From contig NZ_CP069526.1 of NCBI RefSeq assembly GCF_016889705.1, positions 3,968,001-4,032,000 of the forward strand: a stretch of 64,000 bases of DNA, in the 5' to 3' direction. Source of the stretch: Amycolatopsis sp. FDAARGOS 1241. Its GTDB lineage: Bacteria; Actinomycetota; Actinomycetes; Mycobacteriales; Pseudonocardiaceae. This document shows positions 1-64,000 of this stretch, one piece after another. Within the stretch, counting starts at the first letter, position 1; each line of letters opens with the position of its first letter. A program made the position numbers and the translations under genes. Under the pieces are notes generated by a model, which saw only the letters and a list, made by a program, of their open reading frames with translations, searched no databases and was not told the origin of the DNA.

Positions 1-1532
1 TCGGTGCCGAACATCTTCGGCAGGAGCTCGCCGCGCGACTGCCCGTCGCCGTGCTCACCGGAGAACGAACCACCGAGTTCGGCCACCAGGTCCGCCGCGC
101 GCTCCATGAACCGCCGGTACGTCGCGACGCCGTCGGTGGTGTAGAGGTCGAACGGGATCCGGGTGTGCACACAGCCTTGTCCGAAGTGGCCGTACAGACT
201 GGGCCCGGTGTCGCTGGCGTAACCGAATTCCTCGTACAGCGCGGTCAGCCGGCGAAGGTACTCACCGAGCCGCTCGGGCGCGACGGCCGAGTCTTCCCAG
301 CCCTCGAAGGTGTCGGCCCGGCCCGGCACGTGGGCCGTCGCGCCGAGCCCGGCTTCGCGGACCTGCCACAGCTCGGTCTCCCGCGCCGGGTCGTCGAGGA
401 ACGCGACGTCGGCTTCGTGGGGGCTGTCGTGCAGGGCGGCCAGCATCCGCTCGGCGCGGCGGTCGACCTCCTCCGTGGTGGCGCCGCCGAATTGCACCAT
501 GAGGAACGCCCGGCCCTGGGGCATCTCCGCCAGCGCCTGCGGGTTCATGTCCTTGAGTTGCTGGTCGCGAATCAGCTTGTGGTCCACGCCCTCCAGCGCG
601 ATCGGCTCGTGCGGCAGGATCTCGGGCACGGCGTCGGCGGCCGTCGCGATGTCCGGGTAGCCGAGCACGACCAGTGTCCGCTCGGGCAGCACCGGCACCA
701 GTTTCAGCTCCGCGCGCAGCACCGTGACCAAAGTGGACTCCGAACCGACGAGCAGCCCGGCGACGTCGAAGTGGTTCTCCGGCAACAGGGAATCGAGGTT
801 GTAGCCCGAGACCCGCCGGGGGATCTGTGGGAAGCGGTGGCGGATTTCGGCGGCGTACTCGTCGCGCAGCCGGCGCAGCTGCCGGTAGATCGCGGCGCGC
901 GGATCGCCGCGGTGCTCGATCTCGGCGTATTCCTCGTCGGTGGTCTCGCCGCACCAGAACCGCGTGCCGTCGGCGAGCAGGACTTCGAGCCGGGCGACGT
1001 TGTCGACGACCTTGCCCGTGCGCTGCGCGGTAGCGCCGCAGGAGTTGTTGCCGATCATGCCGCCGAGGGTGCAGTTCATGTGCGTGGCCGGTTCCGGCCC
1101 GAACCGCAGGCCGGTGTCGGCGAGCTGCCGGTTGAGCTCGTCGAGCACGAGCCCCGGCTGGACCACGCACGTGCGGGCGTCCTCGTCGACCGACTCCAGC
1201 CGGGTGCAGTATTTCGACCAGTCGAGCACGAGTCCCGCGCCGGTGCATTGACCGGCGAGGCTGGTGCCGCCGCCGCGCGAGAGCACCGGCGCGCCGAACT
1301 CCCGCGCGACCGCGAGCGCCTCGACGGCGTCGTCCGGAGAGCGCGGCACGACCACGCCGAGCGGCACCTGGCGGAAGTTCGACGCGTCGGTCGAGTAGGC
1401 CGCACGGGTGCCGTCGTCGAACCGGACTTCGCCGCGCACGCGCGCCCGCAGGGCGTCGCCCAGCGCGGCGAGGTCGAGGTCGGGTGCCGGCGGGTGCCGG
1501 ACGACGGGGTCCGGCACGTGCACTTGGGTCAT
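1..1532 (-). CDS. FAD-linked oxidase, GlcD/YdiJ type (3' end outside window)
   Basis: The reading frame enters at the left edge and starts at ATG 1532; 510 codons are inside the window and no stop is reached. It should oxidise a 2-hydroxy acid using FAD. Visible landmarks are the FAD-binding_4 nucleotide loop (SRGGGTSLAGQ, about residues 80-90), GGMIGNNSCGA, and the later GHFGQGCVHTR and SGEHGDGQSRGE motifs typical of the GlcD/D-lactate and D-2-hydroxyglutarate dehydrogenase group. The combination resembles the large fusion proteins (about 950-1000 residues) with a C-terminal 4Fe-4S/cysteine-rich half; that half would lie outside, so this is inference. It is the last visible gene of a leftward operon, 13 bp after the enolase-superfamily gene. 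The substrate is unknown. Confidence 0.85.
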   Translation of the reverse strand, partial: MTQVHVPDPVVRHPPAPDLDLAALGDALRARVRGEVRFDDGTRAAYSTDASNFRQVPLGVVVPRSPDDAVEALAVAREFGAPVLSRGGGTSLAGQCTGAGLVLDWSKYCTRLESVDEDARTCVVQPGLVLDELNRQLADTGLRFGPEPATHMNCTLGGMIGNNSCGATAQRTGKVVDNVARLEVLLADGTRFWCGETTDEEYAEIEHRGDPRAAIYRQLRRLRDEYAAEIRHRFPQIPRRVSGYNLDSLLPENHFDVAGLLVGSESTLVTVLRAELKLVPVLPERTLVVLGYPDIATAADAVPEILPHEPIALEGVDHKLIRDQQLKDMNPQALAEMPQGRAFLMVQFGGATTEEVDRRAERMLAALHDSPHEADVAFLDDPARETELWQVREAGLGATAHVPGRADTFEGWEDSAVAPERLGEYLRRLTALYEEFGYASDTGPSLYGHFGQGCVHTRIPFDLYTTDGVATYRRFMERAADLVAELGGSFSGEHGDGQSRGELLPKMFGT

Positions 1533-1545
1533 CGGCGGTCCTCCT

Positions 1546-2634
1546 TCAGACCGGGTACTCGGCCGCGACGTCGGCCCGGTAGGTCAGGCCGTGGCCGGGG
1601 GCGGATCGAGACGGGGTGACGGTGCCGCCGCCGGGATCGAGGCAGCCGTCGAACAACAGGTTCTCGACGCGGTCGTGGTCGGCGAACCACTCGAGGTGCC
1701 GGAAGTTCGGCGTCGCGACGGCGGCGTGCGCCGCGAGGTTCGGCGCGCAGTGGCCGGACACCTCGCGGTTCGCGGCGGCCGCCAGCGCGGCGGCGCGGCG
1801 CCACTCGGTGAAACCGCCGCAGCGCGTGACGTCAATCTGCAGGCAGTCGACGACCGGCACCAGTCGCGCGAAACCCGGCAGGTCGTAACCGTATTCGCCC
1901 GCAGCGATGTCGGGCCCGCCAGAGCTGCGCAGGCTCGCGAGGCCGGCGAGATCGTCGCTGGAAACGGGTTCCTCGAACCACGTGACGCCTGCGTCCCGCA
2001 ACGGTTCGAGCAGCCGGCGCGCCAAGCCGGGGGAGTACGCGCCGTTGGCGTCGACGTACAGTGCCGCGTCACTGCCGAGGACGTAGCGCGCGAGCTCCAC
2101 GCGCTTGAGGTCCCGGTCGACGCGAGTGCCCCACGCCTCGCCGATCTTGATCTTCACGCGTGGGATCCGCTGCCCCGCGACCCAGCCTTCGAGCTGGTCG
2201 GTGAGCTCCTCGTCCGTCATCGAGGTGAATCCGCCGCTGCCGTAGAGGTCGACCTCGTCGTGCACCCGTCCGAGCAGGCCGCTCACCGGCACGTCGAGCG
2301 ATCGCGCCGCAGCATCCCACAGCGCGATGTCCACTGCGGACAGTGCGCACGACACCAAGCCGGGCCGGCCGAGGTTGCGGATCGCGCGCTGCATCGCCGC
2401 CCAGCACGCCGGGACGTCGGCGAGCGGCGCGCCCAGGACGGCGGGCGCGAGGGTGTGCTCGATCAGCGGCACGCAGGCCGCGTCGGCGTAGGTCCAGCCG
2501 AGCCCGCGCACGGGGCCGGCCGCCACGTGGACGACGACGATCGTGGTGCTGTCCCACGACAGTGTGCCGTCGGCTTCCGGCGCCGGGGTCGGTACTTTGT
2601 GCGCTCGCGCGGTGACGCGTTCGACCGAGGTCAT
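1546..2634 (-). CDS. Mandelate racemase/muconate lactonizing enzyme family protein
   Basis: 362 residues, enolase superfamily. The TIM-barrel catalytic set is visible: K161-x-K163 (VKIKIG), metal ligands D195 in DANGAY, E221/E222 in FEEP and E247 in AAGEYG, then D268 (LQIDVTRCGG) and H295 (SGHCAPN). A KxK plus His arrangement is that of the mandelate racemase subgroup, so it probably abstracts the alpha-proton of a hydroxy acid or sugar acid (racemase or dehydratase). Its ATG overlaps the TPP-enzyme stop (ATGA), indicating translational coupling, and the FAD-linked oxidase follows. The operon looks like a pathway for a 2-hydroxy acid, but the actual substrate cannot be read from sequence. Confidence 0.85.
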   Translation of the reverse strand: MTSVERVTARAHKVPTPAPEADGTLSWDSTTIVVVHVAAGPVRGLGWTYADAACVPLIEHTLAPAVLGAPLADVPACWAAMQRAIRNLGRPGLVSCALSAVDIALWDAAARSLDVPVSGLLGRVHDEVDLYGSGGFTSMTDEELTDQLEGWVAGQRIPRVKIKIGEAWGTRVDRDLKRVELARYVLGSDAALYVDANGAYSPGLARRLLEPLRDAGVTWFEEPVSSDDLAGLASLRSSGGPDIAAGEYGYDLPGFARLVPVVDCLQIDVTRCGGFTEWRRAAALAAAANREVSGHCAPNLAAHAAVATPNFRHLEWFADHDRVENLLFDGCLDPGGGTVTPSRSAPGHGLTYRADVAAEYPV

Positions 2635-4427
2635 CGGTTCGGCCCGCCCGGCAGGAACTCCTGCACCTTCGTCTTCACGCCCTGCACCACGAGGTGCAGC
2701 GCCTCCGGATCACCCTTGAGCACGGCCTCGGTGGCGGACTTCATCTGCTCGAACGTCACGTGCGGCGGGATCGGCGGCACCTCCGGGTCGCACCGGACGT
2801 CGAGGACCGCGGGCTTGGCCGCGCTGAGCACGGTGTCCCAGGCCGAGCCCAGCTGCCCGGGTTTGTCCACGGTGACCGCGGTGAGGCCCAGCGACAGCGC
2901 GAAACCGGCGTAGTCGACGTCGGGCAGGCTCTGCGACTCCTCGAACTTCGGGGCGCCGGTCATCGCGCGCAGCTCCCACGTGACCTGGTTGAGGTCATTG
3001 TTGTGGAAGACGCAGATCACGCAGCGCGGATCGGTCCACAGGTGCCGGTAGCGGGCGATGGTGATGAGCTCGGCGAGGCCGTTCATCTGCATTGCGCCGT
3101 CGCCGACGAGCGCGATCACCGGCCGGTCCGGATGCGCGAACTTGGCGCCGATCGCGTACGGTACGCCGGGACCCATCGTGGCGAGCGTGCCCGACAGCGA
3201 CCCGCGCATGGTGCCGCGGATGCGGAGGTTGCGCGCGTACCAATTGGTCGACGAGCCGGAGTCGGCGGTCACGATCGCGTTGTCCGGCAGCCGGCGCGAG
3301 AGCTCGGAGACCACGGCCATCGGGTTCACCGGCACGGCTTCGACGGCGGCTTCGCGGTCGACGGTCTCCCACCACGACGCGACGCTGCGCTCGATCTTCT
3401 CGCGCCACGAGCGGTCTTCGCGGCTCGCCAGCTTCGGCAGCAGTGCGCGCAGGGTCTCGGCGGCGTCGCCGACGAGGTTGACCTCCGTCGGGTAGCGCAG
3501 GCCGATGAACCGGCCGTCGAGGTCGATCTGCACGGCCCGGGCCTGACCGAAGTCGGGCAGGAACTGCGAGTACGGGAAGTTCGAGCCGACGATCAGCAGC
3601 GTGTCGCAGTCACGCATCAGCTCGTAGCTCGGGCGAGTGCCGAGCAAGCCGATGGCGCCCGTGACCCACGGGAGGTCGTCGGGCAGGACATCCTTGCCCA
3701 GCAAGGCTTTCGCCACGCCCGCACCGGTGACCTCCGCGACCTGGCGGACCTCCTCGGCCGCCCCGCGCGCGCCCTGCCCGACCAGGATCGCCACCTTCGC
3801 GCCGGCGTTGAGCACCTCGGCCGCTGCGTCGAGGTCGCCTTCGGGCGGGACCGGTCGCGGCCACGAGGTGCCCGGTGGCGAGGAGGGCACCTGCTTGAAC
3901 ACGTGCTTCGGCGGGCTGTACGGCTCTTCCTGCAGGTCGGCGGGGATGATCACCGCCGTCGGACAGCGCCCCGAGACCGCGGTGCGGAAAGCCCGGTCGA
4001 GCGCGTTGGGCAGCTGCTCCGGCACGGTGACCTCGACGAGGTATTCGCTCGCGACGTCCTTGTACAGCGCCTGGAGATCGATCTCCTGCTGGTAGCTGCC
4101 GCCCCTCGCGCTGCGCGCCGTCTGCCCGACGATCGCCACGACGGGCACGTGGTCGAGTTTGGCGTCGTAGAGGCCGTTGAGCAGGTGGACAGCCCCCGGC
4201 CCGGAGGTCGCCAGGCACACGCCGGGCCGGCCGCTGAACTTCGCGTAGCCGACCGCCTCGAACGCCGCCATCTCCTCGTGGCGTGCCTGCACGAACCGCG
4301 GGTGGTTGTCCGCCTTGCCGAACGAAGCGACGATGCCGTTGATGCCGTCGCCCGGATACGCGAACACCTGCTCGACGTCCCACTCGCGCAGCCGCTGCAG
4401 CACGTAGTCGCCGACAGTCTGGGTCAT
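2631..4427 (-). CDS. Thiamine pyrophosphate-dependent enzyme, pyruvate oxidase/PoxB-like
   Basis: 598 residues with the three-domain TPP-enzyme order. The N-terminal PYR domain carries the activating Glu (QARHEEMAAFEAVG, about residue 50). The central domain has VGSNFPYSQFLPDFGQARAV. The C-terminal PP domain has the GDGAMQMNG...NND metal/TPP motif. The spacing and NNDLNQVTWE resemble actinobacterial pyruvate dehydrogenase (quinone)/pyruvate oxidase-like proteins rather than acetolactate synthase. It is the first gene of a leftward operon with an enolase-superfamily enzyme and FAD-linked oxidase, divergent from a MarR regulator across 70 bp. Alternative: another 2-oxo-acid decarboxylase or carboligase; the family call is firm, the reaction is not. 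Confidence 0.85.
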   Translation of the reverse strand: MTQTVGDYVLQRLREWDVEQVFAYPGDGINGIVASFGKADNHPRFVQARHEEMAAFEAVGYAKFSGRPGVCLATSGPGAVHLLNGLYDAKLDHVPVVAIVGQTARSARGGSYQQEIDLQALYKDVASEYLVEVTVPEQLPNALDRAFRTAVSGRCPTAVIIPADLQEEPYSPPKHVFKQVPSSPPGTSWPRPVPPEGDLDAAAEVLNAGAKVAILVGQGARGAAEEVRQVAEVTGAGVAKALLGKDVLPDDLPWVTGAIGLLGTRPSYELMRDCDTLLIVGSNFPYSQFLPDFGQARAVQIDLDGRFIGLRYPTEVNLVGDAAETLRALLPKLASREDRSWREKIERSVASWWETVDREAAVEAVPVNPMAVVSELSRRLPDNAIVTADSGSSTNWYARNLRIRGTMRGSLSGTLATMGPGVPYAIGAKFAHPDRPVIALVGDGAMQMNGLAELITIARYRHLWTDPRCVICVFHNNDLNQVTWELRAMTGAPKFEESQSLPDVDYAGFALSLGLTAVTVDKPGQLGSAWDTVLSAAKPAVLDVRCDPEVPPIPPHVTFEQMKSATEAVLKGDPEALHLVVQGVKTKVQEFLPGGPNR

Positions 4428-4497
4428 GACAGCTCCTCGGTGCGTCGGATTCGCCTGTGAGGTCGCTGTACCCGTTTTCGGGCCCTACCATGCTTGC

Positions 4498-4953
4498 GTG
4501 CCGCAAAGTTTCTCCAGCGATTCCGCCGCCGCGCTCGCCGCGTTGCGGGCGATGGTCACCATCGCCGACTCCAGCGTCGAGCACGCGACCGGGCAGCTGA
4601 CGCTCACGCAGTTCCGCGCCCTGCGCGTGGCGGCCGACCGCACGCCGGTCACGATGGGCCGCGTCGCCGACGAGCTGACGATGAACCCGTCGACGGTCAC
4701 TCGTGCGTGTGATCGCCTGATTTCTCTGGGATTGCTCCAGAAAGCGCAGAACCCGTTGAACAAACGCGAGATCTTGCTCGCGCCGACGGCGAAGGGCCGC
4801 CAGGTCGTGGAGCGCGTGGACGAGGAACGGCGCCGCGTGCTGGACGCGGTGCTCGACCAGCTGGCACCCGAGGTGCGCGTGGCTGTGGTCTCGGCGTTGG
4901 GACGATTCGCGGAAGCTGCCGACGGTGCAGGAACAGTTGCGTCAAGCAAATGA
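4498..4953 (+). CDS. MarR-family transcriptional regulator
   Basis: 151 residues if GTG 4498 is used; the frame stays open upstream, but the residues before this point are not MarR-like. The winged helix is visible at about residues 48-105 (VTMGRVADELTMNPSTVTRACDRL, then the wing NPLNKREILLAPTAKG). It lies head-to-head with the TPP-enzyme operon, so it probably represses that operon and itself from the shared 70-bp region and responds to a small acid or phenolic ligand. It ends before two hairpins that separate it from the convergent monooxygenase gene. Confidence 0.88.
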   Translation: MPQSFSSDSAAALAALRAMVTIADSSVEHATGQLTLTQFRALRVAADRTPVTMGRVADELTMNPSTVTRACDRLISLGLLQKAQNPLNKREILLAPTAKGRQVVERVDEERRRVLDAVLDQLAPEVRVAVVSALGRFAEAADGAGTVASSK

Positions 4954-4955
4954 CC

Positions 4956-5012
4956 TTCGGCGCTCGCGCCGAACGCACGGAGGGAGGTACCGTCACGGCG
5001 ACGGCACCTCCC
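4956..5012. terminator. Two hairpins between convergent genes
   Basis: The 99-bp gap between the MarR gene and the convergent monooxygenase holds two inverted repeats: TTCGGCGC/GCGCCGAA at 4956-4973 (2-base loop), and GGGAGGTACCGTC/GACGGCACCTCCC at 4982-5012 (one mismatch, 5-base loop). No U-tract follows on either strand. They probably act as a bidirectional terminator. Confidence 0.6.
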
Positions 5013-5052
5013 TTCGACTCACGCCCGTGCGGGATCCGCGGCGAGCGCGGGC

Positions 5053-6393
5053 TCACGGCTGCGAAAGCCCCAAGTGATCCCGCAGCGTCGGCCCGGAGTA
5101 CTCCGTGCGGAACACTCCCCGTTCCTGCAGCAGCGGCACCACCTTGTCCGCGAATTCGTCCAGCCCGCCCGGCGTCACGTGCGGCACGAGGATGAACCCG
5201 TCGGCCGCGTCCTGCTGCACGAGGTCGTTGATGGTGGTGGCGACGGTGTCGGCGGAGCCGATGAAGTTCTGACGGCCCGTGACCTCGATGATGAGCTCCC
5301 GCGATGTCAGGTTCTTGGCCTCCGCGAGCTGCCGCCATTCGTGCGCCGTGGCCACGGGGTCGCGGTACTGCCGCACGCTCGCGCGGCCTTTCGAGAACAG
5401 CTCCGAGCCGACGACCGGGTCGAAGGATGGCAGCGGGCCGTTCGGGTCGTGGTCCGACAGATCGGTGTTCCAGAGCTGTTCGAGGAACTTGACCGCGGTC
5501 GCCTCGCTGACCTGGGCGAGCCGCACCTCGTGAGCCTTTTCGTGCGCGTCGGCGTCAGTGTCGCCGAGGACGAAGGTGGCGGCGGGGAGGATGACGAGCT
5601 GCTCGGAAGTGCGGCCGTACTTCGCGAGGCGGTCCTTGACGTCGCGGTAGAACGGCCGGCCGGTTTCGAGCGCGGCGTAGCGGGTGAAGATCGCGTCGGC
5701 GGTGGCCGCGGCGAACTCGCGGCCCTCGTCGGAGTCGCCGGCCTGGATGATGACCGGGCGGCCCTGCGGGCTGCGCGGCACGGGGAAGCGGCCGTCGATC
5801 GTGAAGTGCTCGTCCTGGTGGGAGAACGCGCCGGCGCGGGCGTCGGACAGGAAGCGGCCCGACGCCTTGTCGGCGAGCACTTCGTCGCCTCGCCAGGAGT
5901 CGAACAACTCCCACGCCGTGCGCATGAACGTCTCGGCGCGCGAGTACCGCTCGTCCTGCGGGAGGAACCCGCCGCGGCGGAAGTTCTCGCCGGTGAAGGC
6001 GTCCCACGACGTCACGACGTTCCACGCCGCCCGTCCGGCCGAGAGGTGGTCGAGCGACGCGAACTGCCGCGCCACCTCGAACGGTTCGTTGAACGTCGAG
6101 TTGATCGTCCCCGCGAGACCCAGCCGTTCCGTGACCGCGGCCAGCGCGGCGAGCACGGTGAACGTGTCGGGCCGGCCCACGACGTCGAGGTCGTAGATGA
6201 GCCCGTTCTGCTCGCGCAGCCGCAGGCCCTCGGCGAGGAAGAAGAAGTCGAACTTGGCGCGTTCGGCCGTCTGGGCGAGCTTGACGAACGAGCTGAACTC
6301 GATGTGACTGCCCGCTTCCGGGTCGCTCCACACCGTCGTGTTGTTGACGCCGGGGAAGTGCGCCGCGAGGTGGATCTGCTTCTGCTCCGTCAT
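5053..6393 (-). CDS. NtaA/SnaA/DszA-family FMN-dependent monooxygenase
   Basis: 446 residues. ATG 6393 follows GGAGGG at a good distance, right after the stop of the upstream monooxygenase. Hallmarks of this luciferase-like subfamily are LAAHFPGVNNTTVWSDP at the N-terminus, FFFLAEGLR, VGRPDTFTVLAALAAVTERLGLAGTINSTFNEPFEVAR, HLSAGRAAWNVVTSW and RPVIIQAGDSDEGREFAA. These proteins use FMNH2 from a separate reductase to open C-S or C-N bonds (dibenzothiophene sulfone, nitrilotriacetate, thioethers). It is the second gene of a two-monooxygenase operon. The substrate is unknown; sulfur scavenging is a plausible role. Confidence 0.9.
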   Translation of the reverse strand: MTEQKQIHLAAHFPGVNNTTVWSDPEAGSHIEFSSFVKLAQTAERAKFDFFFLAEGLRLREQNGLIYDLDVVGRPDTFTVLAALAAVTERLGLAGTINSTFNEPFEVARQFASLDHLSAGRAAWNVVTSWDAFTGENFRRGGFLPQDERYSRAETFMRTAWELFDSWRGDEVLADKASGRFLSDARAGAFSHQDEHFTIDGRFPVPRSPQGRPVIIQAGDSDEGREFAAATADAIFTRYAALETGRPFYRDVKDRLAKYGRTSEQLVILPAATFVLGDTDADAHEKAHEVRLAQVSEATAVKFLEQLWNTDLSDHDPNGPLPSFDPVVGSELFSKGRASVRQYRDPVATAHEWRQLAEAKNLTSRELIIEVTGRQNFIGSADTVATTINDLVQQDAADGFILVPHVTPGGLDEFADKVVPLLQERGVFRTEYSGPTLRDHLGLSQP

Positions 6394-6404
6394 CGGGTCC
6401 CTCC

Positions 6405-7526
6405 TCAGGCGGCGTAGCGATTCGCGGGCCGCGGCAGGCCGAACCGGCCGCGCAGCGTGGCGGCGTCGTAGTCGTGGCGGAACCCGCCGCGCTCGCGCAG
6501 TTCGGGCACCAGGCCGCGCGTGATGGCGGTGAGGTCGCCGGGGATCGAGCCCGGCCGCAGCCGGAAGCCGGTGAGGCCGGCGGCGTGCCAGTCGAGCAGC
6601 AGGTCGGCCAGTTCGGCGGGAGTACCGGTGAAGACGTGCGCGTCGGAGGTGTATTCGGCCCCGGCCAGGTCGTCGAGGTGCGCCTTGCGGCCGGCTGCCG
6701 CGCCCGGCTTGTCGTCGAGGAAGACGACCAGGTCCGCGAACACCTTCAGGCGATCGTCGAGCGCGCCGACGATGTCGCCGGCCTGCGAACGGTCCCGCGG
6801 AGTCACGTACACCAGGTCCGCGGCACGCTCGGCCAGGCGATAGGCGACGTCGTTGTGCGCAAGCGCGGCGACGAGCGGCTGGCCCTGCGGCGGCCGCGGC
6901 GTGATCGACGGGCCCTTCACCGAGAACCAGCGCCCCTCGAAGTCGATGTAGTGCAGTTTGTCGCGGTCGACGAACCGGCCGGTGGCGACGTCGCGGATCT
7001 CGGCGTCGTCCTCCCAGCTGTCCCACAGGCGGCGCAGCACCTCGACGTAGTCGGCGGCCTCGTCGAACAGGTCCTCGGCCGGGCCGGGGGAGCGGCGCCC
7101 GAAGTTGGCGTACTCCTCTTCGTGACGCGACACCTGCACCCGCACCCCCGCGCGGCCGCCGCTGACGTAGTCGAGCGTCGCGATCGCCTTCGACAGGTGG
7201 AACGGCTCCGTGTGGGTGACCACGGCCGTCGGCACCAGCCCGATGCGGGAAGTCAGCGGCGCGACGCGCGAAGCGATCAGCACCGCGTCGAGCCGGCCCT
7301 GCACGACGTCGGTGCGGTCCTCGAACGGGCCGCGGGCGCCGGTGCGCAGCGACAGGAAGTCCTCGAACGTGACGAAGTCCAGCTTCGCCGCTTCGGCCTC
7401 CTGCACCAGGCCGCTCCAGTAGCCGGCAGTGAGCAGTTCGGCCGGCCGCGCGGCCGGTTCCCGCCACGCCGCCGGGTGCCAGCCCGCGCCCTCCAGCGCG
7501 ATCGCCAGGTGTGGTCCTGCCGTCAT
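6405..7526 (-). CDS. LLM-class flavin-dependent monooxygenase (NtaA/DmoA-like)
   Basis: 373 residues from ATG 7526. Bacterial-luciferase fold features: FVTFEDFLSLR, VLIASRVAPLTSRIGLVPT (beta-strand 3), HTEPFHLSKAIATLDYVSGGRAGVRVQVSR and a C-terminal HVFTGTPAELADLLLDWHAAGLTGFRLRPG. It is distant from, but the same superfamily as, the next gene 11 bp downstream, so two related oxygenases form one operon. The GLVPT...TEPF pattern suggests the FMNH2-dependent NtaA/SnaA/DszA/DmoA branch. No flavin reductase is encoded nearby; it must be supplied in trans. Confidence 0.88.
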   Translation of the reverse strand: MTAGPHLAIALEGAGWHPAAWREPAARPAELLTAGYWSGLVQEAEAAKLDFVTFEDFLSLRTGARGPFEDRTDVVQGRLDAVLIASRVAPLTSRIGLVPTAVVTHTEPFHLSKAIATLDYVSGGRAGVRVQVSRHEEEYANFGRRSPGPAEDLFDEAADYVEVLRRLWDSWEDDAEIRDVATGRFVDRDKLHYIDFEGRWFSVKGPSITPRPPQGQPLVAALAHNDVAYRLAERAADLVYVTPRDRSQAGDIVGALDDRLKVFADLVVFLDDKPGAAAGRKAHLDDLAGAEYTSDAHVFTGTPAELADLLLDWHAAGLTGFRLRPGSIPGDLTAITRGLVPELRERGGFRHDYDAATLRGRFGLPRPANRYAA

Positions 7527-7618
7527 GCGCCCGTCCTTTCCGCTCGCCCTGCCCTTCGAGTGTGCTCCCGGGCACGTCGGGCGGGCAGCCGTGATCAGCC
7601 ATTGGGAAACACGGGGTT

Positions 7619-7636
7619 TTCCCGCCTGATCGGGAA
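7619..7636. promoter_or_regulatory. Inverted repeat in the divergent monooxygenase/DUF302 region
   Basis: TTCCCG-N6-CGGGAA is a perfect 6+6 inverted repeat in the 162-bp region between the leftward monooxygenase operon and the rightward DUF302 gene. It is a candidate operator, but no regulator is encoded next to it. Confidence 0.35.
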
Positions 7637-7688
7637 TAACGCGAGCGGGTAGCGTTCTGGGGGGAACGGCGCGCACGAGGGAGTGGTG

Positions 7689-8087
7689 ATGGCCGGAGAA
7701 GGCGTGGTGACGGTCGCTAGTGGCCGGCCGGTGGGCGAGACCGTGGACCGGCTGGTGGAGCTGGCCGAGGCGGCGGGGCTGGTGGTGTTCGCGCGGATCG
7801 ACCACGCCGCCAACGCGGTCGCCGCGGGCCTGACGCTGCGCCCCATGCAGCTGCTCGTGTTCGGGCACGGCCGCGGCGGTACCCCGCTGCTCGCCGACGG
7901 ACCCACGAGCGGCCTCGACCTCCCGCTCAAGGCTCTGGCCTGGGAAGACGAGGACGGCCACACCCACGTCACCTACAACGACACGACCTGGCTGGCCCAA
8001 CGCCACGGCCTCGGTGAAGCCAGTGCGGCCGCCGTCGCCGCCCTCGGCAAAGCCCTGCCGACGCTCGTCGCGAAGGCGACCGAGTAG
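7689..8087 (+). CDS. DUF302-family protein
   Basis: 132 residues from ATG 7689; GAGGGAG lies a few bases upstream, which favours it over the in-frame GTGs at 7683 and 7686. The DUF302 pattern is clear: an N-terminal strand-helix (VVTVASGRPVGETVDRLVELAEAAGLVVFARIDH), then LRPMQLLVFGHGRGGTPLL and a late LPLKALAWEDEDGHTHVTYND. DUF302 proteins are small alpha/beta proteins of unknown biochemical role. It is divergent from the monooxygenase pair. Confidence 0.85.
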   Translation: MAGEGVVTVASGRPVGETVDRLVELAEAAGLVVFARIDHAANAVAAGLTLRPMQLLVFGHGRGGTPLLADGPTSGLDLPLKALAWEDEDGHTHVTYNDTTWLAQRHGLGEASAAAVAALGKALPTLVAKATE

Positions 8088-8093
8088 CGCTGT

Positions 8094-8117
8094 GCCGGGC
8101 GGCAGTCGCTGCCCGGC
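8094..8117. terminator. Hairpin after the DUF302 gene
   Basis: GCCGGGC and GCCCGGC are separated by 10 bases just after the DUF302 stop, ahead of the convergent FUSC gene. The stem is GC-rich and lacks a T-run, so it is a likely intrinsic-type or pause terminator. The remaining bases up to 8267 show no gene. Confidence 0.5.
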
Positions 8118-8267
8118 GCAGCAGCTTTGCAGCAAGCCGGCAGGTTTTCGGCCTCCGGGAAACCGTGCTGGACCGGGCGGCTCGCTCGCTCGGCGTTCAC
8201 GTGACCCGGGCCAACGGGGTCGCGGAGCGTTGTGCTGCTTCGCCAGGGCGGGCGTTCCGCCGGTTGC

Positions 8268-10517
8268 TCAGGTCAGCAGTGTCGAATGCCGCGCGGCCAC
8301 CGTGACCGGGCCGGCCAGGCCCGGCTGGAGGCGGCGGGCCGCGTCGAGGTGGTCGGCGGTCCAGATCATCTTCACGGCGGCCGCGGTGCCCTGGTGGTCA
8401 TCGCCGGCGAGGTCGCGGTGGACCGCGGTCAGGAGGCGTGCGTCGGCGGCCGGGTCGCGGGAGACGACGGCCGGGAGAGCGGCCGCACCGGTCAGGGTGC
8501 GCGCGGCGGCCTCGTACCAGCGGGCCAGGTCGTCGCTCGCCGCGAGGACCTCGGTGCGCGCGGCCGTGCGGTCGCCCGATGGGCCACCTGTGTCGCGGCG
8601 CCACAGGTCCAGCACCGCCTCCGCGGTCAGCCGCAGCACCGCGACGGCCGTGATCAGCGCCGCGACGTCGGCCAGCGGCACGTGCTTGGGACCGCGTTCG
8701 GTGAGGAAACCGCGGAACGCGTCGTCGAGGCGGCGCGCGGCCGCGGCGGCCCGGCGGTTCTCACCGGCGGGCTCAGCGGTGTCGGGCACGGCCTCGTCGC
8801 AGCGGCTCACGCCGTACTCGACGGCCACGCGCAGGTAGCGCGCGGCTTCGGCGAGCCCGTCGGCGACGGCGCGGCGCAGCTCCGCGGCCGCCCCGCGCGG
8901 CCAGAACACGATGCCCACCACCAGGCTCACGGCGCACCCGATGGCCACGTCCTCCACGCGCACCAGCCCGAGGCGCAGGCCCGCGGGCTGGATGAGCGAG
9001 AACAGGAGCAGCAGCGCCACCGTGAACCCGGCCTGCCCGGCGGCGAACGAGATCACCGCGGGCGCGAGCCCGGTGAACACCACCGCGATCGGCAGCAGCA
9101 CCCAGAACACGGCCGTGTCGTGGCCCAGCAGCAGGATCAGCGCGCTGCCGACCAGGATCCCGGCGACGGTCCCGAGCAGCGCGCGCACCGTGTTCTGGCC
9201 GGTGCTCAGCGCGTTGGACCGCAGGACAGCCATGGTGCCGAACGCGACCCAGAACGAATGCTCCACGCCGGTCAGCCCGGCGATGAGCACGGCCAGCCCG
9301 AGCGCGATGCAGCCGCGCAGGCTGTTGTGCATCGTGACCGAGTTCCACACGACGTGCGCGCCGGTGCGCTCCTGCAGGGACGACAGCGCCGAGCCCGCGC
9401 CGTCGGGCCGCCGTCCGATGAGGTGCTCCCACCAGCTGCGCCGCCGCGCCGCGACGGTCAGTTCGATGTTCTGCGCGATCGCCGTGATGGCGAAGCTCAT
9501 CTCCTGCGCGCGGAAGCTCGGCTCGAGCGAAGTCACGAACTCCGCGGTGTCCGGGTCGGGCAGCGCGGACGTGACCGCGCGCTCCATCGCCGCCCGGGCT
9601 TCGCGAACGCGCGCCAGTTCGCCCGCCAGATCATCGGGGGCCGAGGGCGCGGACTGCAGCAGGCCGGCCCCGTGGTCGAGCAGCAGTGCGGCCGCGAGCT
9701 TGACCTCGGCGACTGCGTCGCCCGCCACGCCGTGACCCTCGGCGACGGGCATCCGCGCGAGGATCGAGTCGAGCCAGATGACCTCGTCGATGAGCCGCAC
9801 GAGCGTGCGCGTCGAGGTCGTCAGGCCCGTCGGCCGGTAGGGCGTGCCGAAGAACGAGCGGCGCAGCGCCGTGACCGCTGCGGTCGACTCGGCGACGACG
9901 TCGTCCACCTCGGCGACCAGGTTCGGCAGGAACCCGCAGCGCACGCACTCGACCTCGGTCCGCAGCCGCTGCGCCAGCAGTGCGCACGCGCGGGCCGTCG
10001 CGATCCGCAACGGGTTGCGCACCGGGGAGGGCCACAGCACCGCGATCGCGGCCATCGACACAACGCCGGCCAGGGCCCAGCCGAGCAGCCGGTCGGGCAG
10101 CGTCGACACCGGTCCCGGCAGCGTCGCGGGCAGGATGAACGACACGAGCAGCGAGTTCGTCGCACTCGCCAGCACGGAGCTCACCACGGCCGAGAACAGC
10201 ACGACGAACGCGACCACGACCGTCGTCGCCGCGGCGAGCCAGACGATCCGCGACACGAGCGTGCCCAGCGTGATGAGCGCGGCCCCGGCCAGCACCAGCG
10301 CGCCCTGGGCGAACACGCGGTCGCGGATCGGGCCGCCGAAGTCGACGAACAGCAGCAGCGCCACCGAGCCGACGGACGCGAACAGCGCCGTCACCGGGTT
10401 GCCGATGACCAGGTTGCCGATCGCGAACAGGCAGGGGAGCACGATCGCCGCGCGGCCGGTGCGGCGCAGCGCCGAAAGGTTGTTGTCCCGCTCCCGCAGC
10501 CACTCGAGAACCGCCAT
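8268..10517 (-). CDS. FUSC-family membrane exporter (aromatic-acid/fusaric acid type)
   Basis: 749 residues from ATG 10517. The architecture is two repeats, each a block of transmembrane helices followed by a cytoplasmic helical region. The first block covers about residues 20-170 and includes SVGSVALLLFVDFGGP. The second, at about 385-540, includes the diagnostic HSFWVAFGTMAVLRSNALSTGQNTVRALLGTVAGILVGS. This is the YccS/FUSC-like pattern of proteins thought to export hydroxylated aromatic acids. It is monocistronic and convergent with the DUF302 gene; its upstream region is shared with the esterase gene and contains the poly-G tract. Confidence 0.85.
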   Translation of the reverse strand: MAVLEWLRERDNNLSALRRTGRAAIVLPCLFAIGNLVIGNPVTALFASVGSVALLLFVDFGGPIRDRVFAQGALVLAGAALITLGTLVSRIVWLAAATTVVVAFVVLFSAVVSSVLASATNSLLVSFILPATLPGPVSTLPDRLLGWALAGVVSMAAIAVLWPSPVRNPLRIATARACALLAQRLRTEVECVRCGFLPNLVAEVDDVVAESTAAVTALRRSFFGTPYRPTGLTTSTRTLVRLIDEVIWLDSILARMPVAEGHGVAGDAVAEVKLAAALLLDHGAGLLQSAPSAPDDLAGELARVREARAAMERAVTSALPDPDTAEFVTSLEPSFRAQEMSFAITAIAQNIELTVAARRRSWWEHLIGRRPDGAGSALSSLQERTGAHVVWNSVTMHNSLRGCIALGLAVLIAGLTGVEHSFWVAFGTMAVLRSNALSTGQNTVRALLGTVAGILVGSALILLLGHDTAVFWVLLPIAVVFTGLAPAVISFAAGQAGFTVALLLLFSLIQPAGLRLGLVRVEDVAIGCAVSLVVGIVFWPRGAAAELRRAVADGLAEAARYLRVAVEYGVSRCDEAVPDTAEPAGENRRAAAAARRLDDAFRGFLTERGPKHVPLADVAALITAVAVLRLTAEAVLDLWRRDTGGPSGDRTAARTEVLAASDDLARWYEAAARTLTGAAALPAVVSRDPAADARLLTAVHRDLAGDDHQGTAAAVKMIWTADHLDAARRLQPGLAGPVTVAARHSTLLT

Positions 10518-10593
10518 CGCGCCGTGCCTTTCCGTTGTGGGGCACAGCGCCCGCACGGGCGAGCATGGTCGGCGGAAACCGCGCGTGTCAAGA

Positions 10594-10631
<38 letters not shown>

Positions 10632-10647
10632 GCGCCCGGCCCGGGAA

Positions 10648-10658
10648 TCCACAGTGGA
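10648..10658. repeat. Copy of the 11-bp palindrome TCCACAGTGGA
   Basis: Exact copy of TCCACAGTGGA, which recurs at least five times in this window. This copy is intergenic, between the poly-G tract and the esterase start. Confidence 0.5.
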
Positions 10659-10713
10659 ACGCGCGCGCCGTGGATCTCCGCCGACGAATGCGCGAACCTG
10701 GTTGACTGTCCTC

Positions 10714-11736
10714 ATGCTGCCCTGGGACGCCCCGCTCGCCGGCCGCCTCGACCGCCATCCGTTCACCTCCGAGCTGTTGCGCGGCAATCCGCTCGGCGAC
10801 CCCCACGAACGGCCGTTGTGGGTCTACGTCCCGCCCGGCTACGACGATTCCGCTGAGCGGTACCCGGTGATCTACGTGATCCAGGGCTACACCGGCCAGG
10901 TGACGATGTGGGCGAACCGCACCGCGTTCCGCCCGTCCTTCCTCGAAACCGCGGACGCCGTGTTCGCCGCCGGTGCGCCCGCCTGCGTCGTCGTCTACGT
11001 GGACGCGTGGACGGCCTACGGCGGTTCGCAGTTCGTCGACTCCCCGGGTACCGGGCGCTACCACTCCTACCTGTGCGACGAGATCGTGCCGTGGGTCGAC
11101 GCGCACTACCGCACCATTCCCGAGCGCGAGTCGCGCGCGATCAGCGGCAAGTCCTCGGGCGGGTTCGGCGCGATGATCACGCCGATGCTGCGGCCCGACC
11201 TGTTCGGCGCCTTGGCCACCCACGCGGGCGATGCGCTGTACGAGCTGTGCTACCTGCCCGAGTTCGGCAAGGCCGCCCGCGCGCTGCGCACCTACGACCA
11301 CGACGTTTTCCGCTGGTGGGACGACTTCCGCTCGCGCCCGGCGTTCACCAAACCCGGCGACGAGTCACTGCTGGTCGCCTTCGGCGTGGCGGCCTGCTTC
11401 TCCGCGCGTGCGGACGGCACGCCGGAGCTGCCGTTCGACCCGGTCAGCGGGGTGGTCGAGCCGCAGGTGTGGGAGCGCTGGCTCGCGTGGGACCCGGTCC
11501 GCATGGCGCCCGGCCACGCCGCCACCCTGCGCGACCTGCGCGCGGTGTGGATCGACGCGGGCACCCGCGACGAGTGGTTCCTCGACCTCGGCGCCACGGC
11601 CTTCCGCGACGAGGTGCTCCAGTCCGGCCTGCCCCCGGACCGCCTCCACTTCGAACTGTTCGACGCCGGCCACGCCGCCGTCGACTACCGGTACCCGCTC
11701 GCGCTGAAGTGGCTCGCGGAACGGCTCGCCCGCTGA
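10714..11736 (+). CDS. Alpha/beta-hydrolase, putative esterase (esterase D family)
   Basis: 340 residues from ATG 10714. The family start is visible: ERPLWVYVPPGYDDSAERYPVIYVIQGYTG. The nucleophile elbow is GKSSGG (Ser in G-x-S-x-G), the acid is probably in DAGTRDEWF, and the catalytic His in DAGHAAVDYR. No signal peptide or membrane segment is evident, so the enzyme is probably cytoplasmic. It stands alone, divergent from the FUSC exporter with the G32 tract between. Ester substrate unknown. Confidence 0.85.
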   Translation: MLPWDAPLAGRLDRHPFTSELLRGNPLGDPHERPLWVYVPPGYDDSAERYPVIYVIQGYTGQVTMWANRTAFRPSFLETADAVFAAGAPACVVVYVDAWTAYGGSQFVDSPGTGRYHSYLCDEIVPWVDAHYRTIPERESRAISGKSSGGFGAMITPMLRPDLFGALATHAGDALYELCYLPEFGKAARALRTYDHDVFRWWDDFRSRPAFTKPGDESLLVAFGVAACFSARADGTPELPFDPVSGVVEPQVWERWLAWDPVRMAPGHAATLRDLRAVWIDAGTRDEWFLDLGATAFRDEVLQSGLPPDRLHFELFDAGHAAVDYRYPLALKWLAERLAR

Positions 11737-11895
11737 CGCTCCCTGCTGCCGGCGTCCACTCTGGACGAATACCGGCCTCAGTGGGCCGGTACGACGGAGA
11801 TCGGCCGGCCACACGGTGAGGTCTCTGGCGATCCGGTCCCGGTCGATGCCGGTGATGCGGCCGGCACGGTGAGCCGGCAATCGGTTGGCAGTGGG

Positions 11896-12429
11896 TCAGA
11901 ACGTTTCGAGGGCCTGCCGGAGGTCGGCACCGTTGCGCACGACGATCGCGTCGCGCTGGGAGTCGTCAGGCAGATGCCGGCGCTGAGCCTCGGCTGTCAG
12001 CATCGCCGGCCCGCCGGGGGCCAGGATGACGGCGCCGGCCCGGACGGTGAACTCGGCGAGCAGGTCGAGCGGTTGCCCCGCGGAGAAGCGGCTGATCATG
12101 AAGCTGAGGAAGGTCCCCGGCGGCACGTCGGCGTAGATGTCGGCCTCGCCGCCGTCTGGGGTGTGCACCTGCCAGAAGTGATGCTCGGAGCCCGCCCGGT
12201 CGACGTGCGGGCGAAACACGTCGAAGGCTGACGAGGGCATCGGGGCCGCGTTGCCGGCGTCGAAGCCCTGCGCGAACAGGTCGTAGCTCACGGCACGCAG
12301 GCTGGCGGCCGCGCTCCAGTCGCTCTTGGCCAGAAGTTCGTGGACAGCGACGTGACCACCCGAGGTGGGGCTCTCGCGGAACACGGTGTTGAGGGGTAAG
12401 GCGTGGTTGCCGTGGAGCGTCTGGGGCAC
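11896..12429 (-). CDS. Hypothetical protein
   Basis: 177 residues from GTG 12429 (AGGGG upstream); an in-frame TTG lies at 12447. I do not recognise the family. The middle is an acidic/hydrophobic segment (GGEADIYADVPPGTFLSFMISRF), followed by a predicted beta-rich stretch (LLAEFTVRAGAVILAPGGPAMLTAEAQ). No transmembrane segment or signal peptide is apparent. It follows the XRE/MmyB regulator on the same strand, with that gene ending 38 bp upstream of this start. Coding character (third-position G/C) is good, so it is probably real. Confidence 0.6.
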   Translation of the reverse strand: MPQTLHGNHALPLNTVFRESPTSGGHVAVHELLAKSDWSAAASLRAVSYDLFAQGFDAGNAAPMPSSAFDVFRPHVDRAGSEHHFWQVHTPDGGEADIYADVPPGTFLSFMISRFSAGQPLDLLAEFTVRAGAVILAPGGPAMLTAEAQRRHLPDDSQRDAIVVRNGADLRQALETF

Positions 12430-12467
12430 TTGGCCCCTGTACTGCAAAGGAAATGCGACTCAGAACG

Positions 12468-13391
12468 CTAATGCGCAGCGTCGGAATGTTCGGCGTGGAC
12501 AGGGTCTTCCGGGGCGTCCGTGCCCCAGCTGGCCAGCAGGCGCAGCGCTTCCTCCGACGGCGTGGCCGGTTCCGCGTGGTAGATGGACAACGCCTGCTCC
12601 TGGTCACCGGGTAGCACGAACGTCTCGTAGCGGACGCTCAGCTCGCCCACGAGCGGGTGGCGCAGCCGCAGGGTGTCGTGGGTTTTGCGTTTGACGTTGT
12701 GCGCGGCCCACAGCGTGCGGAACTCTTCGCTCTTCACCGACAGTTCGCCGACCAGTTCGGTGAGCAGGGGGTCGTTCGGGTGCCGCCCGGCGTCGAGCCG
12801 CAGCTGTCCGACGACGTCGGCGGCTTTGGCCGGCCAGTCGGCGAACAGGGTCTTCGCTCCCGCGTCGAGGAACACCACGCGCGCCCAGTTGCGGTCCTGC
12901 GGAGCGCGTTGGGCCCAGTCACCGAACAGTGCCGACGCGGTGCGGTTCCACGCGAGCACGTCGGTGCGCCGGCCCCACACGTAGGCGGGCACGGTCTCGA
13001 TCGCCGACAGCATCTCCTGCAGCACCGGACGGACCTGCTGCCGCCGGGGTGCGGCGGGCCGCCGGTGCGCCGGCTTCGGCTTGGCCAGGTGCAGCAGGTG
13101 CGCGTGCTCGGTTTCCGACAGCTTCAGCGCCGAGGAGATCGCGGTGAGCACCTCGAGCGAGACGTTGCGGCCGTTGCCCTGCTCCAGCCGCGTGTAGTAG
13201 GCCACGGACACCCCGGCGACCTGCGCCAGCTCTTCGCGCCGCAGGCCGGGCACGCGGCGCCGGCGGCCGTACTCGGGCAGCCCGACGTCGGACGGCTTGA
13301 GCCGCGCGCGGCGGCTGCGCAGGAATTCGCTGAGCTCGGCACGCGGGTCGAGGCGTCCTTCGTCCGGTCCGGGTCGGGAGTCGGTGGCCAT
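12468..13391 (-). CDS. XRE-family regulator with MmyB-like ligand-binding domain
   Basis: 307 residues. The N-terminal helix-turn-helix (about 20-85) contains VPGLRREELAQVAGVSVAYYTRLEQG. The C-terminal MmyB-like domain (about 120-280) contains PAYVWGRRTDVLAWNRTASALFGDW and the late LRLRHPLVGELSVRYETFVLPGD. This architecture is widespread in actinobacteria, typically next to transporters or oxidoreductases and controlling them. It is divergent from an MFS exporter across 238 bp, which includes CCCTGCCAGGG (13440-13450) as a possible operator. It probably represses that exporter. Confidence 0.88.
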   Translation of the reverse strand: MATDSRPGPDEGRLDPRAELSEFLRSRRARLKPSDVGLPEYGRRRRVPGLRREELAQVAGVSVAYYTRLEQGNGRNVSLEVLTAISSALKLSETEHAHLLHLAKPKPAHRRPAAPRRQQVRPVLQEMLSAIETVPAYVWGRRTDVLAWNRTASALFGDWAQRAPQDRNWARVVFLDAGAKTLFADWPAKAADVVGQLRLDAGRHPNDPLLTELVGELSVKSEEFRTLWAAHNVKRKTHDTLRLRHPLVGELSVRYETFVLPGDQEQALSIYHAEPATPSEEALRLLASWGTDAPEDPVHAEHSDAAH

Positions 13392-13629
13392 GCCCTCAGT
13401 ATCACGTCGGAGCCCGCCCGGCGCGGCTCGCAAGCCTGTCCCTGCCAGGGGTAGGCACGCGGGACGTACGAGAAGCCGGCATCTGGGTAACCCCGCGCGC
13501 GCGACGCACTCTGTGAACGTCCCCGGAGGAACCCCCCGGGACACCCGACCGCGGAGCGACGGGGCTCCGCGGCCCGTCCACCCGTTCGCCCGGGGCCAGC
13601 ACGCCTCGTCAGTAGCTCCTGGAAAAGTG

Positions 13630-14829
13630 ATGACCGAAACGACAGCCTCAGCTTCGCCCGCCGCGGTGCGCGGACGGGACCGCCTTCCGGGCAGGGCCCT
13701 CTTCGGGCTCTTCGTCGCCGGGTTCATCGGCATCCTCACCGAATGCCTCCCGGCGGGTTTGCTCCCCGAGATCTCCCGGACCCTGAATACCAGCGTCGCC
13801 GCCACCGGCCAGATCGTCACGATCTACGCGGCGGCGACCGCGGTCGCGGCGATCCCGCTGTCGCGGCTCACCGCGAAGTGGTCGCGCAAGTCCGTGCTGC
13901 AGGTGGCGCTGGGCATCGTCACCGTCACCAACGCGCTGACTGCGCTGTCCACCGCCTACACCCTCACGATGATCATCCGGTTCGTCGCCGGCCTCGGCAC
14001 CGCGCTGGTCTGGACCCAGCTGGCCGGTTACGCCGCGCGGCTGTCGCCGGCGAACGTGCAGGGCCGCGCCATCGCCATCGCGCTGGCGGGAACGCCGATC
14101 TCGCTGGCCATCGGTGTCCCCGTGGGCACCTGGCTGCGGACCTTCGACGGCTGGGAGACCGCGTTCTGGGTCTCGGCCGCGCTGGCGCTGGTGAACATGC
14201 TCTGGTTCGTCGTGTTCCTGCCCGACCTGCCGGGGCAGGCCGACCACGAGCGCTTCACCCTGCGTCAGGTCGTGGCGATGCCGGGGCTGCGCACGATCCT
14301 GTTCGCGCTCACCACGTACATGGTCGCGCACAACATCCTCTACACCTACGTGACCGATTTCCTGAGGTCGGCAGGCATGGCAGCGCAGGCCGGCTGGGTG
14401 CTGTTCGCCTTCGGGGTCGCGTCGGTCCTGAGCGTGGTCGTCGTCGGCGCGCACATCGACCGGCACCTGCGCAAGCTGATCGTCGCCAGCACGCTGCTGT
14501 TCGCGGTGAGCGTGCTCGTCCTGGCCGTGCTGGTAGGGGTGCCGGTGCTGGTCTACGTCGCCGCCGCGGCGTGGGGCCTGGCGGTCGGCAGTTCGCCGAG
14601 CCTGTTCATCGGCGGCGCGATCAACGCCGGCGGCGAGGCGGCCGACGTCGCCCAGTCGATCGTGATCTCGTTCTTCTCGGCGTCGATCGCCCTCGGCGGT
14701 CTGGTGGGTGGCCTGCTCATCGACGGCCTGGGGACGGGTTCGCTGACCTGGTCCTCGCTGGTGCTCCTGATCGCCGCGGCGATCGCGGTGCTCGGCGGCC
14801 GCAAGCACGCCTTCCCGAAGGGCGCCTGA
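13630..14829 (+). CDS. MFS transporter, DHA1/AraJ-like efflux type
   Basis: 399 residues from ATG 13630, directly after GTG. There are twelve predicted membrane helices. Motifs are FVAGFIGILTECLPAGLLPEIS (helix 1 of the AraJ/YdhP group), PLSRLTAKWSRKSVL (motif A loop) and RFVAGLGTALVWTQLAGYAARL (motif C-like region). It is probably a proton-driven drug or sugar exporter. It is divergent from the XRE/MmyB regulator, the likely controller. The 3' end is convergent with the PrpF-family gene 21 bp away. Confidence 0.88.
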   Translation: MTETTASASPAAVRGRDRLPGRALFGLFVAGFIGILTECLPAGLLPEISRTLNTSVAATGQIVTIYAAATAVAAIPLSRLTAKWSRKSVLQVALGIVTVTNALTALSTAYTLTMIIRFVAGLGTALVWTQLAGYAARLSPANVQGRAIAIALAGTPISLAIGVPVGTWLRTFDGWETAFWVSAALALVNMLWFVVFLPDLPGQADHERFTLRQVVAMPGLRTILFALTTYMVAHNILYTYVTDFLRSAGMAAQAGWVLFAFGVASVLSVVVVGAHIDRHLRKLIVASTLLFAVSVLVLAVLVGVPVLVYVAAAAWGLAVGSSPSLFIGGAINAGGEAADVAQSIVISFFSASIALGGLVGGLLIDGLGTGSLTWSSLVLLIAAAIAVLGGRKHAFPKGA

Positions 14830-14850
14830 GCGGCGCCCCCCGGGCCGGCG

Positions 14851-15909
14851 TCAGCGCGGGAAAACCGTGCCGTCGAAGAGTTTCCGGGCCGTGCGCACGA
14901 CCCCGCTGCGGAGCACCCGCGGCGGGGTTTCGCTCGTGTCCACCTCGACCTCGACCTGCAGGTGCCCGGTCGGGTGCTCGACGTCGATCCTCGCCGAGGG
15001 GGGCAGCTTCGCTAGCTCGTGGCCGACCGCCCCGTCGATCAGCAGCGCCGTGGCGACGCTGACCGCGCCGAGGACACCGATCGACGTGTGCGGTTCGAGC
15101 GGGATGAACGTGCGAGTGCAGATCGTGCCGCCGTCCACGGGCGGGGCGACGAGCGTGGTCTTGGGCACGGAGCTCTCGCGCACGTCGCCGAGGCCCATCA
15201 GCTCGCCGGCGTGCAGCCGCAGCGATTGGATCCGCTCGCGCAGGGCGGCATCGGCTTTCAGCTGCTCGACCGGTTCATACCCGGTGAGCCCGAAGTCCGC
15301 CGCCCGCGCGACGACGACCGGCATACCGTTGTCCACACAGGTCACCGGCACACCGTCCACAGTGTCCACCAGGCGGCCGGTCGGCAGCAGCCCGTGGCCC
15401 GTCGACCCCGCCGTGTCGGCGAAGTCGAGCACGACCGGGGCGGCGGTGCCGGGGACTCCCGAGATGGCGGTGTCCCCGCCGTACTCGACGACCCCACCGG
15501 GGGTGGGGAAACGCGCCACGGCCGTGCTGCCGGAGTTGACCATCCGGATCCGCACGATCGTCTCGCCGTCGGAAGCCGGCACGAGCCCGCGTTCGACCGC
15601 GAACGCCCCGACGCCCGCGAGCAGGTTGCCGCAGTTCTGCTTGTCGGTCACGGTCGCCTCGGCGACGCCCAGCTGCAGGAACAGATAATCGACATCGGCG
15701 CCAGGGGACTGGCTCGGCGACACCACCGCCACCTTGCTGGTGAGCGGGTGCGCGCCGCCGATCCCGTCGATCTGGCGGGGGTCCGGGCTGCCCATGATGC
15801 GCAACAGCAGGTCGTCGCGCGCTCGCGCCTCGGACGGCAGGTCCTCGGCGAGGAAGTACGCGCCCTTGGACGTGCCGCCGCGCATCAGCAGGCAGCGGAC
15901 CCCGGTCAT
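14851..15909 (-). CDS. galD: 4-oxalomesaconate tautomerase (PrpF family)
   Basis: 352 residues. It has the PrpF-family landmarks MRGGTSKG (residues 9-16) and KQNCGN with C93, followed by a diaminopimelate-epimerase-like double domain. Members in aromatic catabolism (GalD, PmdU, LigU) isomerise 4-oxalomesaconate between keto and enol/allylic forms so that the hydratase can act. It is last in a leftward operon after the regulator and the aldolase, and it faces genes for the adjacent pathway steps across the regulator promoter. This context makes the 4-oxalomesaconate assignment much better than 2-methylaconitate isomerase. Confidence 0.9.
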   Translation of the reverse strand: MTGVRCLLMRGGTSKGAYFLAEDLPSEARARDDLLLRIMGSPDPRQIDGIGGAHPLTSKVAVVSPSQSPGADVDYLFLQLGVAEATVTDKQNCGNLLAGVGAFAVERGLVPASDGETIVRIRMVNSGSTAVARFPTPGGVVEYGGDTAISGVPGTAAPVVLDFADTAGSTGHGLLPTGRLVDTVDGVPVTCVDNGMPVVVARAADFGLTGYEPVEQLKADAALRERIQSLRLHAGELMGLGDVRESSVPKTTLVAPPVDGGTICTRTFIPLEPHTSIGVLGAVSVATALLIDGAVGHELAKLPPSARIDVEHPTGHLQVEVEVDTSETPPRVLRSGVVRTARKLFDGTVFPR

Positions 15910-15943
15910 GCCGCCACCACTGACGGGAGTACGCCGGCCGTGC

Positions 15944-16648
15944 TCACGCCTGTTCCTTCGCGTACTCCTCGGCGGTCACATAGCGCACGCCCAGCTCGGC
16001 GAGCTTCTCGCGCAGGTGGTAGCGGTCCAGCCCCAGCTCGCCACCGGCCAGCGCGGCGCGGGTCGCCTCCTCCTTGGCCAGGCGCGCCTTCGACGCGGTG
16101 ATGCCGCGCTCGACGTCGCCCTGGCGCACGCACAGTACCCCGTCGTCGTCGGCCAGGATCACGTCGCCGGGGCGGATGGTCTCGCCGCCGACGGTCACCG
16201 GCACGTTCACCGCGCCCGCGGTGGCCTTCACGGTGCCCTGCGCGCTGATCGCACGCGACCACACCGGGAAGCCCATCTCCTTCAGCTCCGCCACGTCGCG
16301 CACACCGGCGTCGATCACGAGCCCGCGCACGCCGCGCGACACCAGCGACGTGGCCAGCAGCTCGCCGAACATCCCGTCGGTGGACGGCGAAGCCGTGGTG
16401 ACGACCAGGATGTCGCCGGGCCGGCACTGCTCGACCGCGGCGTGGATCATCAGGTTGTCGCCGGGCCAGCACAGCGCAGTCACGGCCGAGCCGCCGATGC
16501 GCGAGCCGCGGTGCAGCGGCCGGTGTTCGGTGCCCAGGTAGCCCGTGCGCCCGAGTGCTTCGTGCACCGTGGCGACTCCGAAGCCGGCCAGCTCGTCGAT
16601 CTTCGCGCCGGGCGCCCGCGGGACGTCGGTCACCACCACTGTGTTCAT
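15944..16648 (-). CDS. ligK: 4-carboxy-4-hydroxy-2-oxoadipate aldolase/oxaloacetate decarboxylase
   Basis: 234 residues, RraA-like fold. The opening GVATVHEALGRTGYL and the active-site region GELLATSLVSRGVRGLVIDAGVRD (the Arg-Asp pair that binds pyruvate and metal) are diagnostic of the HMG/CHA aldolase group. It cleaves 4-carboxy-4-hydroxy-2-oxoadipate to pyruvate and oxaloacetate, the last step of the protocatechuate 4,5-cleavage and gallate routes, with a divalent cation. It sits between the tautomerase and the GntR regulator, and the hydratase and lactonase are encoded in the opposite direction, so the assignment is strong. Confidence 0.93.
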   Translation of the reverse strand: MNTVVVTDVPRAPGAKIDELAGFGVATVHEALGRTGYLGTEHRPLHRGSRIGGSAVTALCWPGDNLMIHAAVEQCRPGDILVVTTASPSTDGMFGELLATSLVSRGVRGLVIDAGVRDVAELKEMGFPVWSRAISAQGTVKATAGAVNVPVTVGGETIRPGDVILADDDGVLCVRQGDVERGITASKARLAKEEATRAALAGGELGLDRYHLREKLAELGVRYVTAEEYAKEQA

Positions 16649-16666
16649 TCGGCTCGCTCCATCGCT

Positions 16667-17320
16667 TCAGTTTTCGGTGTCGCGCAGCGCGGTGATCACG
16701 CTGCGCAGGTGCGCCCGGGCCGCCTGTTCGGCGGCGTCCGGGTCGCGGCGGGCGATCGCGTCGATGATCGCCAGGTGCTCGGGCAGCGACACGTGCGGCC
16801 GGCCCGCGCGCATGGCGAGCCGGAACTGGTGGCGGACGATCTGGGCGTGGAGCCGCTCGAGCAGCTCCGCCGCCACCGGCTGGCCGGCGATCTCCCGCAC
16901 CGCGCGGTGCAGCTCGCGGTTGAGCTCCGAGTACTTCATCGATTCGCCGTCGTCGACGGCCGCCTGCAGGCGCACCGCCAGCTCACGCAGCGAGCCGATC
17001 TGGTCGTCGGTCACCTTCTCCGCGGCCTTGGCCGCACACAGGCCTTCGAGCACCATGCGGCACTCGGTGATGGCCACGGCCTCCTCGATCGACACCACCC
17101 GCACCCGGGCCCCGCGGTGCGGAATGCGCTCCACCAGGCCGTCGGCGGTCAGGTCGATCAGGGCGGCCCGCATGCTCGCGCGCGTGACGCCGAACGTGTC
17201 GGCCAGCTCGGCCTCCACCAGCCGCTGCCCCGGGACGACGTCTCCCGCCATCAGGGCGGCCCGCAGCGCATCGAGCGCGGCCTGCTTCCCGGCCTCCCCT
17301 TCCTTCGGCGTGGTGGGCAT
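16667..17320 (-). CDS. GntR-family regulator (FCD/FadR subfamily) of the oxalomesaconate cluster
   Basis: 217 residues. The winged helix is at about residues 10-75 (GQRLVEAELADTFGVTRASMRAALIDLTADGLVERIPHRGARV), followed by the helical FCD domain (about 85-205) with its metal/ligand His residues (ELNRELHRAV, PEHLAIIDAI). ATG 17320 follows AGGAG. It heads the leftward operon with the aldolase and tautomerase and lies divergent from the transporter operon, so it almost certainly controls both sides. Its own promoter overlaps a palindrome of FadR type. The effector is probably a pathway acid. Confidence 0.9.
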   Translation of the reverse strand: MPTTPKEGEAGKQAALDALRAALMAGDVVPGQRLVEAELADTFGVTRASMRAALIDLTADGLVERIPHRGARVRVVSIEEAVAITECRMVLEGLCAAKAAEKVTDDQIGSLRELAVRLQAAVDDGESMKYSELNRELHRAVREIAGQPVAAELLERLHAQIVRHQFRLAMRAGRPHVSLPEHLAIIDAIARRDPDAAEQAARAHLRSVITALRDTEN

Positions 17321-17344
17321 CCCGGCTCCTCTCTTCGATGGATG

Positions 17345-17373
17345 ACGCTAAGCATCCCATACGAGATTGTCAA
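17345..17373 (-). promoter_or_regulatory. Promoter of the GntR-aldolase-tautomerase operon
   Basis: On the minus strand TTGACA (17373-17368) and TAGCGT (17350-17345) are separated by exactly 17 bp, a near-consensus sigma-A promoter. It sits 25 bp upstream of the regulator start. The -35 box lies within the palindromic operator, which predicts autorepression. Confidence 0.7.
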
Positions 17374-17383
17374 CAATTTCGTA
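17360..17383. promoter_or_regulatory. GntR/FadR-type operator palindrome
   Basis: Two 11-bp arms (TACGAGATTGT and ACAATTTCGTA) flank a 2-bp centre, with a single mismatch. The core TTGT-CA-ACAA fits the FadR-subfamily pattern. It lies between the divergent operons and covers the -35 box of the regulator promoter. Confidence 0.7.
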
Positions 17384-17391
17384 GACGACTC

Positions 17392-17421
17392 TTGTGACGA
17401 TCGGGGCCTCCGGGTTACGTT
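17392..17421 (+). promoter_or_regulatory. Candidate promoter of the transporter-ligJ-ligI operon
   Basis: TTGTGA (17392-17397) and TACGTT (17416-17421) are spaced 18 bp apart, 62 bp upstream of the preferred transporter start and just downstream of the GntR operator. Both boxes match only moderately. Confidence 0.4.
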
Positions 17422-17483
17422 CCCCGTGCCGACCCCCGCCGGCCGCGAAGATGCGCCCGGTACGACAGGAGATGATCACGACG

Positions 17484-18845
17484 ATGTCCGGACCGGCAAC
17501 GTCACCGCCCGCCGACACGGGGGCCAAGACCTCGACCCGCAACGCCGTCATCGGCGCTTCCTTCGGCTTCTTCGTCGACATGTTCGACGTGTACCTGCCG
17601 GTGGTCGCGCTCACCCCGGCGATGAACTACTTCCTCCCGCCGTCGGTGTCACCGGGCAGCCGGGCCGTGATCACGTCGCTGATCTTCGTGGCCACCCTGA
17701 TCGGCAGGCCGCTCGGTTCGCTGATCTTCGGCCGGCTGGCCGACAAGGTCGGGCGCCGCCGCGTCACGCTGTGGTCGATCACCGGCTGCGGCATCTGCAC
17801 CCTGCTGATCGCGCTGCTGCCCGGCTATCACGCCGTGGGCCTGCTCGGCGTCGTGCTGATGGTGGTGCTGCGCCTGATCGACGGCGTCTTCCTCGGCGGC
17901 GAGTACACCGGCGCCACGCCGCTCGCCATGGAGGCGGCGCCCACTGGCAAGCGCGGCTGGTACGGCGGCCTCGTGGGCATGGGTTTCCCCATCTCGTACT
18001 GCGCGATCTCGCTCGTGACCTTCGTGATGCTGCGCATCGCGCCTTCGGGTGGCCCGAACTCCGCCTACTCGCAGTGGGGCTGGCGGGTGCCGTTTCTCGT
18101 GGGCGCGGCGCTGTGCGCGGTGTTCTGCGTGTACTTCTCGCGCACCGTCGAGGAGTCCGAGACGTGGAAGTCGGCGAAGAAGTCGCGCACGCCGATCCGC
18201 GACGTGCTCGTGGGTTCTTCACGCAAGCAGTTCATTCAGGTGTTCATCATCATGAGCGGCATCTGGTTCGCGTCCAACCTCGCCTCCGGTCTGCTGCCGA
18301 GCGCCTTGCAGTTCCAGGCACACGTGTCGGCGACGCAGGTGACGGCCGCGCTCGTGATCGTGCAGGCGATCCACTCCGTGTTGTTCCCGTTCCTGGGCCT
18401 GCTCTCGGAGAAGATCGGGCGGCGCAAGTTCCTGGCCTGGTCCGGTGTCGGCATCGGCGTGGTCTGCTCCGCCGCGTTCGCCACGATCAGCCTCGGCTGG
18501 TGGTCCGGCTTCGGCGCGGTGCTGCTGCTGACGCTCGTGATCCGGCTTTCGGGCGGCAGCACGTTCGCCGTCACGCCCTCCTACCTGTGCGAACGGTTCC
18601 CACCCGCCGTGCGCGGCAGCGGCTTCGGCCTCGGCTACAGCATGCCGCTGATCCTGACCTCGTTCTACGCCTACTACCAGGGCTGGCTCGAGCACCTCAT
18701 GCCGGCGGGCTTCACAGCCGCGGCGCTGCTCGTGCTCGGCGGCGCGCTCGTGCTCGTCGGTTCGCTGCTGGGCCCGGAGACCAAGGACGTCGACCTCGGG
18801 GTCACCACGGCCGGGCAGCCCGAGGCGAAGGCCGTGACGGCATGA
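17484..18845 (+). CDS. MFS transporter, metabolite:H+ symporter type
   Basis: 453 residues from ATG 17484; an in-frame ATG at 17472 touches the AGGAG ribosome site, so the later start is preferred. About twelve helices. Motifs are GASFGFFVDMFDVYLPVVALTPAM (helix 1), LIFGRLADKVGRRRVTLW (motif A), and DGVFLGGEYTGATPLAMEAAP with WGWRVPFL, characteristic of the MHS/AAHS-like acid symporters (PcaK, ShiA and PmdK relatives). By position it should import the aromatic or pyrone dicarboxylate that this cluster degrades. It overlaps the next gene by ATGA. Confidence 0.87.
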   Translation: MSGPATSPPADTGAKTSTRNAVIGASFGFFVDMFDVYLPVVALTPAMNYFLPPSVSPGSRAVITSLIFVATLIGRPLGSLIFGRLADKVGRRRVTLWSITGCGICTLLIALLPGYHAVGLLGVVLMVVLRLIDGVFLGGEYTGATPLAMEAAPTGKRGWYGGLVGMGFPISYCAISLVTFVMLRIAPSGGPNSAYSQWGWRVPFLVGAALCAVFCVYFSRTVEESETWKSAKKSRTPIRDVLVGSSRKQFIQVFIIMSGIWFASNLASGLLPSALQFQAHVSATQVTAALVIVQAIHSVLFPFLGLLSEKIGRRKFLAWSGVGIGVVCSAAFATISLGWWSGFGAVLLLTLVIRLSGGSTFAVTPSYLCERFPPAVRGSGFGLGYSMPLILTSFYAYYQGWLEHLMPAGFTAAALLVLGGALVLVGSLLGPETKDVDLGVTTAGQPEAKAVTA

Positions 18846-19738
18846 CGGCCACCGTCGCGCTGCTGGGCCTCGGTGAGGTCGGCTCCGTGCTCGCGGAGGA
18901 CCTTGCCGGGGTGAAGCTGACCGCGTGGGACGTGGCGCTGGCCGACGGGGCGAGCGCCGCCTCCCGCACCGCGAAGCGCTTCAGCCTGGTGTCCGGTGTG
19001 GACGCTCACGATGCCGTGCGCGAAGCCGATCTCGTGATCAGCGCGGTCACGGCGGCCAACGACCTCGTGGCCGCGCGGTCGGTGGCCGACGGGCTGCCCG
19101 CCGGCTGCTGGTTCCTCGACCTCAACTCCGCCGCACCGGGCCAGAAGCAGGCGGCGGCCGAGGTGGTCGAGGCCGCCGGCGGCCGGTACGTCGAGTCCGC
19201 CGTGATGTCCCCGATCCACCCCAAGCGGCTCGCCGCCCCGATGCTGCTCGGCGGGCCCCACGCGGCCGAGTTCGTGGAGTTCGCGCGCCCGCTCGGGTTC
19301 ACCGGGCTGGAGGTCTACGCCGACGTCGTGGGCCGCGCGGCGGCCACCAAGCTGTGCCGCTCCGTGGTGATCAAGGGCGTGGAAGCACTGCTCGCGGAGT
19401 CGCTGCTGGCCGCGCGGGAGTGGGGAGTGGAAGGGCGCGTGCTCGCGTCGCTGTCCAACCTGCTGCCCGCCGACGATTGGCAACAGCTGGCCGCGTACAT
19501 GATCTCCCGCTCGCTCGAGCACGGTGTCCGCCGGGCCGAGGAGCTTCGGGAGGCCGCGGTGACCGTGGCCGAGACCGGCGTCGAGCCCGTGATGGCCGAG
19601 GCGATCGCGCGCCGGCAGGACTGGGCCGCGGCGCACCGGCCGGCGGACCTCGGCGAACTCGAAAAGCAGCTGCTGCCGTTGCTCGACGCCGTCCGCACGC
19701 GAATGTCCGAAGAAGACCCGAAAGGCGACCCTGAGTGA
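18842..19738 (+). CDS. NAD(P)-dependent dehydrogenase, DUF1932/6-phosphogluconate-type
   Basis: 298 residues. An N-terminal Rossmann fold starts VALLGLGEVGSVLAEDL (a GxGxxG variant), with a VISAVTAAND segment. A C-terminal DUF1932 helical domain contains AAATKLCRSVVIKGVEALLAESLLAAREWGV, where the Lys of TKLCRS corresponds to the catalytic Lys of 3-hydroxyisobutyrate dehydrogenases. Start and stop overlap both neighbours by 4 and 4 bp, so it is tightly embedded in the pyrone/oxalomesaconate operon. Its step is unknown. It could oxidise 4-carboxy-2-hydroxymuconate semialdehyde, which LigC does elsewhere, or process a side product. Confidence 0.82.
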   Translation: MTATVALLGLGEVGSVLAEDLAGVKLTAWDVALADGASAASRTAKRFSLVSGVDAHDAVREADLVISAVTAANDLVAARSVADGLPAGCWFLDLNSAAPGQKQAAAEVVEAAGGRYVESAVMSPIHPKRLAAPMLLGGPHAAEFVEFARPLGFTGLEVYADVVGRAAATKLCRSVVIKGVEALLAESLLAAREWGVEGRVLASLSNLLPADDWQQLAAYMISRSLEHGVRRAEELREAAVTVAETGVEPVMAEAIARRQDWAAAHRPADLGELEKQLLPLLDAVRTRMSEEDPKGDPE

Positions 19739-20751
19739 TCATCGACTGTCACGGCCACTACACCACCGTGCCCGCGGCGCACACGAGCTGGCGCGAGGCG
19801 CAGCGCGCAGCCTACGACGCGGGCACTGCGGCCCCGGCCTACCCGGAGATCTCCGACGACGAGCTGCGCGAATCGGTGCAAGGCCAGCTGGGGCTGATGG
19901 CCGACCGCGGGGTGGACCTCACCGTGTTCTCGCCGCGGGCGTCGGCGATGGGCCACCACATCGGGGACGAGGCCGTGAGTGCCGAGTGGGCTCGGGTGTG
20001 CAACGACCTCGTTCACCGCGTCGCCACCCTCTACCCGGACGAGTTCATCGGCGTCTGCCAGCTGCCGCAGTCGCCGGGGGTGCCGATCGAGAAGTCCGTC
20101 GCCGAGCTGCGCCGCTGCGTCGAAGAACTCGGGTTCGTGGGCGCCAACCTCAACCCCGACCCCAGCGGCGGCCACTGGAGCGCGCCGCCGCTGGTGGACA
20201 AGAGCTGGTACCCGTTCTACGAGGCCATGGTGGAGCTCGACGTGCCCGCGATGGTGCACGTGTCCGCTTCGGACAACCCGAGCTTCCACGCCACCGGCGC
20301 GCACTACCTCAATGCCGACACCACGGCGTTCATGCAGTTCCTGCAGTCCGACCTGTTCAAGGACTTCCCGGATCTGCGCTTCGTGATCCCGCACGGCGGG
20401 GGAGCGGTGCCGTACCACTGGGGCCGCTACCGCGGGCTCGCCGACATGCTCGGCCGTCCCGAACCCGACGAGGGTGTGCTGCCGAACGTCTTCTTCGACA
20501 CGTGCGTGTACCACCAGCCCGGCATCAACCTGCTGTTCGACGTGATCAACGTCGACAACGTGCTGTTCGGCTCGGAGATGGTCGGCGCCGTGCGCGGCAT
20601 CGACTCGCGCACCGGGCACCACTTCGACGACACCCGCCGTTACGTCGATGCGCTCGGACTGTCCGATGAGGACAGGACCAAGGTGTACGAGGGCAACGTG
20701 CGCCGCGTCTACCCGCGCCTGGACCAGGCACTGAAGGCGAGGGGCCGGTGA
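19735..20751 (+). CDS. ligJ: 4-oxalomesaconate hydratase, amidohydrolase superfamily
   Basis: 338 residues. GTG 19735 overlaps the previous stop. It begins MIIDCHGHYTT with the HxH metal pair H6/H8. Further landmarks are GQLGLMADRGVDLTVFSPRASAMGHH, the GANLNPDPSGGHW loop, MVHVSASDNPSFH, IPHGGGAVPYHWGR and LFGSEMVGA. These match the LigJ/PmdE group, which hydrates 4-oxalomesaconate to 4-carboxy-4-hydroxy-2-oxoadipate rather than hydrolysing an amide. Neighbouring aldolase, tautomerase and lactonase genes complete the pathway, so function is confident. Confidence 0.92.
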   Translation: MIIDCHGHYTTVPAAHTSWREAQRAAYDAGTAAPAYPEISDDELRESVQGQLGLMADRGVDLTVFSPRASAMGHHIGDEAVSAEWARVCNDLVHRVATLYPDEFIGVCQLPQSPGVPIEKSVAELRRCVEELGFVGANLNPDPSGGHWSAPPLVDKSWYPFYEAMVELDVPAMVHVSASDNPSFHATGAHYLNADTTAFMQFLQSDLFKDFPDLRFVIPHGGGAVPYHWGRYRGLADMLGRPEPDEGVLPNVFFDTCVYHQPGINLLFDVINVDNVLFGSEMVGAVRGIDSRTGHHFDDTRRYVDALGLSDEDRTKVYEGNVRRVYPRLDQALKARGR

Positions 20752-21635
20752 CCGCCTTCACCGCCGACGAGGGCTGGCTGTCCTACGACCCGGATCCGTC
20801 GAAGCCGGAGTTCTTGTTGCCACCGGGCACCGTCGACGTGCACACGCACGTCTTCGGCCCTGGCGACACGTTCCCGTACGCGCCCGAGCGCAAGTACACG
20901 CCGACCGACGCGAGCAAGGAGCAGCTGTTCGCGCTGCGCGACTTCCTCGGCATCGACCGGCAGGTCATTGTGCAGGCCACGTGCCACGGTGCCGACAACA
21001 GCGCGCTCGTCGACGCATTGGCCGCCGCGGGCGAGCGCGCCCGCGGCATCGCGACGATCCGCGGCGACGAGCCCGACGAGGAGCTCGCCCGGCTGCACGC
21101 GGCCGGCGTGCGCGGCATCCGGCTCAACTTCGTCCGCCGGCTCGTGGACCCGAAGCCCGACGCGTACTACCACGACCTCGCCGCCCGGATCACGCCGCTG
21201 GGCTGGCACCTCGTGGTGTACTTCGAGGCTGCGGACCTCGCCGAGAAGTGGGACTTCTTCACGTCGCTGCCGACCACGGTCCTTGTCGACCACATGGGCC
21301 GCCCCGACGTGACGAAACCCGTCGACGGCCCCGAGTTCGGCCGGTTCCGCACGCTGCTGCGCGAGCACCCGAACTTCCACGTCAAGGTCACCGGCCCGGA
21401 GCGGCTCACCGTCGCGGGCCCGCCGTACGACGACGTGGTGCCGTTCGGCCGGGCGCTGGTCGAGGAGTTCCCCGACCGCGTCCTGTGGGGCACGGACTGG
21501 CCGCACCCCAACATGAAGAGCCACATGCCCGACGACGGCAAGCTCGTGGACTTCGTGCCGCGGATCGCCCCGACGGACGAGGCGCGGCGGAAACTGCTGA
21601 TCACCAACCCGATGCGGCTCTACTGGGGCGAGTGA
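20748..21635 (+). CDS. ligI: 2-pyrone-4,6-dicarboxylate hydrolase, amidohydrolase superfamily
   Basis: 295 residues, starting with a 4-bp overlap on ligJ. The LigI pattern is clear: GTVDVHTHVFGP (H32, H34), RKYTPTDASKEQLFALRDFLGIDRQVIVQATCHG, the strand-end residues in GIRLNFVR, VDHMGRPD, FHVKVTGPERLT and LWGTDWPHPNM (acid for lactone opening). LigI opens 2-pyrone-4,6-dicarboxylate to 4-oxalomesaconate without a metal. It is the last gene of the rightward operon, followed by a strong hairpin. It implies that PDC is an intermediate or growth substrate here. Confidence 0.93.
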   Translation: MTAFTADEGWLSYDPDPSKPEFLLPPGTVDVHTHVFGPGDTFPYAPERKYTPTDASKEQLFALRDFLGIDRQVIVQATCHGADNSALVDALAAAGERARGIATIRGDEPDEELARLHAAGVRGIRLNFVRRLVDPKPDAYYHDLAARITPLGWHLVVYFEAADLAEKWDFFTSLPTTVLVDHMGRPDVTKPVDGPEFGRFRTLLREHPNFHVKVTGPERLTVAGPPYDDVVPFGRALVEEFPDRVLWGTDWPHPNMKSHMPDDGKLVDFVPRIAPTDEARRKLLITNPMRLYWGE

Positions 21636-21647
21636 CGTGCGGGCCGG

Positions 21648-21674
21648 CCGGACCGTCCGCTGTGGACGGTCCGG
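21648..21674. terminator. Hairpin between convergent ligI and lacI-type genes
   Basis: CCGGACCGTCC and GGACGGTCCGG form a perfect 11-bp stem with a 5-base loop, filling the 39-bp gap between two convergent stops. It is probably a bidirectional terminator. Confidence 0.7.
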
Positions 21675-22709
21675 TCAGCCCAGCCGCGTCGCCGCGCGCG
21701 GGGGAGCGGTGTCGCTCGTCCCGGGCGAGACCGTCATCGGCCAGACCTCCTGCACGGGTTCCCCTGGCGAGGCCATCCGCGCGAGCACGATCTCGCCGAG
21801 CCGCCGGCCGTATGCTTCCAATGACACTTCGAACGTCGTCAGCGCCGGAACGAGGTAGTCGCACACCGGGTTCTTGCGGAACCCGACCACGGCCAGGTCC
21901 TCGCCGGGACGCACCCCCGTTTCGGCGAAGCGCTTGTACAGGCCCAGCGCGAGCGTCTCCTGCGCCAGCATCACCGCCGTCGGCGCCGGGTCCATCGCGA
22001 GCAGCCGCTCCGCCAGCAGCCCGCCGCCCTCGGGCGTGTCGGGCAGGCGGATCTCGGCGGCCGGCTCGAGACCGTGCGCGGCGAGCGACTGCCGGTAGCC
22101 CCGCGTGTACTCCCACGTGCTGTTCACGTCGCCGTCGTCGTAGGCGAGCGCGATGCGCGTGTGCCCGGCCGCCACGAGCCGCTCCACGGTCTGCGCGGCG
22201 ACGCCTTCGAAGTCCAGGTCCAGCCACGCGTGCCCCTCGGGCCCGCCGCGGCCGAGCGCCACGAACGGCACGCCGCGGTCGGTCAGCAGTTCCACGCGCG
22301 GGTCGACACGGTGGGTGTTGGAGATGATGTACGCGTCGGCGATGTGCCGGTCGACGGCGTTGACCAGGTACCGGTAGGGGTCCTTCGCCGGCCCGACCGG
22401 CAACAGCACGAGGTCCAGGGAGCGCTTGGCCAGCACCTGCTGCAGGCCGTTGCAGACGGTGAAGTAGAACGTCTCACCCATCTCCGTGCGGGCGGTGGTG
22501 GTCTGCATGACGAGCGCGACGGTGCCGGTCGCGCCGCGCCGCAGCGTGCGCCCGGACTGGTTCGGCTGGTACCCGAGGCGCTCGGCCGCGGACCGGACAC
22601 GCTCGCGCGTGGCCTCGCTGACCTCGCCGCGCGAGTTCATCGCCCGCGACACGGTGCTGATCGACATGCCGAGCTCGGCCGCCAGCTCCCGGATCCCCAC
22701 CCGGCCCAT
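21675..22709 (-). CDS. LacI-family transcriptional regulator
   Basis: 344 residues from ATG 22709. The N-terminal LacI helix-turn-helix is textbook (VGIRELAAELGMSISTVSRAMNSRGEVSEATRERV, then LGYQPNQSGRTLRRG), followed by a periplasmic-binding-protein-like sensor domain (GTVALVMQTTT..., RVELLTDRGVPFVALGRGGPEG, HTRIALAYDDGD). It is divergent from an MFS transporter-dehydratase-glucosidase operon, with tandem operators in the 132-bp gap, so it should repress that operon until a sugar or sugar acid binds. Confidence 0.92.
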   Translation of the reverse strand: MGRVGIRELAAELGMSISTVSRAMNSRGEVSEATRERVRSAAERLGYQPNQSGRTLRRGATGTVALVMQTTTARTEMGETFYFTVCNGLQQVLAKRSLDLVLLPVGPAKDPYRYLVNAVDRHIADAYIISNTHRVDPRVELLTDRGVPFVALGRGGPEGHAWLDLDFEGVAAQTVERLVAAGHTRIALAYDDGDVNSTWEYTRGYRQSLAAHGLEPAAEIRLPDTPEGGGLLAERLLAMDPAPTAVMLAQETLALGLYKRFAETGVRPGEDLAVVGFRKNPVCDYLVPALTTFEVSLEAYGRRLGEIVLARMASPGEPVQEVWPMTVSPGTSDTAPPRAATRLG

Positions 22710-22770
22710 GCGTCCCCCAATCGTTTCCGTCGAGAGCACAGTATCCCGGTTCGAGCAGGCGGCTGGCATC

Positions 22771-22798
22771 CCGGAAACGTTTCCGGTAACGTTTCCGG
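22771..22798. promoter_or_regulatory. Tandem overlapping LacI-type operators
   Basis: CCGGAAACGTTTCCGG (22771-22786) is a perfect 16-bp palindrome. A second copy with one change, CCGGTAACGTTTCCGG (22783-22798), begins inside it and shares CCGG. Central AACGTT is typical of LacI-family sites. They lie between the regulator and the divergent MFS gene. Confidence 0.78.
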
Positions 22799-22841
22799 TG
22801 GGCGCGCCGACGCGTCCGGTTGCCGCAAGGGCGGAGGATCC

Positions 22842-24170
22842 ATGCTCGAATCACGGGTGGTGCGGAAGCTGTCGACGAGGCTGCTGCCCGTCCTCATCAT
22901 CGGTTACTTCCTGGCGATCATCGACCGCGCGAACCTGGGGGTCGCCGCGCTCACGATGAACGCCGACCTCGGGATCGGCGCCGCGGCCTTCGGGTTCGCC
23001 GCGAGCGTGTTCTTCGTGCCGTACGTGGTGCTGGAAGTGCCGTCGAACCTGGCGCTGGCCCGGTTCGGCACCCGCTGGTGGATCGCCCGGATCCTCCTGA
23101 CCTGGGGCATCATCTCCGCAGCCCACGCGCTGGTGTGGAACGTCCCGAGCCTCTACGTCGCCCGCGCGTTGCTCGGGGCGGCCGAAGCCGGGTTCTTCCC
23201 CGGTGTGATCTTCTACCTCACGCTGTGGTTTCCCGCCGCCTACCGCGGCCGCATCATGGCGACGTTCACCGCCGGCATCCCGGTGGCCCTGATCATCGGC
23301 ACGCCCTTGTCCGGCCTGATCCTCAACCTGGAAGGCTGGATCGGCCTGCACGGCTGGCAGTGGGTGTACCTCATCGAAGGCATCCCCGCCGTGCTCATGG
23401 GCGTGCTGATCCCGTGGCTGCTGCCGAAGAGCCCCGAGACGGCGAAGTTCCTCGACGCCGAGGAACGCGCGTGGCTCACGGACACCCTCGCCCGCGAAGC
23501 CGCGGAACGCGAAGCGCTGGGCGGAGCCGGCAGCACGCGGCGCAAGGTCCTCAAGACGCTGCTGAGCCCGAAGGTGCTGATGTTCGCGGTGGCTTACTAC
23601 GGTCTGACGAACCTCAACGGGGCGGTCAGCACGTTCCTCCCGCAGATCCTCAAGCCATTCGGGCTGAGCAACACGACGACGACGTTCGTCGCCGCCATCC
23701 CGTACGTGTTCGGGCTGATCGGCATGCTCGTGCTCGGCCGCCTGGCCGACCGTCCGGGCAAGCGTGCGGTGAGCCTGTACGTCGCGCTCGGTGTGTTGTT
23801 GGTCGGGCTGGTGGCGTCGGCGGCGTTCGACGCGCCGGTGGTGAAGCTCGTGGCGCTGTGCGTGGCGGCCTTCGGTGTGTTCGGGGTGCTGCCGACGTTC
23901 TGGGGGCTGCCGACCGCGATCCTCACCGGCGCGGCCGCCGCGGGCGGCATCGCGCTGATCAACGCGCTCGGCAACCTGTCCAGCGTCGTCAACCCGGCCG
24001 TGATCGGCGCCATCGACGCGAAGACGGGCAGCTTCGACGGGGGCCTGCTGTGGCTCGCCGCGATGGCGGTGGTCGCGATCCTCGCGGTCACGGCGATCCT
24101 GCTCGTGTGGCGCCCGCAGCGCCAAGCGCTGGTGTCCGCGCCCGGCTCCGCGCCGAAGCAGGAGGTCTGA
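22842..24170 (+). CDS. MFS transporter, anion:cation symporter (ACS) family
   Basis: 442 residues from ATG 22842 with GGAGGATCC upstream. ACS-family features are IIGYFLAIIDRANLGVAALTMN (helix 1 with the DRxN motif), PYVVLEVPSNLALARFGTRWWIARI, and ARALLGAAEAGFFPGVIFYLTLWFP. Such proteins carry sugar acids, tartrate, phthalate or glucarate with protons. Its position before a rhamnonate-dehydratase-like enzyme under LacI control suggests uptake of a sugar acid. Confidence 0.88.
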   Translation: MLESRVVRKLSTRLLPVLIIGYFLAIIDRANLGVAALTMNADLGIGAAAFGFAASVFFVPYVVLEVPSNLALARFGTRWWIARILLTWGIISAAHALVWNVPSLYVARALLGAAEAGFFPGVIFYLTLWFPAAYRGRIMATFTAGIPVALIIGTPLSGLILNLEGWIGLHGWQWVYLIEGIPAVLMGVLIPWLLPKSPETAKFLDAEERAWLTDTLAREAAEREALGGAGSTRRKVLKTLLSPKVLMFAVAYYGLTNLNGAVSTFLPQILKPFGLSNTTTTFVAAIPYVFGLIGMLVLGRLADRPGKRAVSLYVALGVLLVGLVASAAFDAPVVKLVALCVAAFGVFGVLPTFWGLPTAILTGAAAAGGIALINALGNLSSVVNPAVIGAIDAKTGSFDGGLLWLAAMAVVAILAVTAILLVWRPQRQALVSAPGSAPKQEV

Positions 24171-24171
24171 C

Positions 24172-25362
24172 GTGCGCATCACCCAGGTCCGGCTGCGCCG
24201 CCTGAAGGGGACGCTGCCCACCAACGGGGACCTGTGGGAGGAGCGGCTCGTCCGCCCCCTGGACGTCTACCCCGAGTACCGCACTCTCGACGACCACGAG
24301 GGCGGCGTGCAGCAGCCCGGCGGCTTCGCCATCACCACGTACTTCGTGGAGATCGAGACCGACGAGGGACTTCTCGGACGCGCGGGTCCCGTACCCGAGA
24401 CCGTGGCGTGGCTGGTGGCGAAGGAACTGCGCCCGCGCCTGCTCGGGCGCGACCCCATTGCGGGCGAGAAGCTGTGGGACCAGCTGCACCGTTCGCAGGT
24501 GCACGGCCGCGGAGGCCAGCCGATGCTGGCGATCAGCGCGGTGGACAACGCGTTGTGGGACCTGCGCGGGAAGTGGCTCGGGCAGCCGGTGTACCGCCTG
24601 CTGGGCGGGCCGACCCGCGACGAGCTGCCGGCGTACGCGTCGATGCTCGGGTTCTCCGTGCAGGACCTCGACCGCGTGCGCGAGCGGGCCGTGGAGTTCC
24701 GCGACCGCGGGTACCGCGCGCAGAAGTGGTTCTTCCGCCACGGCCCGGCGAGCGGTTACGAAGGCCTGCGCGCCAACGTCGCGCTCGTGCGGACGCTGCG
24801 CGAGGCCGTCGGCGAGGACTACGACCTGATGTTCGACTGCTGGCAGGCCATGGACGCGACCTACGTGACCGAGCTGGCCTCGCGCATCGCCGAGTACCGG
24901 CCGCGGTGGCTCGAGGAAGTCGTGCTGCCCGACCGGATCGACGGCTACCGCCTGCTGCGGCAGCGCCTGTCGATCCCGCTCGCGGGCGCGGAGCACGAGT
25001 ACACGCGCTGGGGTTTCCGGCGGTTCGTGGACACGGGCGCGCTCGACGTGCTGCAACCCGACCTGTACTGGTGCGGCGGGCTGTCCGAGGCGCTGAAGAT
25101 CGCGGCGTACGGCACGGCGCACGACCTCATGGTCATCCCGCACGGCCACTCGGCGACGGCGACGCTGCACTTCTCGCTGGCGCAGTCGCCCGCGCACACT
25201 CCGTACCAGGAGGACCTGGTGAAGTGGAACCAGGTTCACCAGCTCTTCCTGGCCTCTCCGGTCAACCCCGTGGCCGGGCTGCTGACCCCGTCGGACGCGC
25301 CGGGACTGGGCATGGACCTGGACACCGGCCCCGCCGAGGCCGACGACATCGTTTTCGCCTGA
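24172..25362 (+). CDS. Enolase-superfamily sugar-acid dehydratase (L-rhamnonate dehydratase-like)
   Basis: 396 residues from GTG 24172, one base after the transporter stop. Mandelate racemase fold: LAISAVDNALWDLRGKWLG at the capping/barrel junction, the QKWFFRHG lysine region, metal ligands in FDCWQAMD, WLEEVVLPD and GAEHEYTRWGF, LQPDLYWCGGLSEALKIA, and PHGHS as the general base. The EHEYTRWGF...PDLYWCGG...PHG pattern is closest to rhamnonate dehydratase-type enzymes. The exact sugar acid is not determined. It lies within a LacI-controlled operon with a transporter and glucosidase. Confidence 0.8.
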   Translation: MRITQVRLRRLKGTLPTNGDLWEERLVRPLDVYPEYRTLDDHEGGVQQPGGFAITTYFVEIETDEGLLGRAGPVPETVAWLVAKELRPRLLGRDPIAGEKLWDQLHRSQVHGRGGQPMLAISAVDNALWDLRGKWLGQPVYRLLGGPTRDELPAYASMLGFSVQDLDRVRERAVEFRDRGYRAQKWFFRHGPASGYEGLRANVALVRTLREAVGEDYDLMFDCWQAMDATYVTELASRIAEYRPRWLEEVVLPDRIDGYRLLRQRLSIPLAGAEHEYTRWGFRRFVDTGALDVLQPDLYWCGGLSEALKIAAYGTAHDLMVIPHGHSATATLHFSLAQSPAHTPYQEDLVKWNQVHQLFLASPVNPVAGLLTPSDAPGLGMDLDTGPAEADDIVFA

Positions 25363-25381
25363 TCCTCGAGGAAAGCAGGGC

Positions 25382-27040
25382 ATGAGCACACCTCGCTGGT
25401 GGCAGACCGCCACCGTGTACCAGATCTACCCGCGCAGCTTCGCCGACTCGAACGGCGACGGCATCGGCGACCTGCGCGGCATCATCGGCCGGCTCGACCA
25501 CCTGAGCGCGCTCGGGGTCGACGTCGTGTGGCTTTCGCCGGTGTACCCGTCGCCGCAGGACGACAACGGCTACGACATCAGCGACTACTACGACATCGAC
25601 CCGGTGTTCGGCACGCTCGCCGACTTCGACGACCTGCTGGCGCAGGCGCACGCGCGAGGCATCCGCGTGGTGATGGACCTCGTCGTGAACCACACCTCCG
25701 ATGAGCACCCGTGGTTCGTCGAATCGCGTAACCCGGCGAGCCCGAAGCACGATTGGTACTGGTGGCGGCGCGAACCCAACAACTGGGGTTCGCGCTTCTC
25801 CGGCCCGGCGTGGGAGAAAGACGAGCGCTCGGGCGAGTACTACCTGCACCTGTTCTCGCGCAAGCAGCCGGACCTGAACTGGGAGAACCCCGAGCTGCGC
25901 CGCGAGATCCACCGGATGATGCGCTGGTGGCTCGACCGTGGTGTCGACGGGTTCCGCATGGACGTCATCAACTTCATCGCCAAGCCGGTGTCCCTGCCGG
26001 ACGCGCACCTGGCCGACGGCGACCTGTACGGCGACGCGGAATCCCTGTACGCCAACGGCCCCCGGCTGCACGAGTTCCTGCAGGAGATGCACCGCGAGGT
26101 GTTCGCCGGCCGGGAGGACCGCCTGTTGACGGTGGGGGAGACACCCGGCACGTCCGTCGAGGAGGCGCAGCTGCTGACGGACCCGGCCCGGCGCGAGCTG
26201 GACATGGTGTTCCAGTTCGACCACGTGGAGCTCGACCAGGGCCACGACAAGTGGGACGTGCGGCCGTTCGACCTGGTGGAGCTGAAGCGCACCCTCGCCC
26301 GCTGGCAGACGGGCCTGGCCGAGCGCGGCTGGAACAGCCTGTACTGGAACAACCACGACCAGCCGCGCGTGGTCTCCCGCTGGGGCGATGACGGCGAGTT
26401 CCGGACGCTGTCGGCCAAAGCGCTCGCCACCGTGCTGCACCTGCACCGCGGCACGCCCTACGTGTACCAGGGCGAGGAACTCGGCATGACCAACATGCCG
26501 TTCACGTCCATCGAGGACTTCGCCGACATCCAGTCCGTCAACCACTACCGCGAAGCCACTTCCGTGCGGGGTCAGTCCCCGTCGGACGTGCTTGCGGCGC
26601 TGCGCCTGCGCTCGCGGGACAACGGCCGCACCCCGATGCAGTGGGACGCTTCGCCGCACGCCGGGTTCACCTCCGGCACACCGTGGCTGCGCGTGAACCC
26701 GAACCACACGACGATCAACGCGGCGTCCCAAGTGGACGATCCAGCGTCGGTGTTCTCCCACTACTGCGCGCTGATCGAGCTGCGGCACTCCGAGCCGCTG
26801 GTCCGGACCGGACGGTACGCGCTGCTCGAACCCGGCCACCCGGCGCTGTTCGCCTTCACCCGGGTCGACGGCGACCACGGGCTACTGGTGCTGGCCAACT
26901 GGTCGGGCGCGCTGCTGGACGTGCCCGCCGCCGCTGTTTCGGGCTGGTCGAACGCCTCGCTGGTCCTGGGCAACTACCCGGGCCCGGCCTCGGTGGGCGC
27001 CCGGTTGCGTCCGTGGGAGGCCGTGGTCTTCCGCCGCTGA
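25382..27040 (+). CDS. GH13 alpha-glucosidase (oligo-1,6-glucosidase-like)
   Basis: 552 residues. A (beta/alpha)8 GH13 enzyme: YQIYPRSFADSNGDGIGDLRGI, MDLVVNHTSDEHPWF, nucleophile D194 in GFRMDVINF, acid/base E253 in VGETPG, and transition-state Asp D326 in NNHDQPR. The C-terminal beta domain ends in WEAVVFRR. No signal peptide, so it is a cytoplasmic enzyme hydrolysing alpha-linked oligosaccharides, as in maltose/isomaltose or trehalose use. It is the last gene of the LacI-controlled operon, 19 bp after the dehydratase. Confidence 0.93.
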   Translation: MSTPRWWQTATVYQIYPRSFADSNGDGIGDLRGIIGRLDHLSALGVDVVWLSPVYPSPQDDNGYDISDYYDIDPVFGTLADFDDLLAQAHARGIRVVMDLVVNHTSDEHPWFVESRNPASPKHDWYWWRREPNNWGSRFSGPAWEKDERSGEYYLHLFSRKQPDLNWENPELRREIHRMMRWWLDRGVDGFRMDVINFIAKPVSLPDAHLADGDLYGDAESLYANGPRLHEFLQEMHREVFAGREDRLLTVGETPGTSVEEAQLLTDPARRELDMVFQFDHVELDQGHDKWDVRPFDLVELKRTLARWQTGLAERGWNSLYWNNHDQPRVVSRWGDDGEFRTLSAKALATVLHLHRGTPYVYQGEELGMTNMPFTSIEDFADIQSVNHYREATSVRGQSPSDVLAALRLRSRDNGRTPMQWDASPHAGFTSGTPWLRVNPNHTTINAASQVDDPASVFSHYCALIELRHSEPLVRTGRYALLEPGHPALFAFTRVDGDHGLLVLANWSGALLDVPAAAVSGWSNASLVLGNYPGPASVGARLRPWEAVVFRR

Positions 27041-27276
27041 ACGCCGGTGGTGCCGGCGGCCGGCAGTGTCACGCCCGCCGGCACGAGCCGGGCGAACCAG
27101 GCGGGTCCGAGCGGGTGAGCCAGGACCACGGCGAGCGGCGTCAGAACCGTGGCGGTGCACAGCGCGCAGGTCCGGACCCGCTCCCGAACTCTTCGGGTGC
27201 TGTCTTCGTGCTTGCGGATCTGATGGAGCAGTTCGAGAAACGTAAGGCGCTTGTCTCGCGGCGGAATCGTGGTCAT
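26974..27276 (-). CDS. Possible small membrane protein (uncertain)
   Basis: 100 residues from ATG 27276, overlapping the 3' end of the glucosidase gene by 67 bp on the other strand. A charged amphipathic N-terminus (DKRLTFLELLHQIRKHEDSTRRVRERVR) precedes a single hydrophobic stretch (about residues 37-60) and a basic tail. No family recognised. The hydrophobic/charged pattern looks protein-like, but the overlap and lack of a clear ribosome site make this tentative. Confidence 0.35.
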   Translation of the reverse strand: MTTIPPRDKRLTFLELLHQIRKHEDSTRRVRERVRTCALCTATVLTPLAVVLAHPLGPAWFARLVPAGVTLPAAGTTGVQRRKTTASHGRNRAPTEAGPG

Positions 27277-27918
27277 CGGCTGGCTCCGGCGTGGTCGAGC
27301 GTGCGCAGCGCGAGCACTGGAGCCTCGCCGTGCGCCCGCAGCCGCCCGGACGAAGCTGTCGGGTGTGGGGCTGCGGCTGACGATTCTCGCGAACGTCGTG
27401 CCCAGCTTGACCGCGCCTCGGGCAGGAGCGAGTGCCAGGCCGCCCCGGATCACCCCGGCGACCGGGTGGCGCAGGTCCTCCACCCAGGGAGCGCACCGAC
27501 GGACCTCGTTCAGTTTCGGGGTGGAGGACCGTGCCGCCGAGCCCGCTCCGCACGTCGAGCGGGCGCGCGGTGGCGACGAGGCCGATGCGGCGCAGGATGG
27601 CGCTGCCGAGCACGACCGGGCCGCAGTGCTGCCCGTGGAAGTCGTAGCTGTGCCGTTCTCCCGAGCCGAGGTGCGGTGAACGGTCCGGGCGTGGGTCCAC
27701 GCAGCTCCCGCTGTACACAGTGGACCGGATGGCCGCCAGGTGCGAGCCCAGGCACGCTCGCTGATCCCGCGGACGACCACGCGGCTGTCCGTCACGCGGC
27801 CGTCGACGTCGAGGATGGTCAGCACGAGGTGCTCAGAGGTGAAACGAGCCGCAGGCCGGGCACGCGGTCGCGCCTCTCGTACGGTTCGAGCGGTGCCGGC
27901 AGCGTTGCACCGAGTGGG
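27277..27918. other. Intergenic stretch, possibly a degraded gene on the minus strand
   Basis: No convincing intact gene. On the minus strand, plausible protein-like segments occur in different frames (for example FHGQHCGPVVLGSAILRRIG in one, then VEDLRHPVAGVIRGGLALAP in another about 27.4-27.5 kb). This would fit a frameshifted remnant of an unknown gene. I could not assign a family. Confidence 0.3.
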
Positions 27919-28947
27919 TCACTCGGCCGGTTTCCACCCGAGTTCCGGACCGAGCCGGGTGGCGATGTCGGTCAGGATCTGGACGTAGTCGTCGTGCTCG
28001 AAGTCGAACGGGAGCGCGAAGACGACTTCCGAGACCTCCCGGAACGAACTGTCCGCGTAGAGGCGGTCGGCGATCTCGGCCGAGGTGCCCACCAGGTCTT
28101 GCGCGAAGGTCATGCGGGCGGGACTGTGGATCTTGCCGACGCGGGGCAGCCGGGCGGCGGCGTAGGCCTCGTACTTGGCGCGCTGCTCGGGTGTCGCGCT
28201 GTCGGTCGGGATGACGACGAGGCCCTGGGAAACGCGTGCGTCCGCGCCGAGCGGGTGGTGGGCGCGGAATTCGCGGATCAGGGACGCCTGGATGGCCGCG
28301 AAGTCGACGGGTTCGACCTGGTCGGCAACGCTGACGACGTTGCTGGTCAGGAAGTTCATGCGGTGCTCACCGGCCCATCGCGCGGACCGGAGGCTGCCGC
28401 CGCCGTACCACAGGCGGTCGGCCAGGCCGGCGGAATGGGGCTGGACGCGGTCGGAGTACTCCTCGATGCCCTCGGTTCCGCTGAATTCGGTGGCCTGTTC
28501 GCCGCGGATGAAGCGGAGCAGCCGCTCGACGCGTTCGTAACTGAAGTCCTCGGCGTCCGCCGTGTCCGGGTACAGGGCCGGCGCCAGTTTGTCGTAGTGG
28601 CGCGGCGGGCCGACGCTGAGGCCGGGCTGCAGCCGGCCGCCGGAGAGGACGTCGACGGTGGCGAGGTCTTCGGCCAGGCGCAGCGGGTTCTCCCAGCCGA
28701 GCGGGATCACGGCCGTGCCGAGGTGGATGCGGCTGGTGCGCTGCGTGGCCGCGGCGAGCACCGCGACCGGCGACGAGATGCCGAACTGCAGGTGGCGGTG
28801 GCGCACCCAGGCGCTGTCGAAGCCGAGCTGCTCACCCAGCTCGATGATCCGCAGCGTCGACTCGTGGCCGGCGCGGGGATCGGCCTCGTCGAACAGCCCG
28901 ATGGTCAGGAAGCCGAGCTTGCGCAACGGTTCCGAGGTGAGCGGCAC
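27919..28947 (-). CDS. LLM-class flavin-dependent oxidoreductase
   Basis: 342 residues using GTG 28947, which has AGGAGG about 8 bp upstream; the frame extends to 28986 but without a good ribosome site. Luciferase-like features: RKLGFLTIGLFDEADPRAGHESTLRIIELGEQLGFDSAWVRHRH, SSPVAVLAAATQRTSRIHLGTAVIPLGWENPLRLAEDLATVDVLSGGRLQPGLSVG and a late LVGTSAEIADRLY. F420 or FMN dependence cannot be decided by eye. Monocistronic and divergent from the broken amino-acid permease. Confidence 0.85.
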   Translation of the reverse strand: MPLTSEPLRKLGFLTIGLFDEADPRAGHESTLRIIELGEQLGFDSAWVRHRHLQFGISSPVAVLAAATQRTSRIHLGTAVIPLGWENPLRLAEDLATVDVLSGGRLQPGLSVGPPRHYDKLAPALYPDTADAEDFSYERVERLLRFIRGEQATEFSGTEGIEEYSDRVQPHSAGLADRLWYGGGSLRSARWAGEHRMNFLTSNVVSVADQVEPVDFAAIQASLIREFRAHHPLGADARVSQGLVVIPTDSATPEQRAKYEAYAAARLPRVGKIHSPARMTFAQDLVGTSAEIADRLYADSSFREVSEVVFALPFDFEHDDYVQILTDIATRLGPELGWKPAE

Positions 28948-29241
28948 GGCGGTTTCCTCCTGGGTCCGGGTCCTGCCCGTGACCAACCCCGGCGCGGGTG
29001 CGATTGTTCCGGGTCCGGTGTGGCCTGAGCCACTGATGCCGGTCGGTCACCGGAAGTCCGGTTTTCTCGAATGAAACTGACCTGTAACGGGGCGTCGGTT
29101 CCACTCCGCTTTCCGGTGGGCCAGAATCGCGCGTTGTGATCGCGTCAGTGATGCGTTCAGGAGCTTGCCTGAATACGCGAATACCGCTAGTCCCGCGAAT
29201 CAATCGGACAAACAACTCGTAAACCGGATCGAGGCGACGCA

Positions 29242-30886
29242 ATGGTTGAACCCGCTCAAAAAGCCGCCCCCCGCAGGAGCGCGACCGGGCTTGCGCAGAT
29301 CGGTCGGTTTCCACGGCCTGATGTTCGTCTCGCTCGGCTCGATCATCGGCTCGGGCTGGCTCCTCGGCGCGCTCAAGGCCGCCAAGGTCGCGGGTCCCGC
29401 GTCGCTCGTGTCGTGGATGCTCACCGCCGTCATCATGGCCACGCTCGCCCTGGTGCACGCGGAGCTGGGCGCGGCCTATCCTGTGGCCGGCGGCACCGCC
29501 CGGTACCTCGCGCTCGCATACGGGGTGCTCGGCGGATTCGTCGGCGGCTGGGTGGCGTGGCTGCAGGCCGTGGCGCTCGCGCCGGTCGAGGTCGAGGCCA
29601 GCCTGGAGTACCTCGACAACGTCACGTGGATCAAGCAGCACCTGAACCTCCTCAGCCCGTCGGGCACGCTCACCGCGAGCGGGTTCGCTGCGCGACGCTG
29701 CTGATGGCGATCTTCACGCTGATCAACCTCGCCGGCGTGAAGCTGTTGTCGGAGAGCAACTCCGCCACGGTGATCTGGAAGACCGCGGTGCCGGTGCTGA
29801 CCGTCGTCGTGCTGCTGTCGCTGCGCTTCCACCCGGGTAACTTCACCGCCGGTGGCGGATTCGCCCCGCACGGCGCCCACGGCATCTTCGCCGCCTTGCC
29901 CGTCGGCGTGGTGTTCGCGCTACAGGGCCTCGAACAGGCCGTGCAGGTCGGTGGCGAAGCGCGTGACCCGCAGAAGGATCTGTCGCGCGCGATCATCGTC
30001 GCGATGGTGATCGGCACGATCGTGTACCTGCTGCTGGAGGTCGCGTTCATCGGCGCCCTCGACCCGGCCGCTCTGCTCAAGGGCTGGGACAATCCGATCG
30101 CCCAGGGCTCGTTCGGCCCGTACGCCACGTTGGCGACCCTGGCGGGCGCGGGCTGGCTCTCGTATGTGCTCTACGCCGATGCCTTCGTGTCGCCGGCCGG
30201 CACCGGCATGCTCTACCTCGGCACGTCGGCGCGGCTGTCCTACGCGATGGGGCGCGAGCGCACGCTGCCGAAGGGGCTGGGCAAGCTGAACCTCCGGGGT
30301 TGTGCCGGTGTGGTCGATCGTGCTGTCGTTCGTGGTCGGCGAGATCGCGTTCCTGCCGTTCCCGAGCTGGCAGTCGCTGGTCAGCGTGATCACCTCGGCC
30401 ACCGCGCTGATGTACGCGTTCGCGCCGGTCTCGATGATCGCCCTGCGCGGCCGCGACCCGGACCGCGCGCGTCCCTACCGGGCGCCGATGCCGAGGGTGC
30501 TCGCGCCGGCGGGGTTCGTGGCCGCGAACCTGATCATCTACTGGAGTGGCTTCGACACCACGTGGAAGATCATGATCGCGGTGGTGATCGGCTTCGTCCT
30601 GTTCCTCGTCGCGCGCGCCACGAGCTCCGCCGTGGAGCGGCCGCCGATCGACGGGAAAGCGGCGCAGTGGATCGCGCCGTGGCTCGCCGGGCACGTCCTC
30701 ATCGGCCGGCTCGGCCGCTACGGCGACTCCGGCAACCTCAACGCGCTGCCGGAGTGGCTTGACCTGCTCGTGGTGATCGCGTTCAGCCTGGCGATCTTCT
30801 CCTGGGCGGTGAACGTCGCGGTGCCGAGTGACAAGGTGCGGGCCGCGATCGAGCGCGAGGCGCTCGAGCTCGCCGCTCAGTCCTGA
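29242..30886 (+). pseudogene. APC-family amino-acid permease disrupted by single-base frameshifts
   Basis: Three collinear frame segments together make one permease of about 545 residues: GFHGLMFVSLGSIIGSGWLLGALKAAK through LNLLSPSGTLTASGF (to about 29690); then ATLLMAIFTLINLAGVKLLSESNSATV through RLSYAMGRERTLPKGLGKLN (to about 30297); then VPVWSIVLSFVVGEIAF to the stop at 30886. The joins need one missing base near 29685-29695 and one extra T at about 30297-30301 (ggggTTgtg). A third extra C in the C6 run near 29270 would connect the ATG 29242 (MVEPAQKAA) to the first segment; otherwise only TTG starts are available. The protein evolves like a functional gene on both sides of each break, so sequencing indels are as likely as true decay. 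Confidence 0.8.
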
Positions 30887-30939
30887 CCCCGTGAGCCGCC
30901 GGGTTCCCTCCTCGCGCGGGGGCTCCCGGTGGGCCGCGG

Positions 30940-31341
30940 TCAGAAGGGCAGCTGCCCGAGCGCGTGCACGAGTTCCTTGCCGGTCTGCACGGCGCCGTCG
31001 TGCGCGCCGGCGAGCAGGCCCGCCGCCAGCTGGGCTAAGGTGCCCTTCAGGGCCGTGAGGCCGCGGCGCACGATCCCGCGGTCCGGCTCCGGCTTCACGA
31101 CCTCGGCGAGCACTGCGTCGGCGTTCTCGGCGGCGTCGCGGGCGTCCGGCCCGGGCAGGCCGAGATCACCCAGGCGCCGCACGACGTCGGCGACGACGCG
31201 GGCGACGTCTTCGAACCCGGGTGCGATCTGCTTGCTCACGGACAGGTTCTGCACCACCTTCTCGTTGCCCCACGCGAGCTGCGAGCTGCGCACGCCGCCG
31301 TGGATGACGGGGCCGTGGTAGTGGTGTTCTTCGGTGGGCAC
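30940..31341 (-). CDS. Small helical protein with N-terminal putative amyloid-signalling motif
   Basis: 133 residues from GTG 31341 (AGGAGG, 7-bp spacing). Residues about 8-32 contain YHGPVIHGGV...LAWGN...VVQ, very similar to the C-terminus of the upstream beta-helix protein (GPVIHGDV...LTWGN...VVHQ). The remainder (about 38-133) is predicted all-helical: EDVARVVADVVRRLGDLG, DARDAAENADAVLAEVVKPEPDRGIVRRGLTALKGTLAQLAAGLLAG. A short Gly/Asn/Gln-bearing motif at opposite termini of adjacent genes, attached to different domains, is the hallmark of bacterial amyloid signalling pairs. That reading is inference. It lies 15 bp downstream of the beta-helix gene in one operon. Confidence 0.78.
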   Translation of the reverse strand: MPTEEHHYHGPVIHGGVRSSQLAWGNEKVVQNLSVSKQIAPGFEDVARVVADVVRRLGDLGLPGPDARDAAENADAVLAEVVKPEPDRGIVRRGLTALKGTLAQLAAGLLAGAHDGAVQTGKELVHALGQLPF

Positions 31342-31356
31342 GGGGTTGCCTCCTGG

Positions 31357-33021
31357 TCAGTCGCGGGTCTGGTGTACGACGGTGTTGCCCCAGGTCAGCA
31401 CGGACTGGATGACGTCGCCGTGGATGACGGGGCCGGTGTAGTTGTTGATGATCCGCGGCGGCTCGGGGTCCGGCTCGACCTCGACCACCCGCAGCGGGGA
31501 GCGCAGGCGCTCGAGCACGGCGCGGCCCTGGTGGTGCACGGCCAGTCCGTCAGGCCCGGGCACCTCGCAGTCGCGCACGAGCGCGGTGGCCGAGCCGATC
31601 AAACCGATCCCGGCGACGGTGGTGCCGGCGAACGAGCTGTCCGCGACGTCCACAGTGGACTTCTCCGCGGCGTAGACGCCGAAGTTCACCGGTCCGGTCA
31701 CCGTGAACCGCCGCGCCGTCACGGTCGCCTCGCTCAGCACCCCCGCACCGCCGAGCGTGACACCGGCGGCGCGGCAGTCGTGGAGCACGAGGTGCGCCTT
31801 GCCGAGTGCGCTGAACGCGACGTGACCGCCGGACCCGCCGCAGTCCGTGGCCCGGACGCGTGAGCTGTCCTGAGCGACCACGCCGACGAGCCCGATCTCC
31901 TGCAACCGCGCCCCGGCCAGTTCCGCGTAGGCCGTCCCGTTCGTCTCCACGGCGGTGGGGCAGCGCGTCACGTGCAGGCCGGTCAGCTCTGCCTGCGCTT
32001 GGCCCAACAACCGCACGGCTGCGTTCTTCAGGTCTTCCAGCACCGTGTCGGTGACTCGGCTGTGCGCGTTCTGCACGACGATGCCCAGGTTTCCCTCTGC
32101 GAAGCGACACCGGTGCACCGCCGGCGAACCTTGGGTGTCGACGAACAGCCCGAACTTCTGCGTCCGCAGCACCGAGATCTCCTCGAACCGGCCCAGGCCC
32201 TGCGTGTTCACCTCGATTCCCGCCACGCGGCAGCCGGTGAACGCGCACCGCCGCACGAGCGGGTCCGAGCCGCCCGTGACGAGCAGACCGGTGTCCGCGT
32301 CCTCGACCGTCGTGCCGGTGATCGTGCCGCGGGACTGCTCGCCGTAGGAAATGGCGGTGGTTCTGGCCGAGTCGATGCGGCAGTCGGTGACGTCGAGGTG
32401 CCCGTGCTGGTCCGCAGCGAGCGCGGAGTTTCCGGTGCCGGCAAACCCGCATTCCGTGGCGGCGACGCGCCCGCCTCGGACGAGCACGCCGTGGATGCGG
32501 CATCGATCGAACCGGCTGAGGAGAACGGCGACGTCGGCGCCGCCGGTGGCCGCGAGCCCGTTGTTCGAGGAGTCCGTGAACACGCACCGCTTGACCGTCC
32601 CGCGTGAACCGGTGAACACGGCCCGGCCGTAACGGAACTCGCTGTCCGACGCCGCGACAGCCGTTCCGGGTGGTGCGTGAAGAGCGGGGGAGCCGTCCTG
32701 GGCGGTCACGGTGCACCCGGTGATCGTCAGCGAACCGGCCGCGCAGCGCACCACGTCGTTGTCGCGGCCGCTGACGATGAGGCCCTCGAGCCGGACCACC
32801 CCGGACGTCTCGACGGCCGTGCCGGTCGGCGGGCAGATCTCCACGGTCCCGGGCCGGCTCGCGAAGACGTGTACTTCGCCGCTCACGAACAGGTTCTCGG
32901 GGTAGCGCCCGGGATCGATCTCGACCCGCGCGTCACGCCGCCCGGACACGGCGCCCAGCGCCGACGCGATGGTCTGGTGCGCTCCCCGCCTGCCCGGGGA
33001 AACCCGGACTTTCCCCGCCAT
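31357..33021 (-). CDS. Right-handed parallel beta-helix repeat protein with C-terminal shared motif
   Basis: 554 residues from ATG 33021. The N-terminus (VRVSPGRRGAHQTIASALGAV, VEIDPGRYPENLFV) is the usual entry strand of pectate-lyase-like beta-helices. About 20 imperfect coils of 20-25 residues follow (for example LEGLIVSGRDNDVVRCAAGSLTITGCTV, VRRCAFTGCRVAGIEV). No signal peptide, so it is probably cytoplasmic. A proline/acidic linker (about 510-525, EVEPDPEPPR) leads to the last 25 residues, INNYTGPVIHGDV...LTWGN, which match the start of the next protein. Catalytic residues of lyases are not obvious; a scaffold or sensor role is possible. First gene of a two-gene operon, divergent from an MFS gene. 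Confidence 0.85.
   Translation of the reverse strand: MAGKVRVSPGRRGAHQTIASALGAVSGRRDARVEIDPGRYPENLFVSGEVHVFASRPGTVEICPPTGTAVETSGVVRLEGLIVSGRDNDVVRCAAGSLTITGCTVTAQDGSPALHAPPGTAVAASDSEFRYGRAVFTGSRGTVKRCVFTDSSNNGLAATGGADVAVLLSRFDRCRIHGVLVRGGRVAATECGFAGTGNSALAADQHGHLDVTDCRIDSARTTAISYGEQSRGTITGTTVEDADTGLLVTGGSDPLVRRCAFTGCRVAGIEVNTQGLGRFEEISVLRTQKFGLFVDTQGSPAVHRCRFAEGNLGIVVQNAHSRVTDTVLEDLKNAAVRLLGQAQAELTGLHVTRCPTAVETNGTAYAELAGARLQEIGLVGVVAQDSSRVRATDCGGSGGHVAFSALGKAHLVLHDCRAAGVTLGGAGVLSEATVTARRFTVTGPVNFGVYAAEKSTVDVADSSFAGTTVAGIGLIGSATALVRDCEVPGPDGLAVHHQGRAVLERLRSPLRVVEVEPDPEPPRIINNYTGPVIHGDVIQSVLTWGNTVVHQTRD
31649..31659. repeat. Copy of the 11-bp palindrome TCCACAGTGGA
   Basis: Exact copy with an extended 13-bp palindrome GTCCACAGTGGAC, located inside the beta-helix coding sequence. 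Confidence 0.5.
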
Positions 33022-33118
33022 GGCGCCCCCTCCCGTGACCGCCGAGCATAGCGAGCGCCGGTGGCGGCCACGTGCCGCACGGGGAAAATCGCTTGACCGT
33101 TTCGGAAGACTCGCGCAC

Positions 33119-34915
33119 GTGGGGAAATCGGGGTGGGGGCGGTTGCGGGCGGTCGCGGTTTTCGGGTCGACGGCGGAAGGCTTGGTGCTGGCGGCGATGC
33201 CGCTACTCACGGTGTCGATCACGACCGATCCGCGCGAGATCTCGTTGGTGACGGTGGCCGGGCAGGCGCCGTGGCTGCTGCTGTCGCTGTTCGCCGGCGT
33301 GGTGATCGACCGCGTACGGCGGACGGCGGTGCTGGTGGGCGCGTACGTGGTGCTCACCGCGGCCGCCGTGACGCTCGCCGTGGCCGGCTCCGCGCACGCG
33401 CTGACCCTGCCCGTGCTCCTCGTGGTGGCGTTCGTGATCACGACGGCTCAGGTGTTCGGTGACGGGGCGAGCGGCGCGGTCGTGCCGGAGGTCGTCGGCC
33501 CGGGACGGCTGGCGGCGGCGAACGCGAGATTGCAGGTGATCGACCGCGGTCTGGTGCAGTTCGTCGTCCCACCGGCGACCGGGGTGCTGCTCGGGGCCGG
33601 CGCCGGACTCCCGGCGTGGGCCGCGGGCGCGGCGGCGCTGGCGGCGTTCGCGCTGGCTCGCGGGATTCCTTCGGCGCCGCCGGTGAAATCGCCGGCGCAC
33701 CCGCTGCGTGACATCGCCGAAGGACTGCGCTACCTCGTGGGCACGCCGCAGCTGCGGTCGATCACGATCACGGTCGCGCTGGGTTCGTTCGCCGCGAGCG
33801 CGGTCAGTTCGATGCTTGTGCTCTTCGCGACGCAGGAGCTGCACGTGGGCCCGGTCGGCTACGGCGGGCTGCTCGCGTGCCTCGCCGTCGGCTGGGTGGC
33901 TTCGTCGTTCGTGGTCGACCGGATCGTGCGCCGGCTCGGGTACTCGTGGGCGATGCGCCTCGCGCAGGGCTGCGGCGTGGTGGCGCAGCTGGCGATCGCC
34001 GTGCTGCCGCCCTGGCCGCCGGCGGTCGGGGCGGTACTGGTGTTCTTCACGGCGACGACGCTCGTGTGGAACGTCTGCTCCCAGTCCTCTCGTCAGCGGT
34101 TCACGCCGTCGCCACTGCTGGGCCGCGTGCTCACCAGCCACCGCGCGCTCGCGTGGGGCCTGACCCCGCTCGGCGCGCTCACCGGCGGCTTCGTGGCCGC
34201 GCACGGTTCGCTGCGCGCGGTGTGGGTGCTGGCCGCGGGGATCCAGCTTCTCGGCACGGCGGTGGTGTGGTGGCAGCTCTCGCCCGCCGCCTTCCGCGCC
34301 GCGGAGCGGGCTCGGACAGAAGCGCCGGGACAGCTTCCCGGCCGGGCGGGGGGAAATGGCTGGGTAGCCGTCGGGGTAGGTCTGCAGGTAGTCCGGGTGC
34401 TCCGGCTCGGCCTCCCGGAAGCAGCCGCCGGCGAGGATCGCCTTTTCCGTGGTCACGGCGGGCCGTCGTCGCCGTGGCGCAGCAGCCTGAGAACCAGCGC
34501 GAGCGGCGGCCACGCCGCGCGGCCGCGGCGCGTGCAGGCGAACGCGCGCAGCCGCACGTCCGGTCCGGTCAGGGGCAGCAGCGCCACCTCCGGCCGCGTC
34601 GGGCGCGCGATCGGCAGCAACCCCACGCCCGGCCCGGCGACGATGAGGTCCTCCACGAGGTCGAGGCTGTCGGCCAGGTGCGTCACGCGGGGGCTGAACC
34701 CGGCCATCGACGCAAGCGTGCGGACGACGTCTTCGTCGGCCCGGTTGCGCGAGTTGCCGATCCAGTCGTGGTCGCGGAACGCCTCGAACACGGCCGGCGT
34801 GCCTGGCCCGGTCACCAGGCCCGCGTCCGCGGCCGGCACACCGAGCCCCCATTCAGCCGTCCACAGAGGACGGACGTCGACGGATCGGTCGGCCGTGGCG
34901 GGCGCGAGGTCGTAG
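33119..34915 (+). CDS. MFS transporter, enterobactin-exporter-like (C-terminus extended by read-through)
   Basis: The frame opens upstream of 33119; GTG 33119 (GGAAG 10 bp before) gives a start just before helix 1. Family features are GLVLAAMPLLTVSITTDPREISLVTVAGQAPWLLLSLFAGVVIDRVRR, SGAVVPEVVGPGRLAAANARLQVIDR and GGLLACLAVGWVASSFVVDRI, as in EntS-type exporters. Homology should end near residue 400 (about 34310, after GTAVVWWQLSPAAFRAAERAR). The frame then runs about 600 bp antisense to the msrA remnant and the LysR gene with no stop. The tail is Arg/Ser-rich and not protein-like, so the native stop seems to have been lost. Confidence 0.78.
   Translation: MGKSGWGRLRAVAVFGSTAEGLVLAAMPLLTVSITTDPREISLVTVAGQAPWLLLSLFAGVVIDRVRRTAVLVGAYVVLTAAAVTLAVAGSAHALTLPVLLVVAFVITTAQVFGDGASGAVVPEVVGPGRLAAANARLQVIDRGLVQFVVPPATGVLLGAGAGLPAWAAGAAALAAFALARGIPSAPPVKSPAHPLRDIAEGLRYLVGTPQLRSITITVALGSFAASAVSSMLVLFATQELHVGPVGYGGLLACLAVGWVASSFVVDRIVRRLGYSWAMRLAQGCGVVAQLAIAVLPPWPPAVGAVLVFFTATTLVWNVCSQSSRQRFTPSPLLGRVLTSHRALAWGLTPLGALTGGFVAAHGSLRAVWVLAAGIQLLGTAVVWWQLSPAAFRAAERARTEAPGQLPGRAGGNGWVAVGVGLQVVRVLRLGLPEAAAGEDRLFRGHGGPSSPWRSSLRTSASGGHAARPRRVQANARSRTSGPVRGSSATSGRVGRAIGSNPTPGPATMRSSTRSRLSARCVTRGLNPAIDASVRTTSSSARLRELPIQSWSRNASNTAGVPGPVTRPASAAGTPSPHSAVHRGRTSTDRSAVAGARS
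34311..34456 (-). pseudogene. msrA: msrA remnant with large internal deletion
   Basis: Starting at GTG 34456, which overlaps the LysR stop (GTGA), the first codons read [12 protein letters not shown], the hallmark N-terminus and catalytic Cys region of peptide methionine sulfoxide reductase A. The next residues read EAEPEHPDYLQTYPDGY, the C-terminal MsrA motif. About 130 residues that normally separate them are missing. Beyond this point the expected ending (GYTCHF.RP.WKLP) is only recovered with small indels, so the remnant is decaying. The original arrangement was probably a coupled lysR-msrA operon. Confidence 0.75.
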
Positions 34916-35355
34916 TCGTAGGTGAGAGCCAGGTCCACGTCGTCGGTCAGGAGCTGCTCGAGCGCTTCGGCCGGTTCGTACTCGCTGATCACCAGCCGCA
35001 CCCGCGGGTGCGTGCGCGCGAGTGCGTCGGCGACCGGCAGCAGCGAGACCCGGATCGCGGTGGCGAACCCGGCCACGCGCACGGTGCCCGCCGGTTCTGC
35101 GTGCGGATCGAGGTCGGCGCGCGCGGCCTCCACCGCGGCGAGGATCGTCACGGCGTGCTCGGCCAGCCGCTGCCCGGCCGGGGTGAGCCGCACGCGGCGG
35201 CCATCCGGTTCCAGCAGCGGCGCTCCGGTTTCACGGGCCAGTGCGGCGATCTGTTGCGAGACCGTCGACGTGGTGGTCTCGAGCACATCCGCGACCGCGC
35301 GCATCGAGCCGAGCCGCGACAGTTCGAGGAGGAACTGCAGCCTGCGGGTGTCCAT
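34453..35355 (-). CDS. LysR-family transcriptional regulator
   Basis: 300 residues from ATG 35355. The LysR winged helix is at residues 1-60 ([42 protein letters not shown]), followed by a type-2 periplasmic-binding-like effector domain ([65 protein letters not shown]). It is divergent from an EamA-type exporter with only 35 bp between start codons, the usual layout for a LysR regulator and its amino-acid/metabolite exporter target. Its stop overlaps the start of the msrA remnant. Confidence 0.9.
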
Positions 35356-35390
35356 GTGCCCATTGTCCAGGATTTCCGGACGGTACATTC

Positions 35391-36293
35391 ATGATCGGCA
35401 CGTGGACACGGACGGTCCGGGTCGGTTCTCCTGGATCCGTGCTCTCCTCCTCCACCCGCGCCGGCGCCGCGCTCGCCGTCGCGGCCATGCTCTGCGTGCA
35501 GCTCGGGCTCGCTCTGTCGGTCGGTCTCTTCGACCGCGTCGGACCGGAAGGCGCCGCCTGGCTGAGGCTCGCCTGGGCCGGTGTGCTGCTCTTCGCGCTG
35601 GTCCGCCCGCGCCCGTCGGCGTTCCGCCGGTCGACGCTGCTCGCCTGCGTGGTGCTGGGAGTCGTCACGGCCGGCATGACGATGCTGTTCATGGCCGCGG
35701 TCGCGCGCCTGCCGCTGGGTACTGCGAGCGCACTGGAGTTCCTCGGCCCGCTGACGGTCGCGATCACCCGCGGCCGTGGCGGGAAACGGGTGTGGCCGGT
35801 GCTCGCCGCCGCGGGTGTGGTGCTGCTGACCGAACCGTGGCACGGCGGGGCGGACCTCGCCGGGGTCGGTTACGCCCTCGCCTCGGCCGTGTGCTGGGCG
35901 AGCTACATCCTGCTGACCCAGCGCGTCGGCGACGAGGTGTCGGGTGTGCGCGGCCTCGCGGTGTCCATGCCCGTGGCCGGGATTGTCGCGACACTCGTGC
36001 AGGAGCCTGCGGTGTTCGGGCAGCTGTCGTGGGAGCTGCTGCTCGCCGGGCTGGGGCTGGCGATCCTGCTGCCGGTGGTGCCGTTCAGTTTCGAAATGCT
36101 GGCGCTGCGGCGGCTGAACGCCTCGGCGTTCGGCACGCTGATGAGCCTCGAACCCGCGATCGCGATGACCATCGGGCTCGTGGTGCTGCACCAGATCCCG
36201 GACGCCGCCGCGGTGGCGGGTGTCGCGTTCGTCGTCGCGGCGGGTGCCGGCGCGGAGCGCACGGGCGCGCGTGATCCGGTGAAGACGCCGTGA
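35391..36293 (+). CDS. EamA/RhtA-family exporter
   Basis: 300 residues from ATG 35391; GTG 35439 is an alternative start. Ten predicted helices in two EamA repeats: [47 protein letters not shown] in the first, [33 protein letters not shown] in the second, then [30 protein letters not shown]. The [15 protein letters not shown] motif is characteristic of the RhtA (threonine/homoserine exporter) branch. Divergent from LysR. Confidence 0.87.
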
Positions 36294-36384
36294 GGCCTGT
36301 GCGGTCCGGGTTCCCCTCGGCGGGCCGGGGGTGCGGCACGCTCGGCATCACCTCGGAGGTGGCCGGTTACCTGGGAGTGCGTAC

Positions 36385-36413
36385 TTCTGGATCTCCCGCG
36401 CGGTCCTTAGGCT
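36385..36413 (+). promoter_or_regulatory. Candidate promoter for a leaderless DsbA-like transcript
   Basis: TTCTGG (36385-36390), a 17-bp spacer and TAGGCT (36408-36413) end only 6 bases before ATG 36420. No ribosome-binding site fits in that space, suggesting a leaderless mRNA, which is common in actinobacteria. Confidence 0.4.
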
Positions 36414-36419
36414 GAGGCC

Positions 36420-37046
36420 ATGCACGTGGAGATCTGGAGCGACGTCATCTGCCCGTGGTGCTACCTCGGGAAAGCCCGGTTCGAGACGGCCCTCGCCGCC
36501 TTCGAGCACCGGGACGAGGTGCGGGTGACGTTCCGCTCGTTCGAACTGGACCCGTCGCGAAGCGGTGTGGAGCCGGTACAGCGGATGCTGGCGGCGAAGG
36601 TCGGCCCGCAGGCCGCGGCGATGGAGGAGCGGGTGGCCGGTCTGGTCCGCGCCGAAGGCCTCGGCTACCGACTCGACCGCGAGGTCGGCAACACCTTCGA
36701 CGCCCACCGGCTGCTGCACCTGGCGCGCGAGCGCGGGCTCGAGCCCGAGCTGGTGGACAAGCTCTTCGAAGCGAACTTCGCCGAAGCGCGCCCGCTGTTC
36801 ACCGGCGACACCCTGCTGGACGTCGCCGCCGAAGCCGGGCTGGACCGGGACGAAGCGAGCCGGGTGCTGGCCGACACGGACGCCTACGCGGACGCGGTGC
36901 GCGCGGAAGAACAGGACGCGGCCGGCCTCGGTGCGACGGGCGTGCCCTTCTTCGTGCTGGACCGCCGCTTCGGCATCGCGGGCGGCCAACCCGTCGACGT
37001 GTTCACCCGGGCGCTGGCGCAGGCGTGGCAGGCCCGCGCCGCCTGA
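36420..37046 (+). CDS. DsbA-family oxidoreductase, FrnE-like
   Basis: 208 residues. The thioredoxin-like active site CPWC is at residues 11-14 (IWSDVICPWCYLGKARFE), followed by the helical insertion (about 60-150) and the cis-Pro region GATGVPFFVLDRRFGIAGGQP. The length and motifs match the FrnE/2-hydroxychromene-2-carboxylate isomerase-like group of cytoplasmic DsbA relatives. No signal peptide. Probably a disulfide isomerase/oxidoreductase or glutathione/mycothiol-linked isomerase. Stands alone with its own promoter. Confidence 0.92.
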   Translation: MHVEIWSDVICPWCYLGKARFETALAAFEHRDEVRVTFRSFELDPSRSGVEPVQRMLAAKVGPQAAAMEERVAGLVRAEGLGYRLDREVGNTFDAHRLLHLARERGLEPELVDKLFEANFAEARPLFTGDTLLDVAAEAGLDRDEASRVLADTDAYADAVRAEEQDAAGLGATGVPFFVLDRRFGIAGGQPVDVFTRALAQAWQARAA

Positions 37047-37049
37047 TGC

Positions 37050-37060
37050 TCCACTGTGGA
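37050..37060. repeat. Copy of the 11-bp palindrome (TCCACTGTGGA)
   Basis: Exact reverse-complement copy of TCCACAGTGGA, between the convergent DsbA-like and ATPase-like genes. Confidence 0.5.
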
Positions 37061-37077
37061 TCGTCCGGCGGGGACGG

Positions 37078-37575
37078 TCAGCCGGACCAGCCGCTGAGCC
37101 GGTTCAGCAACCGTTCCAGCACCTCGGGATCGGCGGCCACCGGTTCACCCGACACCGGCTCGTCCACGAGCGTGCGGCGGTCCTGCCGGCGCGGCAGCCG
37201 GACCTGTCCCGCCGACATCCCGGTCGGCAGCGGCATTTCGCACCACGTCACCCGTCCTCTGCGGGTCGGCTCGACGCCGATGCGCTCGCCGGGCTCGGTG
37301 CGTGGCGGATCGGGCGCGATGAGATCGTCCTCGATCTCGATCACGAGCACCTCGCCGCGGATCTGCAGCCGCACGGTGAGGAACGCCGGTGCGCTCTTCG
37401 GGCTCTGGTCCACGATGTCCCCGACCAGCCGGGACGCGGTCGCGGTGACCTGGTCCAGCATCGACAGGAGGGACCAGTCCGTCAGGATCAGGCGGACGAA
37501 CAGCTCGGTGCACGGAACCGCACTGGGCTGAGCCACCAGTCGGAGATCGTCCACCTGGGTGGTGCGCGCGCTCAA
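37078..37575 (-). CDS. ATP-binding protein, RsbW/anti-sigma-kinase-like
   Basis: 165 residues from TTG 37575 (GGAAGG 6 bp upstream); an in-frame GTG is nearby. Order of elements resembles the short GHKL ATPases abundant in actinobacteria: TELFVRLILTDWSLLSMLDQVTATASRLVGDIVDQSP (N-box helix with D instead of the usual N), then strand pair FLTVRLQIRGEVLVIEIEDDL (G1-like D). The later GxGxxG boxes are not evident, so nucleotide binding may be weak or absent. Probably a divergent anti-sigma factor-type regulator; moderately sure. Confidence 0.6.
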   Translation of the reverse strand: MSARTTQVDDLRLVAQPSAVPCTELFVRLILTDWSLLSMLDQVTATASRLVGDIVDQSPKSAPAFLTVRLQIRGEVLVIEIEDDLIAPDPPRTEPGERIGVEPTRRGRVTWCEMPLPTGMSAGQVRLPRRQDRRTLVDEPVSGEPVAADPEVLERLLNRLSGWSG

Positions 37576-37641
37576 GCCTCACCTTCCTCGTCGGCCTCGC
37601 TGCTGCCCGCTGGTGCGGGACCGGTTGGGGCATCATGCCAT

Positions 37642-37672
37642 CGACCTCCCGCCGGTTCGCGGCGGGAGGTCG
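37642..37672. terminator. Strong hairpin upstream of the ATPase-like gene
   Basis: CGACCTCCCGCCG and CGGCGGGAGGTCG form a perfect 13-bp stem with a 5-base loop, in the 238-bp gap after the M20 peptidase stop. Probably terminates the leftward peptidase transcript; no T-run follows. Confidence 0.5.
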
Positions 37673-37813
37673 AACCACGTGTCCGGAGGGTCACCGCTCC
37701 GGATTCACCCGGTGATCACCCCAGGTCACAGCTTCGCGGTGTCCAACGGAGAACTTCGAGAAGCCGGCGGGTTCTTCGTGATCCGCGTCCGCGGCGGTCT
37801 CGCTGCGCACGGA

Positions 37814-39187
37814 TCAGGACTTTTCGCCCAGGTCCCAGTAGAGACCGGTCATGATCGCGACGGCCTCGCGGGTCAGGGGTGCAAGCACGTGCTCGTCGGG
37901 CGCGTGCTGCGCGCACGCCGGGTAGGAGTGGGGGAGCCAGATCGTCGGCACACCGAGCACTTCGGCGAACGCGTCGTTGGGGATCGTCCCTCCGAGGTTC
38001 GGCAGCAGCACGGGCGCGGCACCGGTGGTGCGCCCGACCGACTCGACGGCCCAGCGCACCCACGGGTGGTCCGGGTCGGTGCGCGTCGGCGGCCGGCTTT
38101 CGGTGACGGCGACCTCGATCAGGTCGAAACCGTGCTCCACCAAGTGGTTCCGCACCGCCGCCGCCAGCCCGGCGAGGTCCGTGCCGACGACCGACCGAAG
38201 CTGCAACGTCGCCTGCGCGTGGCCGGGGATCGCGTTGACCGGGGACGCGGGGTTGCCGGCCAGGAACGCCAGCACCTCCACGGTGTTCCAGCCGAAGAGC
38301 CGTTCGGCCGGCGTGAGCCCCGGCTCGCCCCAGTCCTCGTCCACCACCGGGTCGTCCGCGCCGCCGCCGACCGGAACGGCCTTGAGCGCCGCGCGAACCG
38401 AGTCCGGGATCGCCGGGGGACGCAGGCCCGGTACCAGGATCCGGCCCTGACCGTCCACAAGGGACGTGATTGCCGCCGAGAGCGTGGTGGCCGCATTGCG
38501 GAGAACACCTCCCCAGTTGCCGGAGTGGTGGTCGCGGGGGCGCACGTCCACGGTCAGGGTGAACTGTGTCACGCCACGCGAGCCGAGGTACAGCGTCGGC
38601 CGGTCCGCCCGCACACGCGGGCCGTCGGAGGCGATGAGCACGTCGGCGCGCAGCTCGTCACGCAGCTGCGCGCAGGCCTCGACGAGGCCGGGGGAGCCCC
38701 GTTCCTCGCCGGTCTCGATCAGCACGGCGAGATTGAAACCCAGCTGCCCGCGGGCGCGCAGGACCTCGCGCAGCGCGAACAGGTTGACCGTGTGCTGGCC
38801 CTTGTTGTCGGCCGACCCGCGGCCGTACCACCGCTCGCCCTCGGCCGTGAGCGTCCACGGGTCCAGACCGGTCCGCCAGCGCGGCGCCTCGCCGTTGACG
38901 ACGTCGCCGTGGCCGTAGAGCAGGACCGTCGGCCGGTCGTCCGCCTCGTGGCGCGTGGCGACCAGCAGCGGGCACTCGGCGGCCACGGTGTTCTCGACCA
39001 CGCGTGTCGTGCAGCCCAGCTCCGCGAGCGCCGGCGTCAGCTCGTCGGTGAGGTAGGCGCGCAGGTGCGGCCGGCCGTGCTGGAGGTGTCTCTCCGTCGG
39101 GTACGCGACGCGGCGAGCGAGCTCGGCGAAGAGCTCACCGGAGTCGAACCGCTGCAGCGCCTGGTCGATCGTGTCAGCGCGGGACAT
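37814..39187 (-). CDS. M20-family metallopeptidase/deacylase
   Basis: 457 residues. The two-zinc M20 core is visible: VLLYGHGDVV (His-x-Asp), RWYGRGSADNKGQ (bridging Asp), ETGEERGS (catalytic and metal Glu), a dimerisation domain (TQFTLTVDVRPRDHHSGNWGGVLRNA, about 210-330) and the final metal His in WLPHSYPACAQHAPDEHV. The order matches di-/oligopeptide or N-acyl amino acid hydrolases (ArgE/DapE/CPG2 family). No signal peptide. Divergent from the ECF sigma factor gene; no operon partner. Confidence 0.9.
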   Translation of the reverse strand: MSRADTIDQALQRFDSGELFAELARRVAYPTERHLQHGRPHLRAYLTDELTPALAELGCTTRVVENTVAAECPLLVATRHEADDRPTVLLYGHGDVVNGEAPRWRTGLDPWTLTAEGERWYGRGSADNKGQHTVNLFALREVLRARGQLGFNLAVLIETGEERGSPGLVEACAQLRDELRADVLIASDGPRVRADRPTLYLGSRGVTQFTLTVDVRPRDHHSGNWGGVLRNAATTLSAAITSLVDGQGRILVPGLRPPAIPDSVRAALKAVPVGGGADDPVVDEDWGEPGLTPAERLFGWNTVEVLAFLAGNPASPVNAIPGHAQATLQLRSVVGTDLAGLAAAVRNHLVEHGFDLIEVAVTESRPPTRTDPDHPWVRWAVESVGRTTGAAPVLLPNLGGTIPNDAFAEVLGVPTIWLPHSYPACAQHAPDEHVLAPLTREAVAIMTGLYWDLGEKS

Positions 39188-39311
39188 GGAGCACCTTCCG
39201 GATGGGCGACGGGGGCGTGGTCCGTTCTAGCACCCGGATCACCACCGGAATGGACTCAACTTTCGGCTGTCCGGCTCGTCTCACCCGTCATGCACGCGCG
39301 CGCGGACCGGC

Positions 39312-39821
39312 ATGGCCCGAGGTGACTCCGAGTTCACCGAATTCGTCCGGGCCAGCTCACCCCGGCTGCTGCACGCCGCCTACCTGCTGTCCGGCGACCG
39401 GCACCAGGCCGGGGACGACGTGCAAACCGCTCTGGTGCGCACTTACACGTCGTGGCCGCGGATCCGCAAGCAGGACCCGTTCGCTTACGCGCGCAAGGTG
39501 CTGGCCAACCACGTGATCGACCGCTGGCGCCGCCCGTACCGCGAGGACGCCAGCGAGGACGTGCCGGAGCGCCCGGTCGAGCGCGACTGCACCGACGGTG
39601 TGGCGGACCAGGAGTGGCTCCTGCGCGCGCTCGCGATGCTGAGTCCGCGCGAACGCACGATCGTGGTGCTGCGGCACTTCTGGGACCTGTCCGAAGCCGA
39701 CGTCGCGGCCGAGCTGAAGGTGTCGCTGGGCACGGTGAAGAGCACGAACTCGCGGGCACTGGCCAAGATGCGCGTGTCGGTGGCCGACCGGCGGCCGTGC
39801 GCGGCGGGGCAAGCGTCGTGA
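39312..39821 (+). CDS. SigE-family ECF RNA polymerase sigma factor
   Basis: 169 residues. Region 2 (about 8-75) includes SPRLLHAAYLLSGDRHQAGDDVQTALVRTYTSWPRIRKQDPFAYARKVLANHVIDRWRR. Region 4 (about 100-158) includes LLRALAMLSPRERTIVVLRHFWDLSEADVAAELKVSLGTVKSTNSRALAKMR. This is the small, streptomycete-type SigE family. It overlaps the next gene by GTGA, so sigma factor and probable anti-sigma factor are coupled. Confidence 0.92.
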   Translation: MARGDSEFTEFVRASSPRLLHAAYLLSGDRHQAGDDVQTALVRTYTSWPRIRKQDPFAYARKVLANHVIDRWRRPYREDASEDVPERPVERDCTDGVADQEWLLRALAMLSPRERTIVVLRHFWDLSEADVAAELKVSLGTVKSTNSRALAKMRVSVADRRPCAAGQAS

Positions 39822-40489
39822 CCGACCTCGAAGACTTGCGCGGTGTGCTGGCCGAGCCGGTGCCGGTCGAGTTCGCACCCGTCGACGTCGCCGCCGTCAT
39901 GCGCCGCGGTGGCCGCAACCGCCGGCTGCGCCGCCTCGGTGTCGCGGCGGCCACGGTGGTCGTGCTCGTCGCGGTGGTGGCGGGCGCCCGGCTGCTGCGC
40001 GCTCCGGCCGCGCCGCCGGTGACGACGCTGAGCGTCGGCGCCGCGGTGCCCGAGGATCGCGCGGCCACCCCGATCGGCCCGGTCGTGGGCACGAAGGTGC
40101 TCGACGCCGAGGGTGAGGTCGTGCTGTTCTTCGAGAGCGCGCCCGCCGAACCCGGCGCGTCGCCGTACCAGCTCGTGCTCGGCCACCGCACCGGAAGCGG
40201 CGTTGTCGCGGACCTCGCGGCCGGTCCGCGCGCCGCCTCGGACGGCTTCCACGCCCTCACCGCAGGACGCCCCGGCCGCGACGTTCCGCTGTACGGCTAC
40301 TACTCCGGCGCCGCCACTCGCATCACCGCAGAGGTCGACGGCCCCGTGGTCGGCGCCGACACGCCGCGGGTCGAGGAACTGTCGGTCACGGTGTTCTGGT
40401 TTCCCCGCAAGGACGTCCGGCTGCTGGGCGGAGAGTCGAGCTTCCCGATGAACGCCTACGACGCGGCGGGGGACCGGCTGCCGGGCTGA
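39818..40489 (+). CDS. Putative membrane anti-sigma factor/partner of the ECF sigma factor
   Basis: 223 residues from GTG 39818, overlapping the sigma-factor stop. A short cytoplasmic N-terminus (LEDLRGVLAEPVPVEFAPVDVAAVMRRGGRNRRLRR), one transmembrane helix (about residues 40-57, VAAATVVVLVAVVAGARLL), and an extracytoplasmic beta-rich domain of about 160 residues. No zinc-binding anti-sigma HxxxCxxC motif is visible. The layout is the usual one for SigE-type sigma factors, so an anti-sigma role is inferred from coupling rather than from a recognised domain. Confidence 0.7.
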   Translation: MTDLEDLRGVLAEPVPVEFAPVDVAAVMRRGGRNRRLRRLGVAAATVVVLVAVVAGARLLRAPAAPPVTTLSVGAAVPEDRAATPIGPVVGTKVLDAEGEVVLFFESAPAEPGASPYQLVLGHRTGSGVVADLAAGPRAASDGFHALTAGRPGRDVPLYGYYSGAATRITAEVDGPVVGADTPRVEELSVTVFWFPRKDVRLLGGESSFPMNAYDAAGDRLPG

Positions 40490-40491
40490 GC

Positions 40492-40989
40492 TCAGCCGGC
40501 CTTGCGCGCCGCTTCCCAGGCGGGGCTCGCGCTGAAGTAGGTGTCGTAGATCTCCTGCACTTCCAGGAGGCTTTCCGGCGCCGCTTTGCCGTAGGCGATG
40601 CGTTCGAGGTGGCGGAAGTATTCGAACCGCTCGACGCCCGGGGCGATGACGATGAGGATGTCCGCGTTCTCGCCCGGTGCGGCGGCGAACGCGTGCGCCA
40701 CGTTGGGCGGCACGACGACCAGGTCACCGCGCGCGGCGGTCACGACCTGCTCGCCCGAGAGCAGCTGGGCGGTGCCGTCGAGCAGGCAGAACAGTTCGGC
40801 GGAACCGGAGTGGTGGTGCGGTGCGCCGTTCGCGCCGTCCTTGAGCTCGATCTGGATCGTGGACAGGGCGCCGCCGATGGCGCTGCTGTCGGCCAGGAGC
40901 CGGATGGTGGTGGGCGCGCGGCCGATGACCTCCGCGTCGCCGGCGCGGACGTGGACGGTGTCGTCGAAGCTGGGGATGACGATGGACAT
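40492..40989 (-). CDS. Cupin-domain protein
   Basis: 165 residues from ATG 40989. The single cupin has motif 1 NGAPHHHSGSAELFCLLDGTAQLL (His/His/Glu metal ligands) and motif 2 GDLVVVPPNVAHAFAAAPGENADILIV. The C-terminal helical tail (EYFRHLERIAYGK...YDTYF) is typical of quercetinase-like small cupins. Function is not specified by the sequence. It converges on the anti-sigma-like gene with 2 bp between stops, and is divergent from the SnoaL-TetR pair. Confidence 0.85.
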   Translation of the reverse strand: MSIVIPSFDDTVHVRAGDAEVIGRAPTTIRLLADSSAIGGALSTIQIELKDGANGAPHHHSGSAELFCLLDGTAQLLSGEQVVTAARGDLVVVPPNVAHAFAAAPGENADILIVIAPGVERFEYFRHLERIAYGKAAPESLLEVQEIYDTYFSASPAWEAARKAG

Positions 40990-41134
40990 GCGAAGCCCCC
41001 GGTGAGTCCCTCGTGGTGCCCGGCGGCGCCGGGCCTCGCGGCGAACGTACCACGGCCGGTTGCGCGCTGGGTGCGGTGAATTTCCCCAGTGCGCCAACGG
41101 TTTTCCGTGAGTCCGATACCGCGCAGGCGAAGAG

Positions 41135-41173
41135 GAGGGGTACCTCCGTGTAGTGGTTTCGGAGATACCCCTC
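41135..41173. promoter_or_regulatory. Long inverted repeat ahead of the SnoaL-TetR operon
   Basis: GAGGGGTACCTCCG and CGGAGATACCCCTC form 14-bp arms with one mismatch and an 11-base loop, ending 21 bp before the SnoaL-like start. It could be the operator of the TetR regulator encoded just downstream, or an mRNA stem-loop. Confidence 0.5.
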
Positions 41174-41194
41174 CGCTGCTTCGGGAGGCTGAAC

Positions 41195-41620
41195 ATGTCC
41201 GCGCACCGGGACATCGAAAACCTGATCTTCACCTACGCCGCGCACGTGGATTCCGGAGATTTCGCGGATGTCGGGGAGCTGTTCGCACACGGGACGTTCT
41301 CGGGGGCCACCCCGGCGACCGGGCGCGAAGCCGTCGAGCGCTGCTTCCGCGACACCCTGGTCGTCCACCCCGACGGCACCGCGCGCACGCGGCCCCTGAC
41401 CACCAACGTCCGCATCGACGTCGACGAACCCGCCGGCACGGCCACGGCGCACAGCTACTGGACCGCTCTGCAGGCGGTGCCCGGGCTGCCACTGCAGCCC
41501 ATCGCGTCGGGCCACTACGACGACCGGTTCGAGCGCTGTGCCGGCACTTGGCGGTTCACCGAGCGTCGCCCGCACGTCGCCCTCGCCGGCGACCTGAGCC
41601 ACCACCTCAAAGCCGCGTGA
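41195..41620 (+). CDS. SnoaL-like/NTF2-fold protein
   Basis: 141 residues from ATG 41195 with GGGAGG upstream. The SnoaL_4-type pattern is visible: IENLIFTYAAHVDSGDFADVGELFAHGTF, then GREAVERCFRDTLVVHPDGTARTRPLTTNVRIDVD, TATAHSYWTALQAVPGLPLQPIASGHYDDRFER and WRFTERRPHVALAGDLSHH. Members are small cyclases, isomerases or hydrolases of aromatic or polyketide compounds. It is coupled to the TetR gene (GTGA overlap). Confidence 0.85.
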   Translation: MSAHRDIENLIFTYAAHVDSGDFADVGELFAHGTFSGATPATGREAVERCFRDTLVVHPDGTARTRPLTTNVRIDVDEPAGTATAHSYWTALQAVPGLPLQPIASGHYDDRFERCAGTWRFTERRPHVALAGDLSHHLKAA

Positions 41621-42219
41621 GGGCCGACGCGCGCCGCAACCGGGACCGGCTCGTCGCCGAAGCCCGGACGGCGTTCCTCGCCGACGGGACCGGGGCTTCG
41701 CTGGAAGAGGTCGCGCGGCGGGCCGGAGTCGGCATCGGCACCCTCTATCGGCATTTCCCCCGCCGCGAAGACCTGCTCGACGCCGTGTTCCAGGGCGAGG
41801 CCGACGCGCTGCTCACCCTCGGCCGTGAGCTCGGCACCGCCGACGACCCGTTCGCGGCGCTCGTCACCTGGCTGCGCGCCGTGCTCGAACGCCACCACGC
41901 GTGGCAGGCCATCGCGGCGGCGGGGCAGGACCGTCCTCATGCGACACTCGCGGCGTCGCGCGTGCCGGTGGAGCAGGCGGGGAAGACCCTGTTGGGCCGC
42001 GCCCAGCGCGCGGGCGCCGCCCGGCGCGAAGCGACCGTCGCCGACCTGCTGCGGCTCGCCGGCGCGATCGGCCGGACCGCCGACGAATCCCCGGACGACC
42101 CGGAGCTGCCCGACCGGCTGCTGCACCTCGTCGTGGAAGGGCTGCGCGTCGAGCCCGGCCCGGGGCCGGCGGCCGCGGTGACGGCCGCTAGGCCGTCTCG
42201 TCGCGGCGAGCCGTGCTGA
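41617..42219 (+). CDS. TetR-family transcriptional regulator
   Basis: 200 residues from GTG 41617, overlapping the SnoaL stop. N-terminal helix-turn-helix at about 5-55 (RRNRDRLVAEARTAFLADGTGASLEEVARRAGVGIGTLYRHFPRREDLLDAVF), then a helical ligand domain including WQAIAAAGQDRPHATLAASRVPVEQAGKTLLGRAQRAG. Probably represses its own operon through the inverted repeat at 41135-41173. Its last 32 bp overlap the convergent GlxA-family gene. Confidence 0.9.
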   Translation: MRADARRNRDRLVAEARTAFLADGTGASLEEVARRAGVGIGTLYRHFPRREDLLDAVFQGEADALLTLGRELGTADDPFAALVTWLRAVLERHHAWQAIAAAGQDRPHATLAASRVPVEQAGKTLLGRAQRAGAARREATVADLLRLAGAIGRTADESPDDPELPDRLLHLVVEGLRVEPGPGPAAAVTAARPSRRGEPC

Positions 42220-43168
42220 ACCGGCGCTGGTAGGCCGCCGGGCTGATGCCCAGCTTGTGCGAGAACACCCGCCGCATGCTCTCGTAGCTGGGGAAACCCG
42301 CGAGGGTCGCTGCTTGCGTCGCGGTGTGGCCCTGATCGAGCAGCGCCCGCGCGAGGTCGAAGCGGATGTTCTCGACGTAGCGGGCCGGGGTGGTGGCCAG
42401 TTCGTCGTGGAAGAGCCGGGTGAGGTGGCGGGTGCTCATGTTGAGGTGCTTCGCGAGCTCGCCGAGCGAGTGGTTCCCCTGCGGGTTCGCCGTCACGAGG
42501 TCGGTGATCTTCCGCAGGGCCGGTGTGTGGGGGGCCGGGCCCTGCAGCGGGGCGGAGAACTGCGACTGGCCGCCCGAACGCTGGAGGTAGACGACCAGGG
42601 AACGGGCGACCTCGCGGGTCAGGTCGGGGCCGTGGTCCTCTTCGACGAGCGCCAGCGCCAGGTCGATCCCGGCGGTCACGCCCGCCGAGGTGTAGGTGTT
42701 GCCGTCGCGGACGTAGATGGCGTCGGGGTCGACGCGGCACGTCGGGCAGCGGGCGGCGAGCTCGTGGGTGACCTTCCAGTGCGTGGTCGCGCGCTTGCCG
42801 TCGAGGAGGCCGGCGGCGGCGAGGATGAACGCGCCCGTGCAGATCGACGCGACGCGGCCCGCGCCGGCCGCGGGTACTCGCGCGGCTTCCGCCAGGTACC
42901 GCGGCACGCGCGTGCTCGGGTGCCGGTCGGAGCCGGGCACCAGGTACGTGTCCGCTGCGGTCTCGTCGGCGACGGCACCGTCGACCGCGATCTTGAACCC
43001 GAGGTTCGACGTGACGTCTTCGCCCGTCGGCGACACCAGCACGATGCGGTAGTCGGCACCGAACCGGTTGGCCTCCTTGAACACCTCCGCCGGGCCGGCG
43101 ACGTCCAGCAGCGTCACTCCGTCGTAGACGAAGATCGCGACGCGGTGCGGTGTTGGCGACGAGTGCAC
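42188..43168 (-). CDS. GlxA-family regulator (DJ-1/PfpI domain plus AraC DNA-binding domain)
   Basis: 326 residues from GTG 43168. N-terminal class-I glutamine-amidotransferase-like domain: VAIFVYDGVTLLDVAGPAEVF, and the nucleophile-region RVASICTGAFILAAAGLLDGKRATTHW. The C-terminal AraC double helix-turn-helix (about 220-320) has NPQGNHSLGELAKHLNMSTRHLTRLFHDELATTPARYVENIRFDLARALL and GFPSYESMRRVFSHKLGISPAAYQRRF. This family typically activates nearby catabolic genes; no obvious target is adjacent. Confidence 0.93.
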   Translation of the reverse strand: MHSSPTPHRVAIFVYDGVTLLDVAGPAEVFKEANRFGADYRIVLVSPTGEDVTSNLGFKIAVDGAVADETAADTYLVPGSDRHPSTRVPRYLAEAARVPAAGAGRVASICTGAFILAAAGLLDGKRATTHWKVTHELAARCPTCRVDPDAIYVRDGNTYTSAGVTAGIDLALALVEEDHGPDLTREVARSLVVYLQRSGGQSQFSAPLQGPAPHTPALRKITDLVTANPQGNHSLGELAKHLNMSTRHLTRLFHDELATTPARYVENIRFDLARALLDQGHTATQAATLAGFPSYESMRRVFSHKLGISPAAYQRRFSTARRDETA

Positions 43169-43336
43169 ACGCCATTGGTAGCACGCGGCTGCCCGCGGCG
43201 GCGGGGAACGTCCCGATTCGGGTGGTTCCCGGCCGCGTCGCGGCCGCGCCGGACCGCGGTTCGGAGCCGGCAGCTCAGCCGTGGAGCCAGCAGCTCAGCC
43301 GTAAGGACAGTCCGTCGAGTCGAATGGGCAGAAGTC

Positions 43337-43606
43337 ATGTCGGAGTTCGTCGTGGGTGTGGAAGGCCCGGAGACGGCGGCGGTCGCCGAAGCGTCCCGGC
43401 TCGTGCCGGGGACGACCGGCCCGCTCATCTACCACCGCTCCCGCCGGGTGTTCCCGTTCAACGACCTGCACGCGCAGCGCCTTGGCGTGCAGCCGGATTA
43501 CCTGGCGGCGATGCTCTACGACACCGGTTTCGCGCTCCCGACCTGGCCGCCGGCGTGCGACCTCGGGATATTCGTGCGCCGAGGCCGCGCGGGATCGCCG
43601 CCGGCG
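43337..43606 (+). pseudogene. Truncated HD-domain (cyanamide hydratase-like) gene remnant
   Basis: From ATG 43337 the frame reads LVPGTTGPLIYHRSRRVFPFNDLHAQRLGVQPDYLAAMLYDTGF, which follows the N-terminal part of actinobacterial HD-domain hydrolases (usually HSRRVFLF...DPELLYVAAMFHDTGL). The HD pair is changed to YD, homology stops after about 65 residues, and the frame then runs antisense into the next gene. It therefore appears truncated and inactive. Confidence 0.6.
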
Positions 43607-43607
43607 C

Positions 43608-44585
43608 TCAGCTCTTCGGGCATTCGTCGAACGAGGGAAGCGTGTAGTTCGGGTCGTAGTAGCCGGCGTCGTGGCGGGTTCCCCTCAGCGCGGGCGGGTT
43701 GGTGTAGCCGGGCGCGAGGTAGCCGTGCTGCGCGGCAGCGCAGCCGACGGACGAAAAGGCGGTCCGGCCGCCGTCGACCCAAAGGCCCTGGCTGCTTTCG
43801 GCGAACGCCGGGCCGTTGCGGAGCACGTACGTCTCGTCCACGCGCAGGAAGCTGTCGATCTGGTCCGGGCTGGTCAGGCCGGCGGGGTGCGGGTCGTCGA
43901 AGGCGTAGGCGATCACGTACCTCGCGTCGACGGTGAGTTCGCCCGCTTGGTCGCCAGGGCGCGCGGTGAGGGTGCCGAACGTGCGCGGGCCCGCGTCGAG
44001 CAGGTGGTAACCGTCGGCGATCTCGGTGACGAAACCGGCGGTGCTTTTCGTGGGCCCCGCCGAGAACAGCTTCGTGAGCCGGGCGCGCTGGTCCGGGGCG
44101 AACAGCGCCACGTACGCCTTCGGGTCGTGGCCGGTCAGCACGGCGGGGTCGAGCCGAGCTCTGATGATCGCGCTCCTGACCTGCAGGTAGGCGTGCGCTA
44201 CCGCCTCGGGCGGGAACGACCCGGTGGTGGCCGGCTCAGGCGAGGTGATGCCGTCGATGTACTTGGTCCACGTGTCGGCCGGCGTGTTCGCGAACGGATG
44301 GGCCAGATCGACGTGCGCGTACGCCGGCACTGACGTCGGATCGGGCGCGGCGACGGAGCTGGCGGGCTCGCGCCCGGTCAGGACGATCGCCGTGGCCGTC
44401 ACACCGAGGATCAGCACGACCGCGGCGACCACCCACCGGCGGCTGCCGCGTCGCTGAGTGCGGAACCGCTTGCGGCCGTTCTTGCGGTCCTTCTTGGCAC
44501 CTCGCCGGGCGCCGGCCTCCGCCTGCCTGCGCCACGCCGGGTCCAGGAGGTCCGGATGGGACTCGAGCAGGTCTTCGTCGTCCAC
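43608..44585 (-). CDS. Membrane-anchored hypothetical protein
   Basis: 325 residues using GTG 44585, which has GGGGAGAA 5 bp upstream (an in-frame GTG at 44600 lacks one). A basic cytoplasmic N-terminus, one transmembrane helix (about residues 51-70), then a Pro/Ala-rich stalk and an extracytoplasmic domain with GYHLLDAGPRTFGTLTAR and DARYVIAYAFDDPHPAGLTSPD. The C-terminus has two Cys (VGCAAAQHG, DECPKS) that may pair. Family not recognised. It precedes signal peptidase I in a leftward direction but is separated by 67 bp downstream of that gene. Confidence 0.75.
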   Translation of the reverse strand: MDDEDLLESHPDLLDPAWRRQAEAGARRGAKKDRKNGRKRFRTQRRGSRRWVVAAVVLILGVTATAIVLTGREPASSVAAPDPTSVPAYAHVDLAHPFANTPADTWTKYIDGITSPEPATTGSFPPEAVAHAYLQVRSAIIRARLDPAVLTGHDPKAYVALFAPDQRARLTKLFSAGPTKSTAGFVTEIADGYHLLDAGPRTFGTLTARPGDQAGELTVDARYVIAYAFDDPHPAGLTSPDQIDSFLRVDETYVLRNGPAFAESSQGLWVDGGRTAFSSVGCAAAQHGYLAPGYTNPPALRGTRHDAGYYDPNYTLPSFDECPKS

Positions 44586-44652
44586 GTGCGTTCTCCCCAC
44601 AGTCGTCGCCTGATCATCGACGGGGGGAGCGCGGTGTTACGCGCGCCTGCGC

Positions 44653-45573
44653 CTAACGGCGCTTCCACTTGCGCCGCAACGCTTCCCGCGTCCGGCGACC
44701 GAGGAACAGCGTCGGCACCGACAACGCCGTGCCCACGCCCATCGGGATCCCCCGCTGCCACACCGGCGCACCGAGCGCGACCGGGGTCGCCGAGTCCTGG
44801 GCGTCGTAGTCGCTCACGCCACCCCAGCGCGACGGCGGGAGGACGATGAAGCGCGCCTTGCCGATGACGTCGTCGACCGGGACGGTGCCGGGGACGCCGC
44901 CCCCGCCCTGGCAGCGGGAGTCGCACGAGTCGTTGCGGTTGTCACCCATCACCCAGAGGCTGCCTTGCGGCACGGTGACCGGCGCGAACGAATCCTGGAC
45001 CGGGTTGTTCGGATCGGTCCAGTGGATGTAGGGCTCGTCGAGCGCCCTTCCGTCGACGATCACGCGGCCCTGGGGGTCGCAGCACTGCACCGTCTGCCCG
45101 CCGACGGCGACGACGCGCTTGACGAAGTCCTGCTCGTCCGGCGGTGCGAAGCCGACGAGCGAACCGATCTCGCGGAACGCCTTCGCGAAGAAGTTGCTCG
45201 GCTCCTGCGGAGCGATCTCGTGCTCCGTCCACGGCCCGGGCCCGCGGAACACGATCACGTCACCCGGTGACGGGTCATTGAAGTCGTAGGTGATCCGGTC
45301 GACGACCACCCGATCACCGAAGCACCCGGTGCAGCCGTGCAACGTGGTCTCCATCGACTCCGACGGGATCATGAAGACCTTCGCCACGAATTGCTGGATC
45401 AGGATCGTGAGCACCAGGGCGATCACGAGCAGGATCGGCAGCTCCTGCCAGAACGGGCGCTTCTTGCGCGGCTTGCGTCCGCGACCGTCCGAACCGGACG
45501 ACTCGCCCGCACCGCCCTCATCAGGACGTTCGGGGTCACTTTCGGCGGATCCGCGGGTGATGGGGTCGACCAC
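44653..45573 (-). CDS. lepB: Signal peptidase I
   Basis: 306 residues, longer than E. coli-type cores because of a charged N-terminal extension (about 1-40). One N-terminal membrane helix (about 45-65), catalytic Ser73 in IPSESME, and the general-base Lys152 in DFVKRVVAVGG. Boxes D and E are GDVIVFRGPG and LWVMGDNRNDSCDSR. A second hydrophobic segment near the C-terminus (about 275-295) may anchor the protein again. Cleaves signal peptides on the outer face of the membrane. Monocistronic; upstream lies the non-coding repeat region. Confidence 0.95.
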   Translation of the reverse strand: MVDPITRGSAESDPERPDEGGAGESSGSDGRGRKPRKKRPFWQELPILLVIALVLTILIQQFVAKVFMIPSESMETTLHGCTGCFGDRVVVDRITYDFNDPSPGDVIVFRGPGPWTEHEIAPQEPSNFFAKAFREIGSLVGFAPPDEQDFVKRVVAVGGQTVQCCDPQGRVIVDGRALDEPYIHWTDPNNPVQDSFAPVTVPQGSLWVMGDNRNDSCDSRCQGGGGVPGTVPVDDVIGKARFIVLPPSRWGGVSDYDAQDSATPVALGAPVWQRGIPMGVGTALSVPTLFLGRRTREALRRKWKRR

Positions 45574-46251
45574 CGCGCCAGGCTACAGACTCCACCGGTG
45601 CCAGCGCCGCAGCGCCACTGCTCACGATCGGGGAGTCCGTTCCGGTGGCCGGGAACACGCGGGAGTCGCGCTTTCGCCCGGTGCTCTCGCCCGAGCGGAG
45701 CGGCGGGCGCTCAGGTGCGCGAGCCGGACCCTGGCCGGCTGCGCCCGCGCCGTGGGTGATCCTCGGCTCGCCTCGGTGGCTGCGGGTGTGCACGCCCTGC
45801 TGCCCAGCGCACTGGCCCGGCGCCGGTGGCGTGGCTGAAGCTGCGGCCGGTCGCCGGCGGCTCGACCCGGCCCCAGCTGCTGTCGACGGCACCCGAGTGG
45901 TGTGAAGCACGCGGATGGCTCGGCCGGGCGAGCCGGCGTCATTCGCAGCCGGCGCAAGCCGCAGGGCACTGCGCCGCACTCCCGCGCAACCATCCGGGCT
46001 CGTGGCCGCCCGCGATTCGGCGCACCGGTTCGCCGACGGGTGCGCGCGCAAAGGCCTCGACGGAGCCTCGCTCGGCCGCCGCCAGACGGCTTGGCAGGAC
46101 CCGGACTTGGCGCCGCGTGCGGTGGGTGGCGCCGGCTCGCCGGCAGGTGTGCGTTCGCTTGCCGGCCCGTGCCGCGCGCGGCACGGGCCGAGCAGGTGGC
46201 GCTCGCCCAGAGGTCCAGCCGACCCCGCCCGCCACACCCGACGCGCCGCGC
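45574..46251. other. Non-coding stretch upstream of signal peptidase I
   Basis: No convincing gene. Frames are open on several strands, but the predicted proteins are Arg/Ala/Pro-rich without domains, and codon-position bias is inconsistent. It precedes the tandem repeats and includes the upstream region of lepB. Confidence 0.5.
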
Positions 46252-46661
46252 GCGCCGGTTGGTGGCTGGCCCGCCCGGACCGCCCGCTGGTGCCCGGCCA
46301 TCGTGCGCGGCCAGGCGCGGTGCTGACCGGCCGGGCGCTGGTTGGTGGCCGGCCTGCGCGCACCGCCCGCTGGTGCCCGGCGATCGTGCGCGGCCAGGCG
46401 CGGTGCTGACCGGCCGGGCGCTGGTTGGTGGTTGGCTTGCCCGGATTGCGCGCTGCGCTCGGCGATCGCGTGCGGCCAGGCGCCGTGCTGACCGGCCGGG
46501 CGCTGGTTGGTGGTTGGCTTGCCCGGATTGCGCGCTGCGCTCGGCGATCGCGTGCGGCCAGGCGCGGTGCTTTCCGGCCGCGCGCCGGTTGGTGGCCGGC
46601 CTGCCCGGATTGCGCGCTGCGCCCGGCCATCCCGTGCGACTCGGTCCCCGGTACTGACCGG
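46252..46661. repeat. Five tandem ~82-bp repeats
   Basis: Units begin at 46252, 46335, 46418, 46500 and 46582 (lengths 83, 83, 82, 82 and about 80 bp). Each starts GCGCYGGTTGGTGG and contains GCGGCCAGGCGCSGTGCT; units 3 and 4 are almost identical. Lengths are not a multiple of three, so the array is not a coding repeat. Each unit can fold through CCGGGC/GCCCGG pairing. Confidence 0.85.
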
Positions 46662-46695
46662 AGCGACCGTGCACCCGTTGTCCGAAAAGGACGGT

Positions 46696-48327
46696 TCAAT
46701 GCCCGAACGCTTCCGCCAGCCACCACGCGCCCCCGTCGTCGGCGAGTTTCGCGTCGATCACCAGGGGGGTGTCGCGGGGGCCGTCGAGCCAGTTCGTGAC
46801 CGGGGCCAGGTCCTCGACGCTCCGGACGGTGATCCCGGTGCAGCCGAAGCCGCGGGCGATCGCCGCGATGTCGGTGTCCGGGAAGCGCACCGCGTCGTGG
46901 TCGGCGTCGCCGAAGTGGTGCACTTCGGCGCCGTACGCGGCGTCGTTGTACACGATCACCACCAGGGGAAGGCCGAGCCGCACCGCGGTCTCCAGTTCGG
47001 AGATCGCCATGTGGAATCCGCCGTCGCCGGCGGCGAGCACGGGCAGGCGGTCCGGGCGGGCCAGCGCGGCGCCGATCGCCGTCCCCAGCCCGAGGCCGAC
47101 GCACTGGTAGGCCTGCGTGAAGCAGAACCCGTTCTCGTCCGGCACCGACAGGTACGCGCTCGGGTAGCCCATGAAGTTCCCGGAGTCGACCGACACGATG
47201 CGCTGCCGCGGGAGCAGTTCGTCCAGCCGGGCGCTGAGCGTCCGCGCGTCGATGCGCCCGCCGCCGGAGCGGTCGTCGTGGCGCACGTTGTTCCACCGCA
47301 CCTGAGCCAGCCGCGCGGCGAGCTCCGGGCCGCGGTAGCCGGCGGCGCGGTGGCCGCGTTCCTCCAGCAGCTCCAGCACATCGACGGCGGTCGCGGCGAC
47401 GTCGCCGACCACGCCGAGGTGCACCGGCCGGTGCGCGCCCAGCGCGGCCTCCTCGCGGTCCACCTGCACGAGCCGCGCCTGCGGGCCGATCAGCTTGCCG
47501 TGGCGCGTGGTCCACATGTTCAACGCGCAGCCCCAGCCCACGATCAGGTCGGCCTCCGCGATCAGCTCCGCGGTCAGCGGCGACGAAAAGCCGCCGCTGA
47601 TCCCGAGCGACCATGGATCGTCGTGGAAGAGGCCGTTGGCCACGGCCGACGTCGCGAGCAGCGCGCCGGTCACGTCGCCCAGCGCCCGCAACGGCGCGGC
47701 CTGGCCCCGTGCGCCTCGGCCCGCGATGAACACGGGCCGCCGCGCCCCGGCGAGCAGGCCCGCCAGCTCGTCGGCCACCGCGGTCGCCGGCCGGACCGGC
47801 GCGGGACCGGCGAGATCCGGCACCGCGCCGGGGGCCGGCGCGTCCTGCGCCTGCACGTCGAGCGGCAGGCTCAGCACCACCGTCCGGTTCTCCTGGCGCG
47901 CCGTGCGGAACGCCCGGACCGTGTCGGCGAACGCCGTGTCGGCCGAGTGGACGCGGGCGGCCGTCGCGCCCACCGCGATGCCGAGCGCGTCCTGGTCGAT
48001 CCGGAAGTTCGACAGCACAGCCGCGGTCGCCGTGTCCGCGGTGACGACGATCATCGGCGTGCGGCTCTTCGCGGCTTCGGTGATCCCGGTGATCGCGTTG
48101 GTCAGCCCGCAGCCCTGGTGCAGGCTGAGCACCGAGACCTGCCCGCTCATCCGTGCGTGCGCGTCGGCCATGCTCGCCGCCCCGCCTTCGTGGCGCGCGG
48201 CGACGAACCGGACGCCCGCGGCGCGCAGCGCGTTGGTCACGTCGAAGTTGCCGCTCCCGACCACGCCGAACGCCATGCCGACGCCGAGATCGGCGAGGGT
48301 GCGCCCGACCAGCTCCGCGACCTTCAC
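46696..48327 (-). CDS. TPP-dependent enzyme, acetolactate synthase/benzoylformate decarboxylase-like
   Basis: 543 residues from GTG 48327, overlapping the cyclase stop by GTGA. PYR domain with RHEGGAASMADAHARMSG (catalytic Glu) and QGCGLTNAITGITEAAKSRTPMIVVTADT; central domain VFIAGRGARGQAAPLRALGDVTGALLAT; PP domain LAAGDGGFHMAISELETAVRLGLPLVVIVYNDAAYGAE. It probably decarboxylates or ligates a 2-oxo acid, or could be a 2-hydroxyacyl-type lyase. Tight coupling to a cyclase-family hydrolase and to the GntR regulator places it in the leftward arm of the mutase locus. Confidence 0.85.
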   Translation of the reverse strand: MKVAELVGRTLADLGVGMAFGVVGSGNFDVTNALRAAGVRFVAARHEGGAASMADAHARMSGQVSVLSLHQGCGLTNAITGITEAAKSRTPMIVVTADTATAAVLSNFRIDQDALGIAVGATAARVHSADTAFADTVRAFRTARQENRTVVLSLPLDVQAQDAPAPGAVPDLAGPAPVRPATAVADELAGLLAGARRPVFIAGRGARGQAAPLRALGDVTGALLATSAVANGLFHDDPWSLGISGGFSSPLTAELIAEADLIVGWGCALNMWTTRHGKLIGPQARLVQVDREEAALGAHRPVHLGVVGDVAATAVDVLELLEERGHRAAGYRGPELAARLAQVRWNNVRHDDRSGGGRIDARTLSARLDELLPRQRIVSVDSGNFMGYPSAYLSVPDENGFCFTQAYQCVGLGLGTAIGAALARPDRLPVLAAGDGGFHMAISELETAVRLGLPLVVIVYNDAAYGAEVHHFGDADHDAVRFPDTDIAAIARGFGCTGITVRSVEDLAPVTNWLDGPRDTPLVIDAKLADDGGAWWLAEAFGH

Positions 48328-49103
48328 GCGCCACGCTCGACGAGCGCGTACACCCGGGCCGGGCTGCCGGACCCGCCGATGATCGGCAGCGGGCTGATCA
48401 CCAGCATCGCTCCGGTCGCGGGCAGGCTCGCGAGGTTCTGCAACTGTGTCAGGCCGAACTTGCCCGCGCCGAGCAGCAGCTCGTGGCACGGGAACGCCGG
48501 GTCGAGCCCGGGCGCCTGACCGGCGTCGGTGCCGACGGTTTCGACGCCCAGCCCGGCGATCGGCGTCTCCTCGGCCAGCCACCGCGCGCACTCGGGCGAG
48601 ATGCCGGGGGTGTGCGAACCGGACTCGTCGGCGTTGAGGAACTCCTCCTGGCCGCCGGAGTGCACGTCCCAGCCGCTGCGGTAGAGCAGCCACGCGCCGG
48701 CCGGCAGCGCGCCGTGCTCGGACTCCCACTCGCGCACGTCGTCGATCGAGAGCAGGAAGTCGGGGTTGCCCTCGGCTTTCGCCGACGCGTCGAGCACCAC
48801 TGCGGGCGCGATCAATGTCCGCAGCGGCGCCTGGGAAACGTCCAGACCGTCCTTTCCGGACACCCAGTGCACCGGCGCGTCGAAGTGGGTGCCGGTGTGC
48901 TCACCGGTGTGGATGTCGTTCCAGTACCAGCGCGGGCCGCGCTCGTCGTAGCGGCTGATCTCTTCGAGCCGGAACGGGATCGTGTTCGCGAACGGCTCGG
49001 GCAGTTGCAGGATCGGGGTCGTGGAGCTCAGCGGTGCGGTGAGGTCGACGACCTCGATCCCACCCCCGGTGATCGCCGCGTTCAGATCGGCCAGCAACGA
49101 CAT
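48324..49103 (-). CDS. Cyclase-family metal-dependent hydrolase (kynurenine formamidase-like)
   Basis: 259 residues. The Cyclase/KynB signature HTGTHFDAPVHW (metal His/Asp) is preceded by VVDLTAPLSSTTPILQLPEPF and followed by LLYRSGWD and a late ETVGTDAGQAPGLDPAFPCHELLLGAGKFGLTQLQNLASLP. Members hydrolyse amides, lactones or cyclic esters with Zn or Mn. Coupled to a TPP enzyme by a 4-bp overlap and preceded by a GntR regulator. The pair may open a cyclic precursor and then cleave the product, but the substrate is unknown. Confidence 0.88.
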   Translation of the reverse strand: MSLLADLNAAITGGGIEVVDLTAPLSSTTPILQLPEPFANTIPFRLEEISRYDERGPRWYWNDIHTGEHTGTHFDAPVHWVSGKDGLDVSQAPLRTLIAPAVVLDASAKAEGNPDFLLSIDDVREWESEHGALPAGAWLLYRSGWDVHSGGQEEFLNADESGSHTPGISPECARWLAEETPIAGLGVETVGTDAGQAPGLDPAFPCHELLLGAGKFGLTQLQNLASLPATGAMLVISPLPIIGGSGSPARVYALVERGA

Positions 49104-49173
49104 GCGTCCTCCAGTGCTCGTCCGGTCAGCCTGGGGGAGACCCTATGCCCGGCAAGGGGTTCCGGGGAACCGC

Positions 49174-49881
49174 TCAGCCGGCGCGCAGCCCGTAGAACCC
49201 GGCGATGTGCCTCGTCACCTCCGCGGCGGCCCGGTCCGGGTCGCCGGTTTCGATCGCGTCGAGGATCCACGTGTGCTCGTCCGCGAGCTGCCGTGCGGTG
49301 GCGGGCCAGTCGGCCGTGCGCGCGTAACCGGCGGTCATCTCGTCGCCCACGGCGTCGCCGAGGGAGGCCAGCAGCACGGCGGCGAGGTCGTTGCTGGCCG
49401 CGTGGGCGAGCCCGAGGTGGAAGCCGGAGTCCAGCTCGCGGAACTGCCCGCGCGTGATGCCGGGCCGGCCCATCGCCTCGGTGGTCTTCCGCAGCCGGGT
49501 GAGGTCGTCCGGACGGACCGAGCGCGCGACCCGGGTGGCTGAAGACCGTTCCAGCTCGATCCGGATCGACATCAGGTCGCCGGTCCCGAACCGCGACAGC
49601 GACAGGTGCAGGCGCAGCAGCTTGTGCAGCGCGCCGGCCGGCTCTTCCGCGACGACCGCGGCCGCGGTGGCGTCGGCCGCGGGTTCGAGCACGCCCGCGG
49701 CTTCGAGAGCCCGGACGCCTTCGCGCACGCGCCCGGAGCCGACGCCCAGCGCCCGGGCCAGTTCACGCTCGGTGGGCAGCGGGTCGCCCGCGCGCAGGTG
49801 GGCGGTGAGGATCCAGTCCTGGATCCCCGTCAGCACCTGGCCCTGTGATCCGAGGTACCGCACGTTGTCCGGTTGGCCCAT
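49174..49881 (-). CDS. FadR-subfamily GntR regulator 1 of the mutase locus
   Basis: 235 residues. Winged helix at about 15-75 (IQDWILTAHLRAGDPLPTERELARALGVGSGRVREGVRALEAAGVL) and a FCD ligand domain (LLRLHLSLSRFGTGDLMSIRIELERSSATRVAR, FHLGLAHAASNDLAAVLLASL, DEHTWILDAIETGDPDRAAAEVTRHI). It is clearly paralogous to regulator 2 at 58156. It lies downstream of the hydrolase gene and upstream of the cyclase-TPP pair. Its own promoter contains a perfect TGGTCAGACCA palindrome, so autoregulation is likely. Confidence 0.9.
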   Translation of the reverse strand: MGQPDNVRYLGSQGQVLTGIQDWILTAHLRAGDPLPTERELARALGVGSGRVREGVRALEAAGVLEPAADATAAAVVAEEPAGALHKLLRLHLSLSRFGTGDLMSIRIELERSSATRVARSVRPDDLTRLRKTTEAMGRPGITRGQFRELDSGFHLGLAHAASNDLAAVLLASLGDAVGDEMTAGYARTADWPATARQLADEHTWILDAIETGDPDRAAAEVTRHIAGFYGLRAG

Positions 49882-49949
49882 CGAACGGACCGCCTCCTCG
49901 ACCCCACTGTCGACGTCACTGCGTACGTTCTGCCTGCCCGATGGTTGGC

Positions 49950-49978
49950 AGCGTAAGACAGTCGTGGTCAGACCACAA
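49950..49978 (-). promoter_or_regulatory. Promoter/operator of GntR regulator 1
   Basis: On the minus strand TTGTGG (49978-49973), 17 bp, and TACGCT (49955-49950). The 13-bp palindrome GTGGTCAGACCAC (49964-49976) overlaps the -35 box and spacer and matches the FadR consensus TGGTCNGACCA. Confidence 0.65.
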
Positions 49979-49987
49979 TGTGGACTG

Positions 49988-51046
49988 CTACGGATGGAGC
50001 ACGTGACAGCGAACCGGCAGGTCCAGTTCGTCGGCCAGTGGCGCGAAGAACGCCTCGACGGCCGGGTCGTCGACCTCGGCGAGCGTGCCCGGCCGCCAGC
50101 GCGGCGCGCGGTCCTTGTCGAGGATCGCGGCGCGGATGCCTTCGGCCAGGTCCGGGTGGCGCAGGAATCGGCTGCACAGCCGGTAGTCCTGCCGCAGGCA
50201 CTGCTCGATCGTCGTCATCTCGCGGGCCGCGCGCACCGCCCGCAGGGTCACCTTCAAGGCCGTGGGCGCCGCGGCGGTGATCGCGGCGACGGTCTCGCGC
50301 GGACCCGGTTCGTCCATCGCCTCGAGGCGGTACAGCACGTCTTCGACGGACGGCGCGTCGCCGTACGCGCGGTCGATCCAGCACCGCGCAGCGGCCAGGG
50401 GCGCCGGGCCGGGATCTTCGGCGTACTTCGTCACCGTGGCTTCGATCGGCGCGCCCGCGGCGAGGTCGCCGACGAGCGCGGGCAACCGGTCCGACGGGAC
50501 GTGGTGATCGGCGAGTCCACAGTGGAGCGCGTCCGCCGCGTCGGCCCGCCCGGCCGTGAGCGCGAGGTGCAGGCCGAGTTCACCGGGCGCGCGGCCGAGC
50601 AGCAGCGCACCGCCGACGTCCGGTGCGAGCCCGATCGCGACCTCCGGCATCGCGAGCACCGAGCGCTCGGTGACCACCCGGACGGGCGCGTGGCCGCCGA
50701 TGCCGAGCCCGCCGCCCATCGTGATGCCGTCCATGAGCGCGACGACCGGTTTCGGGTAGCGGGCGAGCCGAGCGTCGAGCCGGTACTCCTCGCGCCACAG
50801 CGTCAGTGCGATCGCGGGGTCGCCGACCGCCGACGAGTGGACGACGCCGATGTCGCCGCCGGCGCAGAACGCGCGCTCGCCCGCGCCGTCGAGCACGACG
50901 GCGGTCACGGCGGGATCGTCCTCCCACGCGTCGAGCGCGGCGAGCAGCGCGCGGATCATGGCCAGGTCCAGCGCGTTGAGCGCGTCGGGCCGGTTCACCG
51001 TCAGCCGGCCGATCGAGCCCTGCACGCGGGCCAAGACGGTCGTCAC
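49988..51046 (-). CDS. 3-hydroxyisobutyryl-CoA hydrolase-like (enoyl-CoA hydratase superfamily)
   Basis: 352 residues from GTG 51046 (TTG 51055 is possible; neither has a clear ribosome site). The crotonase core includes RPDALNALDLAMIRAL and GAGERAFCAGGDIGVV (oxyanion loop). WREEYRLDARLARYPKPVVALMDGITMGGGLGIG, VLAMPEVAIGLAPDVGG and GELGLHLALTAGRAD are characteristic of HIBCH-type hydrolases of valine degradation rather than simple hydratases. The later C-terminal helices (EQCLRQDYRLCSRFL, HPDLAEGIRAAILDKDRAPRW) agree. Divergent from the mutase operon through a shared operator, so it belongs to the same regulon. Confidence 0.85.
   Translation of the reverse strand: MTTVLARVQGSIGRLTVNRPDALNALDLAMIRALLAALDAWEDDPAVTAVVLDGAGERAFCAGGDIGVVHSSAVGDPAIALTLWREEYRLDARLARYPKPVVALMDGITMGGGLGIGGHAPVRVVTERSVLAMPEVAIGLAPDVGGALLLGRAPGELGLHLALTAGRADAADALHCGLADHHVPSDRLPALVGDLAAGAPIEATVTKYAEDPGPAPLAAARCWIDRAYGDAPSVEDVLYRLEAMDEPGPRETVAAITAAAPTALKVTLRAVRAAREMTTIEQCLRQDYRLCSRFLRHPDLAEGIRAAILDKDRAPRWRPGTLAEVDDPAVEAFFAPLADELDLPVRCHVLHP
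50516..50526. repeat. Copy of the 11-bp palindrome TCCACAGTGGA
   Basis: Exact copy, inside the hydrolase coding sequence. Confidence 0.5.
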
Positions 51047-51106
51047 GCCGGTCAAGTTAGCCACCGCATCCGCCTTTCGTGCAGCCGGGTGGTCCGGGTT
51101 CCAGGG

Positions 51107-51144
51107 TTGCACATCTTGGCCCACCACTTCTATGGTCAGACCAC
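51107..51144 (+). promoter_or_regulatory. Promoter/operator of the mutase operon
   Basis: TTGCAC (51107-51112), 18 bp, TATGGT (51131-51136). The palindrome TGGTCAGACCA (51133-51143) covers the -10 box, so a FadR-type protein bound here should block transcription. The same region serves the divergent hydrolase gene. Confidence 0.68.
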
Positions 51145-51180
51145 ATGAAAGGACGACCAGCGGAGCGGAGAGTGGACACG

Positions 51181-51603
51181 GTGGGTGACAGCGGCGGTGA
51201 ACCGATCCGGGTGATGCTGGCCAAGATCGGGCTCGACGGGCACGACCGGGGCGTGAAGGTCGTCGCGCGGACGCTGCGCGACGCGGGCATGGAGGTGATC
51301 TACACCGGCCTGCACCGCAGCCCCGAGCAGGTGCTCGAAGCGGCCGTGCAGGAAGACGTCGACGTGCTCGGCGTCAGCCTGCTCTCGGGCGCGCACATGC
51401 CGATCTTCACGCGCATCTTCGAGCTGATCGACGCGATGCCCGACCGGCCGCGGTTCGCGATCGTCGCGGGCGGCGTGATGCCGGACGAGGACGAGGAAGC
51501 GCTCAAGAAGATGGGCGTCGCCGACGTGCTCGGCCAGGACACCACCCCGGAGACGATCGTCGACCGCGTGCGCGAACTGGCCGCCGTGGCGGGTGAGGCC
51601 TGA
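51181..51603 (+). CDS. hcmB: 2-hydroxyisobutyryl-CoA mutase small, B12-binding subunit
   Basis: 140 residues from GTG 51181 (GGAGAG 8 bp upstream); GTG 51172 and ATG 51145 are in-frame alternatives. B12-binding Rossmann-like domain with the base-off signature GLDGHDRGVKVV (D19, H21, G24; His displaces the lower axial base), DVLGVSLLSGAH, and AIVAGGVMPDEDEEALKKMG. Works with the large subunit at 54034 as a two-subunit acyl-CoA mutase. First gene of a five- to six-gene operon coupled by overlapping stops and starts. Confidence 0.92.
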   Translation: MGDSGGEPIRVMLAKIGLDGHDRGVKVVARTLRDAGMEVIYTGLHRSPEQVLEAAVQEDVDVLGVSLLSGAHMPIFTRIFELIDAMPDRPRFAIVAGGVMPDEDEEALKKMGVADVLGQDTTPETIVDRVRELAAVAGEA

Positions 51604-53051
51604 TGGACCCGAGGAAGTCGATGGAGCCGGCGAACGCGGTGAGCCCCATGGAACAGTGGAGCTGGCCGCCGCGCTATGACGAGACCTACCGCCCGCCGTC
51701 GGGCCAGGCGTACTGGTTCCCGCGCCGCGAAACCATGCCGGCCGGGGAACGGGACGAGGCGATCCTCGTCCGGATCCGCGAGGTCATGGCCTACGCGTGG
51801 GACCACGCGCCGTTCTACCGGCGCAAGTGGGAAGAGGCGGGCATCCACCCGTCGGCCATCCGCGATCTGTCCGACTTCGAGAAGGTCCCGGTGGTGCGCA
51901 AGGAAGAGCTGCGCGCCGACCAGGCCGCCCACGAACCGTTCGGCAGCTACCTCGCGGTGGAGCCGGGCGAGGTCAAGCACGTCAACGGCACGTCCGGCAC
52001 CACCGGGCGCCCCACCGCGTTCGGCATCAGCGAGCGCGACTGGCGCAGCGTCGCCAACGCCCACGCCCGCGTGATGTGGGGGATGGGCATCCGCGAAACC
52101 GACACGGTGCTCGTCGCATCGCCGCTGAGCCTCTACTGGGGTTCCTGGGGTGCCTACATCGGCGCGGAACGGCTCGGCGCCCGCGTCTTCCCGTTCGGCG
52201 CCGGAACACCGGGGCAGACGGCGCGCACGGTGATGTGGATGAAGCAGATGGGCGTCACCGTCTTCTACGGCACCCCGTCCTACGCGCTGCACCTGGCGGA
52301 AGTCGCCGCCGACGAGGGGGTCGACCCCGCGGATTTGGGGCTGCGCAAGCTGTTCTTCTCCGGCGAACCCGGCGCGAGCGTGCCGAGCATCCGCGGCCGG
52401 ATCGAGGAGGCCTTCGGCGCCGAGGTCTACGACTCGGGCAGCATGGCCGAGGTCAGCCCGTGGATGCACCTGGGCGCGGCCAACCACGAGCCGGGCGTGT
52501 TCGCGTGGCAGGACCTCGTCTACACCGAGGTGTGCGACCCGGTCGACCACCACCGCGTGGACTGGGGCCGCGAAGGCACACCGGTCTACACCACGCTCGA
52601 ACGCACCAGCCAGCCGATGATCCGGTTGCTGTCCAACGACCTCACGCGCTGGGAAGCCCCGTCGGCCGACCGCGGCCGCACCTACCCGTTCCTGCCACAG
52701 GGCATCTACGGGCGCATCGACGACATGTTCACCGTGCGCGGCGAAAATGTGTACCCGAGCGCGATCGACGACGTCGTGATGGCCGCCGAGGGCTACGGCG
52801 GTGAGCACCGCATCGTGATCAGCCGCAAGTCCACGATGGACAGCCTCGCCGTGCAGGTCGAGCACCGCGGCGTTGCCGAAGCCGGCCTGGACGGCTGGGC
52901 CAGGGCGATCGAGGACAAGCTGCGCAAGGCGCTGGGCGTCGGCGCGCACGTGGTACCCGTGGAGTACAAGACCTTCGATCGCACGGAGTTCAAGGCCCGG
53001 CGGGTGATCGACGACCGCGACCTGCTGCGCCGCCTCGGAAGTGGGTCGTGA
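51603..53051 (+). CDS. Acyl-CoA ligase (probable 2-hydroxyisobutyrate-CoA ligase, PaaK-like)
   Basis: 482 residues; ATG shares one base with the previous stop (TGATG). Adenylate-forming fold of the phenylacetate-CoA ligase type: P-loop-like GTSGTTGRPT (residues 129-138), ASPLSLYWGSWGAYIGAERLGARVFPFG, LFFSGEPGASVPSIRGRIEEAFGAEVYDSGSMAEV, GRIDDMFTVRGENVYPSAIDDVV and a late FDRTEFKARRV. By position between the two mutase subunits it should activate the mutase substrate acid with ATP and CoA, as the ligase of the Aquincola 2-HIBA pathway does. Substrate is inferred from context. Confidence 0.85.
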   Translation: MDPRKSMEPANAVSPMEQWSWPPRYDETYRPPSGQAYWFPRRETMPAGERDEAILVRIREVMAYAWDHAPFYRRKWEEAGIHPSAIRDLSDFEKVPVVRKEELRADQAAHEPFGSYLAVEPGEVKHVNGTSGTTGRPTAFGISERDWRSVANAHARVMWGMGIRETDTVLVASPLSLYWGSWGAYIGAERLGARVFPFGAGTPGQTARTVMWMKQMGVTVFYGTPSYALHLAEVAADEGVDPADLGLRKLFFSGEPGASVPSIRGRIEEAFGAEVYDSGSMAEVSPWMHLGAANHEPGVFAWQDLVYTEVCDPVDHHRVDWGREGTPVYTTLERTSQPMIRLLSNDLTRWEAPSADRGRTYPFLPQGIYGRIDDMFTVRGENVYPSAIDDVVMAAEGYGGEHRIVISRKSTMDSLAVQVEHRGVAEAGLDGWARAIEDKLRKALGVGAHVVPVEYKTFDRTEFKARRVIDDRDLLRRLGSGS

Positions 53052-54040
53052 AGACGCCGGCCGACGTGGTGCACCGCGTGCTCGCAGGGGAGCACGCGGC
53101 CATCGCGCGGATGCTGACCTTCGTGGAGCGGCGCACCGCGGGCGTCGACGAGGCGCTCGCCGAACTGCACGGCAAGGCGGGCAACGCCCACGTGCTCGGG
53201 CTGACCGGGCCACCCGGCAGCGGCAAGAGCACGCTCGTGACGGCGCTGACCGAGTACTACCGCGAGCAGGGCCGCACCGTGGGCGTCCTGGCGGTGGACC
53301 CGTCCAGCGTGTTCAGCGGTGGCGCGATCCTCGGCGACCGGATCCGCATGACCGGCCTCGCGGGGGACGAGGGTGTGTTCATCCGCTCCATCGCCACCCG
53401 GGGTGCGCTCGGCGGGCTGTCACGCGCGGCGCTCGACGCGATCACCGTGCTGGACGCCGCGGGCAAGGACGTGGTGGTGCTGGAAACCGTCGGTGTCGGG
53501 CAGGCCGAGGTGGACGTGATCAGCGCGGCCCAGACGGTGGCCGTGGTCAGCGTGCCCGGCATGGGCGACGACGTGCAGGCGATCAAGGCCGGGCTGCTGG
53601 AGATCGCCGACGTGCACGTGGTGAACAAGGCCGACCGCGACGGTGCCGCCAAGACCGTGGCCGAGCTGCGCGACATGCTCCGGCTCGCGCACCGCAAACC
53701 GCACCAGTGGAACGTGCCGATCCAGCAGACCGTCGCGGCCACCGGGCAGGGCGTGCCCGAACTCGCCGAGCAGTTCGCCGCGCACCTGCGGTGGATGACC
53801 GAGCACGGCGAACGCGAGCGGCGGGCCCGGCGCACCAGCGCCACCCGCATCCGCTGGGTCGCCGAGCAGCTCGTGCTCGACGGCCTGCGTCCCGGAGTCC
53901 CCGCCTTCGACCGCGCGGTCGACGACGTCGCCGCCCGGCGCGAGGACCCGCTGTCGGCCGCGCGCCGCCTGGTGGGGTGCCCGGGCACGGCCGGGACTTC
54001 GGCTGCGACTTCGACGACCGATGAGGAGGAACTGTGGTGA
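53048..54040 (+). CDS. MeaB/ArgK-type GTPase, mutase chaperone
   Basis: 330 residues from GTG 53048, 4-bp overlap with the ligase. G3E-family P-loop GPPGSGKST (54-62), AVDPSSVFSGGAILGDRIRM, Walker-B-like VVLETVGVGQAEVD, base-recognition NKAD, and a C-terminal dimerisation helix. MeaB/MMAA proteins gate transfer of adenosylcobalamin into mutases and remove damaged cofactor. Encoded directly before the large mutase subunit, so it is dedicated to it (MeaH type). An Ala/Thr/Glu-rich tail precedes the stop. Confidence 0.93.
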   Translation: MKTPADVVHRVLAGEHAAIARMLTFVERRTAGVDEALAELHGKAGNAHVLGLTGPPGSGKSTLVTALTEYYREQGRTVGVLAVDPSSVFSGGAILGDRIRMTGLAGDEGVFIRSIATRGALGGLSRAALDAITVLDAAGKDVVVLETVGVGQAEVDVISAAQTVAVVSVPGMGDDVQAIKAGLLEIADVHVVNKADRDGAAKTVAELRDMLRLAHRKPHQWNVPIQQTVAATGQGVPELAEQFAAHLRWMTEHGERERRARRTSATRIRWVAEQLVLDGLRPGVPAFDRAVDDVAARREDPLSAARRLVGCPGTAGTSAATSTTDEEELW

Positions 54041-55752
54041 ACGAGCACGACCCGGTCCCGGATGAACGAGCACTGGCGACCAAGGCGCTCGTCGACGCGG
54101 TCACGCGGGAACTCAGCGACTGGGAGGGTGACGAGCTCGCCGGGTTCATCCGGCGCCAGCCCGAATCGCGTGACGTCTACCGCTCGGGCAGCGGGATGGA
54201 GGTCGAGCGCGTCTACACGCCGGCCGACCTGCCGGCCGACTGGCACGACATCGGCCTGCCCGGCCGCTACCCCTACACCCGCGGGCCGTACCCGACGATG
54301 TACCGCGGCCGCATCTGGACGATGCGCCAGATCGCTGGCTTCGGGCAGGCGGAGGAGACGAACAAGCGCTTCCAGTACCTCATCGCCCAGGGCCAGACCG
54401 GTCTGTCGGTCGACTTCGACATGCCGACGCTGATGGGCCTCGACAGCGACGACCCGATGAGCCTCGGCGAGGTCGGGCGCGAGGGCGTCGCGATCGACAC
54501 GCTGCCCGACATGGAGGCGCTGTTCGACGGCATCGACCTCGAGCAGATCAGCGTGTCGATGACGATCAACCCGTCGGCGTGGATCCTGCTCGCCATGTAC
54601 GTCGCCGTGGCCGAGGAGCGCGGCTACGACCTGAACAAGCTCTCGGGGACGATCCAGAACGACATCCTCAAGGAGTACGTGGCGCAGAAGGAGTGGGTGT
54701 TCCCGGTCCGGCCGAGCATGCGGATCGTGCGCGACACCATCGTCTACTGCAGCGAGCGCATGGCGCGCTACAACCCCGTGAACATCTCCGGCTACCACAT
54801 CAGCGAAGCCGGGGCGAACGCGCTGCAGGAGATCGCGTTCACGATGGCGATCACCAAGGCTTACGTGGAGGATGTCGTCGCGACCGGCGTCGACGTGGAC
54901 CAGTTCGCGTCGCGGCTGTCGTTCTTCTTCGTCAGCCAGGCGGATCTGTTCGAAGAGGTCGCGAAGTTCCGCGCGGTGCGGCGGTTCTACGCGAAGATGA
55001 TGAAGGAGACCTTCGGCGCGCAGAACCCGCAGTCGATGCGGCTGCGGTTCCACGCGCAGACGGCGGCGGCCACGCTCACGAAACCGCAGCCGCTCAACAA
55101 CATCATCCGCACCGCGCTGCAGGCCCTGTCGGCTGTGCTCGGCGGCGCGCAGTCCTTGCACACCAACGGGCTCGACGAGGCGTACACGATCCCGAGCGAG
55201 CAGGCGATGAAGGTCGCGCTGCGCACCCAGCAGATCATCGCCGACGAAACCGGCGTGACGAGCGTGATCGACCCGCTCGGCGGCTCGTTCTACGTCGAGA
55301 ACCTCACCGACCGCCTCGAAGCGGGGATCCACGACTACTTCGCGAAGATCGAGGAGCTCGGCGGCGTGGTCGCGGCGATCGAGCAGGGGTTCTTCCAGCG
55401 CGAGATCTCCGACACCGCCTACGCGTTCGCGCGTCGCAAGGCGAGCGGCGACCGGCCCGTGATCGGCGTGAACAAGTACGTCGACGAGGGCCAGGGCGAG
55501 AAGATCGAAACGCACAAGCTCGACCCGGAATCCGAGGCCCGGCAGCTCGCACGGCTCAAGCAGGTGCGCGCCGACCGGGACCCCGACCGGGCGAAGGCGG
55601 CGATGGAGCAACTGCTCGCCGTGGCGGCCGATCCGTCGGCCAACCTGATGCCGGCGACGGTCGAGGCCGTCAAGGCGCACCTTTCCATGGGAGAGATCAC
55701 GGGCGCGCTGCGTGATGTCTTCGGGTCCTACACCGAAACCCCGGTGTTCTAG
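54034..55752 (+). CDS. hcmA: 2-hydroxyisobutyryl-CoA mutase large subunit
   Basis: 572 residues from GTG 54034 (GTG 54037 equally possible), overlapping the chaperone. Catalytic TIM-barrel domain of AdoCbl-dependent acyl-CoA mutases without a B12 domain, as in two-subunit enzymes. The substrate-selecting positions are decisive: Ile100 in TMRQIAGFG (Tyr in methylmalonyl-CoA mutase, Phe in isobutyryl-CoA mutase), Asp127 in GLSVDFDMPT (Ala in those two) and Gln218 in KEYVAQKEW (Arg in MCM). These equal Ile90/Asp117/Gln208 of Aquincola HcmA. It should convert 2-hydroxyisobutyryl-CoA to 3-hydroxybutyryl-CoA. Highly confident family, strong specificity inference. Confidence 0.93.
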   Translation: MVNEHDPVPDERALATKALVDAVTRELSDWEGDELAGFIRRQPESRDVYRSGSGMEVERVYTPADLPADWHDIGLPGRYPYTRGPYPTMYRGRIWTMRQIAGFGQAEETNKRFQYLIAQGQTGLSVDFDMPTLMGLDSDDPMSLGEVGREGVAIDTLPDMEALFDGIDLEQISVSMTINPSAWILLAMYVAVAEERGYDLNKLSGTIQNDILKEYVAQKEWVFPVRPSMRIVRDTIVYCSERMARYNPVNISGYHISEAGANALQEIAFTMAITKAYVEDVVATGVDVDQFASRLSFFFVSQADLFEEVAKFRAVRRFYAKMMKETFGAQNPQSMRLRFHAQTAAATLTKPQPLNNIIRTALQALSAVLGGAQSLHTNGLDEAYTIPSEQAMKVALRTQQIIADETGVTSVIDPLGGSFYVENLTDRLEAGIHDYFAKIEELGGVVAAIEQGFFQREISDTAYAFARRKASGDRPVIGVNKYVDEGQGEKIETHKLDPESEARQLARLKQVRADRDPDRAKAAMEQLLAVAADPSANLMPATVEAVKAHLSMGEITGALRDVFGSYTETPVF

Positions 55753-55815
55753 GCCCACTGCAGTTCCTGGAGTCCCTGCCCTTCTCTCAACGACGAGAGT
55801 TCCCGGAGGTGACCT

Positions 55816-57501
55816 GTGTACCAGCAGGTTCCCGCGCCACTCGGTGGCAGCCTCGGCTGGTCCGCCCTCGTGTCCGCCCTGCCCCTGCTCGTGCTGTTCG
55901 TGCTGCTGGGCGTGTTCCGCGTCCGCGCCTGGCTGGCCTCGCTCATCGCGCTGGCGCTGTCCATCGTGGGTGCGATCGCGGTGTACGGCATGCCGGCGGG
56001 ACCGGCGTTCGACTCCGCGCTCGAAGGCGCGGCGTTCGGCCTGTTCCCCGCGCTGTGGATCGTGCTCAACTCCCTGTGGATCTACCAGATGACGAAGGTG
56101 TCCGGGCACTTCGACGTGCTGCGGCGCACCTTCGCGAAGATCAGTGACGACCAGCGCGTGCAGGGGGTGATCATCGCCTTTTCGTTCGGTGCGCTGCTGG
56201 AGGCGCTCGCCGGGTTCGGGGCGCCGGTCGCGATCTGTTCGGTGATGCTCGTGGCGGTCGGGCTGAAACCGCTGAAGGCGGCCACGGTCGCGCTCATCGC
56301 CAACACCGCGCCCGTCGCGTACGGCGCCGTGGCGCTGCCCGTGATCACGCTCGCCAAGGTGACCGGCCTGCCACTGCACGACCTCGCGGCCATGACCGGC
56401 CGGCAGGTGCCGATCCTCGCGCTGATCGTGCCGCTGGTGCTCGTGATCGTGCTGGACGGGCGGCGCGGGCTGCGGCAGGCGTGGCCCGCGGCGATCGTGT
56501 GCGGCGTGAGCTTCGCGGTCGTGCAGTACCTGATGGCGAACTTCGGCCCGGTGCAGCTGACAGACATCGCGGCGTCGCTGGTGTCCGCGGCGGCCGTGCT
56601 CGTGCTGCTGCGGTTCTGGAAGCCGAAGCCGGCGGACGCGCCGGACCGGGCACCCGGCGATGGCGGCACGGCGCCCGTACCGAGCGGGCCCGGCTCCGGC
56701 GGCGGCGCGGTCACCGCGGCCGCGGCGACGACGGCGGTGCGGGAGCGGACCGTCGTGGACTCGCGGGCCGACCAGGTTCGCTCGTTCGCGCCATACGCGA
56801 CGATCATCGTGCTGTTCTCGGTGGCCGCGATCCCGGTGGTGGCCGCGGCACTCGCGTCGACGACGAAGACGTTCAGCCGGCCCGGCCTGCACATCGTGAC
56901 GGCCGAGGGTAAACCGCTGAGCCTGGTGTCGTACAAGTTCGACTGGCTCGCCGACAGCGGCACGGTGCTGTTCATCGCCGGGGTCGTGTCGGCGTTCCTG
57001 CTCAAGGTGCCGCTGCGGGAGGCGGTGCGTGCGTACGGGCAGACGGTCGTGCAGCTGCGCACGGCCGGGCTCACGGTGATGGCGGTGCTCGCGCTCGCCT
57101 ACGTGATGAACATGTCCGGGCAGACGGCCACGCTCGGGCTGTTCCTCGCCGGTGCCGGTGGACTGTTCGCGCTGCTGTCGCCGCTGCTCGGCTGGTTCGG
57201 CACCGCGGTGACGGGTTCGGACACGTCGTCGAACTCGCTCTTCGGCGCTTTGCAGGTCGCGGCCGCGCACGGCGCGCAGCTGCAGCCGGTGCTGATGGCG
57301 GCGGCGAACAGCAGCGGCGGCGTCCTCGGGAAGATGATCAGCCCGCAGAACCTCGCGATCGGCGCCAGCGCGGTGGGGCTGGCCGGCAAGGAGGGCCTGC
57401 TGTTCCGGCGGGTGCTCGCCGCTTCGGCGGTGTTCGTGCCGCTGATGTGCATCCTCGTGTTCCTGCAGTCCACCCCGGTGCTGTCGTGGATGGTGCCGTG
57501 A
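55816..57501 (+). CDS. L-lactate permease family (LctP) transporter
   Basis: 561 residues from GTG 55816 with GGAGGT. About 13-14 membrane helices. LctP hallmarks: LWIVLNSLWIYQMTKVSGHFDVLRR, FGALLEALAGFGAPVAICSVMLVAVG, NTAPVAYGAVALPVITLAKVTGL, GWFGTAVTGSDTSSNSLFGALQ and NSSGGVLGKMISPQNLAIGASA. A Pro/Ala-rich loop (about 275-310) is an insertion between helices. Proton symporter for 2-hydroxy acids; next to the mutase it most likely imports 2-hydroxyisobutyrate, a 2-methyl lactate. Confidence 0.92.
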   Translation: MYQQVPAPLGGSLGWSALVSALPLLVLFVLLGVFRVRAWLASLIALALSIVGAIAVYGMPAGPAFDSALEGAAFGLFPALWIVLNSLWIYQMTKVSGHFDVLRRTFAKISDDQRVQGVIIAFSFGALLEALAGFGAPVAICSVMLVAVGLKPLKAATVALIANTAPVAYGAVALPVITLAKVTGLPLHDLAAMTGRQVPILALIVPLVLVIVLDGRRGLRQAWPAAIVCGVSFAVVQYLMANFGPVQLTDIAASLVSAAAVLVLLRFWKPKPADAPDRAPGDGGTAPVPSGPGSGGGAVTAAAATTAVRERTVVDSRADQVRSFAPYATIIVLFSVAAIPVVAAALASTTKTFSRPGLHIVTAEGKPLSLVSYKFDWLADSGTVLFIAGVVSAFLLKVPLREAVRAYGQTVVQLRTAGLTVMAVLALAYVMNMSGQTATLGLFLAGAGGLFALLSPLLGWFGTAVTGSDTSSNSLFGALQVAAAHGAQLQPVLMAAANSSGGVLGKMISPQNLAIGASAVGLAGKEGLLFRRVLAASAVFVPLMCILVFLQSTPVLSWMVP

Positions 57502-57920
57502 ACCGGGCGGTGGCGAGCGACGCCGTGGAGGAGGCCAACTCCGCGATCGGCGCGGCCGTCTCCACGTGCTCGCTGCCGGCCGCCGACGAAGCGGTGCTGC
57601 TGGAGGTGCAGTACGAGCTGATCGAGCTCGCCGAGGCCCTCGCCGCGGGAATGCCGGTGCCGCAGCTGCCGCGGCTGTGGCGAGCCGCGCGGGACCACGG
57701 CGGTGTCGTGGTCCCGCGCGGGTTCGCGGTACTGGGTGGGCTCAGCGCCGCGGCCGGGCTGCTGAAACTCGCGCGGGCGGTGCTGCGCCGGGCCGCGCGG
57801 GAGGCGCCGGACGACGCTGCGGCCGTCCTCGACCGGGTGAGTGAGGTCCTGCTGGCCTTCGCGTTCCGCGCGGAGGAGCACGAACGGTCGCTCGGGTTCG
57901 TCGGGTCCTGTGCCGACTAG
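57498..57920 (+). CDS. Short, divergent PduO-like cob(I)alamin adenosyltransferase-like protein
   Basis: 140 residues from GTG 57498, overlapping the permease stop. Two PduO-type segments are recognisable: VEEANSAIGAAVS (usual VDELNAAIG), LLEVQYELIELAEALAAG (usual VQNDLFDLGADLA), and VVPRGFAVLGGLSAAAGLLKLARAVLRRAAREA with VLDRVSEVLLAFAFRAEEH (usual LPGGSPAAAALHVARTVCRRAER...LNRLSDLLFVLAR). The N-terminal ATP loop (TKTGDDGTT) is absent and the RRAER glutamate is Ala. It may therefore bind, rather than make, adenosylcobalamin. Location in the mutase operon fits a cofactor-handling role. Confidence 0.7.
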   Translation: MNRAVASDAVEEANSAIGAAVSTCSLPAADEAVLLEVQYELIELAEALAAGMPVPQLPRLWRAARDHGGVVVPRGFAVLGGLSAAAGLLKLARAVLRRAAREAPDDAAAVLDRVSEVLLAFAFRAEEHERSLGFVGSCAD

Positions 57921-57922
57921 TG

Positions 57923-57977
57923 TGGTCATACCAACAAAGAGGTCATATTGACACTACCGGCGAGCTCCGATTACCTT
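57923..57977 (+). promoter_or_regulatory. Operator and promoter of the riboswitch-gntR2 transcript
   Basis: TGGTCATACCA (57923-57933), a variant of the two upstream TGGTCAGACCA sites, is followed by TTGACA (57948-57953), 18 bp, and TACCTT (57972-57977). Predicted start near 57984, just where the riboswitch begins. Confidence 0.65.
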
Positions 57978-57980
57978 GAG

Positions 57981-58085
57981 TGAGCACTACGCGGTGAAGA
58001 GGAACTCCGGTGAGATTCCGGGCCGGTCGCGCCACTGTGATCGGACCCCGCCCGGCGGGGTCCGCAGGCAGACCCTCTCGCCGCG
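57981..58085 (+). promoter_or_regulatory. Cobalamin riboswitch (RF00174-like)
   Basis: Conserved elements occur in order: AGAGGAA, then CCGGTGAGATTCCGG (58007-58021), the B12 box GCGCCACTGTGA (58029-58040), a variable-arm hairpin GGACCCCGC/GCGGGGTCC (58043-58063) and the 3' element GGCAGACC (58067-58074). These match the class-I adenosylcobalamin riboswitch core (GGGAA, GGTGAnnATCC, GCCACTG, AGACC). It starts right after the promoter and leads into a leader ORF and the GntR gene. A C-rich strand at 58073-58079 might partly pair with GAGGAGG (58114-58120). The GntR gene is the first full gene downstream. Confidence 0.82.
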
Positions 58086-58123
58086 TCCATCCTTGAGCGG
58101 GTCGCACGAACCCGAGGAGGAGC

Positions 58124-58159
58124 GTGACCATCATGGGGATGTCGAGGGACCCGTCATGA
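58124..58159 (+). CDS. 11-codon leader ORF coupled to gntR2
   Basis: GTG 58124 preceded by GAGGAGG (58114-58120) reads 11 codons (VTIMGMSRDPS) and stops at TGA 58157-58159, overlapping the ATG of the regulator (ATGA). Translation of the regulator could depend on translation of this leader, which sits immediately after the riboswitch. Confidence 0.5.
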   Translation: MTIMGMSRDPS

Positions 58160-58884
58160 CGTCCGAGGCGGCCTGGGAGCCGGTCCGCCGAGTGCGGATG
58201 CACGAACAGGTGCTGGCGCAGATCGAGGAGAAGATCCTCGACGGGAGCCTGCGCGCGGGGGAGAAGCTGCCCAGCGAACGGGAACTCGTGAGCGCGCTCG
58301 GCGTGAGCCGCACCAGCGTCCGCGAAGCCCTGCGCGCCCTCGAGGCGATGGGGATCATCGAGGCCCGCACGGGTTCGGGCGCCGACGCCGGGTCGGTCGT
58401 CACCGCGCGCTCCACCCCGGCGCTGACCAATCTGCTGCGGCTGCACCTCGCGCTCGCCCGCATCAGCCTGGCCGACTTGGTCGAGACGCGCGTTCAGCTG
58501 GAGCGCAACGCGGCCCGCGGCGCCGCGGCGAGCCGCACGCCCGAGGACGTGGCCAGGCTGACGGGGCTCGTCGACGGCATGCGCGCGGCGGACCAGGAAT
58601 ACCAGCAGTTCAACGCGCTGGACACCGAATTCCACGTGAGCATCGCCCGCATCTCGGGCAACGCGCTGGCCACCGACCTGATGCAGGCGCTGCGCGGCGC
58701 CGTCGAGTCGGAGATGGCGGCGGCGTTCGCGCGGCTGCCCGACTGGCGCGCCGTCGCGGGCGACCTGGTGACGGAGCACGAGGCGATCCTGCGCGCCATC
58801 GAGGCCGGCGACGGGGATCGCGCGGCCGACCTCGTGGCCGACCACATCACCCGCTTCTACCAGGACCGCGTGCTCAACCCCTGA
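58156..58884 (+). CDS. FadR-subfamily GntR regulator 2, under a cobalamin riboswitch
   Basis: 242 residues from ATG 58156 (GAGGGA 6 bp upstream; also coupled to the leader ORF). Winged helix with MHEQVLAQIEEKILDGSLRAGEKLPSERELVSALGVSRTSVREALRALEAMGIIEARTGSG; FCD domain with LLRLHLALARISLADLVETRVQLERNAARGAA, FHVSIARISGNALATDLMQAL and TEHEAILRAIEAGDGDRAADLVADHI. Paralogous to regulator 1. Operator-like TGGTCATACCA lies at its promoter and TGGTCAGACCA at the mutase promoter, so it probably represses both. Control by a B12 riboswitch is unusual for a GntR regulator. Confidence 0.9.
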   Translation: MTSEAAWEPVRRVRMHEQVLAQIEEKILDGSLRAGEKLPSERELVSALGVSRTSVREALRALEAMGIIEARTGSGADAGSVVTARSTPALTNLLRLHLALARISLADLVETRVQLERNAARGAAASRTPEDVARLTGLVDGMRAADQEYQQFNALDTEFHVSIARISGNALATDLMQALRGAVESEMAAAFARLPDWRAVAGDLVTEHEAILRAIEAGDGDRAADLVADHITRFYQDRVLNP

Positions 58885-59007
58885 GGCCCGTCGGCATCCG
58901 GCGCGGTCGACGTCGCAGGTCATCGCCGGCATTCGCTTCACACTGCCGCGCTGTGGGGTATCGGCTAGACTCATCTGCCTCCTTTTCACGAGAGGGAGGA
59001 GTCGGTG

Positions 59008-60417
59008 ATGAGCGACTTCCTCACTTCACAGCACAGCAGGCGGGACGTGTTGCGCGCGGCAGCCGCCATCACACTGGGTTCGGTGGCGCTGGGCGCCTGC
59101 GCCTCCGAGGAGGACAACGGCGGGAACACCGGTGGCCAGGCCCCGAAGGAAATCTTCAGTGAACCGTCCACAAAGCTCTCCGGTGATCTGAAAATCCTTC
59201 TCTGGAGCCACTTCGTCCCGAACCACGACGTGTGGTTCGATCGGTTCGCGCGCGACTGGGGCTCCCGGGTCGGCGTCAACGTGACCGTCGACCACATCGA
59301 CCAGGCGCAGATCCCCACCCGGATCGCGGCCGAAATCCAGGCGCGCCAGGGCCACGACCTCATCCAGTACATCGCGACGCTCTCGCAGTTCGAGCCGAGT
59401 GTGCTCGACCAGCGGGACCTGGTCAGCGAAGCGACCCGGCGCTGGGGCAAGCAGCTGCCGCTGTGCGAGAAGTCGAGCCTCAACCCCGCCACTGGCAAGT
59501 TCTACGCGTATTCGCCGGGCTGGGTACCCGACCCGGGCAACTACCGCAAGTCGCTGTGGGAACCCGTCGGCCTGCCGAACGGCCCGGCCACGTGGGACGA
59601 GCTGCTGACGGGCGCGGCGCAGATCAAGAACAGCAAGGGAATCCCGCTCGGCCTCGGCATGTCCCAGGAAATCGACTCCAACATGGTGCTGCGAGCGCTG
59701 ATGTGGTCCTACGGCGCCTCCGAGCAGGACGCGAACGAGCGGGTCACGATCAACTCGCCGCGGACGATCGCGGCCGTGGAGTACATGACGAAACTTTACG
59801 GGCAGGCCATGACGCCCGAGATCTTCTCCTGGAACGCGGCGAGCAACAACCAGGGGCTCGTCGCCGGCAAGCTGTCCTACATCGTCAACTCGATCTCCGC
59901 CTGGCGGACCGCGGCCTCGACGAACCCGAGCGTCGCCGACGACACCTTCTTCGTCCCGGCGTTGCGCGGGCCGGCGACCGCGCTGGCCGCGCAGCACGTG
60001 CTGTACAACTGGATCATCCCGCAGCACGCCACCGCGGTGCCCGCGGCGAAGGAGTTCCTCCTCCACTACACCGCCAACTTCGCCTCGGCGAGCTACCAGT
60101 CGAAGCTGTACGACTTCTCCGCGTGGTCCGCACTGACCCCCGAGGCGCCGAACTGGCTCGCGAACGACCCGTTCGGCTCCCGGCCGGCCGACAAGCTGAA
60201 GCTTCTCGCCGACGCCGTCCCGTGGAGTGCCAACATCGGCTACCCGGGCCCGGCCAGCACGGCCATCGGCGAGGTGTTCAGCACCTTCGTCATCCCCAAC
60301 ATGTTCGCCCGGGCGGTACGCGGAGAAGCCACCCCGCAGCAATCTGTCGCCGAGGCGGAGAGGCAGATCAACGCGATCTTCACCAAGTGGCGTGCCGCCG
60401 GGCTCGTCGGCGGCTGA
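59008..60417 (+). CDS. ABC importer substrate-binding lipoprotein (TAT exported)
   Basis: 469 residues from ATG 59008 (GAGGGAGGAG upstream; in-frame GTG at 59005). Twin-arginine motif SRRDVLR (residues 10-16), hydrophobic core, and lipobox LGAC with lipidated C31, so it is exported by TAT and anchored to the membrane. The rest is a carbohydrate-binding-1 type fold (LKILLWSHFVPNHDVWFDRFARDWG, GHDLIQYIATLSQFEP, YSPGWVPDPGNYRKSLWEPVGLPNGPATWDELLTGA, GKLSYIVNSISAWR). Together with the next three genes it forms a complete importer. Ligand unknown; sugar or polyol type. Confidence 0.92.
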   Translation: MSDFLTSQHSRRDVLRAAAAITLGSVALGACASEEDNGGNTGGQAPKEIFSEPSTKLSGDLKILLWSHFVPNHDVWFDRFARDWGSRVGVNVTVDHIDQAQIPTRIAAEIQARQGHDLIQYIATLSQFEPSVLDQRDLVSEATRRWGKQLPLCEKSSLNPATGKFYAYSPGWVPDPGNYRKSLWEPVGLPNGPATWDELLTGAAQIKNSKGIPLGLGMSQEIDSNMVLRALMWSYGASEQDANERVTINSPRTIAAVEYMTKLYGQAMTPEIFSWNAASNNQGLVAGKLSYIVNSISAWRTAASTNPSVADDTFFVPALRGPATALAAQHVLYNWIIPQHATAVPAAKEFLLHYTANFASASYQSKLYDFSAWSALTPEAPNWLANDPFGSRPADKLKLLADAVPWSANIGYPGPASTAIGEVFSTFVIPNMFARAVRGEATPQQSVAEAERQINAIFTKWRAAGLVGG

Positions 60418-60422
60418 GCACG

Positions 60423-61466
60423 ATGGCGGTCGTCGAGGTTCGCGACCTGGTCAAGCAATTCGACGGTGCGCACGGGCCCGCCATCGACCAGGTCAGTCTG
60501 GCCGCTGCGGCCGGGGAGTACTTGGTGCTGCTCGGCCCGTCGGGCTGCGGCAAGACGACCCTGCTGCGGACCATCGCCGGGCTGGAACGGCCGACCAGCG
60601 GCGACGTGCTGATCGACGGGCACGTGGTGACCGGACTGCCACCCCGGGCGCGCCAGATCGCGATGGTGTTCCAGAGTTATGCCCTCTACCCGCACAAGAC
60701 GGTGCTGGCCAACATCGTGTTCCCGCTCCGGGCCGTGGGCATGGCCAAGGAGGAACGCGAGGACAAGGCCCGCTGGGCGGCCGAGCTCCTGGGCCTCGAC
60801 CCGTTGCTGCACCGGAAGCCGCGGCAGCTCTCCGGTGGCGAACGCCAGCGCGTGGCACTGGCCCGGGCACTGGTGCGCGATCCCCAGGTGTTCCTCCTCG
60901 ACGAGCCGTTGTCGAATCTGGACGCCAAGTTGCGGGCCAGCGCACGGGACGAGCTGAAGCGGTTCCAGCAGGACGTGGGAACCACGACGATCTACGTGAC
61001 TCACGACCAGGCCGAGGCGATGGGGCTGGGCGACCGGATCGCCGTGCTCAACGCCGGCCAGGTGCGCCAAGCCGGGCCTCCGGTGGAGGTCTACGACGAT
61101 CCGGCCGACACTTTCGTGGCGACCTTCATCGGCTCGCCACCGATGAACCTGATCCCGCACGACGGCAAGCTGGTCGGGTTCCGCCCGGAGCACCTGCTGC
61201 CGGTCGAGAACGTCCCGGCCGGCGAGCGGGTCACGATGCCGCTGGCCGTGGAGCGGCTCGAGTACCTCTCCGGCGACCGGCACGTGTACGGCACGGTGTC
61301 CCGGATCGGTGAGCCCACCAGGGTGGTCGCCCGGCTACCGGCCACAGTGGACACCGCGATCGTGGTGGGCGAGACACACGAGTTCGCCGTGCCCGGCGCG
61401 CGCTTGCGGTTCTTCGACTCCGCCAGCGGGCAACGCGCCGAGCCGGTCCGCGTGGACGGTGGGTGA
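60423..61466 (+). CDS. ABC importer ATPase, MalK/UgpC type
   Basis: 347 residues, 5 bp after the binding protein. Walker A GPSGCGKTT (38-46), Q-loop FQSYALYPHKTV, signature LSGGERQRVALARAL, Walker B VFLLDEPLSNLDAKL and switch His VTHDQAEAMGLGDRI. A C-terminal regulatory TOBE-like domain (about 240-345, VGFRPEHLLPVENVPAGE) is typical of the MalK/UgpC family. Powers the importer formed with the flanking genes. Confidence 0.93.
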   Translation: MAVVEVRDLVKQFDGAHGPAIDQVSLAAAAGEYLVLLGPSGCGKTTLLRTIAGLERPTSGDVLIDGHVVTGLPPRARQIAMVFQSYALYPHKTVLANIVFPLRAVGMAKEEREDKARWAAELLGLDPLLHRKPRQLSGGERQRVALARALVRDPQVFLLDEPLSNLDAKLRASARDELKRFQQDVGTTTIYVTHDQAEAMGLGDRIAVLNAGQVRQAGPPVEVYDDPADTFVATFIGSPPMNLIPHDGKLVGFRPEHLLPVENVPAGERVTMPLAVERLEYLSGDRHVYGTVSRIGEPTRVVARLPATVDTAIVVGETHEFAVPGARLRFFDSASGQRAEPVRVDGG

Positions 61467-61467
61467 G

Positions 61468-62406
61468 ATGGCCACGACTACCGACACGGTCACCAGCCCC
61501 GCGACCGCCCCGGCGCGGCGCCGCCTGGCGGACCGCGACGGCCTGCTGGCGTGGGGTTTCCTGCTGCCCAGCATCGTCTACATCGTTGCGCTGGTGGGCG
61601 TTCCGTTCGTGCTCGCCATCGCGTTCGCGTTCTCGGACGTGACGGCCGGGGACCCCTCCTTCGATTTCGTCGGCCTGCGCAACTTCTCGCGGGTCTTCCA
61701 CGATCCCGTGTTCTGGCGGGCCCTGGGCAACACGTTCGTGTTCACCCTGATCTCGATGGTCCTGATCGTGGTGCTGGGCAAGGTGCTCGCCAACATCCTC
61801 ATCGCGGACTTCCGCGGCAAATGGGTGGTCCGGTTCCTCGTCCTGCTGGCGTGGACGACGCCGGTGGCCCTGTCGTCGATCTCGTGGCTCTGGCTGCTGG
61901 ATTCCATCTACTCGCCGATCGACTGGATGCTGCGGCAGTTCGGCGCGCTCGGTCCGGCGGAGAACGTGTACTGGCTCGGCCGGCCGGGCCTGGCGATGGC
62001 CTCGGTGATCGCGGTCCACGTCTGGCGGCTGACGCCGCTGGCCGCGGTGATCATGATGGCCGGGTTGATGGCCATCCCCAAGGACATCGACGAGGCCGCG
62101 CGGGTCGACGGGGCGGGGTACTGGCGGCGGATGTTCGAGATCACGATCCCGCTGGTGCTCCCGGTGGCGGCGGTCGCCGCGCTGTTCGGCGCGATCTTCA
62201 CGTTCACCGACATGGCCGTGGTCCGCGTGCTCACCCGGGGCGGCCCGAACGACGCCACCCAGGTGCTCGCCAGCTGGGCGTTCTACCGCGGCATCGACGG
62301 CGGCGACGTCGCCCAGGGCGCCGTCATCGCGCTGTTCCTGTTCCCGTTGCTGCTCGCCGCGGCGGTGCTCATCCTGCGCGCGGTGCGCCGGATCGAGGTG
62401 CGATGA
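61468..62406 (+). CDS. ABC importer permease 1 (MalF/UgpA type)
   Basis: 312 residues from ATG 61468, 1 bp after the ATPase stop. Six helices with a hydrophobic N-terminal helix (LAWGFLLPSIVYIVALVGVPFVLAIAFAFSDV) and the EAA loop IPKDIDEAARVDGAGYWRRMFEITIPLVLPV that contacts the ATPase. WTTPVALSSISWLWLLDSIYSPIDWML is typical of the MalF-like partner. Start and stop overlap the second permease by 4 bp. Confidence 0.93.
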   Translation: MATTTDTVTSPATAPARRRLADRDGLLAWGFLLPSIVYIVALVGVPFVLAIAFAFSDVTAGDPSFDFVGLRNFSRVFHDPVFWRALGNTFVFTLISMVLIVVLGKVLANILIADFRGKWVVRFLVLLAWTTPVALSSISWLWLLDSIYSPIDWMLRQFGALGPAENVYWLGRPGLAMASVIAVHVWRLTPLAAVIMMAGLMAIPKDIDEAARVDGAGYWRRMFEITIPLVLPVAAVAALFGAIFTFTDMAVVRVLTRGGPNDATQVLASWAFYRGIDGGDVAQGAVIALFLFPLLLAAAVLILRAVRRIEVR

Positions 62407-63284
62407 CCACCGCCGAGGAGGCCGGCCGGCTGCGGCAGCGGTACGCCAGGCGGCACGTGCTCGCCCGGGTGGGCCTGTACCTGGCGGCGATCGTGGCTGC
62501 GCTGAGCTGCGCGGCGCCCTTCCTGTGGAGCCTGATCACGGCGTTCAAGCAGAACCGCGATCTGTACAACCCGCAGAACAACCCCTTCGTGTTCAACCGG
62601 CCGCCCACCGCGGACCACGTCACCTACCTGTTCACCGACACCGAGTTCCTGACCTTCGTGGCGAACACCCTGCTCGTCGGGATCCTGGTCGTGCTGATCA
62701 CGCTCGTGCTCGGCCTGCCGGCCGCCTACGCGCTGGCCCGGCTGGACCGGCCGTGGTCCGGGGCGATGGCGATCGGCATCTTCCTCGTCTACCTCGTGCC
62801 CCCGAGCCTGTTGTTCCTCGCGCTGACGCGGATCGTGGTGGCGGTCGGGCTGCAGGACTCGACGTGGTCGCTGGTCCTGATCTACCCCACGATCACCATT
62901 CCGGTCTCGGTCTGGCTGCTCATGGGATTCCTCAAGAACATCCCGAAGGACATCGAAGAGCAGGCCATGGTCGACGGATACAGCCGGGTGGGCGCGTTCG
63001 TGCGGGCCGTCCTGCCCCTCGCGTACCCCGGCATCGTCGCGGTGGTCGTGTTCGCGTTCACCCTGACCGCGAGCGAGTTCATCTACGCGCTCGCCTTCGT
63101 CGCGCCGACGGACCAGATGCCGGTGAGCACCGGCGTCCCGACCCAGCTGGTGCGCGGTGACGTGTTCTTCTGGCAATCGTTGCAGGCCGCGACCGTGCTG
63201 GTGGCCGTGCCGATCGCTCTGGTGTTCACCTGGTTCCTCGACCGGTTCGTCGCCGGGTTCACGATGGGCGCGGTCAAGGAGTGA
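62403..63284 (+). CDS. ABC importer permease 2 (MalG/UgpE type)
   Basis: 293 residues. MalG-like features: PFLWSLITAFKQNRDLYNPQNNPFVFNRPP, ANTLLVGILVVLITLVLGLPAAYALARLDRPW and the EAA loop IPKDIEEQAMVDGYSRVGAFVRAVLPLAYPGIVAVVVFAFTLTASEFIYAL. Completes the binding protein-ATPase-permease-permease operon that starts 124 bp after GntR regulator 2. That regulator could therefore also control this importer, though no TGGTNNNACCA site is visible in the gap. Confidence 0.93.
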   Translation: MTTAEEAGRLRQRYARRHVLARVGLYLAAIVAALSCAAPFLWSLITAFKQNRDLYNPQNNPFVFNRPPTADHVTYLFTDTEFLTFVANTLLVGILVVLITLVLGLPAAYALARLDRPWSGAMAIGIFLVYLVPPSLLFLALTRIVVAVGLQDSTWSLVLIYPTITIPVSVWLLMGFLKNIPKDIEEQAMVDGYSRVGAFVRAVLPLAYPGIVAVVVFAFTLTASEFIYALAFVAPTDQMPVSTGVPTQLVRGDVFFWQSLQAATVLVAVPIALVFTWFLDRFVAGFTMGAVKE

Positions 63285-63420
63285 CGCGCGGTGCGGTTTC
63301 CGGCCCGGATCGGCTTCGAGGCCGCGGACCGGCGTCGGGAACCCGGCTGGGTCGGGGCTTCGAGGTCGGCGGCGCCTAGGCTGGGCGTCGGAGATCACCG
63401 ACCCGGGGAGTGGGGAAGAC

Positions 63421-63981
63421 ATGGCTGACGAAGCCACCGCGCTGGCTGCCTTCGGCTACGAACTGGGCGTGCTCAAGCGCGTCCGCCGCACGGGGTGGTG
63501 GCAGGCCGGCGTGCGCGACCCGGAATCGGTGGCCGAGCACAGCGTGCGGGCCGCGCAGCTCGCCGCCGTGCTGGCCGCCGAGGAAGGCGCGTCGCCCGAA
63601 CGGGCGGCGTTCCTCGCGTTGTGGCACGACACGCAGGAGACCCGCACGGGTGACCTGCCGCATTCGGCGCAGCCGTACCTCGTGAAACCGGATCCGGGCA
63701 AGATCACCGCTGATCAAACGGCCGCGCTGCCCGCGCGTTCGGGTTCGGCCGTGCGGTCTGCCGTGGCCGAATACGAAGGCCGGTCCACGGTGGAAGCCCG
63801 CTGCGCGAAGGACGCCGACAAGCTCGAAATGCTGCTGCAGGCGCTGGAGTACCGAGCGGTGGGGGTGTCCACAGTGGAGGAATGGATTTCGTCGGCGCGA
63901 GCGGGCTTGGTCACGGACACGGCGCGCCGCGTGGCCGAAGCCGCGGTGGCGTTGTCACCGCTGGCTTGGCGCACCCTCTGA
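63421..63981 (+). CDS. HD-domain phosphohydrolase (YfbR/nucleotidase-like)
   Basis: 186 residues from ATG 63421 with GGGGAAGAC upstream. HD-superfamily metal motif: H40 (ESVAEHSVRAAQLA), H69-D70 (ALWHDTQETRTGD, with E73) and a downstream Asp in AKDADKLEMLLQALEYR. The short all-helical layout and HDTQE pattern resemble YfbR 5'-deoxyribonucleotidases and other HD hydrolases. Monocistronic, after the ABC importer. A poor -10-like TAGGCT lies about 45 bp upstream. Confidence 0.88.
   Translation: MADEATALAAFGYELGVLKRVRRTGWWQAGVRDPESVAEHSVRAAQLAAVLAAEEGASPERAAFLALWHDTQETRTGDLPHSAQPYLVKPDPGKITADQTAALPARSGSAVRSAVAEYEGRSTVEARCAKDADKLEMLLQALEYRAVGVSTVEEWISSARAGLVTDTARRVAEAAVALSPLAWRTL
63868..63878. 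repeat. Copy of the 11-bp palindrome TCCACAGTGGA
   Basis: Exact copy, inside the HD-domain gene; TCCACGGTGGA, one base different, occurs about 85 bp earlier. Confidence 0.5.
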
Positions 63982-64000
63982 GTAGCACGATGGTTGGAAG

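Follow-up and report, generated by a model that had tools for sequence, protein, structure and literature searches.

The usual reading of a riboswitch is that it puts a direct brake on uptake or synthesis. In Listeria monocytogenes pocR, as described in PMC9943018, an antisense-RNA B12 riboswitch acts by transcription termination and B12 switches on a B12-dependent pathway. With the EutX/Rli55 small RNA of Enterococcus and Listeria, AdoCbl induces AdoCbl-dependent enzymes via a regulator (PMC5821096). The M. tuberculosis ppe2 riboswitch is reported to switch translation OFF and to have a uORF with an AUGA overlap, which is needed for expression by termination-reinitiation (PMC11260477). Bacterial hcm/hcl clusters are described as uniting hcmAB or rcmAB with meaH, hcl and, in most cases, a gene of the GntR family (PMC7176365).

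The locus considered here, part of a 64,000-nucleotide stretch of the Amycolatopsis sp. FDAARGOS 1241 genome (hereafter, the window; Table 1), resembles each of these systems in part. As with pocR, a B12 riboswitch would act via a transcription factor and B12 would turn on a B12-dependent pathway, but, according to PMC9943018, the pocR riboswitch lies antisense to an activator gene, whereas the present one belongs to the sense leader of a gene presumed to encode a repressor and has an SD-occluding platform. EutX/Rli55 sequesters the response regulator EutV (PMC5821096), while here it is the making of the repressor that would be switched. With ppe2 the locus shares an SD within an L13-bearing hairpin and a uORF whose stop overlaps the start of the gene; in PMC11260477, however, the riboswitch acts on ppe2, whose function is uncertain, with no repressor and no inversion, whereas here its target is a predicted repressor. 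The grouping of mutase, ligase and chaperone genes with a GntR gene recalls the hcm/hcl clusters; the word riboswitch is absent from PMC7176365, according to which the strain studied lacks the mutase.

The initial annotation had proposed that B12 shuts off a repressor and so induces a B12-requiring enzyme, called this the reverse of the standard logic and knew of no described case of a B12 riboswitch driving a mutase repressor. The logic itself has precedents: B12 turns on B12-dependent genes in pocR and EutX/Rli55, and leader-ORF coupling is likewise already known from ppe2. For a riboswitch on a mutase repressor no precedent was found in open PMC full text: among the matches listed there, no title or abstract opening reports that a GntR repressor or a mutase regulator is under a B12 riboswitch (subscription literature and preprints lay outside the scope), and the open PMC text that names cobalamin riboswitch, GntR and mutase together does so with riboswitch and GntR in separate passages. 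Nor did the open PMC matches listed include a catabolic repressor gene with a B12 riboswitch on its sense strand.

Table 1. Features of the mutase–gntR1 locus, in window coordinates.
Feature	Position	Strand	Basis
gntR2, second GntR/FCD-like gene, divergent recognition helix	49174-49881	-	45% identical to gntR1; perfect operator upstream
Operator TGGTCAGACCA upstream of gntR2	49965-49975	.	exact match
Mutase operon promoter, -35 TTGCAC (51107-51112), -10 TATGGT (51131-51136)	51107-51136	+	by eye; similar in relatives
Operator TGGTCAGACCA over apparent mutase -10 box	51133-51143	.	exact match; TATGGTC in relatives
hcmB-like B12-binding mutase subunit	51172-51603	+	PF02310; PDB 4r3u_C 173 bits; start inferred from SD
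Acyl-CoA ligase (position of 2-HIBA-CoA ligase)	51603-53051	+	PF00501, PF14535
MeaB GTPase chaperone	53048-54040	+	PF03308; TIGR00750 above cut-off
hcmA-like large mutase subunit	54034-55752	+	PDB 4r3u_A 791 bits
LctP-family permease	55816-57501	+	PF02652; TIGR00795 above cut-off
PduO-type cobalamin adenosyltransferase-like protein	57498-57920	+	PF01923 32 bits vs cut-off 24, partial profile; start inferred
Operator TGGTCATACCA upstream of riboswitch promoter	57923-57933	.	sequence match
gntR1 promoter TTGACA-N17-TTACCT	57948-57976	+	by eye; conserved in near relatives
AdoCbl-type riboswitch	57976-58124	+	RF01482 40.5 bits; covariation; P2 arms 57989-57997 and 58078-58086
Expression platform: P13 hairpin, L13 CGCACGA, SD GAGGAGGAG (58114-58122)	58091-58122	+	P13 covariation; local folds
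Leader ORF, 11 aa, TGA overlapping gntR1 ATG	58124-58159	+	sequence; RTGA overlap in relatives
gntR1, GntR/FCD (FadR-subfamily) regulator, 242 aa	58156-58884	+	PF00392, PF07729; nearest solved chain 2di3_A

Searching 390 genomes of the family (Pseudonocardiaceae) with the GntR1 protein gave 95 with E <= 1e-40, of which the best 14, the window included, were used (54-100% identity). A model built from four leader sequences (R1) places an aptamer before gntR1 in 11 of these 14 loci, the four model sequences being among the 11; by their labels, the aptamer-bearing genomes are spread over five genera. At 16 weaker loci (L025-L040) R1 had no match above 11 bits, and the weak matches at paralogue loci (L026, 10.7 bits, E 0.17; L040, 8.3 bits, E 0.83) were treated as noise. 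The core GGAA, GGTGA, GCCACTGTGA and the B12 box form invariant columns across the 11 sequences and lie in fixed helices.

Judged from its sequence, the element of the window is a cobalamin-type riboswitch whose nearest Rfam family is RF01482 (AdoCbl), the best Rfam match (E 1.3e-4 in 14 kb scanned), although its 40.5 bits remain short of the gathering score of 50. In 10 relatives RF01482 matches range from 32.6 to 51.6 bits, one passing the gathering score and nine lying below; the 51.6 bits belong to L022, an aligned homologue of the window element. Since the window's own score is under gathering, membership in RF01482 and clan CL00101 is claimed by homology, and the comparative data suggest that the low score is a fault of the threshold and not of the element. 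All riboswitch core elements quoted by the initial annotation are present at the place and in the order given, and its call of a cobalamin riboswitch stands, as does the expected conservation upstream of orthologous gntR genes; the element is nearer to RF01482 than to RF00174, the family named there for the check, with both under gathering. It had made the call depend on an RF00174 match above the gathering score, and the match found has 22.8 bits against 31.5. We set this result aside because 11 of 14 orthologous loci carry the element, with compensatory base-pair changes.

These changes were scored on the 11 aligned leaders over 36 pairs, with 94.1% of cells paired. The covariation score is 0.263, compared with a mean of 0.138 for shuffled alignments, none of the 500 scoring as high, and with 0.064-0.101 when the structure is slid, the latter comparison being favoured by the derivation of the structure from the same alignment. 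Two of the five covariation measures are weak: two-sided changes occur in 11 pairs, a value reached by 13 of 500 shuffles, and the number of additional pair types is unremarkable, being equalled or exceeded in 214 of 500 shuffles. Independently of the alignment, the duplex energies of the P2 arms make the native pairing the best of all 5040 permutations among seven representatives; the four near copies left out of this test (G143, G094, G165 and G254) have G165 as their weakest native P2 duplex, at -10.1 kcal/mol.

In the expression platform, P13 has 100% of cells paired, shows two-sided changes in two of its five pairs and abuts the SD. L5 CGCG is complementary to L13 CGC, and neither varies over the 11 sequences, so this pairing carries no covariation signal. 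In most local folds the SD pairs with the 5′ strand. In unliganded folds of the 11 leaders the main partners of the SD are in the strand just 5′ of P13 in seven sequences and elsewhere in four, the switch is not visible, and the probability of P13 is low in three (0.01-0.17) and 0.40 in one more. A thermodynamic prediction of the direction of switching was dropped, since SD partners differ between sequences and naked folds do not settle it.

The direction can be approached through related riboswitches. A second model, R2, was built from the 11 leaders, whose top ranks in the family (102.8-151 bits) arise by construction and are not evidence; among the matches listed, which had passed stricter filters, the ranks after them start at 95.3 bits. 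The 19 next-ranked loci fetched from these matches, a follow-up that left out the 12th-ranked place and weaker matches, all precede transport genes and none precedes a regulator. Downstream genes contain CbtB, CbtA, CbiM or FecCD according to Pfam at seven of the 19 loci and are CbtB/CbtA-like by eye at the remaining 12. The window's own genome has riboswitch elements above cut-off before cobN and before cbtBA, and the latter shares L5 GGTCGCGCC with the window element, has an L13 with CGCG and places the SD directly after P13. The element is thus like actinobacterial cbtBA/cbiM cobalt-uptake riboswitches in aptamer model, in the kind of L5 and L13 and in its SD-adjacent P13, and unlike them in preceding a regulator and not, directly, uptake genes. 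B12 represses cobalt-uptake genes of the cbtBA/cbiM kind. Because of this common layout we infer by homology that the window riboswitch, which would bind adenosylcobalamin, is most likely an OFF switch.

Downstream of the aptamer, a short leader ORF follows the SD adjoining P13, and its stop overlaps the inferred gntR start (ATGA or GTGA) in 11 of 11 riboswitch loci, several of which offer more than one possible leader ORF start. This RTGA overlap agrees with the coupled leader ORF of the initial annotation, whose promoter before the riboswitch is borne out, by eye, by a promoter-like TTGACA-N17-TTACCT, and whose FadR-type regulator has both GntR winged-helix and FCD domains above cut-off (PF00392, 76.5 bits; PF07729, 87.7 bits). 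A mechanical ORF of 302 aa, running from TTG 57976 through the aptamer, was rejected as a gene model, because in the relatives the leader ORFs are short and gntR has a start of its own. The recognition helix of GntR1 reads SR[TS]SVREALR in 15 of 16 orthologues and SRAGVREAMR in G322; GntR1 is presumed to be a repressor.

Three of the 14 family orthologue loci (G268, G374 and G322) have no aptamer. At G268 a weak match (L049, 13573-13678; 15.9 bits, E 0.057) lies in the right place upstream of gntR and is read as a probable aptamer remnant; at G374 (L052, 13661-13810) the operator, SD and leader ORF are kept and the riboswitch is absent, an apparent natural deletion of the aptamer. The stop/start overlap is GTGA in G268 and TGATG in G374, and there is none in G322. 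Beyond the family, five of 394 class genomes pass E 1e-58 in a wider search and two of 396 phylum genomes have a close mutase, the window's own genome included in both counts. Neither orthologue found outside the family (L006/G905 and G442) has an aptamer; L006 and the contig of G905 (L090), both 7,871 in size, were counted as one record. At E <= 1, nothing resembling the aptamer was matched in the outside loci L084-L087 and L089. It follows from the three family loci and both outside orthologues that the regulator works without the aptamer. On the GntR tree, three to four changes of riboswitch label are needed, 102 of 500 shuffles do equally well and long branches meet, and thus the tree does not separate gain of the riboswitch from loss.

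The genes for the B12-binding subunit, ligase, MeaB and mutase lie directly upstream of gntR1 in 14 of 14 genomes. The large subunit matches 4r3u_A far better than the next, and best methylmalonyl-CoA, mutase (438 bits); with 4r3u as closest solved structure, two subunits and ligase and meaB as neighbours, the enzyme is a predicted 2-hydroxyisobutyryl-CoA mutase (HcmAB). For the first mutase gene, a start at 51145 gave way to GTG 51172 once the promoters of relatives had been compared by eye; scans of this gene used 51145-51603. The diverged PduO-type protein that ends the operon (scanned as 57504-57920) has a GTGA overlap with the permease stop and falls far below the cut-off of TIGR00636; it could provide a local AdoCbl supply or be a non-catalytic relative.

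The matching operator that had been reported at the mutase promoter was confirmed, TGGTCATACCA and TGGTCAGACCA both being present, and the site upstream of gntR2 adds a third to the earlier claim. With one mismatch allowed, the operator pattern has five matches in the window against 1.7 expected, and 3 of 100 shuffles reach five, so the motif alone carries modest weight. The 9.8-Mb genome contains 10 exact copies of TGGTCANACCA and five of the reversed control, three of the 10 lying within 8 kb at this locus. At the mutase promoter, all 14 family loci have the TGGTCNNACC operator overlapping the apparent -10, and TATGGTC, in which operator and apparent -10 are fused, precedes the mutase operon in 14 of 15 loci; the exception is MAG L006, with TGTGGTCAGACC 140 nt upstream of the operon. 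A GGTCNNACC site precedes gntR1 in all 14 family loci (as GGTTAGACC in G268), with a second GGTC half-site ca. 18 nt further on in most relatives. Candidate palindromic sites of the TGGT-N3-ACCA type, which we take to resemble LldR/FadR operators, are thus present and conserved. GntR1 is a better candidate for the shared operator than GntR2 because its recognition helix is conserved and those of GntR2-like proteins vary, and it would probably bind the TGGTCNNACC operator of the mutase operon.

The best reading of the locus, and one in which we have good confidence, is an inverter leading from B12 via a repressor to the mutase, with a translational-OFF AdoCbl riboswitch acting on the leader ORF and gntR1. 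The riboswitch would control translation of the leader ORF, to which gntR1 would be tied by translational coupling across the RTGA overlap. When AdoCbl is scarce, the SD would be free, the leader ORF and gntR1 would be translated, and GntR1 would occupy the TGGTCNNACC operator over the mutase -10 box and keep the operon shut; when AdoCbl is present, the repressor would go untranslated and the B12-dependent mutase operon would be derepressed. Some soil actinobacteria would probably in this way confine a B12-requiring enzyme to times of B12 supply. It is fairly probable, as a whole, that this is a conserved natural NOT gate, in which an AdoCbl OFF riboswitch of the cobalt-uptake kind and a termination-reinitiation leader ORF were recruited before a catabolic repressor, AdoCbl turns on the B12-dependent catabolic operon and the aptamer later disappeared from some lineages.

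Other readings of the same data deserve weight in different degrees. The riboswitch could be real and OFF with GntR2 mainly governing the mutase operon, or with an inducer mostly inactivating GntR1, in which case B12 would fine-tune the induction threshold and there would be no clear inverter. Such a scheme would suit the presence of a GntR2-like gene next to the mutase operon in 13 of 14 loci, 11 of which have an operator match immediately before that gene, and the usual responsiveness of FCD regulators to a metabolite of the pathway. The HTH of GntR2 differs from the GntR1 motif, and the protein is below cut-off for NCBIfam NanR/LldR-like models. We nevertheless consider this scheme unlikely, as the operator is conserved and the GntR2 recognition helix is not, and as G322 has the operators and gntR1 with no GntR2 gene within the 19 kb read; G322 is also the locus with the deviant GntR1 helix. 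GntR2 may antagonize GntR1 or form heterodimers with it.

Less likely again is a circuit of opposite sign, in which GntR1 would be an activator of the operon or the riboswitch an ON switch for translation, so that AdoCbl lowers the mutase or raises the repressor. The position of the operator at gntR1's own promoter, upstream of -35, would suit an activator, but at the mutase promoter it overlaps the apparent -10, and the layout is that of cobalt-uptake switches, for which repression by B12 is expected. That the leader is a decayed or chance cobalamin-like sequence without function would agree with Rfam scores below the gathering thresholds; its invariant core and compensatory changes in 11 genomes of five genera make this highly improbable, and we rejected it on covariation and conservation. 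Should the NOT gate be true, B12 supply, through repressor dosage, and substrate, as the repressor's ligand, would jointly gate the pathway. A repressor under a conserved sense-strand riboswitch would illustrate how an RNA part that can only switch OFF comes to activate cofactor-dependent enzymes with no new aptamer being needed. Such an arrangement would provide a ready-made B12-inducible circuit and a testable rule for annotation, namely to ask what the regulator downstream of a riboswitch controls.

Two neighbouring regions may be mentioned. Genes for a ThDP-dependent enzyme and a cyclase-like protein (46696-49103, minus strand) lie beside the cluster only in the window, G143 and G094; the closest models of the former, sulfoacetaldehyde acetyltransferase and acetolactate synthase, are below cut-off, and by model comparison it is not clearly a 2-hydroxyacyl-CoA lyase. 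A 3-hydroxyisobutyryl-CoA hydrolase-like gene (49988-51127, minus strand) is divergent from the mutase operon, and the intergenic operator could serve both.
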